Shown: piece by piece, positions 1 to 32,629 of the stretch | Layout of the letters: the number at the start of each line of letters is the position of its first letter | How positions within the stretch are numbered: the stretch's first letter is position 1 | Origin: Chloroflexota bacterium | GTDB lineage: Bacteria > Chloroflexota > Dehalococcoidia > Bin125 | Direction: 5' to 3' | Assembly: GCA_028874365.1 (NCBI GenBank) | Contig: JAPPJZ010000062.1 | Span: forward strand, 116,611 to 149,239 | DNA: 32,629 nucleotides | The notes under the pieces: generated by a model | Database searches by the model: none | What the model saw: the letters and a program-made list of their open reading frames with translations, nothing else | Told to the model about the DNA's origin: nothing | Program-made: the position numbers and the translations under genes

Positions 1-579
1 CCGTAGGCCAATGTTGACGGCGGCGTTGATCATGGCCTCGATGATCAGGAACACGTAGGCGGGGCCGCTGCCGGAAACTGCCGTGATCTTGTCGATGGCG
101 GACTCGTCCTCGACATAAAGCTGTTGACCCATCGCATCGAGCAGGGCGCTGACGAGGGTGCGCTCCTCGGGCGTGACGTGGGCGGTTGCGGTCCACGCGG
201 TGAATCCCTTGCCGATCTGCGCTGGTGTGTTGGGCATTGCGCGAACGATCCGTTCGGCGCCGGTCGAGGCCTGCACGTCAGCGATTGTCGAGCCAGCCAG
301 GATTGAGATCAGCAGGCGTGAGCCGGTTGCATCGTTGCTGCTCAGTGAACGCAGATCCTGCGGTTTGACGGACAGATAGATGACTTGGCCGTTGGAAACA
401 GCATCGGCCTGATCGGCGGTGACGGAGATGCCGTTGAATTCGCTCGCCAGCCAGTCGCGCCGATCGGCGACGATCTCGCAAACGGTGAGATCGCTCATAT
501 CGACGAGGCCGGCATTGGTGACCGCTCGGATGAAGGTCGCGCCCATCGTCCCGCCGCCGATGACGGCGATCTTGGTCAT
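1..579 (-). CDS. proC: Pyrroline-5-carboxylate reductase, C-terminus cut by window edge
   Basis: Catalyses the last step of proline synthesis, NAD(P)H-dependent reduction of 1-pyrroline-5-carboxylate, in the cytoplasm. The frame reads 193 codons from ATG at 579 and runs off the left edge without a stop. The N-terminus has the Rossmann dinucleotide loop (IGGGTMGATF, residues 8-17). RAMPNTPAQIGKG and ITAVSGSGPAYVFL match the conserved core and the C-terminal family signature. Full-length family members are about 270 residues, so about 75 are missing. The start ATG overlaps the TGA of yggS (ATGA at 579-576), so translation is probably coupled to yggS, a common gene pair. Identity is secure; only the C-terminal dimerisation domain is unseen. 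Confidence 0.95.
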   Translation of the reverse strand, partial: MTKIAVIGGGTMGATFIRAVTNAGLVDMSDLTVCEIVADRRDWLASEFNGISVTADQADAVSNGQVIYLSVKPQDLRSLSSNDATGSRLLISILAGSTIADVQASTGAERIVRAMPNTPAQIGKGFTAWTATAHVTPEERTLVSALLDAMGQQLYVEDESAIDKITAVSGSGPAYVFLIIEAMINAAVNIGLR

Positions 580-1247
580 GCTTGAGCCTCGGGCCGATTG
601 CCGAAGATGGCGCGTCCGATTCGGACCATCGTGGAGCCTTCCTCGATGGCTACAGCGTAGTCGTTGCTCATCCCCATGCTGAGCTCGGGCAGCGATAGCT
701 TCTCGGCCAGCTTTTGCAGGTCGGCGAATACGGGACGGACCTGGTGCGGGTCGACGACCTCCGGTGCGACGGTCATCAGGCCCTTGACATTGAGACGCTC
801 CAGGGCCTCGATCTCTTCCACGGCCTGGGGAACCTCGTCGGGTCTGAATCCGTACTTGGACGCTTCTTGCGCCACGTTCACCTCAAGCAGGATCGGGAGA
901 TCGCGGTCAAGGCGGCGTGCAATCGCTTGGGCGAGGCGGACGCTGTCCACGGACTGCACCGAGGCGAAGCTGCCAGCGTGACGTGCCTTGTTGCGCTGCA
1001 GATGGCCGATCAGGTGGATCTCGATTTCCGCATCAGAAGAGGGGAGTAGTTGCAGCTTGGCCAGGCCCTCCTGGACCCGGTTCTCGCCGAAATGGCGTTG
1101 TCCGTGGGCCGCCGCTTCCGAGATCGCCTCCACCGGGAACGACTTCGATACGGCGATCAGGCTCACCTGGGACGGATTGCGGCCTGCGCGGTGGCAGGCG
1201 TCGGCGATGCGATGGCGAACTTCGTCCAGGTTTGCGCCGATCGACAC
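576..1247 (-). CDS. yggS: YggS/PROSC family PLP-binding protein
   Basis: Cytoplasmic pyridoxal phosphate-binding protein of the YggS/PLPBP family, involved in PLP homeostasis, with an alanine racemase-like TIM barrel fold. The predicted product is 223 residues, the usual family size. The PLP lysine is K35 in LIAVSKSFP, followed by HFGENRVQE, LIGHLQRNK and MGMSNDYAVAIEEGSTMVRIG, all family signatures. The frame is open further upstream to 1445, but that extension overlaps the radical SAM gene and has no family similarity. GTG at 1247 has a GGAG about 8 nt upstream and begins 1 nt after the radical SAM stop, so it is chosen. The gene ends in an ATGA overlap with proC. Confidence 0.93.
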   Translation of the reverse strand: MSIGANLDEVRHRIADACHRAGRNPSQVSLIAVSKSFPVEAISEAAAHGQRHFGENRVQEGLAKLQLLPSSDAEIEIHLIGHLQRNKARHAGSFASVQSVDSVRLAQAIARRLDRDLPILLEVNVAQEASKYGFRPDEVPQAVEEIEALERLNVKGLMTVAPEVVDPHQVRPVFADLQKLAEKLSLPELSMGMSNDYAVAIEEGSTMVRIGRAIFGNRPEAQA

Positions 1248-1248
1248 C

Positions 1249-2994
1249 TCAGACTCCGACGACCGCTTCCGGCGCAACCGATTCCAACGGCACGATGGTG
1301 GGCGAGTAGGAGGGAATCTCGTTGCCGCCGCAGACGCCGCACATATTGCAGCCGATTTCGGGCGGGGGACAGGCGATGGTGGCCTTCTCGCGTCGGTGTT
1401 TCGACAGTTCGCGCTCGAAGAATCGCGCTGTGATCCCGGTCTCAACGGCGGACCACGGTCCGGGGCCGGAACCCCAGGGCAGGGGGCCGTCGAGATTCCA
1501 CTCGCCGGCGGCGCGCATCCATTCGCGGGCCGACGGCGCCTCCATCTCGAGAATCGCGTGGGCGAGGCGCTGGTCGGAGCGCGAGCAGATGTCGTCGATG
1601 CGCGCCCAGGTCGGACTGTCGCCGCGCAGCCGGATGCCGGTGTTGCGGAAGGCCGACTGGAGGATCTGCTGACGGTGCTTGACCAGACCGGCGTCGGACT
1701 GAATCAGTTCCTGGTAGGCCGTGGCTGGCTTGGGCACGAGCGGACCGACCGACATCACCAGTTCGGTTCCGTGTCCGTGAGCGTCGAGCCGTTGCTTGAG
1801 CGCCAATCCGAGGCGGGCCATCTCCTCGACGTCCTCGTCTTCTTCGTCGGGCAGGCCGATCATGAAGTAGAGCTTGAGCCGGTTCATCGCGGCGGCTCCG
1901 ACCTTGTCCGCGGCGTCGATGATGTGGTCCTCGGAGACCGCCTTGTTGATCCGCTGGCGCATGCGCTCGGAGCCGGCCTCGGGCGCGAGCGTCACCGTAC
2001 GGGTTCCGCCGCGGGCGAGGACATCGAGCAGTTCCGGCGCGAGGTTGTCGACGCGCAGGGATGAGACGGAGACGCGTCCGCCGAGGCGGTCGGCCTCTAC
2101 GGCGAGCTCGGCGAGCTGAGGATGATCAGCGACTGCCGCGCCCAGCAGGCCGACGCGCTCGGTCCGCTGCAGGCCTTGCTTGACCTGGTTCAGCAGCGAC
2201 TCGAGCGGACGGTACCGGGGTGGTCGGAAGACATAACCGGCGATGCAGAATCGACAGCCGCGACCGCAGCCGCGCGCAGCTTCGATCAGAGTCATCTGGT
2301 TGAATTCGGTCTCGTCGGTGAGGACCAGCGACATAGCTTCTGTGGTGGAGATGTCGCGCACCCACTGTCGCTCAACACCCTCGCCGGCGCCGCGAGCGGG
2401 GACGTACACGCCCGGGATCCTGGCCAGGGCGTCGAGCTGGTCGGCTCGTGGACTGTAGGCGTACTCGCTGAGCGTGTCGATCAGTTGCTCGAGGATTGGC
2501 TCGGCCTCGCCGATCACAAAGGCGTCGAAGCAGTCTGCCAGCGGCAAGGGATTCGTGATGACGGCGGCGCCGCCAGCGATGATCAAGGGGTCGCCGTCGT
2601 CGCGGTTGATGCTCAAGGGCTCGATCTGCGCGGCCTCGAGCGACCGGACGACGTGGTAGTAGTCGATTTCGTAGGTCAGCGTGTAGGCGACCACGGGGAA
2701 GTCTGCGAGCGGCCGTTGCGACTCGATCGTAATCGGAGCGAGGGAGGGGTCGTCGCCGCGTTCGGTCTTGTGCGGCGGATCGTAGAAGGCGCGTTCGCAG
2801 ACGATGTCAGCTCGTGCGTTGAGCAGCCCGTAGATCGTTTGCAGGCCCAGGTTGGACATGCCGAGGTAGTAGCTGTTGGGGTAGACCAGTGCTACTGGCA
2901 GGCGTCCGCCCCAGTCCTTGACGACTGCGCCGGACTCGGCGGCGCTACGCTGCCGAGCCGTGGCGATTCCGCGTGACAGAGAACGTTGAGCCAT
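1249..2994 (-). CDS. Two-domain radical SAM protein of uncharacterised function (TIGR03960-like)
   Basis: A 581-residue radical SAM protein. Residues 33-170 look like a B12-binding-type Rossmann domain typical of this family (VALVYPNSYYLGMSNLG). The [4Fe-4S] cysteine motif is C243-x3-C247-x2-C250 within EAARGCGRGCRFCIAG, followed by a radical SAM barrel. The C-terminus carries a cysteine-rich knot (C-x6-8-C-x2-C-x2-C near residue 550) that could bind a second metal centre. I recall this architecture from the family often annotated 'TIGR03960 family B12-binding radical SAM protein'. In many genomes it is fused or adjacent to a DUF2344 protein, not seen here. ATG at 2994 has GGAAG just upstream. 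It is followed by yggS after 1 nt. The substrate is unknown. Confidence 0.85.
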   Translation of the reverse strand: MAQRSLSRGIATARQRSAAESGAVVKDWGGRLPVALVYPNSYYLGMSNLGLQTIYGLLNARADIVCERAFYDPPHKTERGDDPSLAPITIESQRPLADFPVVAYTLTYEIDYYHVVRSLEAAQIEPLSINRDDGDPLIIAGGAAVITNPLPLADCFDAFVIGEAEPILEQLIDTLSEYAYSPRADQLDALARIPGVYVPARGAGEGVERQWVRDISTTEAMSLVLTDETEFNQMTLIEAARGCGRGCRFCIAGYVFRPPRYRPLESLLNQVKQGLQRTERVGLLGAAVADHPQLAELAVEADRLGGRVSVSSLRVDNLAPELLDVLARGGTRTVTLAPEAGSERMRQRINKAVSEDHIIDAADKVGAAAMNRLKLYFMIGLPDEEDEDVEEMARLGLALKQRLDAHGHGTELVMSVGPLVPKPATAYQELIQSDAGLVKHRQQILQSAFRNTGIRLRGDSPTWARIDDICSRSDQRLAHAILEMEAPSAREWMRAAGEWNLDGPLPWGSGPGPWSAVETGITARFFERELSKHRREKATIACPPPEIGCNMCGVCGGNEIPSYSPTIVPLESVAPEAVVGV

Positions 2995-3033
2995 CGCTTC
3001 CAGTCTAGGCGCGGCCGAGTCGTGGGATAGCGA

Positions 3034-3519
3034 CTAGTGTTCAGTGTCGCCGCCGATGAGTTGCAATGCGTGCGGGAGTACCGGAGCCAGCGCATCGAGG
3101 TTCTCCCGTACGGCGCGCTCGGAGCCGGGGAGGTTGACGATCAGGGTGCGTTCGGCAATTCCACAGAGGCCGCGAGACAGGGCGGCCATGGGGGTCTTGC
3201 GGAGGCCCTCGGCGCGCATGAGTTCAGCCAGACCGGGAGCGTCGCGCTCGATCACCCGGCGAGTCGCTTCGGGCGTGTTGTCTCGAGGACCGAATCCCGT
3301 GCCCCCAGTCGTCACGATCAGGCTGACGCCTGTCTCCACCCACTGGCGAAGTCGGTCGACGGTCAGATCGGGGTCATCCGGCTGGATCGCGTGGTCGGTG
3401 ACATCGATTCCCAGATTGGCCAGATGTTCTCGGACTGCCGGTCCGGAGGTGTCCTCGCGCTTACCGGTGGCTCCCTGATCGGAGAGGGTGAGGACGGCGG
3501 CGGTGAAGTTGCTGGACAT
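3034..3519 (-). CDS. mogA: MoaB/MogA-type molybdopterin adenylyltransferase
   Basis: Cytoplasmic enzyme of molybdenum cofactor synthesis that adenylylates molybdopterin before metal insertion. The 161-residue product is a single MoCF-biosynthesis domain of normal length. Visible motifs are VLTLSDQGATGKREDTSG at the N-terminus, the substrate loop TTGGTGFGPRDNTPEAT and NLPGSERAVRENLDA near the C-terminus. The MogA and MoaB subgroups cannot be separated by eye, so the symbol is approximate. No clear Shine-Dalgarno precedes ATG at 3519. The gene diverges from mraZ and is separated from the radical SAM gene by 39 nt. No other molybdenum cofactor gene is in the window. Confidence 0.9.
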   Translation of the reverse strand: MSSNFTAAVLTLSDQGATGKREDTSGPAVREHLANLGIDVTDHAIQPDDPDLTVDRLRQWVETGVSLIVTTGGTGFGPRDNTPEATRRVIERDAPGLAELMRAEGLRKTPMAALSRGLCGIAERTLIVNLPGSERAVRENLDALAPVLPHALQLIGGDTEH

Positions 3520-3556
3520 GAGCGTGTGGTATCCGGCGGTTCGTCTGAACGGCGAT

Positions 3557-3619
3557 TAATCCACATTATCCACCGCCGGGCCTCCACAGGGGCAGCTTGT
3601 CCACGGTCAATGTGGATCA
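3557..3619. promoter_or_regulatory. Cluster of DnaA-box-like 9-mers upstream of the dcw cluster
   Basis: Compared with the consensus TTATCCACA, four 9-mers match closely: TAATCCACA at 3557-3565 (8/9), TTATCCACC at 3566-3574 (8/9), TTGTCCACG at 3597-3605 (7/9; 8/9 to the high-GC form TTGTCCACA) and TGATCCACA on the minus strand at 3619-3611 (8/9). A further TCCACA core lies at 3583-3588. The first two are contiguous and the last two face each other across 5 nt. The region is AT-richer than its surroundings and lies in the divergent mogA/mraZ intergenic space. DnaA control of the mraZ-rsmH-ftsL operon is plausible, as DnaA effects on the ftsL operon have been reported in Bacillus. Binding here is inferred only. 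Confidence 0.5.
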
Positions 3620-3676
3620 AGCGGGCGCGGGCGGGTCTCCGACCGGGTCGCGGAGCCGATGTCCCTTCAGTCGGGG

Positions 3677-3706
3677 TTGCAATCCCAAGACTTATGTCAC
3701 TAGAGT
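3677..3706 (+). promoter_or_regulatory. Candidate sigma-70 promoter for the dcw operon
   Basis: TTGCAA at 3677-3682 (4/6 to the -35 consensus) and TAGAGT at 3701-3706 (4/6 to the -10 consensus) are separated by 18 nt. They would place the transcription start near 3713, just before the MraZ box and about 70 nt before mraZ. The match is modest and unsupported by data. Confidence 0.35.
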
Positions 3707-3724
3707 ACGACGAAGACCCAGAGA

Positions 3725-3739
3725 TGGGGCAAAGTGGGG
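3725..3739 (+). promoter_or_regulatory. MraZ box (two TGGGG repeats, 10-bp period)
   Basis: TGGGG at 3725-3729 and again at 3735-3739, separated by CAAAG. MraZ is known to bind tandem TGGGN repeats spaced by 5 nt between its promoter and its start codon, and this arrangement fits exactly. The second repeat reads AAAGTGGGGA, like boxes upstream of mraZ in other phyla. Only two repeats are evident here. This points to autorepression of the operon by MraZ. Confidence 0.6.
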
Positions 3740-3783
3740 AAATCGGCATAACGTGACTCCAAACGCGAATCGGGGCTTTTCAC

Positions 3784-4251
3784 GTGGCGACCGTCGACTT
3801 CACCGGGGAGTACGAACATCGCCTGGACGACCGAGGTCGCTTGGCGATTCCCGCCGCCTATCGGACGTTTTTCGAGCATGGCGGCTTCCTGTTGCCGGGT
3901 CCGGACGGACAGATCGAGCTCTATACGCCAGACGGCTACCAAGCGGAGAAGCTGATACGCGCGGTGGGCGACAAGCGGCGGCCGTCTGCGCGGCGGCTTG
4001 CGCGCAGCTTCTTCGGCCGCGTGCGACGGGTGGAGGTCGATCGCCAGGGGCGGATCTTGATCCCGCCTGCCATGCGGGAGGAGCGCGGTCTGGACGGGGC
4101 CACGGTGGTCGTGGGCATGGGCGAGTACCTCGAAATCTGGAGCGCAGAGACCTGGCGGGCAGAGCAGTCGGCGATAGACGAGGCCTACGCCGACCTGCTG
4201 CAGGATCTTGCAGAGGTGATGGACAGCCAAAACCGGTCGGAGGAATCCTGA
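3784..4251 (+). CDS. mraZ: Transcriptional regulator MraZ
   Basis: DNA-binding regulator of the division and cell wall cluster, acting as a ring-shaped oligomer on repeats in its own promoter. The 155-residue protein shows the two characteristic swapped-hairpin half domains: LDDRGRLAIP near residue 14 and VDRQGRILIP near residue 88, both versions of the DxxGRxxxP motif. Length is normal to slightly long. It starts at GTG 3784, with GGGG 8 nt upstream as a weak ribosome site. It ends with TGATG, its stop overlapping the rsmH start by one base. A two-repeat MraZ box lies 45 nt upstream of the start. It heads the long plus-strand operon. Confidence 0.95.
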   Translation: MATVDFTGEYEHRLDDRGRLAIPAAYRTFFEHGGFLLPGPDGQIELYTPDGYQAEKLIRAVGDKRRPSARRLARSFFGRVRRVEVDRQGRILIPPAMREERGLDGATVVVGMGEYLEIWSAETWRAEQSAIDEAYADLLQDLAEVMDSQNRSEES

Positions 4252-5150
4252 TGGTTTCCTCCAGAGGACATCTCCCGGTGATGCTCGACGAGACGTTGAC
4301 GATGCTTGCGGTTCACCCGGGCGGTCGCTATCTCGACGGCACCGTGGGACTGGGTGGTCACGCAGTGGCGATACTTGAGGCCTCCGCTCCGGACGGCCGG
4401 TTGCTCGGCACCGACGCGGATCCCGATGCGCTGAGCGCGGCCGGCGCTCGGCTGGCGCGGTTCGAAGCACGAGCGACCCTGCGACGCTGCTGGCTGGATC
4501 AGTGCGCGGCCGTCGTGTCCGAAGCACAGATGGCTCCGCTGGACGGAGTGTTGTGTGATCTGGGCGTCTCGTCGATGCAGCTCGACTCGCCCGAGCGGGG
4601 GTTTTCGATCCGATCCGAAGGCCCGCTGGATATGCGGATGGGTCCGAGCGATGAACGCGAGACGGTCACCGCCTACGAGATCGTGAATGAGTGGCCGAGT
4701 GCCGCACTGGCCAATCTGATCTTCGAGTACGGGGAAGAACGCCGATCACGGCGGATCGCGCGCGGGATCGTTGGGCGTCGACCAATCAGCACGACCACCG
4801 AGCTGGCTCAGGCCGTCGTGGATGCGGTCGGCATGCGTCCCGGGGCGCGGATTCATCCGGCCACGCGGGTGTTCCAGGCGATTCGGCTTGAAGTTAACCG
4901 CGAGCTCGAGCGGCTGGCGGCATTTCTCGAACAGGTCCGGGGGATGCTGCGGATCGGTGGACGCCTCGTCGTGATCGCCTTCCACTCGTTGGAGGACCGC
5001 ATCGTGAAGCGGTTCCTGGCGGAGCAATCCATGGGTCCGACGCCGAGCTTCCGCACGCTCACCCGCCGGGTGATGCGGCCATCGGCAGATGAGATTGAGC
5101 GAAACCCTCGGGCGCGCAGCGCGCGCCTACGCGCTGCGGAGGCAATCTGA
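4251..5150 (+). CDS. rsmH: 16S rRNA (cytosine-N4)-methyltransferase RsmH (MraW)
   Basis: SAM-dependent methyltransferase that N4-methylates C1402 of 16S rRNA. The 299-residue product has the SAM-binding loop YLDGTVGLGGHA (28-39), the acidic ribose-binding segment LGTDADPDAL, VLCDLGVSSMQLDSPERGFS and the C-terminal IAFHSLEDRIVKRF. The frame is open upstream to 3597, but the correct start is ATG 4251. It overlaps the mraZ stop by one base, has GGAGG 7 nt upstream, and begins with the conserved HLPVMLDE. The gene ends in the same TGATG arrangement with the next frame, again preceded by GGAGG at a 7-nt spacing. Confidence 0.96.
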   Translation: MVSSRGHLPVMLDETLTMLAVHPGGRYLDGTVGLGGHAVAILEASAPDGRLLGTDADPDALSAAGARLARFEARATLRRCWLDQCAAVVSEAQMAPLDGVLCDLGVSSMQLDSPERGFSIRSEGPLDMRMGPSDERETVTAYEIVNEWPSAALANLIFEYGEERRSRRIARGIVGRRPISTTTELAQAVVDAVGMRPGARIHPATRVFQAIRLEVNRELERLAAFLEQVRGMLRIGGRLVVIAFHSLEDRIVKRFLAEQSMGPTPSFRTLTRRVMRPSADEIERNPRARSARLRAAEAI

Positions 5151-5530
5151 TGTCTCAGCAGCACTGGCAACACTGGCAGCCCGCTTGTGGGGCGATAGAA
5201 CAGGAGCAGCACGAGCGCCGGGAGCGCGCTCGGAGATCGTTGAGCGGATCGTGCGCAGGGGACTATTCAACAGCCAATACAGTGAAGGAGAAGCCCCGCC
5301 GCCAACCCACTAGCTCACGGTTGCCCATGGCCTTGCGTCATGGCGAACGTGGACTACGTCCCCCTGTCTGCGCGCACGGTCCGCTCAACGATTACCGAGC
5401 GCTCCCACACCAGACGCAGGTGTGTCCCGTTCACTCTACGTCGATTTTGCCTGGTCGGAGCGTCGATCCGAAGAGTTTCCGTAACCGTCCACGCGTCGGA
5501 ACCTCGCGTCGATCTGCATCGTTCCGATGA
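5150..5530 (+). CDS. Orphan 126-residue frame between rsmH and ftsL
   Basis: Not recognised. The frame starts at ATG 5150, which overlaps the rsmH stop (TGATG), and has a strong GGAGG at 5138-5142 with 7-nt spacing, almost identical to the rsmH start context. It ends at TGA 5528-5530, overlapping the ftsL ATG at 5527. The predicted protein is basic, rich in Arg, Ser and Pro, with a Gln/Trp-rich start (MSQQHWQHWQP), four Cys and no membrane segment. By hand count about 60-65% of third positions are G or C, which does not decide coding. It may be a real lineage-specific division protein, a short coupled peptide relaying ribosomes to ftsL, or noncoding sequence after a chance start. No other frame here is better. 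The 376 nt between rsmH and ftsL are otherwise empty. Confidence 0.42.
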   Translation: MSQQHWQHWQPACGAIEQEQHERRERARRSLSGSCAGDYSTANTVKEKPRRQPTSSRLPMALRHGERGLRPPVCAHGPLNDYRALPHQTQVCPVHSTSILPGRSVDPKSFRNRPRVGTSRRSASFR

Positions 5531-6039
5531 CAACGGCGAGACCGAGGACGACGCTCGATGCGTCATTGCCCACCTCTGCGGCCAGCGATGCGCACCACGC
5601 GCTGCCCAGCCCGGTGCTTCCTCGACGACCTCGTTACACGGGGCGGATGCCGGCCTGGGCCTGGCTGGCGGTGTTCGGCCTCTGCATCGCGGCCGCGCTC
5701 CCGGTGATTCGAACGTCGAGCGTGACGGAGAGCGGAACCGAGTTGAGAGCGCTTGAGGCGGAACGCGAACGGCTGAACTCGGAGATTCGGTCGCTGGCCG
5801 CGCATGTGGGTCAGCTCGGATCGCTGGCGCGGGTGAAGGAGCAGGCGGTAGAGCGGCTCAACATGGTGCCGGCTCGACCGACGGTGGTGCTGGAGGTTGA
5901 CCAGTCGCCGCCAGCACGGACGCTTCCGGCTCGCTTCCTGCCGGCGTGGGGCGAAGCGCTCAGCGGTGCGCAGCAACCCTCGGCTGAAGCGGGCTCATCG
6001 GTCTGGCGCTCGATTTTCGACGTCCTGATTTACGAGTAG
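5527..6039 (+). CDS. ftsL: FtsL-like septum protein (single membrane segment plus coiled coil)
   Basis: Bitopic divisome protein expected to link FtsQ and FtsB partners to FtsI/FtsW. The 170-residue product has a Pro/Arg-rich cytoplasmic leader (1-41, ending RRPRYTGRM), one membrane helix around 43-62 and an extracytoplasmic heptad-like coiled coil at about 70-110 (ELRALEAERERLNSEIRSL). ERLNMVPARPTVVLEVD follows and resembles the end of FtsL proteins. Position between rsmH and ftsI supports the call. ATG 5527 overlaps the stop of the preceding frame. ATG 5647, just before the membrane helix, is an alternative but has no usable ribosome site. Assignment rests on topology and context, because FtsL is poorly conserved. 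Confidence 0.8.
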   Translation: MTTARPRTTLDASLPTSAASDAHHALPSPVLPRRPRYTGRMPAWAWLAVFGLCIAAALPVIRTSSVTESGTELRALEAERERLNSEIRSLAAHVGQLGSLARVKEQAVERLNMVPARPTVVLEVDQSPPARTLPARFLPAWGEALSGAQQPSAEAGSSVWRSIFDVLIYE

Positions 6040-6064
6040 CCCGCGGAACAGAGAGGACAGGACA

Positions 6065-7984
6065 TTGGCGAGTCCGTCCCTGGGCCGAGGCTTCGAGTCG
6101 GTGTCCACGTGGCGGATGCGGGTGGTGATTGCGCTGTTCATCTCGCTCGCTGTGGTGGTGGTGGCGCGTCTCGTGGTGATCCAGGTGATCGAGCACGAGG
6201 AGCACGAGACGTTCGCCGATCGCACGTGGGTGATAGAGACGAAAGGGCCGCGCGGGGCGATTCTCGATCGCAACGGGTTTCCGCTGGCGACCTCGATCGA
6301 TGCCTGGGAGGTCCACGTGGACACGCGCCTCTGGGCGCGTTCGGATTTCCAGCCGACTGCGGCGTCACGACGACTCGCGGAGTTGCTACGAGCGGATGAG
6401 TCGCTGGTGCTGTCGCTCGCAGCTCAGACACATGCGGACGGCGGCCACCACGCGCTGATTGCCTATGGACTCTCCAATGCGCTGGGCGCGCAGATCCACG
6501 CTGAGGCGCTGCATGGGGTGCAGGTGCGGAAGACGTCGTCGCGACGCTATGTGGAGGGTTCGATGGCCGCGCCGGTGATCGGCCTTGTGGGACGGGACGA
6601 ACAGGGTCTGGCCGGTCTCGAATACGAGCTCGACGCCACGCTGGCGGGTGAGGCGGGCCTGCTGATCCAGGAGGTGGACGGACTGGGTCAGGCGATTCCT
6701 TTCGGTCCGCGCGCCGAGTTGCCGTATGAACAGGGCGCGACGATCGTGCTGACAATCGATCGCAACCTGCAGTGGGTCGCGGAGACGACGCTGCGGAATG
6801 CGGTGGAGCAGTGGGATGCCGAGGGCGGGCACATCATCATGATGGACCCTCGAAACGGCGACATCCTGGCTCTGGCGTCGCTGCCGAGTTATGACCCGAC
6901 GACCATCGATCTGGACGACCCGGATTCGATGGCGTTACTGCGCTCGCGCGCGGCATCGGACATCTATGAGCCGGGTTCGACGATGAAGATCGTCACGATG
7001 GCCGCGGCGCTGGACGTGGGCATCGTCTCGCCGGAGACGACGTTCGTGGACACCGGCGCTGTGGTGATCGGGGATCGGACAATCAAGAATTTCGACCTCT
7101 CCTATCACGGAGAACAGACGATGACGCAGGTGTTGCAGCGCTCGCTGAATACCGGCAGCGTCTGGGTGGTGCAGCAGCTTGGCGCTCGCAAATACTACGA
7201 GTACGTCTACAAGTTTGGTTTCGGCCAGAGCACGCAATCGGGGCTGCCCGGAGAGATCGGCGGCGTAGTGACAGACTCGACCGACATCACCTGGTCGCCG
7301 GCGCAGCTCGCGACGAACTCGTTCGGTCAGGGCATCGCGGTGACGCCGCTGCAGGTGGTGCAGGCGTATGCGACGATCGCGCGGGGCGGAGAGCCGGTGC
7401 AGCCGCGTCTGGTTTCGGCTGTGATTACCGAGGACGGAGTAACGCGATTCGAAGCGAGGACGGGCGAGCGCGCGATCAGTCGTGAGACCGCGGCGACTCT
7501 GACCTGGATGATGCAAGCGGTGGTGGACGGGGTTCTGGGGCATCCCGCGCAGGTCGACGGCTGGCCGGTGGCGGGCAAATCGGGCACGTCCGATGTGGTG
7601 GAGGACGGGGTGTACCTCGAGGACGAATCGTTGGCTTCGTTCGCAGGTTTTGCGCCGGCTGACGACCCGCGGGTTGTGGTGTTGATTCGTATCGACCGAC
7701 CACAGGGCGAGTTGTACGGCGGCATCGTCGCGGCGCCGATTTTCTCGGAGTTGATGGCCGTCGTGCTGCCTTATCTCGGCGTCCCGCCGACCGCGTACGT
7801 TGCGCAGCCGGGTGCGTGGAAGACGGCTCCGGAGATTGAGGCATCGGATCGAGATGACGAGAGCCGGGATGGTGACCCTGACGATGCGCTGGCCGCCGAT
7901 GTCGACGACGGAACGAACGAGGACTCGCCGGTGACTTACATCGAGGACGAGGAAGAGGTCGAAGAAGGGGAGGAGGCAGAGTGA
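6065..7984 (+). CDS. ftsI: Septal peptidoglycan transpeptidase FtsI (class B PBP)
   Basis: Membrane-anchored class B penicillin-binding protein that crosslinks septal peptidoglycan with FtsW. The 639 residues comprise a short cytoplasmic N-terminus, one membrane helix (about 19-41), a pedestal beginning KGPRGAILDRNGFPLA, and the transpeptidase domain. Catalytic motifs are S305-T-M-K308 (EPGSTMK), S360-L-N362 and K505-S-G-T508. There is no PASTA domain. Instead the last 45 or so residues are about half Asp/Glu, ending EDEEEVEEGEEAE. The start is TTG 6065, preceded by AGAGGACAGG, 25 nt after ftsL. The stop overlaps the murF GTG by 3 nt. No murE follows. Confidence 0.95.
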   Translation: MASPSLGRGFESVSTWRMRVVIALFISLAVVVVARLVVIQVIEHEEHETFADRTWVIETKGPRGAILDRNGFPLATSIDAWEVHVDTRLWARSDFQPTAASRRLAELLRADESLVLSLAAQTHADGGHHALIAYGLSNALGAQIHAEALHGVQVRKTSSRRYVEGSMAAPVIGLVGRDEQGLAGLEYELDATLAGEAGLLIQEVDGLGQAIPFGPRAELPYEQGATIVLTIDRNLQWVAETTLRNAVEQWDAEGGHIIMMDPRNGDILALASLPSYDPTTIDLDDPDSMALLRSRAASDIYEPGSTMKIVTMAAALDVGIVSPETTFVDTGAVVIGDRTIKNFDLSYHGEQTMTQVLQRSLNTGSVWVVQQLGARKYYEYVYKFGFGQSTQSGLPGEIGGVVTDSTDITWSPAQLATNSFGQGIAVTPLQVVQAYATIARGGEPVQPRLVSAVITEDGVTRFEARTGERAISRETAATLTWMMQAVVDGVLGHPAQVDGWPVAGKSGTSDVVEDGVYLEDESLASFAGFAPADDPRVVVLIRIDRPQGELYGGIVAAPIFSELMAVVLPYLGVPPTAYVAQPGAWKTAPEIEASDRDDESRDGDPDDALAADVDDGTNEDSPVTYIEDEEEVEEGEEAE

Positions 7985-9345
7985 TCTCGTCGACCGATCT
8001 TGCAACGCTACTCAACGAGCGGCTGCTGAGTCGGCCGGTGGTGAGCGACGAACCGTTTTCCGAGATCGTGATCGATTCGCGGGAGGCGCGGCCGGGCGCG
8101 CTGTTTGTCGCACTGCGTGGAGATCGGGCGGATGGCCACCAATACGTGGACGATGCGCTCGAGCGCGGGGCCTCGGCTGCGCTGGTGTCGGAGGCTTCGG
8201 GACGCGGTGGATCGGCGATGTTCGTCGTTGACGATCCGCTATTGGCGCTGCAGGAGGCAGGCCGACGTTGGCGCGCTCGGATTGGAGCACAGGTCGTTGG
8301 GATTACCGGCAGCGTGGGCAAAACGACCGTGCGCGAGGCGACGTACCAACTGGTCTCCGAACACTTTCCGACCCACCAGTCGCCGCGGAACTTCAACGGC
8401 GATATCGGGCTGCCGATCGCGTTGCTCGGCATCGATGCGGATGACGAGTGGGCGGTGATCGAGATCGGACCGTACTCGCAAGAAGAGATGGAGTTGCTTG
8501 TTTCGTCGGCTCGGGCCGACGTCGGCATCGTGACCAATGTCGGCCCAACCCACCTCGAGCGGTTCGGGACGTTCGACGACACGGAGCGGATTAAGGGATT
8601 GCTACCCGCGTCGCTACCGCCGGGCGGGCTGGCGGTACTCAATGGGGACGACGAACGGGTGCGACGGATGTCGCTGCGAACGCGCGCCAACGTTGTCAGC
8701 TTCGGCTTCGGGCCTCAATGCGACTTGCGGGCGTCGGACGTCGCCGCGCGCGGCTTCGAGGGTATTCGGTTCACGCTTAGCGACAGGCGCAGCGGATCGA
8801 GAGTGGACGTTGAGACGCCGCTGGTCGGGGCGCACCAGGCAGTTACCGTCCTGGCTGCTACGGCGGTTTGCCTGAGAGCCGGGCTAGAGCTTGAGCAGAT
8901 CACGCAGGGTGTTGCTCGCCTGTCGCCGGGTACGCGACTTGCCCGACGGAGCGCCTGGAACGGTGCAACGATCATCGACGACTCGTACAACGCGGCGCCG
9001 CTCTCAATGCGGGCGGCTCTCGATCTGTTGAGTCAATGCGAACCGCGACGGATCGCGCTGCTGGGCGACATGTTTGAGCTGGGCACGGAAGAGCGTGCCG
9101 CGCATCGGGCGATCGGTGAGTATGCCGCGTCACGGTGCGACTGGCTGATCGCGGTCGGCGAACGATCACGAGACCTCATCGACGCAGCCCGCGAGGGAGG
9201 ACATCCAGAAGCGTGCTGGATCGCCGAGCCCGAACAGGCGACAGACATTCTTCGGAGCTCGCTCGAACCGCGGGACACGCTGCTGGTCAAGGCGTCGCAC
9301 GCGATGCATCTCGAGGCCGTGGTTGAGAGGCTGGCCGACCAATGA
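7981..9345 (+). CDS. murF: UDP-MurNAc-tripeptide:D-Ala-D-Ala ligase MurF
   Basis: Cytoplasmic ATP-dependent ligase that adds D-Ala-D-Ala to UDP-MurNAc-tripeptide. The 454-residue protein has the N-terminal UDP-binding domain (SREARPGALFVALRG), the central P-loop GITGSVGKTT (107-116), NFNGDIGLPIALL, TNVGPTHLERFG and the C-terminal DDSYNAAPLSMRAAL, which is diagnostic of MurF rather than MurE. GTG 7981 overlaps the ftsI stop and the MurF ATGA end overlaps mraY. The substrate-delivering MurE is not encoded next to it, contrary to the usual ftsI-murE-murF order. Confidence 0.95.
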   Translation: MISSTDLATLLNERLLSRPVVSDEPFSEIVIDSREARPGALFVALRGDRADGHQYVDDALERGASAALVSEASGRGGSAMFVVDDPLLALQEAGRRWRARIGAQVVGITGSVGKTTVREATYQLVSEHFPTHQSPRNFNGDIGLPIALLGIDADDEWAVIEIGPYSQEEMELLVSSARADVGIVTNVGPTHLERFGTFDDTERIKGLLPASLPPGGLAVLNGDDERVRRMSLRTRANVVSFGFGPQCDLRASDVAARGFEGIRFTLSDRRSGSRVDVETPLVGAHQAVTVLAATAVCLRAGLELEQITQGVARLSPGTRLARRSAWNGATIIDDSYNAAPLSMRAALDLLSQCEPRRIALLGDMFELGTEERAAHRAIGEYAASRCDWLIAVGERSRDLIDAAREGGHPEACWIAEPEQATDILRSSLEPRDTLLVKASHAMHLEAVVERLADQ

Positions 9346-10331
9346 CCACGTTCTCGCTCGGCACGGCGGGTATCGCCTTCATATGCACCCTGATTATCGG
9401 ACCATTCGTCATCCGCTGGTTGCAACGGCGCAGCGCGGGGAAGTCGATTTCCGACGAAGGCCCGGCATCACACATCGTCAAAGCGGGCACGCCCACGATG
9501 GGCGGGCTGATCTTCATGATCCCGATCATCGTGCTGACCATCGTCGCGAATCTCGTCGAGGGCGACCGCTGGTCCATCCTACTGCCCCTGGTCGGGGTCA
9601 TCGTGCTGGGAGCGATGGGATACGTCGACGACCTGGGCACCCTGATCGGCCGGATCCAAAGCGGACTGACCTGGAAGCTAAAGTTTGGATTGTTGGCGCT
9701 CTTCTCCATTGCGGTGGGGCTGGTGCTTTATCTCGCGCTCGATGTGGAATCGCTCAACGTTCCGTGGGCTGGCCAGTTTTCGCTGGGCCCGGTCTACATC
9801 GTGATTGCGGCGGTCACCGTTTTTGCGACTGTGATCTCGGTCGCGATATCGGACGGCCTGGACACGCTCTGCGGGGGCACCGGCGCGATTGCGATCGCGT
9901 CGTTCGGCGTGATCGCCGTGGGGCAGGAGCAGGATTTCCTCGTTCGCTTCGCCTTCACGACTGTTGGTGCGCTCCTCGGGTTCCTTTGGTTTAACGCGCA
10001 TCCGGCCAAGGTCTTCATGGGTGACACCGGCGCGATGGCGCTGGGTGGGACGCTCGCGATCATTGCGCTGATGACCGGTCACTGGCTGCTGTTGCCGGTG
10101 ATCGGAATCGTCTTCGTGTTGGAGGCGTCGTCCGACATCATCCAAGTTGGCTGGTTCAAGTGGACGCGCCGACGCAGCGGTGAGGGACGGCGCGTCTTCC
10201 GCATGGCGCCGCTGCATAACCATTTCGAGATGGGCGGCTGGTCGGAGCCGCAAATCGTGACCCGCTTCTGGTTGATCGGGATGGCCGGGGGGATCCTCGG
10301 CATTGCCCTGGCATTGCAGGTGCCGGGATGA
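9342..10331 (+). CDS. mraY: Phospho-MurNAc-pentapeptide translocase MraY
   Basis: Polytopic membrane enzyme that transfers phospho-MurNAc-pentapeptide to undecaprenyl phosphate, making lipid I. The 329 residues contain about ten hydrophobic helices. Family motifs seen are VKAGTPTMGG, GYVDDLGT (D96, D97), ISDGLDTLCGG (D171, D174), NAHPAKVFMGDTGA and PLHNHFEMGGW. Two usually conserved positions differ: the DDxxK lysine is Thr (DDLGT), and the Asn of the VNLTDGLD motif is Ala (VAISDGLD). The catalytic aspartates and the histidine loop are kept. It overlaps both murF and murD by ATGA junctions. Identity is strong from context and motifs. Confidence 0.93.
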   Translation: MTTFSLGTAGIAFICTLIIGPFVIRWLQRRSAGKSISDEGPASHIVKAGTPTMGGLIFMIPIIVLTIVANLVEGDRWSILLPLVGVIVLGAMGYVDDLGTLIGRIQSGLTWKLKFGLLALFSIAVGLVLYLALDVESLNVPWAGQFSLGPVYIVIAAVTVFATVISVAISDGLDTLCGGTGAIAIASFGVIAVGQEQDFLVRFAFTTVGALLGFLWFNAHPAKVFMGDTGAMALGGTLAIIALMTGHWLLLPVIGIVFVLEASSDIIQVGWFKWTRRRSGEGRRVFRMAPLHNHFEMGGWSEPQIVTRFWLIGMAGGILGIALALQVPG

Positions 10332-11677
10332 CGCTGCCACGTCCCATGGAGGCACCGGCCTCGTTCGACGGCCAACGAGTGGCCGTCGTGGGTCTCGGCA
10401 TCGAGGGTCAGGACGCCGCGATGTTTCTGCGGCGCGAGGGCGCTGAGGTGACTCGAGTCGACCGCCAACCCGAGCGGGCGGATCGGTCGCCGGATGATTT
10501 GTCGCTGCTGGAGGAGGTCCAGAGCCTGGTCGTCAGCCAGGGTGTTCCGTACGACCTTCCACTCCTGGTGGACGCCGCGAGGCGGTCCGTCCCCGTGTTC
10601 GGTCCGGTGCAAATTTTCCTCGAGCGCTGCCCTGCGAACCAGGTGATCGGCATCACGGGCAGCGCGGGCAAGACGACCACAACCATGCTGGTGCATCGCA
10701 TGCTCGAGGCCGCCGCCGTTCCGACGGCGCTGGGCGGCAACATCGGTCAAGGGCTACTGCAACAGCTGCCCGACCTTTCCGCTGGTACGACCGTCGTCGC
10801 CGAGATTTCGCACACGCAACTGCTGCGCACGACGCGGAGTCCGCACGTGGCCGCGATCACGAACATCACGCCCAACCATCTCGACCAGTTCAGTTGGGAC
10901 GAGTACCAGGAGCTGAAGTACCGAATCGTGGAGTATCAGACTTCGCAGGATCGGGTCGTGCTGCCGCTCGACGAACGGCTGGCCGCGCGGGCGATGACGC
11001 GGACTCCGGCGGCCGCGAGTTGGTTTGGGTTGTCGAAATCGCCCTGCGCCGCTACCGCGTTCAGCGACGGCGAACAGATCGTGCGCAACGACTCGTTGTT
11101 GATGGCGGTCGAGGAACTGTTGATTCCGGGCGAGCACAATCTGCGGAACGCTCTGGCGGCGCTCGCGATCGTCGGCGACCTCGTGCCCGATAACATCGCC
11201 GCCGATGTGTTGTGCAGCTTCACCGGCGTTCCGCACCGCCTGGAGCTGGTGGCCGAGGTCGGCGGCGTTCGCTTCGTCAACGACTCGATCGCGACCACGC
11301 CGGAGCGCACACTGGCCGGACTCCGCGCTATCCCAGGCCCGATCGTTCTGATGCTGGGCGGCCGCGACAAGAAGCTTCCGCTCGATCCGTTGCTGCCTGA
11401 ACTCGATCGCCACGTGCGCGAAGTTGTGCTCTTCGGAGAGGCTGCGCCGGCGTGGAGCCGCTGGCTGTCGGAGCAACGAATCCATCACGTTCGATTGGAC
11501 ACATTCGCATCCGCCTTCGAACAGGCGGCTGAGACGGCGCAACACGGCGAGACCGTCCTAATGTCGCCGGGTGGTACGTCGTTCGATGCGTATCCGAACT
11601 TTGAGGCGCGCGGGCAGCACTTCCGCGAACTGGTCGGGCGGCGGCTGCCGGGGAGGAGGCCGGATAATGTCGGTTGA
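10328..11677 (+). CDS. murD: UDP-MurNAc-L-Ala:D-Glu ligase MurD
   Basis: Cytoplasmic ATP-dependent ligase that adds D-glutamate to UDP-MurNAc-L-alanine. The 449-residue product has an N-terminal Rossmann domain (VAVVGLGIEGQDAA), the P-loop ITGSAGKTTTT (about 109-119), GGNIG, ITNITPNHLDQF, VNDSIATTPERTLAGL, LGGRDKK and the C-terminal LMSPGGTSFDAYPNFEARG, typical of MurD. The motif normally written E-L/V-S-S-F/Y-Q-L reads EISHTQL (159-165), an unusual substitution. The ATG overlaps the mraY stop and the 3' end overlaps ftsW by 11 nt. Confidence 0.95.
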   Translation: MTLPRPMEAPASFDGQRVAVVGLGIEGQDAAMFLRREGAEVTRVDRQPERADRSPDDLSLLEEVQSLVVSQGVPYDLPLLVDAARRSVPVFGPVQIFLERCPANQVIGITGSAGKTTTTMLVHRMLEAAAVPTALGGNIGQGLLQQLPDLSAGTTVVAEISHTQLLRTTRSPHVAAITNITPNHLDQFSWDEYQELKYRIVEYQTSQDRVVLPLDERLAARAMTRTPAAASWFGLSKSPCAATAFSDGEQIVRNDSLLMAVEELLIPGEHNLRNALAALAIVGDLVPDNIAADVLCSFTGVPHRLELVAEVGGVRFVNDSIATTPERTLAGLRAIPGPIVLMLGGRDKKLPLDPLLPELDRHVREVVLFGEAAPAWSRWLSEQRIHHVRLDTFASAFEQAAETAQHGETVLMSPGGTSFDAYPNFEARGQHFRELVGRRLPGRRPDNVG

Positions 11678-13037
11678 TCGAGCTGCCGTGCCTGACCCGC
11701 TGTCCGACGAGACCGGCGTCCTGGGCAAGGTCCGGATCCCTTCTGCGCGCTCAACCCGCCGCCTCGAGGGCGACGAGAGCCTGGCCGTCGGCCGCCGCAT
11801 CGTCCACCGGCTGCGGAGGCCGGCGTCGCCTCCCGACTGGGTGCTGGTCGGCGCCGTGATGGCCCTGGTCTTCATTGGGCTGATCTTCGTCTTTTCGTCT
11901 TCCTTCGCCATCTCTCAAGAGTTGCACGGCAATACGCGCCACTTCGCCGTGCGCCAGCTGATCGGCGCCGGTATCGGACTGGTTGCGTTTCTGCTACTGG
12001 CGCGGCTCGACTACCGCATTTGGCAGCGACTGTCGTCGCCGATCATCTGGGTGTCGCTGCTGTTGCTCGCTGCGGTCTTGATTCCAGGCATCGGACATGA
12101 AGAGAACGGCGCGACGCGGTGGATCCAGATCGGATCGTTGCCGGCGCTGCAGCCCTCCGAGTTCGCGAAGCTCGCGATCTGCATCTATGTCGCCGCGTGG
12201 CTGGCGGCCAAGGGCGACGAGATCAAGCGGATTCCGCTGGGGCTGGCGCCGTTCTGCATGATCATCGGGCTCATCGGTGGACTGTTGATGCTGGAGCCGG
12301 ATCTGGGAACGTTCGCGGCGATCGCGTGCACGGGCGTGGTGATGTTCTTCCTAGCGGGCGCGGCGCTGCGACACATGGTGATGCTGTTGGTCGGTGGTTC
12401 GGCGGTACTTTTCGCCATCGTGGTTGGGGCCGGGTACGGGATGGAGCGGATCCGCACGTTCTTCAACGCGGAGGAGGTCGCGCAGGCAGCCGGCTTCCAA
12501 ATCATCAACCTCGTCTCGACCCTGGGCTCGGGCGGACTGACGGGGGTCGGGCTCGGCGCATCTCGGCAGAAGTTCTTCTACGTCCCGTCGGCCCATACGG
12601 ACGGCGTCTTCGCGATCATTGGCGAGGAGACCGGGATGCTTGGCGCGATGATCGTGCTGACGCTGTTCGGCGTGCTGATCTATCGCGGCATCCGGGCGGG
12701 TATGAGGGCGGAGGATCGGTTTGGCACGTTGCTGGCGTTTGGGATTGTGGCCTGGTTCGCGTTGCAGGCCTTCTTCAACGTCGCCGGCGTGATGCGGACG
12801 ATTGTGCTGACCGGGATTCCGTTGCCGTTCCTGAGCTTTGGTTCGTCGGCGCTGATCGCGTCGATGGCAGCGGCGGGCATCCTCGTGTCGATTTCCCGGC
12901 ACGGGCGCGGCACGTTCCCTGAACCGGCCGATCCGCCGATCGATGACGCGTCACCAACGAGGGACGCAGCTCCGATGCGGGACACGAAGAAACCGACGTT
13001 GTCGCCGTTCCACAGCGGGCGCGGAGACGGTAGCTGA
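11667..13037 (+). CDS. ftsW: SEDS-family septal glycosyltransferase FtsW
   Basis: Polytopic SEDS protein that polymerises lipid II into septal glycan with its partner FtsI. The 456-residue product has a cytoplasmic leader of about 55 residues and then about ten membrane helices. Signatures include GATRWIQIG with QPSEFAKLA, LEPDLGT, GLGASRQKFFYVPSAHTD with FAIIGEETG, and TGIPLPFLSFGSSALI near the end. The frame is open upstream to 11571, but ATG 11667 is preferred because GGAGGAGG lies just upstream and the earlier part is inside murD. The leader and tail are hydrophilic. Its TGA overlaps the murG ATG (TGATG). FtsW rather than RodA is inferred from its location. Confidence 0.94.
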   Translation: MSVDRAAVPDPLSDETGVLGKVRIPSARSTRRLEGDESLAVGRRIVHRLRRPASPPDWVLVGAVMALVFIGLIFVFSSSFAISQELHGNTRHFAVRQLIGAGIGLVAFLLLARLDYRIWQRLSSPIIWVSLLLLAAVLIPGIGHEENGATRWIQIGSLPALQPSEFAKLAICIYVAAWLAAKGDEIKRIPLGLAPFCMIIGLIGGLLMLEPDLGTFAAIACTGVVMFFLAGAALRHMVMLLVGGSAVLFAIVVGAGYGMERIRTFFNAEEVAQAAGFQIINLVSTLGSGGLTGVGLGASRQKFFYVPSAHTDGVFAIIGEETGMLGAMIVLTLFGVLIYRGIRAGMRAEDRFGTLLAFGIVAWFALQAFFNVAGVMRTIVLTGIPLPFLSFGSSALIASMAAAGILVSISRHGRGTFPEPADPPIDDASPTRDAAPMRDTKKPTLSPFHSGRGDGS

Positions 13038-14146
13038 TGGGCAGACTCCGAGTTCTGCTGTCCGGCGGCGGCTCCGGGGGCCATGTCTTCCCCGCCTTCG
13101 CGGTGGCGGATGCACTCCGCAGCCTGGTCGCCGACCAGGGGAACAGTGTCGAGTTTCGCTTCGCCGGCACGGCGGACGGGCTCGAATCGGAGCTGGCTGT
13201 CGAAGCGGACCTGGCGTACTCGACGATCGCGGCGCGAGCGCTGCGGGGGCGGAATCTGATCTCGAAGCTTGTCTCGCTGGGCGCGACGGCTACCGGCGTG
13301 GTTGACGCTCTGGCGCTGATGCTGAGCTACAGACCGCACGTGGTGTTCCTTACAGGTGGCTACGTTTCCGCTCCGGTCGGGATCGCCGCGTGGCTGACGC
13401 GACGGCCAATGGTCCTGCTGCAGCCAGACATTGAACCGGGCTGGACGTTGCGCGCCCTGGTGCCGCTGGCGAGCAGGATCTGCGTGACCCATCAACGTTC
13501 GACGGAGCGCTATCGCGCGGGTCTCGCGGTTGTCACCGGGTATCCGGTGCGGTCGGGCTTCGAGGGCCTCGACAAGCCGCTGGCACGCGCACACTTCCAG
13601 CTCAACGGCGGGCCCGCGCTGCTCGTCACGGGGGCTGTTCGGGGGGCGCAGCGGATCAACGACTGCATCGCGCACCAACTCGAAAACTGGCTGAGCCGGA
13701 CCCAGGTGATTCATATCTCCGGAGCGAGTGACTTCGAGCGCCTGTCGAAGCTGCGAGAGCAACTGCCGGCCAAGCTGCAGTCTCGCTATCGGCTGTATCC
13801 GTACATGTCGGAAGAGATGCCTCTGGCGATGGCGGCGTGCGATCTGGCGGTCTCGCGCGCTGGCGCATCGGTGATGGGCGAGTATCCGGCGGCCGCGCTG
13901 CCCGCCGTGCTGGCACCGCTCGGTGAAGCCGGCGGACATCAACGCTTCAATGCCCAGGTCCTGGCAGACGCCGGGGGCGCGATCGTCGTCCGCGACGAGC
14001 GGATCGACGACGATCTGTTCGATCTGACCACCGAGCTGCTGGCCGACCAGGATCGGCTGCAAGTCATGCGCACGGCGATGATCGGGCTGCGTCGAACGGA
14101 TGCTGCGCGGCGGATTGCCGAAGTGATTGTCGGTGTGGCAAAGTGA
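13037..14146 (+). CDS. murG: Lipid I GlcNAc-transferase MurG
   Basis: Membrane-associated GT-B glycosyltransferase that adds GlcNAc from UDP-GlcNAc to lipid I, giving lipid II. The 369 residues show the N-terminal loop LLSGGGSGGHVFPAFAVA, including the conserved His, FLTGGYVSAPVG in the acceptor domain, and the donor-binding SRAGASVMGEYPAAALPAVL with conserved Glu, then GGHQRFNAQVLADAGGA. Length is normal. The start ATG overlaps the ftsW stop by one base; murC follows after a 7-nt gap. The middle and end are less similar to well-known MurG proteins by eye, but the anchors are clear. Confidence 0.93.
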   Translation: MGRLRVLLSGGGSGGHVFPAFAVADALRSLVADQGNSVEFRFAGTADGLESELAVEADLAYSTIAARALRGRNLISKLVSLGATATGVVDALALMLSYRPHVVFLTGGYVSAPVGIAAWLTRRPMVLLQPDIEPGWTLRALVPLASRICVTHQRSTERYRAGLAVVTGYPVRSGFEGLDKPLARAHFQLNGGPALLVTGAVRGAQRINDCIAHQLENWLSRTQVIHISGASDFERLSKLREQLPAKLQSRYRLYPYMSEEMPLAMAACDLAVSRAGASVMGEYPAAALPAVLAPLGEAGGHQRFNAQVLADAGGAIVVRDERIDDDLFDLTTELLADQDRLQVMRTAMIGLRRTDAARRIAEVIVGVAK

Positions 14147-14153
14147 CGTAACG

Positions 14154-15512
14154 ATGACGCTGAACGTTCACTTCGTCGGAATTGGCGGGATTCACATGTC
14201 CGCGCTTGCGCACGTCCTGCTCGATGACGGACTGGTTGTATCCGGTTGCGACAGGAGCGACGCTCCGATCCTGCAGCCGTTGCGCGAACGCGGAGCTCGG
14301 ATCGTCATTGGTCATAACGAACACCACGTCACGACCGCGACCCAGGTCGTGCGAACTGCCGCTGTGCCGGAATCGCATCCAGAAATTGCGCGGGCGATCG
14401 AACTCGGTATCCCGGTGCAGACGCGGGCGGAGCTACTCTCCGATATCGCTGCGCCGCGCGAGGTAATCGCGGTCGGTGGCTCGCACGGGAAGACCACGAC
14501 CACGGCGATGATCGCTCACGCGATGCGCGCGGCGAGCCGGGACGTGGGCTACGTCATTGGCGCGGAAGCGCAGGACTTTTGCGTCCACGGCAAACGAGGC
14601 TCGGACCCGTGGCTCGTGCTCGAAGCCGACGAGTACGGCCGCGCCTTTCACCACTACACGCCCTCCGTCGCCGTGCTGACCAACTGTGAGCCCGATCATC
14701 TCGACTACTACGGGACGCAGCAGGCGCTTGAAGAGGCGTTTTTGAGGTTCGTGAGCACCGTCAAAGCCAACGGAAGCCTGGTGGTCGGAATCGATTCACC
14801 GCTGGCCGCCGAGATTGCCACGAACCTGAGATTGATGCGCCCGGACACGCAGGTGGTTACGTGCTCGTCCCGGGTGGAGGCCGACTATCGGATTTCGTCC
14901 AAGGCGGACTCCTTTGAGTTGCGAACGCCCTCGGGGAACATCTGTGGGAGCTTGCGGCAGCCAGGCGAGTATCAGCTCCAGAACGCGGCTACTGCGCTGG
15001 CTGCTCTCGATCTGGCCGGATTCGATCTCTCGACCTCGGTTGATGCGCTGGGCGGCTTCAACGGGGTCAAGCGACGCTTCCAGTTGCACGGCGAAGTAAA
15101 CGATGTGGTGGTGCTGGACGACTACGCGCACCATCCGACCGAGGTTGCATCGGCGATCGAGGCGGCCCGGGAACGCTGGCCGCACCGACGCATCGTTGTT
15201 CTTTTCCAGCCGCACACGTTTACGCGAACCTCGTACCTGATCGACGGGTTTCGCGGCTGCTTCTCGGGAGCCGATGTCGTCTACACGGTCGATACGTACG
15301 CGGCCCGCGCGATGACCGGCGATGAGATGAGCTCGGAGCAACTGGCGAGTGAGATCGTCTCGCCGACGGCCACGTATGCGGGGTCGATTGAGCAGAGTGC
15401 GGAGAGCGCAGCGGAGGATGCCGAAGCGGGCGATTTGATTATCACGATGGGCGCCGGCGATATCGATGCGGCCGGGCCGCTGATTCTCTCTCGCCTGGGT
15501 GGCGCTTCATGA
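14154..15512 (+). CDS. murC: UDP-MurNAc:L-Ala ligase MurC
   Basis: Cytoplasmic ATP-dependent ligase that starts the stem peptide by adding L-alanine to UDP-MurNAc. The 452-residue protein has VHFVGIGGIHMSALAHVL at the N-terminus, the P-loop GGSHGKTTTTAM, LEADEYGRAF, LTNCEPDHLDYYG, VLDDYAHHPTEV and FQPHTFTRT, in MurC order. A TTG at 14127 would extend it by 9 codons into murG, but ATG 14154 places the Rossmann loop at the expected distance from the start. No strong ribosome site is visible, so coupling to murG is likely. The stop overlaps the murB ATG. Confidence 0.95.
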   Translation: MTLNVHFVGIGGIHMSALAHVLLDDGLVVSGCDRSDAPILQPLRERGARIVIGHNEHHVTTATQVVRTAAVPESHPEIARAIELGIPVQTRAELLSDIAAPREVIAVGGSHGKTTTTAMIAHAMRAASRDVGYVIGAEAQDFCVHGKRGSDPWLVLEADEYGRAFHHYTPSVAVLTNCEPDHLDYYGTQQALEEAFLRFVSTVKANGSLVVGIDSPLAAEIATNLRLMRPDTQVVTCSSRVEADYRISSKADSFELRTPSGNICGSLRQPGEYQLQNAATALAALDLAGFDLSTSVDALGGFNGVKRRFQLHGEVNDVVVLDDYAHHPTEVASAIEAARERWPHRRIVVLFQPHTFTRTSYLIDGFRGCFSGADVVYTVDTYAARAMTGDEMSSEQLASEIVSPTATYAGSIEQSAESAAEDAEAGDLIITMGAGDIDAAGPLILSRLGGAS

Positions 15513-16441
15513 CGAGATCACAGGTGTTGCAGGCGCTGATGCAGGAGTTGGCCGCGCGACGAGGCGAGCTGCTCAGCCGTCATACCTTCGTGCAGGTGGG
15601 CGGAGAGGCAGACTGGCTCGTCACGATTCGCGACAGCGACACGCTGATCGCTGCCGTGCGTGCCGCTCACTGTGCGGGAGAGCCGCTGGCCGTGCTCGGG
15701 GCGGGTTCGAACGTGCTGATCCGCGACGGCGGGATCCGCGGCGTTGTGCTGAAGAACGAGTCCAAGGGTTGTCGGCAGCTCGGAGAGGGTCGTGTGGAAG
15801 TGGAATCGGGCGCGCGATTCGCCGCGTTGGCACGGTCGACTGCTCGCGCCGGTCTGGGCGGACTCGAATGGGCCGCGGGCATTCCGGGCGCGATCGGCGG
15901 GGGTCTGCCAACCAATGCCGGTGCCTACGGATCCGATCTGTCCGATGTCCTGGTGTCCGTCAAGACCATCTCGCCCGAGGGTGAGATCGCCGAGCATCGA
16001 GCCGATGCGCTTGGTCTGCGCTACCGCGATTCGGAGTTTCGAGGCGGGAGGCTTGCCGGACACATCGCAACATCGCTCACCTTGCAGCTCCGTCCCAGTG
16101 ACGCCTATGCGTCGCTGGCGGAGATCGACCGCGTTGAATCTCTGCGCAAGGCGAATGCGCCCACCGGACCTTCGCTTGGCTCGACTTTCAAGAACCCCGC
16201 CGCTGAGTACCGGACTGCCGGCAAACTGATTGAGGATGCAGGACTCAAGGGAGCCCGGATTGGCGCGGCGCAGGTGTCCGACCTGCACGCCAACTACATC
16301 CTCAACGTCGATGTCGCTCGTGCGCGGGCGATCCACTTCCTTGCGTTGATCGAACAGATTCAGGACTCCGTCGAGCGGTATGCGGGTCTTCGCCTTGAGC
16401 CGGAGATCGCGGTCATCGGTGAGGAGGCGCCGATTGGCTAG
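15509..16441 (+). CDS. murB: UDP-N-acetylenolpyruvoylglucosamine reductase MurB
   Basis: FAD-dependent, NADPH-using reductase that makes UDP-MurNAc in the cytoplasm. The 310 residues contain the FAD-binding VLGAGSNVLIRDGGIRGVVL, AGIPGAIGGGLPTNAGAYG, YRDSEF, GSTFKNP and KLIEDAGLKGARIGAAQVS followed by HANYIL. The GSTFKNP form with YRxS is that of the shorter type II enzymes common in Gram-positive lineages. ATG 15509 overlaps the murC TGA, and the last codons overlap ddl by 8 nt. The nearby ligases MurC and MurD act on its product. Confidence 0.95.
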   Translation: MTRSQVLQALMQELAARRGELLSRHTFVQVGGEADWLVTIRDSDTLIAAVRAAHCAGEPLAVLGAGSNVLIRDGGIRGVVLKNESKGCRQLGEGRVEVESGARFAALARSTARAGLGGLEWAAGIPGAIGGGLPTNAGAYGSDLSDVLVSVKTISPEGEIAEHRADALGLRYRDSEFRGGRLAGHIATSLTLQLRPSDAYASLAEIDRVESLRKANAPTGPSLGSTFKNPAAEYRTAGKLIEDAGLKGARIGAAQVSDLHANYILNVDVARARAIHFLALIEQIQDSVERYAGLRLEPEIAVIGEEAPIG

Positions 16442-17543
16442 CGAGCGGCGGATTCTCGGTATCATCCTGGGCGGCGCTTCGGCCGAGCACACGATCTCGG
16501 TGCGTTCCGCGCGCGCCGTGCTGGCCGCGGTCGACGCCGATCACTGGCGGACGGTGCCATTTGCCGTCTCGCGATCCGGGCGTTGGCTGACGCCCGAGGA
16601 GTCGGGCCTCACACTAAGTGCGATCGAGCTGGGAGCTCCGGAAGAGATCCCTGAGCCGCCGGCTCGACACGCCGCGCTGATCGCGCCTGCGACCGTGGCT
16701 GCGCTGCTGCAGTGCGATGCCGTTTTTCCGCTGATCCATGGGTCGACAGGCGAGGACGGCATGCTCCAAGGTTTCCTCGAAACGCTTGACATCGCCTACG
16801 TCGGGTCGGGCGTGAGCGCATCGGCGATCGCGATGGACAAGGTGCGTTGTAAGCAGATCATGAGTGATGTCGGGATTCCGGTCGCGCCATGGATCGTTGC
16901 CACCTGCGACGAATGGCGCGACGACCGGATAGGCGTTGTGCGGCGCGGCTCAGAATTCGGTTACCCACAGTTCGTCAAGCCATCGCGCGGCGGATCGAGC
17001 ATCGGCATCGGCAAGGTTGACTCACGCGAGGAAGCAGCCGAAGCATACGCAGCGGCATTTGAGTGGGACTCAGAGATCCTGATCGAAGAGGCGATGTCGT
17101 CGGCTCGCGAGATCGAATGCGGCGTGCTGGGGTCCGATGGACAGGGGTTGCCGATTGCATCGTCCCTGGGGGAGATTCGCACGAAGCGTGAGTTCTATGA
17201 CTACACGGCGAAGTACGAGGATCCAGACACCGAGTTGATCGCCCCGGCTGAAGTCGACCCGATCATCGGTCGCAGAATGCAGGAACTGGCGCTCCGCGCG
17301 TGGCGTGCGATCGGCGCGGAGGGTATGGTCCGCGCCGACTTCCTGCTTGGAGCAAATGGGCAGCTGTGGCTGGGCGAGCTGAACACGATTCCCGGATTCA
17401 CATCCGCGTCGATGTATCCGCGTGTGTTTGAAGTCGATGGTCTACCACTCGGCGAGTTGGTCGATCGGCTGGTCGAGTTGGGCATCGAACGTCATCGACG
17501 GCGGCACGCCCGTCCGTCGGAGGAGCACGGTGCTCGCCGATGA
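16434..17543 (+). CDS. ddl: D-alanine--D-alanine ligase
   Basis: ATP-grasp enzyme that makes the D-Ala-D-Ala dipeptide used by MurF. The 369 residues contain LGGASAEHTISVRSA, PLIHGSTGEDGMLQGFLE (99-116), YVGSGVSASAIAMDK, the ATP-grasp glycine loop VKPSRGGSSIGI (181-192), the omega-loop KREFYDYTAKY (251-261), which resembles D-Ala-D-Ala rather than D-lactate ligases, and the metal-binding LGELNTIPGFT (313-323). The frame is open upstream to 16380 inside murB. TTG 16434 is preferred because GAGGAGG lies 6 nt upstream and the conserved N-terminus follows at once. It overlaps murB by 8 nt and ftsQ by an ATGA junction. Confidence 0.95.
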   Translation: MASERRILGIILGGASAEHTISVRSARAVLAAVDADHWRTVPFAVSRSGRWLTPEESGLTLSAIELGAPEEIPEPPARHAALIAPATVAALLQCDAVFPLIHGSTGEDGMLQGFLETLDIAYVGSGVSASAIAMDKVRCKQIMSDVGIPVAPWIVATCDEWRDDRIGVVRRGSEFGYPQFVKPSRGGSSIGIGKVDSREEAAEAYAAAFEWDSEILIEEAMSSAREIECGVLGSDGQGLPIASSLGEIRTKREFYDYTAKYEDPDTELIAPAEVDPIIGRRMQELALRAWRAIGAEGMVRADFLLGANGQLWLGELNTIPGFTSASMYPRVFEVDGLPLGELVDRLVELGIERHRRRHARPSEEHGARR

Positions 17544-18451
17544 GCGACAAGCCGCGCAACCCCGAGCGGGATGGGTTCCAGGCGACGGACGATCCGATCG
17601 TCCAACCGGTCCCACTGAGCCGAGGGCAGTGGTTGTTCCGCCGACTGACCTCGCGGGAACACCTGCCGGCGCGGACAAAGATCAGGATTCGCTGGCCGCG
17701 CTTGATCTTTGCAGCCGTGGTGCTCTCGATTGCGGCGCTGGGCGTGATGCTGGCGCTGTTGAACTCGCCGCTGTTGGAGGTCAAATCGGTGAGCGTGGAG
17801 GGCGCCGGAACCGTTTCCGCCGCATCGGTCAGACAGCTGGCGGGGCTCAAGGGCGAGCACGTCATGTTGGCCGACCTCGATGCCGCGCGTGAGCGAGTTG
17901 CGGCGTTGCCGATGGTCAAGGACGTGACAGTGAGCCGTGACTGGCCGAGTGGGATAAATGTTGTCATAGTGGAACGAACGCCGTGGGGCCGGTGGCGGGC
18001 CAACGACACAGTGTGGGCAATCGATTCCGAGGGTGTGATCCTCGAGGGCTCCGCGCCTGCCGGGCACGGACCGACCGTGACGCAGGTCTCGGCTCTGCCG
18101 GCGATCACGGCCGGCGCGCGAATCAACATCAGCGCCGTCGATATGGCCGCTGAACTGCATGCGCGCGGCGCGCCGTTGCCGCTACCCGGCGTCGTTGGAT
18201 ACGAGTGGTCGCTCAGCGACGGCCTCGTCGTCATCACCGAGCACGGACGCATCGTGTTCGGCGACAGCGATGGCCTTGAGTACAAGTACGCCGTCTGGGA
18301 GCAGTTGGAGCACGAAGCGCATCGACGCGGGGAACCGCTGCTGTTCGCCGACCTGCGCTTCGGGCTCCGACCGCGCGTCGAGATTGGCTTGAACGTCGGA
18401 CGAGACGTTCGAATTCAGGATCACGCCACAGCGAGTGTCAGCGAGCAATAG
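17540..18451 (+). CDS. ftsQ: Cell division protein FtsQ/DivIB
   Basis: Bitopic divisome protein that joins the FtsL/FtsB partners and regulates FtsWI. The 303-residue product has a cytoplasmic tail of about 50 residues with many basic residues, a membrane helix around 54-75, and a POTRA domain starting LLEVKSVSVEGAGTVSAASV and ending near DVTVSRDWPSGINVVIVERT. A C-terminal beta domain contains DSEGVIL and GLRPRVEIGL. The order ddl-ftsQ-ftsA-ftsZ is the classic one. ATG overlaps the ddl stop; ftsA follows after 29 nt. Confidence 0.93.
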   Translation: MSDKPRNPERDGFQATDDPIVQPVPLSRGQWLFRRLTSREHLPARTKIRIRWPRLIFAAVVLSIAALGVMLALLNSPLLEVKSVSVEGAGTVSAASVRQLAGLKGEHVMLADLDAARERVAALPMVKDVTVSRDWPSGINVVIVERTPWGRWRANDTVWAIDSEGVILEGSAPAGHGPTVTQVSALPAITAGARINISAVDMAAELHARGAPLPLPGVVGYEWSLSDGLVVITEHGRIVFGDSDGLEYKYAVWEQLEHEAHRRGEPLLFADLRFGLRPRVEIGLNVGRDVRIQDHATASVSEQ

Positions 18452-18480
18452 GGCAACGGAGAGCGAGCCGGGGAGCACAT

Positions 18481-19770
18481 ATGCCGCCAACTTCTAGCGC
18501 CAGCGTCGCCATCGATCTTGGGTCGTCCGCCATCACCACCGTCGTGGGCGAGCGACACCAACACGGACACTTGCATGTGCTCGGGGTTGGTCAGTCGCCA
18601 TCAGTTGGGGTCGAAGCAGGACAGATCTCCCACGTCTCGCGCGCGGCTTCCGCAATTCGCGCTTCGCTCGACCAGGCAGAGGCGTCATCCGGGCGGCAGA
18701 TTCTGTCGGTTGGCATCGCGGTCTCCGGCGCGCATCTGCAGAGCATCAACAACCGCGGCGCGGTTGCGTTGCCGTCGTTCGGAGAGCCGATTCGGGACTC
18801 GGATTTGATCCGCGCGATCGATTCGGGGCGGGCGGTCACGATTAACAACGTCAGCACGTTGCTGCACGCGATCCCGCGCTACTACGTGGTCGACTCGGAC
18901 CGGCGCTCCTTCGACCCTCGCGGTCAGCACGGTCAACGGCTGGACGTCTCGATGCACCTGGTGACGGCATCCCAGAGCGCGATTCAGAACGCCGCGCACT
19001 GTGTGCAGAACGCCGGCGTCGACGTTGAGTTGATCGCAGCCAAGCCGGTTGTCGCCGCCGAACGAGCGGTGCGCAATGACGAGAAAGAGTTCGGCGTGCT
19101 GGTCGTGGGTCTCGACGCCGGCACAATCAGCCTGACCGCATTCGAGGGGGGCGCGATCTCGCACACATCGGCGCTGCCAATAGGTACCTCTCACATTGCA
19201 CGCGATCTTTCGATAGGCCTCCACTGCACCAACGAGGAGGCCGGCATGGTCATGCAGTCGCATGGCCTGGCGGTGCCGCAGATGGTTCCGCAGGACGCCC
19301 GGGACATCGATTTGCGGGGCTTCAATGGCAGTTCGAGTGGTCCGGATCGCGTGTCTCCGGCGTTTGTGGCCGAGATCATTCATGCCCGCGTGTGCGAGAT
19401 GATCAGCATGATCAGCGGTCGCATTCCGGAGCACCAACTTCAGCATGCAGTCGCTGGTGGAGTGGTGTTGACCGGTAGCGGCGCGATGTTGGGCGGGATC
19501 GACCTGTTGTTCAGCAAGGCCCTGGATGCGCCGACACGCGTCGGGTTGGTCGGTGAGATCCACGGACTGACCGACAAGCTGCGCAATCCTGACGCGCTGG
19601 GTGCGGTGGGCATGCTGGACTGGATGCTGGACTCGGGCGACGCGATGAGGGCCAACCACAGGGACCGAGCGCGCACGCTGCGCCAGCCACCGGAGAACAC
19701 GGGGTCCGTGTTGGGATCGCTCGCTTCGGGGGTTGCCGGCCTGGCGAAAGTGTTCAGCCCCAACTCATGA
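18481..19770 (+). CDS. ftsA: Cell division protein FtsA
   Basis: Actin-family ATPase that tethers FtsZ filaments to the membrane. The 429 residues begin with the phosphate-1 loop VAIDLGSSAITTVVGE, followed by the 1C subdomain and second phosphate loop region LVVGLDAGTISLTAF. GGVVLTGSGAMLGGID and a hydrophobic, potentially amphipathic C-terminal segment (SVLGSLASGVAGLAKVF) come last, the last fitting a membrane-targeting helix. ATG 18481 has GGGGAG about 7 nt upstream. The presence of FtsA argues against Actinobacteria, which generally lack it. Confidence 0.93.
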   Translation: MPPTSSASVAIDLGSSAITTVVGERHQHGHLHVLGVGQSPSVGVEAGQISHVSRAASAIRASLDQAEASSGRQILSVGIAVSGAHLQSINNRGAVALPSFGEPIRDSDLIRAIDSGRAVTINNVSTLLHAIPRYYVVDSDRRSFDPRGQHGQRLDVSMHLVTASQSAIQNAAHCVQNAGVDVELIAAKPVVAAERAVRNDEKEFGVLVVGLDAGTISLTAFEGGAISHTSALPIGTSHIARDLSIGLHCTNEEAGMVMQSHGLAVPQMVPQDARDIDLRGFNGSSSGPDRVSPAFVAEIIHARVCEMISMISGRIPEHQLQHAVAGGVVLTGSGAMLGGIDLLFSKALDAPTRVGLVGEIHGLTDKLRNPDALGAVGMLDWMLDSGDAMRANHRDRARTLRQPPENTGSVLGSLASGVAGLAKVFSPNS

Positions 19771-19867
19771 ACGTTCATCGAGCCGGCCGTCCAACGTGCG
19801 GGCGGCGGTTTGCAAGCAGACCGACCTTGAAGGAAACGCAGCAGACATAACGGAGAGGACCGAGCCC

Positions 19868-21085
19868 ATGAATCGACGCAAGCACGGAAGCCGCCAGGAA
19901 GGTATCCCACCGATCACCGTCGTCGGCGTTGGCGGTGGTGGCTGCAATGCCGTCAACCGTATGATCAGCGACAAGATCCGCGGCGTCGAGTTCGTCGCGA
20001 TCAACACCGACAATCAGCAGCTTTCGAACTCGAAGGCGGAGACGATCGTACGGATCGCCGATGCGGAGTCGGACGGACTCGGTGTCGGCGGCGATCCGGA
20101 GCGCGGGGCTCGAGCGGCTGAGAACGGCCGCGAGGAGATTCGCAACCTGTTCAGCGACGTCGATATGGCCTTCATCACTGCCGGGATGGGCGGCGGCACC
20201 GGGACAGGCGCGGCACCGATTGTCGCCGAAATGGCGCGGCAGGCCGGGGCACTGACTATCGCGGTCGTCACGCGACCCTTCGAGTTCGAGGGCGTCCCGC
20301 GAGCGACGTCGGCTCAGGACGGGATCGAGCGTCTGAACGATGTCGCCGATACGGTCATTGTGATCCCCAACCAGCGGCTGATCGACAAGAACGACCGCAA
20401 TCTGACCGTCACCAACGCGTTTCATCGTGCGGACGACGTGCTCCGGCAGGCGGTTCGCGGCATCTCTGACGTGTTGACCGTGCCCGGCGAGATCAACCTC
20501 GACTTCAACGACGTGAAGAAGGTGATGGGCGGCGGCGGACACGCACTAATGGCGCTGGGTCACGGATCGGGCGATAATCGGGCGCTCGATGCCGTCGAGG
20601 AAGCGATCCACTCGCCACTGCTCGAGGACAGCATCCACGGCGCGACGCGGGTGCTCTACAACGTGACGTCAGCCGGGGACCTGGGCATGCTCGAGCTCTC
20701 GCAGATCGCAGATTTCGTACGCGAGAAGGTCCACGCGAACGCGGAGATCATCATGGGTACCGTGATCGACGAGGATCTCGACGGCGACATCCAGATGACG
20801 CTGATCGCCACGGGGTTCGACCAACAGCGGGCTGCCGTCGCTCACGCGGCGCCGTCGGTCGCCGGGACGCAATCTTCGTTCGTCCCAACCGATGCGCCGC
20901 CACCAGCGCCGACGCGGCAGGACATCCTCGAGAGCCTGACCTTCAACCCGGTCGAACCACGGAGCCCAGAGGAATTGGCTACTCCTGCATTTCTGCACCA
21001 CCGCCAGGGCGCTGCCTCGACGAACGGCGGCAACCGCAATGGCAATCGGCGCTGGGATCCGAACGCGGCCTTCGGACGCGAATGA
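19868..21085 (+). CDS. ftsZ: Cell division GTPase FtsZ
   Basis: Tubulin-like GTPase forming the Z-ring. The 405-residue protein has [15 protein letters not shown] (18-32), the tubulin signature GGGTGTG (108-114), the T7 loop [14 protein letters not shown] (207-220), and a C-terminal linker rich in Pro/Ala. The FtsA-binding-type peptide appears to be [12 protein letters not shown], but about 25 further residues rich in Gly, Asn and Arg follow it, an uncommon tail. The frame is open upstream to 19733, but ATG 19868 has GGAGAGG 9 nt upstream and gives a normal N-terminus. The 97-nt gap after ftsA could hold a private promoter (TTGCAA at 19810), though no good -10 is seen. Its stop overlaps the trmD start. 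Confidence 0.97.
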
Positions 21086-21786
21086 GGATTGACGTCGTCA
21101 CGATTTTCCCGCCGCTCCTTGCGGGCGCGTTTGAGCACAGCATCATCAAGCGCGCTCGCGAGCGCGGGATCGTCGACATCCACGTCTACGAACTTCGTGA
21201 CTACACGGCTGACCGACATCGAACGGTCGACGACTACCCGTACGGGGGAGGCGCGGGCATGTTGATGAAGCCCGAGCCATGGTTCGCGGCGGTCGAGGCG
21301 CTGCGTGTTTCAGGGAATCCTGGATGCGTCGTCCTGCTCACTCCACAGGGCAAGCGTCTCGATCAGCGACTCGTGCAGCGACTCGCCGCCGAGGATCGAT
21401 TGATTGTCCTCTGTGGCCGCTATGAAGGTGTCGACGAACGGGTTCGGGAGCATCTTGTCGACGAGGAGATCTCGATTGGCGACTACGTGCTCTCCGGCGG
21501 CGAACCGGCCGCGGCCGTGCTGGTTGACGCCGTGGTTCGGTTGCAGCCGGGCGCGCTTGGCTCGTCCGAATCGACGGTGGAGGAATCGTTTGCCGAGGGC
21601 CTGTTGGAGTACCCGCAATACACCAGACCGCCGGAGTTTCGCGGTTGGCGCGTGCCTGACGTCCTGCTGAGCGGGGACCATGGCGCGGTCGGGCGCTGGC
21701 GCCGCGAACGGCAGATTGAGCGGACGCGAGCCCGCCGTCCCGACATGCTCACGGGCAGGGACGATGTATCGGAGACAACGACTTGA
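21082..21786 (+). CDS. trmD: tRNA (guanine37-N1)-methyltransferase TrmD
   Basis: SPOUT-fold methyltransferase that makes m1G37 in tRNAs, preventing frameshifting. The 234 residues contain [12 protein letters not shown] at the start, the substrate-binding [17 protein letters not shown], the knotted SAM-binding core [24 protein letters not shown] and [19 protein letters not shown] with VVRLQPG. Normal length. The ATG overlaps the ftsZ TGA, so it is coupled to a division gene rather than to rpsP-rimM as in most bacteria; rplS follows after 97 nt. Confidence 0.96.
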
Positions 21787-21883
21787 GCATTCGATCGGTG
21801 CGGCATTTGGCTAGAACGCAAGCCAGTTGCGGTCGTAAGATGAACCTACGAGTCTGATTCGAGCCTTCTGTCCGGAGTTGACG

Positions 21884-22252
21884 ATGGACCGCAGCGATCT
21901 CTTGAGCCTTGACCGCAACCCGGATATCGAGGAATTTCAGCCTGGGGACACGGTTCGCGTCCATGCGGTAATCGTGGAGGGTGACCGGGAGCGGACGCAG
22001 GTCTTCGAAGGCGTCGTGATCCGGCGCAAGAAGCAGGGCTCGTCGTCGAACTTCACGGTCCGCCGAGTGACCAAGGGTATCGGCGTGGAGCGCACCTTCC
22101 TGTACCACTCACCGAGGATCGAGCGGGTCGAGGTTACGCGGCGCGGGCGAGTGCGCCGGTCGCGGCTCTACTACCTGCGTGATCGAACGGGTCGAGCGGC
22201 TCGAATCCCCCAGCGCCCTCGAAACGCCAAGCGGGCGGTTCACGCCTACTAG
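21884..22252 (+). CDS. rplS: Large-subunit ribosomal protein L19
   Basis: Ribosomal protein bL19, at the 30S-50S interface. The 122-residue product includes [32 protein letters not shown] and [16 protein letters not shown] with [10 protein letters not shown], all diagnostic, and a basic C-terminal tail. ATG 21884 has GGAG 6 nt upstream; an in-frame TTG at 21878 is less well placed. The 97-nt gap after trmD includes TAAGAT at 21836-21841, a good -10 hexamer without a convincing -35, so rplS may also have its own promoter. Its stop lies one base from the end of the convergent DUF1801 gene. Confidence 0.97.
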
Positions 22253-22253
22253 T

Positions 22254-22628
22254 TCACCCGCCGGAAGCGGCATGCAGTTCGATCGCGTCTGACACCAACC
22301 GCCGAATCACCATCTCTGGAAACTCCCCGTCGCACCACACCTTGAGGTGGCGCATCCCCTTGCCTGTGCCTTCCAGCCGTGACTCGGCTGCGGGCAATTC
22401 TGCGCCGCGGAAGAACTGCAGCCGGACGTATCCGTTGGCGCCCATGATGCTGCACATGTTGCCGCGTTTGCCGGCGTAGACCCAGGCCGGATAGTTCCAC
22501 TTCGTCGTTTCCGAGATTCTGGGGTTGCCGCCGACGGCCCTTCGGACGGCGTCTCGGACTCTGAGAGCGACAGACCGCTCCGCCTCGTCGAGGTCGGCGA
22601 TGTACTGGTCGAACTTCGATTCAGCCAT
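22254..22628 (-). CDS. DUF1801 (YdhG-like) small protein
   Basis: 124-residue cytoplasmic protein of the DUF1801/YdhG family, a frataxin-like fold of unknown function. The family pattern is visible: SETTKWNYPAWVYAGKRGNMCSI is followed by VRLQFFRGAELP, LEGTGKGMRHLKV and a final helical segment with MVIRRLVSDAIE. ATG 22628 has AGGAG upstream and overlaps the 3' end of the nfeD gene by 8 nt, so the pair is likely co-transcribed and coupled. It converges with rplS with a one-base gap, leaving no room for a terminator outside the coding regions. Confidence 0.85.
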   Translation of the reverse strand: MAESKFDQYIADLDEAERSVALRVRDAVRRAVGGNPRISETTKWNYPAWVYAGKRGNMCSIMGANGYVRLQFFRGAELPAAESRLEGTGKGMRHLKVWCDGEFPEMVIRRLVSDAIELHAASGG

Positions 22629-23979
22629 GCGAATCTCCTGGTGATTCGGTCGATTCCACGATCGCGGTCAACCCGTCCATTCCGATCACCTTGATCGTTG
22701 CGCCTTCCGTGATTTCCACGCCCGCGGCCGCACGTGCCGACCAGAGCTCGGCGTCGACCATGACCGTCCCGTCGGGCGAGAGCGTGTTGTGAGCGTGGCC
22801 CTCTTTGCCGACGATCCCACGCGGACCCTGGAAGGACCACCTCGGCCGCCGCCGGTCCACGGCGATCAACGTCCCGAGTCCAAAGACCACCAGGCCAATC
22901 AGCCCGGCTCCGACGATCAGTGCCCAGATGGAGACCCTCTCCGCGTCGACAGACGCATCGCCGATCAGCAGGAGGCCGCCAAGAATGAGCGCAATGATCC
23001 CTCCGATGCCGAGGAAGCCAAATCCGGCGACGAAGACTTCTGCTATCAGCAGGATGATCGCGAGAACCAGCAGCGCGATTCCGGCGGGGTTCGTGTCGAG
23101 TGGCCCCAGCGCAAAGAAGCCGAAGATCAGCATGATCACGCCGAAGACGCCGGGTCCGACCAGACCGGGGGAGAACGCCTCGATGAGCAGCAGCAGACTG
23201 CCAATTGAGGTGAAGAGGAATGCGATGTTGGGGTCGGCGATCACGTCGAGCACCGATTCGGCGAAGTTGTAGTTGGTCTCGACGATCGGAGCGTCGGAAA
23301 GGTCGAGCGTCACGCTCTCGCCATCCGGATCCAGGAGGATGGTGCGACCGTCGATCTGCGAGATCAGATCGTCGAGATCGGCGGCAACGAGATCGACCAC
23401 GTTAAGCTCGACCGCCTCGTCGCCGGTGATTGATACCGACTCTCGAACTGCCTGCTCGGCCCACTCTGCATTCCGCCCGCGATGCTTCGCGATCCCGCGG
23501 ATGTCGGCCGCGGCGTCGTTGGTCACCTTGTCGTTCAGATCGCCCTCAATGTCTTCGCCGCTGCCCGCGATGGGATGGGCGGCGCCGATCTGGGTATTGG
23601 GCGCCATCGCGGCAATGTGTCCGGCCATGGTGATGAAGGTGCCCGCGGATGCGGCTCGGGCACCGGCTGGACTGACAAAGACGATCACGGGAATATCTGC
23701 CGCCAGGATGCGCTGCACGATGTCGTCGGTCGATGAGATCAGTCCGCCGGGCGTGTCCATCATCAGGATCCAGGCGGCGGCGTCCTGGCGTTCTGCGCGG
23801 TCGAGCGCGCGTCCGACGAAGTTGGCCGACACGGGGCCAATCTCCTGCGCCATCTCGGAGACGTGCACGGCGCCGGGCGGGTTGTCGGAGCCGCAAGCGG
23901 TGAGCAGCGCGGAGCCAAGCCCCAGAGCGAGCAGGACGCAGGCCAGCGCTCGAATCGGACGTCGCAGCAGCCAACTCAT
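22621..23979 (-). CDS. NfeD-family ClpP-class serine protease, predicted lipoprotein
   Basis: Long-form NfeD protein of 452 residues: an N-terminal ClpP-like protease domain, a membrane block of about five helices (roughly 255-380), and a C-terminal NfeD OB-fold (GIVGKEGHAHNTLSPDGTVM). The putative catalytic dyad is S111 in RAASAGTF and K151 in LNDKVTNDAAADIR. Their 40-residue spacing closely matches the S97/K138 pair of the archaeal homologue PH1510. The signal peptide ends LLTACGSD with lipobox cysteine C29, so the protease domain is predicted to be lipidated and outside the cell. Known homologues cleave stomatin-like partners, but no stomatin gene is in the window. A downstream DUF1801 gene overlaps it. 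Confidence 0.88.
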   Translation of the reverse strand: MSWLLRRPIRALACVLLALGLGSALLTACGSDNPPGAVHVSEMAQEIGPVSANFVGRALDRAERQDAAAWILMMDTPGGLISSTDDIVQRILAADIPVIVFVSPAGARAASAGTFITMAGHIAAMAPNTQIGAAHPIAGSGEDIEGDLNDKVTNDAAADIRGIAKHRGRNAEWAEQAVRESVSITGDEAVELNVVDLVAADLDDLISQIDGRTILLDPDGESVTLDLSDAPIVETNYNFAESVLDVIADPNIAFLFTSIGSLLLLIEAFSPGLVGPGVFGVIMLIFGFFALGPLDTNPAGIALLVLAIILLIAEVFVAGFGFLGIGGIIALILGGLLLIGDASVDAERVSIWALIVGAGLIGLVVFGLGTLIAVDRRRPRWSFQGPRGIVGKEGHAHNTLSPDGTVMVDAELWSARAAAGVEITEGATIKVIGMDGLTAIVESTESPGDSHG

Positions 23980-24014
23980 ACTTCAAGAATACGCAGGCGG
24001 GATACACTCCGATC
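23980..24014. promoter_or_regulatory. 35-bp divergent gap with two face-to-face leaderless-type -10 elements
   Basis: On the plus strand TACACT (24003-24008) ends exactly 6 nt before the ATG at 24015. On the minus strand TATTCT (23991-23986) ends exactly 6 nt before the ATG at 23979. Both fit the TANNNT -10 elements of leaderless genes, where transcription starts at the start codon, and neither gene has a Shine-Dalgarno. No good -35 is visible. Each -10 lies inside the footprint expected for the other polymerase, so use of the two promoters may be mutually exclusive. Confidence 0.5.
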
Positions 24015-24779
24015 ATGCCTCCCCTGGTGACGCATATGATTGCCGCCGTCCGGGCGGGCGGACAGGTTGATGCGGAGAGCGTGTGTTTCGACGAGCAGAA
24101 CGGCGACTATCTGTTGGGCGCGACAACGCCGGACATTCGCGTCTTGACCCGTTGGGACCGTGAGCGGACTCACTTTTTCGACATTTACGACGACGGGCAC
24201 CAGGACTGCGTCGAGAACTTCTTTGGCGCTCACCGGATGTTCCGCGATCCATCCAGTCTGTCGACGGAGACCATCGCTTGGGTGGCCGGGTACCTGACGC
24301 ACGTGATCATGGACCAGGAGTACGTACTGCAGATCTATCGGCCGTTCTTCGGCTCGCGCTCGGTGCTTGGTGGCAACTCACACGCCAACCTGCTCGACCG
24401 GGTGCTGCAGTACGAACTCGACCGCCGCGAGCGGGAGTCGGACGAGCGGATGCAGCAGATGCGCCGGGCCCTTTTCGGATCGGCGGTCGAGATTGACGCC
24501 GGATTCGTCGACCGTCCGTTGCTGATCCGGTGGCGCGACACGACCGCGGCGATGACCGAGCATCCACCCGACTGGGAGCGCTTCTCGTTCATCGCTTCGC
24601 GACATCTGAAGAGCGCCGGCATCGAGAGCGAATCCGGCCTGCGCGAGTTCATGGAAACCATCCCTGAACTGCTCGAGGACACACTTTCGCGGGTCGACCA
24701 GGCGGCGCTTGACGCGTTCTTTGAATCCACTGCGGAACGTACTACAACGGTCCTGCGCGAATGGTTGGGTGCCGCCTAA
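24015..24779 (+). CDS. Zinc-dependent phospholipase C-like protein
   Basis: 254-residue protein resembling the Zn-dependent phospholipase C/S1-P1 nuclease-like family (PF00882 type). Likely metal ligands are spread through the N-terminal half: H7 (MPPLVTHMI), D in YLLGATTPDIRVL, H in RTHFFD and the helix WVAGYLTHVIMDQEY with H and D. The C-terminal half is helical. No signal peptide is seen, unlike secreted phospholipases, so a cytosolic hydrolase or phosphatase of unknown substrate is more likely. It appears to be leaderless from ATG 24015. Its TAA overlaps the hisD ATG (TAATG), so it heads the hisD-hisC unit. Confidence 0.75.
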   Translation: MPPLVTHMIAAVRAGGQVDAESVCFDEQNGDYLLGATTPDIRVLTRWDRERTHFFDIYDDGHQDCVENFFGAHRMFRDPSSLSTETIAWVAGYLTHVIMDQEYVLQIYRPFFGSRSVLGGNSHANLLDRVLQYELDRRERESDERMQQMRRALFGSAVEIDAGFVDRPLLIRWRDTTAAMTEHPPDWERFSFIASRHLKSAGIESESGLREFMETIPELLEDTLSRVDQAALDAFFESTAERTTTVLREWLGAA

Positions 24780-26140
24780 TGGTCAGTGGCACCGACATCG
24801 ATATCCCGATCTGGCGCGGCGCGGAAGCTGTCCGAGAACAGCTGCTCTCGCGCCGCCGCCCCGACGACGATGAGTTGAGCGATGTCGAACGACAGATCCT
24901 CCGCCGTCTGTTCGACGATGAACCGCACTTCGAGGAAGCTGTGCGGCGGATCGTCGAGCGTGTGCGGAACGGCGGCGACGCCGGCGTTCGCGAGATCGCG
25001 GAGGCGATTGATGGAGTTGCGCCCGACTCATTGGTCGTGAGCGAGCAGGAGTTTGCCGCGGCGAGGAATGAGGTCTCGGCGGAGCTGGTTTCGGCCCTGC
25101 AGCACGCCGCCAATCGAGTCCGTCACTATCACGAAACGCAACTCGAACACGCGGCCAAGTCGTTCACAGCCGACGGGCTGGGTCAACTGGTTCGACCTCT
25201 TGCGAGAGTCGGGCTATACGTCCCGGGCACTGCCGCTGTCTATCCCTCAAGCGTGCTGCACACCGCGATCCCCGCGCAGGTCGCCGGTGTACCGGAGGTG
25301 GTGATCGCCTCTCCAGCGGTCGCGAGCGAGGACGGTTCGGCGAAGGTCCACGCGCTCAAGCTCGTCGCCGCCGAGATTGCGGGCGTGGAGACCGTGTACA
25401 AGGTTGGCGGCGCACAGGCGATCGCCGCACTCGCCTACGGCACGGAGTCGATCGGTGCCGTCGACAAGATCTTCGGCCCCGGCAACCGCTTCGTCACGGC
25501 GGCGAAGCGACGCCTCTACGGCGTGGTTGGCATCGACGCGATCTACGGTCCGACCGAGACGCTGATCGTCGCCGACGAGAGCGCCAACCCCGAGCTCGTC
25601 GCTGCGGACCTCCTCGCCCAGGCTGAACACGACGACTTTGCCGCGCCGATTCTGATTTCCACCAGCGAGACGCTTGCCGAGTCGGTGGTGGAGGCGCTAG
25701 TGGAACAGACGACGGATCTTCCGCGGCGAGCGATCGCGCTCCACGCGCTCCGCAACCGAGGCGGACTCGCCTTTGTCCCCGATCTTGACGAGGCGCTCGC
25801 GATCGCCAATGACTACGCGCCCGAGCACCTCGCGTTGGTCGTGAAGAACGCCGGCCAGCGCGTCGAAGAGGTCCGAAACGCGGGTGGGCTGTTCGTCGGG
25901 GAAGCGTCGCCGGAGGCATTGGGCGACTACGTTGCGGGGCCTTCTCACGTGATGCCGACGGGCGGATCGGCGCGATTTGCTTCCGCACTCAACGTCGGCG
26001 AATTCATGAAGATCACCACCGTCGTCCAGGTCAGCGATGAACTCTTGGACGAAGTCTCCGCCGACGCCGAGTTGATCGCACACGCCGAGAAGCTGGACGC
26101 GCACGCGCGCTCGCTCGAACGGCGACGGCGAGATCGATGA
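24779..26140 (+). CDS. hisD: Histidinol dehydrogenase
   Basis: Zn-dependent, NAD-linked four-electron oxidation of histidinol to histidine, the final step of histidine synthesis. The 453-residue product has LARVGLYVPGTAAVYPSSVL, the NAD-binding KIFGPGNRFVTAAKR, GIDAIYGPTETLIVADE, the zinc-binding QAEHDDFA, APEHL and GEASPEALGDYVAGPSHVMP. The frame is open to 24761, but ATG 24779 overlaps the preceding stop by one base. A long N-terminal segment of about 45 residues precedes the usual core. Coupled to hisC by ATGA. Confidence 0.96.
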   Translation: MVSGTDIDIPIWRGAEAVREQLLSRRRPDDDELSDVERQILRRLFDDEPHFEEAVRRIVERVRNGGDAGVREIAEAIDGVAPDSLVVSEQEFAAARNEVSAELVSALQHAANRVRHYHETQLEHAAKSFTADGLGQLVRPLARVGLYVPGTAAVYPSSVLHTAIPAQVAGVPEVVIASPAVASEDGSAKVHALKLVAAEIAGVETVYKVGGAQAIAALAYGTESIGAVDKIFGPGNRFVTAAKRRLYGVVGIDAIYGPTETLIVADESANPELVAADLLAQAEHDDFAAPILISTSETLAESVVEALVEQTTDLPRRAIALHALRNRGGLAFVPDLDEALAIANDYAPEHLALVVKNAGQRVEEVRNAGGLFVGEASPEALGDYVAGPSHVMPTGGSARFASALNVGEFMKITTVVQVSDELLDEVSADAELIAHAEKLDAHARSLERRRRDR

Positions 26141-27252
26141 GTTCCGGGCCTCCCCAGGTTCGCCGCCACCTCGCGCAGCTGCCGGGCTACGCACCGGTCG
26201 TGCCGTTGGCCGAGCGGGCCCGCCTTGCCGGTCTCGATCCGGAAGACTGCCTCAAGCTGGACGCCAACGAGAATCCGTACGGGATGCATCCGACGGTGAG
26301 AGCGGCGCTGTCGGTGGCCATGGCAGATCCGCGCTTCGGCTCGATCTATCCCGACCCGAATCAGACCGAGTTGCGGGCCGCGCTCTCGCGTTACACCGGT
26401 CTTGACGCGTCCAGGATCGTTGCCGGCGCCGGCGCCGACGAGTTGCTCGACCTCGCGTTGCGCTCGCTGTTGCAGGGCGGCGACGTCATTGTCACCTGTC
26501 CGCCGTCATTCGGCATGTATCGGTTCCTCGCCGATATCAACGAGCTCAGGTTGATCGAGGTGGCCAGGGGCGACGGATTCACACTGGACAGCGAGACGTT
26601 GCAGACTGCGGTCGAGCCTTTCGGCGCAGAGTGCATCGTGGTGCTGACCTCCCCTAACAATCCCAGCGGCGACCTCGTTCCGAGGGATCTTCTGCGTGAC
26701 ATCCTGGGTCGAGGCGCGACAGTCATTCTGGACGAGGCCTATATCGAGTTCGCCGGCTTGGATGCATCGGCGCAGGATCTGCTGGACGACTCTCCGCGGC
26801 TGATCATCATGCGCACCTTCAGCAAATGGGCCGGAATCGCGGGCCTGCGACTCGGCTACGCACTAGCGCACCCGGATCTGGTGGCCGATCTGATCAAGGT
26901 CAAACAGCCATACAACGTGAATCAGGCCGCCGAGGTCGCCGGGATTGCCGCCGTCGATCACGCCGATGAAATCGGCGGTCAGATTGGAGCCATCCGCGCC
27001 AGTCGAGATCAGCTCTACGAACGATTGCTCGACTTTGAGGGCCTTTCTCCGTTGCCGTCCGATTCCAACTACATCCTGGTCGGTGTCGATCCGGGCATCG
27101 GGACCGGCAAGGAACTTCACGATCGGCTGGCTGCCATCGGCGTGTTCACGCGCACGTACGGTGACCCACTATTGACCTCGTATCTGCGCATTTCGATTCC
27201 CCGTGCCGATCAGTTCGACACTCTGACGGAGCGGCTGGGATCGGTTCTCTGA
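26137..27252 (+). CDS. hisC: Histidinol-phosphate aminotransferase
   Basis: Class I/II PLP aminotransferase converting imidazole acetol phosphate and glutamate to histidinol phosphate and 2-oxoglutarate. The 371 residues contain KLDANENPYGMHP (40-52), YPDPNQTELR, TSPNNPSG (171-178), LDEAYIEFAG, and the PLP lysine K230 in MRTFSKWAGIAGLRLGY. A C-terminal arginine in SYLRISI binds substrate carboxylate or phosphate in homologues. Start ATG 26137 overlaps the hisD stop. hisC supplies the substrate precursor for hisD (through a phosphatase), so the pairing makes metabolic sense; hisB is 3.3 kb downstream. Confidence 0.95.
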   Translation: MSSGPPQVRRHLAQLPGYAPVVPLAERARLAGLDPEDCLKLDANENPYGMHPTVRAALSVAMADPRFGSIYPDPNQTELRAALSRYTGLDASRIVAGAGADELLDLALRSLLQGGDVIVTCPPSFGMYRFLADINELRLIEVARGDGFTLDSETLQTAVEPFGAECIVVLTSPNNPSGDLVPRDLLRDILGRGATVILDEAYIEFAGLDASAQDLLDDSPRLIIMRTFSKWAGIAGLRLGYALAHPDLVADLIKVKQPYNVNQAAEVAGIAAVDHADEIGGQIGAIRASRDQLYERLLDFEGLSPLPSDSNYILVGVDPGIGTGKELHDRLAAIGVFTRTYGDPLLTSYLRISIPRADQFDTLTERLGSVL

Positions 27253-27315
27253 GCGCCATTCGTTCTATCCTGCCCTCGCTTCAGCGACGCCTGAGCGACA
27301 GATCGGGAGGATGCC

Positions 27316-27882
27316 ATGCGGCTTTCGGAACCACGACTGCCACCGTTGACCGTTGAGACGGCGGAGGGCGAGTCGAAGGCGCAACTCGAGCGGGCCGAAG
27401 CGCGCGGCGGGCCGGTGCTCAACATCACCAGGACGCTCGCTCACTATCCCGAGCTCTCGTCGGCCTGGGGCTACTTCGCTCGACATGTACTCGGTGGCTC
27501 ATCGCTGCCCGAACGTGAGCGCGAGCTGGTGATCCTGCGGATGGGCTGGAACTGTCGGTCGGGTTACGAGTTTGGCCAGCACCGACGCATCGGTCAGCAG
27601 GCCGGTCTCACATTGGAGGAAGTCGAGCGGGTCAAGGACGGGCCGGATCACGATGCCTGGACATCGCATGAATCGGCACTGCTCCGGGCCGCCGACGAGC
27701 TTCACGCCGACGCGTTCCTGAGCGACGAAACTTGGAACGAACTGGCGGAGCAGTATGACACCAAGCAGATGATGGACGTCGTCTTCGCCGCCGGGCAGTA
27801 CAACCTCGTGTCGATGGCCCTGAACACGCTCGGCGTCCAGCTCGAAGAAGGCACGCCCGGACTCGAGATGCCCTCACCCTAG
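27316..27882 (+). CDS. Carboxymuconolactone decarboxylase/AhpD-like protein
   Basis: 188-residue helical protein of the carboxymuconolactone decarboxylase (CMD) superfamily. The core signature is ELVILRMGWNCRSGYEFGQH with RRIGQQAGLTLEEVERV, in which E and H occupy the usual active-site positions. The second cysteine of the AhpD CxxC pair is missing, so peroxidase activity is unlikely. The substrate is unknown. ATG 27316 has GGGAGGA just upstream. Its last residues and stop (PSP then TAG 27880-27882) are encoded by the hairpin repeat that starts at 27871. The CoA-transferase follows 40 nt later. Confidence 0.82.
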   Translation: MRLSEPRLPPLTVETAEGESKAQLERAEARGGPVLNITRTLAHYPELSSAWGYFARHVLGGSSLPERERELVILRMGWNCRSGYEFGQHRRIGQQAGLTLEEVERVKDGPDHDAWTSHESALLRAADELHADAFLSDETWNELAEQYDTKQMMDVVFAAGQYNLVSMALNTLGVQLEEGTPGLEMPSP

Positions 27883-27904
27883 CCCTCTCCCTCAGGGAGA
27901 GGGG
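27871..27904. repeat. Hairpin repeat, copy 1 (overlaps CMD-gene stop)
   Basis: A 34-bp element beginning CCCTCACCCTAG, followed by a perfect 9-bp stem (CCCTCTCCC 27883-27891 and GGGAGAGGG 27895-27903) around the loop TCA. Near-identical copies lie at 29986-30020 and 31154-31186. The CMD gene takes its final three codons and its stop from this element. It may also act as a transcript 3' end. Confidence 0.85.
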
Positions 27905-27922
27905 ATCGAAGAGGCGACAGAC

Positions 27923-29137
27923 ATGCCCGGACCGCTCGACGGACTGCGGATTCTCGACTTCACCTGGGCTCTGGCGGGGCCCTACGGCTCGATGATCCTC
28001 ACCGACCTCGGCGCGGACGTGTACAAGGTCGAGCACGTCGGCACCGATGAGCGCCATCGCGGTGCGGGGCCGTACGTTCATGGCGTCTCGACCTACTTCT
28101 TCAGCGTCAACCGCGGCAAGAAGTCGGTCACGCTCGACCTCAAGCATCCCGACGCCGTTCAGATCGTCAAGGACCTCATCGATCCATCCGCCGGTGGCAT
28201 TGACGTGCTCACGGAGAACTTCCGGCCTGGCGCCATGAAGCGGTTGGGCCTTGGCTACGACGACCTCTCGGCCGTGAACCCGCGTCTGATCTATGCGTCC
28301 ACTTCGGGGTTCGGTCACAGCGGTCCGTACCAGCACCGCCCGGCGGTTGACGTCATCGTCCAGGGCATGGGCGGTGTGATGAGCATCACCGGACATCCGG
28401 GCGGTCCGCCGGCGCGTCCCGGCTATTCGATCGGCGATATGGCGGGCGGCATGTATACGGCGATTGGCGTGCTCGCGGCGATGCACGAGCGGGAGTCTTC
28501 GGGTCTCGGACAGCATGTCGATGTGGCGATGCTCGATGCGCAGGTGGCGCTGCTTGAGAACGCGGTCGTCCGCGCCGCCAACACCGACGAGGTGCCCGGA
28601 CCGATCGGCACACGGCATCCGCTGGTCACGCCGTTCCAGGCACTTCCCACCCTGGATGGCTGGATGGTGATCGCAGGGGTCAAGGACTGGCAACTCTTCT
28701 GTGTCAAGATCGAACGCGACGATCTGCTCCACGACGAGCGCTTCCAGACGAACCCCGACCGCACTGAACATCACGCGGACCTCGAACCGATACTGTATGA
28801 GGCGTTCAAGACGCGCACCACGGCCGAGTGGGAGGCCGAGCTCGAGAGCGTCTGCATCGCGGCGCCGATGAACACGCTGCCGGAGATCATCAACGATCCG
28901 CACATTGCGGCGCGCGGGATGATCGCAGAACTGCCGGTCGCCAAGTCCCAGAAATCCATCAAGGTCTCCGGCTCCCCTGTCCATCTCTCCAGAACCCCGA
29001 TTGAGCTCAGACGTGGAGCGTCGGCGATCGGTGAGCACACGCTCGAGGCTCTGGAGCTGATCGGAAGGTCGGCAGAAGATATCGATGGACTGGCCGAGGC
29101 CGGCGTCGTCTCACTTGACGAAGGAGGTCCGCAATGA
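27923..29137 (+). CDS. Class III (CaiB/BaiF/Frc) acyl-CoA transferase
   Basis: Family III CoA-transferase of 404 residues, moving CoA between carboxylic acids through an aspartyl-CoA anhydride. Motifs seen are LRILDFTWALAGPYGSMIL near the N-terminus, LGADVYKVEH, LTENFRPGAM, ASTSGFGHSGPY and the catalytic aspartate D172 in GYSIGDMAGGMYTAIG, aligned with Asp169 of formyl-CoA transferase. QHVDVAMLDAQVALL is also typical. The substrate cannot be told from sequence. ATG 27923 lies 18 nt after hairpin repeat copy 1, with AGAGG upstream. It overlaps the next gene by ATGA, so the two likely act together. Confidence 0.92.
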   Translation: MPGPLDGLRILDFTWALAGPYGSMILTDLGADVYKVEHVGTDERHRGAGPYVHGVSTYFFSVNRGKKSVTLDLKHPDAVQIVKDLIDPSAGGIDVLTENFRPGAMKRLGLGYDDLSAVNPRLIYASTSGFGHSGPYQHRPAVDVIVQGMGGVMSITGHPGGPPARPGYSIGDMAGGMYTAIGVLAAMHERESSGLGQHVDVAMLDAQVALLENAVVRAANTDEVPGPIGTRHPLVTPFQALPTLDGWMVIAGVKDWQLFCVKIERDDLLHDERFQTNPDRTEHHADLEPILYEAFKTRTTAEWEAELESVCIAAPMNTLPEIINDPHIAARGMIAELPVAKSQKSIKVSGSPVHLSRTPIELRRGASAIGEHTLEALELIGRSAEDIDGLAEAGVVSLDEGGPQ

Positions 29138-29997
29138 CAGATCGTGCCGCGTTTGCCCACCTCGTCCGGTCCGGAGAGCCGATTCTTGCTCCGGTTGCGC
29201 TTGACACCCTGTCGGCTCGGTTGGTTGAGTCGCTTGGGTTTGAGGCTGCGTACCTGTCCGGCGGGGGATTTGGGTTCCAGCTCTCCGTTTCCGAGGCCCT
29301 GTTGACGATTACCGAGGTTGCCGGATTGACTCGGCAGATCACGGCTCGGTCTGATGTCCCGCTGATCGTTGACGGTGGCGTCGGGTTTGGCGATGCACTG
29401 CATACGACGCGAGCGGTGCGCGAGATCGAGGCGGCGGGAGGAGCGGCGATCGAGATCGAGGACCAGGTGGCGCCCAAGCGGGCGCATCATCATAAGGGCG
29501 TCGAGCATTTGGTTTCGCTCGAGATGATGGTCGACAAGGTGCGCGAGGCGGTGGACGCACGGCGAGACGAGGACTTCATCATCATCGCGCGGACGGGAGC
29601 GGTGCGGAACGAGTCGTTCGAGCGCGCGCTGGAGCGCTGCGCGGCGTATCGGGAGGCCGGCGCCGACGTGCTGATGCTCTTCACCGGTGACCCTGCCCAG
29701 ATCGCCGAGGCCGGGCGAGTGCTCGGCGGACCACTCTCGCTGATGGGCCAGGCCGACCGTCTCGACCGGGAGATGCTGGCGGAGCACGGGTTCAACGTGT
29801 TGATCGACCCGTTCACCGGCCAGGTTGCCGCGTATGGGGCGATGCGTGACGCGTATCGGAGTATGGCCGAGAGCGGCAAGTCGGGGCGCGAGGTCGATGA
29901 GATCATGTCGCTTTATCGCGAAGTTCAGCACATGGCCGGGATGGACGCTCTCTACGCGATCGAGGAGCGCACGACCGAGCGCGGACCCTCACCCTAG
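29134..29997 (+). CDS. PEP mutase/isocitrate lyase superfamily protein with altered active site
   Basis: 287-residue TIM-barrel protein of the PEP mutase/isocitrate lyase family, which makes or breaks C-C or C-P bonds in alpha-oxycarboxylates. The barrel pattern is evident (AAYLSGGGFGFQLS, IEIEDQVAPKR, EAGADVLMLF), and metal-site E109 is kept. Three usual motifs differ: DxDTGYG reads DGGVGFG (D80 kept, next Asp is Gly), KKCGH reads KRAHH (active-site Cys absent), and ARTDA reads ARTGA. Typical isocitrate or methylisocitrate lyase activity is therefore doubtful; a decarboxylase or hydrolase role is possible. The ATG overlaps the CoA-transferase stop; its last codons and stop come from hairpin repeat copy 2. 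Confidence 0.85.
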   Translation: MTDRAAFAHLVRSGEPILAPVALDTLSARLVESLGFEAAYLSGGGFGFQLSVSEALLTITEVAGLTRQITARSDVPLIVDGGVGFGDALHTTRAVREIEAAGGAAIEIEDQVAPKRAHHHKGVEHLVSLEMMVDKVREAVDARRDEDFIIIARTGAVRNESFERALERCAAYREAGADVLMLFTGDPAQIAEAGRVLGGPLSLMGQADRLDREMLAEHGFNVLIDPFTGQVAAYGAMRDAYRSMAESGKSGREVDEIMSLYREVQHMAGMDALYAIEERTTERGPSP

Positions 29998-30020
29998 CCC
30001 CCTCCCAGAGGGAGAGGGGG
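29986..30020. repeat. Hairpin repeat, copy 2 (overlaps PEP mutase-like gene stop)
   Basis: A 35-bp element with the same CCCTCACCCTAG start as copy 1. Its stem is a 9-bp pairing with one mismatch, around the loop AGA (30007-30009). It encodes PSP and the TAG stop (29995-29997) of the upstream gene, and ends 8 nt before the stop of the convergent ferritin-like gene. Confidence 0.85.
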
Positions 30021-30028
30021 TCAGTGCA

Positions 30029-30454
30029 CTAGAGGTCCCAGTGGCGGAGGATGGCTTCGGTTTCCTCGACGTGGCTGGTTTCGTCTCGGATGAAGTCTTC
30101 GAGGGTGACCTTGAGTGCGATGTCGCCGTAGGCTTCGGCATCCTGGATGCGTTGGGTGTAGCGACTGACGGCATCGCGTTCCATGCTCAACACTTCCTCG
30201 AGCATGGCCCGGTTGCCTTGCGGCAGTGGCACGCTAGCCGGAACGGTCGTGGGTTCGCCGCCCATTGAGACGATCTTGTTCGACAGATAGGTCGCGTGCA
30301 CCTGTTCACCGTTGACTTCGGCGGTGAAGAACTGCGACAACTGGGGTCGGTGGGGACCGTCGACGCGGGCTGCGTAAGTGATGTAGGTGACGATCGCGCC
30401 GAGCTCGGCTGCGAGGTCGACGTTGAGTTTCTTGATCAGTTCCGCACGTTCCAT
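30029..30454 (-). CDS. Ferritin-like/bacterioferritin-domain protein
   Basis: 141-residue four-helix protein of the ferritin-like superfamily, probably binding a di-iron centre. Helix 1 has DLAAELGAIVTY, helix 2 EVNGEQVHATYLSNKIVSMGG, helix 3 SMERDAVSRYTQRI and helix 4 FIRDETSHVEETEAIL, carrying the E and ExxH ligands in the usual places. It may store iron or detoxify peroxide. ATG 30454 is chosen over an upstream ATG at 30499 because the family domain begins there; its ribosome site is weak. TACACT at 30513-30508 could be the -10, giving a leader of about 47 nt. It diverges from hisB. Confidence 0.8.
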   Translation of the reverse strand: MERAELIKKLNVDLAAELGAIVTYITYAARVDGPHRPQLSQFFTAEVNGEQVHATYLSNKIVSMGGEPTTVPASVPLPQGNRAMLEEVLSMERDAVSRYTQRIQDAEAYGDIALKVTLEDFIRDETSHVEETEAILRHWDL

Positions 30455-30557
30455 ATGTTGCCTGCCTGCACTGTCTGCCCCGCTCTGAACCGCTGGCACG
30501 TGATTTCAGTGTAGGACGGCACTGGACAAGGCTCGCCATCTGCGACACAGTGAGCCC

Positions 30558-31145
30558 ATGCGCACTTCGAACGTCACTCGGGATACCGGCGAGACCTCGA
30601 TCAAGGTGGAACTTGACCTCGACGGTAGCGGAGCGACGTCGGCCGAGACCGGCGTGGGGATGCTCGACCACATGCTGCACCAGTTGGCGCGGCACGGTGG
30701 ATTTGATCTGACCGTGCAGGCGAGCGGCGACCTCCACGTCGACGCGCATCACACGTCCGAGGACGTTGCGATTGCTGTTGGCCGGGCTCTGGACGAGGCG
30801 CTCGGCGACCGCGCCGGCATTGCCCGCTTCGCCGACCGCACCGTGCCGCTCGACGAGGCGCTGATCCATGTCGCTCTGGACCTCAGCGGCCGACCCTACG
30901 CCGCCATCGACCTCGATTTCCCCGCGCCGATGATCGGTGAGCTGCCATCGTCGATGGCGAAACACATCCTTGAGACGATCGCCCACGAGGGGCGGCTTGC
31001 GCTGCATGTGCGACAGCTGGCCGGGGAGAACGAGCATCACATTATCGAGGCGACGTTCAAAGCGCTGGCTCGGTGTCTGCGGGACGCGGTGCGGGTGGTC
31101 GAGGAGTCGGGTGCGCCGAGCACCAAGGGCACGCTGAGCGACTAG
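30558..31145 (+). CDS. hisB: Imidazoleglycerol-phosphate dehydratase
   Basis: Mn-dependent dehydration of imidazole glycerol phosphate in histidine synthesis. The 195-residue single-domain protein has GVGMLDHMLHQLARHGGFDL, the metal-binding HVDAHHTSEDVAI (H64, H65), the repeated ENEHHIIEATFKALARCL and the terminal STKGTL. It lacks the fused phosphatase of the enterobacterial HisB. It starts at ATG 30558, with only GTGAG as a weak ribosome site. It is 3.3 kb from hisC with unrelated genes between, and diverges from the ferritin-like gene across 103 nt. The hisC product arises after its reaction. Confidence 0.95.
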   Translation: MRTSNVTRDTGETSIKVELDLDGSGATSAETGVGMLDHMLHQLARHGGFDLTVQASGDLHVDAHHTSEDVAIAVGRALDEALGDRAGIARFADRTVPLDEALIHVALDLSGRPYAAIDLDFPAPMIGELPSSMAKHILETIAHEGRLALHVRQLAGENEHHIIEATFKALARCLRDAVRVVEESGAPSTKGTLSD

Positions 31146-31153
31146 GCGGCCGG

Positions 31154-31186
31154 CCCTCACCCCAGCCCTCTCCCAGAGGGAGAGGG
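31154..31186. repeat. Hairpin repeat, copy 3 (supplies PurS stop and tail)
   Basis: A 33-bp element with CCCTCACCCCAG then a perfect 9-bp stem (31166-31174 with 31178-31186) around the loop AGA. It lies between the convergent hisB and purS ends. Read on the minus strand it encodes PSPSGRGLG, the last residues of PurS, and the purS TGA (31159-31157). hisB ends 8 nt before it. Confidence 0.85.
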
Positions 31187-31435
31187 AGTTTCCGCGATCT
31201 GTACGCGAAAGTCCTCGATCACGGGATTGGCCAGGAGCTGGTCTGACATCTCGTCGGCCAGACGCCGTGCCTCATCCTCAGAGTCCGCTTCCAGCCAGAC
31301 CTCGATGAACTTGCCGGCTCGCACCGTATCGACCGATTCGTAGCCGAGCGAGTGCAGACCTCCGCGGATTGCGAGTCCCTGCGGATCGTTGACGGTTCGC
31401 TTGAGGGTGACGTGGATCTCGGCCTTGTATTGCAT
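31157..31435 (-). CDS. purS: FGAM synthetase subunit PurS
   Basis: Small subunit of the phosphoribosylformylglycinamidine synthase complex with PurQ and PurL. The 92-residue protein has the conserved YKAEIHVTLKRTVNDPQGLAI, LGYESVDTVRAGKFIEV and ANPVIEDFRVQI. The usual C-terminus is about there, near 80-84 residues. The last nine residues, PSPSGRGLG, are encoded by the hairpin repeat and look like an acquired tail. The frame is open upstream to 31567, but ATG 31435, 14 nt after the purC stop, gives the family N-terminus. purQ and purL are not in the window. Confidence 0.92.
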   Translation of the reverse strand: MQYKAEIHVTLKRTVNDPQGLAIRGGLHSLGYESVDTVRAGKFIEVWLEADSEDEARRLADEMSDQLLANPVIEDFRVQIAETPSPSGRGLG

Positions 31436-31449
31436 CGCTGGATGTTCGC

Positions 31450-32361
31450 TCAGCCGGCCGTGACCAGTTCGCGGCCGGTGACGCGCTCGAAGGCAGTCCG
31501 GTAGCGGCTGCGTATGTTCTCGACGACATCGTCGGGCAGCGGCGGTCCGGGCGGTTCCTTGTCCCATCCGGTGCCCGTGAGCCAGTCGCGCAGCGGCTGC
31601 TTGTCGTAGGACGGCTGCGACTGACCCGGCTTGTAGATCTCTGCGTCCCAGAATCGAGACGAATCTGGGGTCAGTGCTTCGTCGATCAGGATGACCTCGT
31701 CCTCACCTTGCTCGTTCTGCGTGACGCCGAACTCGAACTTGGTGTCGGCCAGGAAGAATCCGGCCTCCTGCGCCCGCGACAGCCCAAATGTGTAGAGCGC
31801 CATCGAGCGGACCTTGACCGTGTTGGCGACATCCTCGCCGACGATGCCGACGGCCTGCTCGTAGGTGATGTTCTCGTCGTGCTCGCCGACTTCGCCCTTG
31901 GTCGAGGGCGTGAAGATGGGATTGGGCAGTGGCTCCGACTCGGTCAGCCCGGGCGGCAGTGGAATCCCGCAGACCGTACCGTCGCGCTGGTACTCGGCCC
32001 AGCCCGAACCAGCCAGGTAGCCGCGCACGATCGCCTCGAGCTTGACCGGCTGCGCCTTGGTGACCAGCATCGAGCGGCCGATGTACTCCGGCCCCAGCTC
32101 CACCGGGATGTCGGGATTGTCGGTCGAGTCGATCACGCGGATCATGTGGTTGGGCACGACCGATTCGGTGGCGTCGAACCAGAATGCCGACATCTGGGTC
32201 AGCACGCAGCCCTTGTCGGGGATGCCATTGGGCAGGACCACGTCAAAGGCGGACACGCGGTCGGTCGCGACCAGCAACAGCCGGTCGCCGAGGTCATAGA
32301 TATCCCGGACCTTGCCCGAGTGTTTGGGCAGGTCGAGGTTGGACTCCATCATCACGGTCAT
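31450..32361 (-). CDS. purC: SAICAR synthetase PurC (long form)
   Basis: ATP-dependent condensation of CAIR with aspartate in purine synthesis. The 303-residue form, longer than the 240-residue type of many bacteria, has GKVRDIYDLGDRLLLVATDR, SAFDVVLPNGIPDKG, AIVRGYLAGSGW, LADTKFEFG and LIDEALTPDSSRFW. ATG 32361 is chosen because GAGGAG lies 6 nt upstream; in-frame ATGs follow at 32352 and 32349. It precedes purS by 14 nt, a typical pur pairing. The upstream 219 nt to 32580 contain no convincing gene. Confidence 0.95.
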   Translation of the reverse strand: MTVMMESNLDLPKHSGKVRDIYDLGDRLLLVATDRVSAFDVVLPNGIPDKGCVLTQMSAFWFDATESVVPNHMIRVIDSTDNPDIPVELGPEYIGRSMLVTKAQPVKLEAIVRGYLAGSGWAEYQRDGTVCGIPLPPGLTESEPLPNPIFTPSTKGEVGEHDENITYEQAVGIVGEDVANTVKVRSMALYTFGLSRAQEAGFFLADTKFEFGVTQNEQGEDEVILIDEALTPDSSRFWDAEIYKPGQSQPSYDKQPLRDWLTGTGWDKEPPGPPLPDDVVENIRSRYRTAFERVTGRELVTAG

Positions 32362-32380
32362 CGCAAACTCCTCTGAGGCG

Positions 32381-32398
32381 ATCTTAGGTCAAGTTGAC
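32381..32398 (-). promoter_or_regulatory. Candidate -10 (TAAGAT) and palindrome upstream of purC
   Basis: On the minus strand TAAGAT (32386-32381) is a 5/6 match to a -10 element, 20 nt before the purC start. An 11-bp perfect inverted repeat, GTCAAGTTGAC (32388-32398), lies immediately upstream and could be an operator. No good -35 is seen on either strand at the expected spacing. Confidence 0.3.
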
Positions 32399-32518
32399 AG
32401 AATAATCGGCTGCTGTGGACGGGGGCACGGCGGCCTGGTCCTGTGGCTGGTCCGCGATCAAATCGGAGGACGGGGTACCAAGGAGCGTCGTGTAGAGCTG
32501 GCGTTGGCGGGCGGTCGG

Positions 32519-32553
32519 AAAAAAAACCGCGTCCGTCGTGCAGCTGCTCGACG
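32519..32553 (-). terminator. Possible intrinsic terminator for the gene entering from the right
   Basis: Read on the minus strand, a hairpin of 5 plus 2 bp with one A-A mismatch and loop AGCT (32553-32534) is followed 7 nt later by eight T residues (32526-32519). This is the longest T run near here in GC-rich sequence. The gap before the T run weakens the call. Confidence 0.3.
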
Positions 32554-32580
32554 ATGGCGAACTGCCGCGTGGTCTGGGTA

Positions 32581-32628
32581 TTAGGGTGGTTCGTCCTCGT
32601 CATTGCCGGAGCCTTCCTCTTCTTCCTC
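32581..32628 (-). CDS. C-terminal fragment of an unidentified gene with acidic tail
   Basis: Reading the minus strand from the right edge, one frame ends with EEEEEGSGNDEDEPP and TAA (32583-32581). The composition resembles an acidic C-terminal tail like that of FtsI in this window, and a T run lies 55 nt downstream. The length is too short to identify or to prove coding. It does not continue into purC. Confidence 0.3.
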   Translation of the reverse strand, partial: EEEEEGSGNDEDEPP

Positions 32629-32629
32629 T

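Follow-up and report, generated by a model that had tools for sequence, protein, structure and literature searches.

A probable DnaA-binding site in the divergent mogA/mraZ promoter region of a Dehalococcoidia genus, kept as a contiguous box pair in part of the genus

The question of how bacteria couple replication to cell division is old and still open. DnaA has often been proposed to control the transcription of division genes directly, but such control has seldom been shown to matter, and a major effect of DnaA on the timing of cytokinesis has yet to be shown in any bacterium (PMC8203912). In Bacillus subtilis, DnaA was found at the promoter region of the ftsL operon in vivo (Goranov et al. 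2005, as reported in PMC8203912), and the products of this operon were unchanged when two origin boxes were blocked (PMC11019786). The ftsZ, mipZ and gcrA promoters of Caulobacter are activated by DnaA, and the boxes upstream of ftsZ in Escherichia coli were shown not to control this gene (PMC8203912). DnaA also binds the E. coli mioC promoter, which is overlapped by a MraZ site (PMC4446571), and MraZ represses dcw through boxes upstream of dcw (PMC8475190).

A cluster of DnaA-box-like sequences was found ahead of the dcw operon in a 32.6 kb stretch of DNA (the window) from a 3.12 Mb draft assembly, here G000. Its named near relatives are uncultured, metagenome-assembled Dehalococcoidia/Chloroflexota. 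The cluster lies in the 264 bp intergenic region (3520–3783, GC 59%) between a mogA-type gene and mraZ (yllB), which is also the first gene of the B. subtilis ftsL operon. In the window, mraZ is followed by rsmH and by penicillin-binding transpeptidase, mraY-type, murG, ddl and ftsA genes. A literature search found no paper joining mraZ with a DnaA box at this site or in this class. The features are as follows.

3034–3519, minus strand: mogA/moaB-type molybdopterin-binding gene (MoCF_biosynth, PF00994, E=1.2e-30)
3557–3565, plus strand: DnaA-box-like 9-mer 1, TAATCCACA, 8/9
3566–3574, plus strand: DnaA-box-like 9-mer 2, TTATCCACC, 8/9, abutting box 1
3597–3605, plus strand: DnaA-box-like 9-mer 3, TTGTCCACG, 8/9 to TTGTCCACA
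3611–3619, minus strand: DnaA-box-like 9-mer 4, TGTGGATCA, which is TGATCCACA read on the minus strand, 8/9
3677–3706, plus strand: probable mraZ promoter, −35 TTGCAA (3677–3682), 18 nt spacer, −10 TAGAGT (3701–3706)
3725–3739, plus strand: probable MraZ operator, TGGGG (3725–3729) and TGGGG (3735–3739), 10 bp period
3784–4251, plus strand: mraZ, first gene of the dcw operon (PF02381, E=3.7e-21)

A sequence-only reading had reported four DnaA-box-like 9-mers within 63 bp of the divergent region, and all four were found in the place claimed, each matching at eight of nine positions. Each is one mismatch away from TTATCCACA/TTGTCCACA (TTRTCCACA), and none is perfect at the G000 site. Boxes 1 and 2 abut, as had been described, and as direct repeats they make up an 18 bp element. 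The description of two boxes as inverted holds only for boxes 3 and 4 as a pair, box 4 being the only one in inverted orientation. Box 1 is 37 bp from the start codon of the divergent mogA-type gene.

A DnaA-box cluster should have several 9-mers close to TTWTNCACA/TTRTCCACA within about 100 bp, in excess of chance expectation, and this is so for the four boxes at mogA/mraZ. The whole window includes six one-mismatch boxes, four of them in the mogA/mraZ region, and dinucleotide shuffles of the 264 bp intergenic region gave a mean of 0.075 boxes, with four boxes in none of 20 000 shuffles. Box sites were ranked genome-wide by pattern searches, which recovered 409 one-mismatch boxes from the 3.12 Mb assembly versus 370 for the reversed pattern. 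About 4e-5 clusters of four boxes in 63 bp are expected genome-wide. As the total for the assembly is close to background, the cluster at mraZ does not reflect a genome-wide surplus of boxes. The contiguous pair, TNRTCCACNTNRTCCAC, was found only once in the assembly, at the mogA/mraZ site. A looser triple-TCCAC pattern was found in ten places versus five for the control, and two of the ten overlap at this site. The concern that many unrelated intergenic regions might be similarly dense in boxes was not confirmed, as similar contiguous pairs were not found elsewhere in the genome. The cluster had also been called unusual for a high-GC lineage. It is unusual within the genome, but the lineage is Chloroflexota (Dehalococcoidia) and not a typical high-GC actinobacterial one.

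The mraZ upstream regions of 15 congeneric genomes, including G000, were oriented to the mraZ strand and compared. The contiguous box pair is kept in seven of the 15 (G000, G001, G002, G005, G008, G009 and G011), and the concern that the boxes might not be conserved in relatives was thus not confirmed. In an ungapped stack of these seven, 16 core positions were 97% identical versus 59% for the flanks, where the best 16 bp stretch reached 71%; the MraZ proteins of the genomes compared are 72–90% identical. TCCACA of box 1 and TTRTCCAC of box 2 are invariant in all seven. Box 3 showed no positional conservation in the congeneric upstream regions. An inverted box was found downstream of the pair in G000, G001, G002 and G008, and also in G012. 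The site in G002 has two perfect boxes, TTATCCACATTGTCCACA, and that in G008 reads TTATCCACATTATCCACC. G014 has a degenerate copy of the pair, while G012 has one perfect box and the inverted one. In the remaining six congeners, consisting of the clade G003/G004/G010/G013 and the outer pair G006/G007 in the tree, the site is absent from the upstream region, and these have either lost it or never had it.

On the mraZ side, a generic consensus promoter scan found nothing, and the −35/−10 pair is too weak for such a scan; because of this, the promoter was inferred from conservation, as the pair is found at a fixed distance from the mraZ start codon and is conserved in the genus. The two TGGGG repeats probably represent MraZ operators, judging by their sequence and period, which agree with the usual repeat form of such operators. 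Between these repeats and the mraZ start, CGGCATAACGTGA (3742–3755) is kept in most of the genus.

A further 75 upstream regions of 330 bp each were sampled from the class outside the genus. Six perfect boxes were found in these regions versus 0.24 expected, and none of 1000 permuted words reached six, with the proviso that the 75 are related sequences and not 75 independent trials. One-mismatch boxes were less striking (19 versus 6.7, with 12 of 1000 permutations as high). Boxes are over-represented at the same intergenic place in other families of the class. The perfect boxes belong to families f1 (G017, whose two boxes are separated by 21 bp), f34 (four genomes from two genera) and f59, and the boxes in these other families are in the inverted form, like box 4. 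All four f34 genomes, although diverged, have exactly 39 bp between the box and the mraZ −10 (TATGAT), and the intervening sequence is only 38–62% identical. Most other families of the class had no box in this place, including f2, in which almost none of the many genomes had one.

A PF08299 profile search of 21 genomes found at most one match per genome: 20 had a single match, and only G002, the assembly of which may lack the dnaA gene, had none. The DnaA protein carries PF00308, PF08299 and PF11638 together, and its domain IV keeps the GGRDHSTV signature, so a DnaA with a normal box-binding domain is present. Upstream of dnaA, two GTGGAT-type boxes spaced by about 20 bp are conserved across the genus, with a weaker TTGGGGA-type site between them. 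Their conservation shows that a classical DnaA target can retain boxes that depart from the consensus as far as the mraZ ones do.

The dnaA gene itself (locus L106, G000:C9:155000-163000) is a single open frame of 468 aa on the minus strand (L106:2964-4370). It is not beside dnaN; its neighbours are obg and a gene that was read as encoding a coaX-type pantothenate kinase. A perfect TTATCCACA is present 9 bp before the obg start at this locus, and most of the genus likewise has a box in that position. An CTATCTGGT element was found beside DnaA boxes both at dnaA (L106) and at mogA (L033–L039), with no clear genome-wide enrichment. No convincing oriC was found around dnaA or at the densest box sites of the genus. 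An origin of replication is usually near dnaA and combines an AT-rich unwinding element with a more extensive array of boxes. The boxes at mraZ were rejected as an oriC, as there are only two to four of them, the GC content of the intergenic region is 59% and dnaA is on another contig.

Contiguous 9 bp tandem boxes were found at about 80 sites across the genus versus about 20 for the reversed pattern. Several of these sites are conserved. In four congeners, contiguous DnaA-box-like repeats separate a gene for a DUF5131 protein from one for an alpha/beta hydrolase (G000:C82, L128:2325-2385; also L127, L131 and L119). A gene for a DUF4015 putative glycosyl hydrolase is adjoined by arrays in which contiguous pairs of boxes are conserved, CTATCAACATTGTACACA ... 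TTATCCACATTGTCCACA (L121:3037-3090, L122:2639-2691, L123, L125 and L126). One to four boxes were also found upstream of a gene encoding a conserved protein of 677–680 aa with LSEADLNHMLDQLGGG near its start (L120:3044-3096, L129:2270-2311, L135:2409-2417); the one member that was scanned had no Pfam match. In G000, boxes lie alongside an inositol-monophosphatase-type gene, and similar-looking sites were seen in G002 and G014 (L136, L206, L208).

Going by motif and conservation, the cluster is probably a true regulatory site at which DnaA binds between the divergent mogA and mraZ promoters, because it exceeds chance, includes a unique pair with a conserved footprint and has a counterpart at fixed spacing in f34, and because the genus has a comparable pair at the dnaA promoter and at most one DnaA-type DNA-binding protein in each genome searched. 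Against this, the boxes of G000 are all imperfect, the site is absent or degenerate in eight of the 15 congeners, counting the single-box G012, most other families are without a box, and the E. coli boxes upstream of ftsZ proved not to control that gene (PMC8203912). A chance or composition artefact would agree with the imperfect boxes of G000 and with a genome box total near background; it is extremely improbable given the uniqueness of the pair, the difference between core and flanks and the shuffles, and conservation in the congeners rules it out. It is also rather improbable that the tandem 9 bp repeat is read by another transcription factor. DnaA binding is predicted from the motif, and conserved pairs also precede the DUF5131, DUF4015 and unclassified 677 aa genes, as might be expected for such a factor, but every letter of the core agrees with the canonical DnaA box, perfect copies exist, as in G002, and related boxes lie upstream of dnaA itself. 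A datA-like locus that titrates or sequesters DnaA and does not act directly on the genes beside it has a similarly small likelihood. Such a locus would have an unusually high capacity for DnaA and would affect the timing of initiation. Clustered boxes bind DnaA, and the genomes have several conserved box pairs at scattered positions; however, two to four imperfect boxes are few for such a locus, and in the relatives the boxes keep a fixed distance from start codons or promoters, which points to a promoter-linked function.

If the site is bound by DnaA, which of the two promoters it serves is less clear. Control of the divergent mogA, with the nearness to dcw incidental, is on the unlikely side but has the geometry of the genus slightly in its favour. 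The distance from the start of the pair to the first base of the mogA start triplet is 45 bp in five of the seven genomes and 40–41 bp in G000 and G001, while the distance to the mraZ −35 varies (110, 111, 120, 120, 120, 120 and 130 bp). The spacing to mogA is thus at least as constant as the spacing to mraZ. The CTATCTGGT element is conserved between the boxes and mogA, and a possible leaderless −10 there could put the boxes just upstream of a mogA promoter. However, this promoter is only putative, the fixed distance from the mraZ −10 in f34 favours mraZ, and the spacing to mraZ changes in steps of nearly one helical turn, as would be expected if phase mattered, a post hoc observation from few lineages. 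We put the chance that the mraZ/dcw promoter is a real target of the predicted DnaA site at about even. In the DnaA reading, cooperative binding of DnaA to the contiguous pair would be most likely, and the inverted box downstream would provide an auxiliary contact. Depending on how much DnaA is present or on its nucleotide state, the mogA promoter, the mraZ-dcw promoter or both would then be activated or repressed. A broader version can be offered only tentatively. In this, DnaA would directly control the mraZ promoter together with MraZ itself across several Dehalococcoidia families, such that the state of the replication initiator determines the expression of division and wall genes, and in the genus this would act through a contiguous 9 bp tandem architecture common to a small DnaA regulon.

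The box pair suggests a link between replication and division-gene expression in these Chloroflexota, and the earlier interpretation is partly supported. The mechanism is known in kind, and the novelty of such a link as originally put forward is lowered by the binding of DnaA at the ftsL operon in Bacillus. A conserved box pair at the head of dcw, with boxes in the same place in several families, nevertheless provides an independent natural case in a phylum far from the model organisms, and the pair is a definite 18 bp element open to test. The closest likeness is to the B. subtilis ftsL operon, where a DnaA site is also found ahead of an operon including rsmH, ftsL and pbpB and a link between replication and division has been proposed (PMC8203912, PMC11019786). 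There the evidence is from ChIP, whereas in Chloroflexota, an unrelated phylum, it is from sequence alone; the Chloroflexota site further differs in its contiguous 9 bp tandem pair and its divergent mogA neighbour. In Caulobacter, DnaA is likewise a transcription factor of division genes acting through boxes in promoter regions, but the targets are ftsZ, mipZ and gcrA and not the head of dcw, and dependence on DnaA was tested. Autoregulated dnaA promoters resemble the site in having paired boxes upstream of a promoter, and the genus has such a pair before its own dnaA, although the two boxes there are separated by about 20 bp with a weak third one between them, while those at mraZ are contiguous. 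In the E. coli mioC promoter, as in the mogA/mraZ region, a DnaA site and a MraZ site are found in one control region; the two sites overlap in E. coli, whereas in Chloroflexota they are separate and flank the mraZ promoter.
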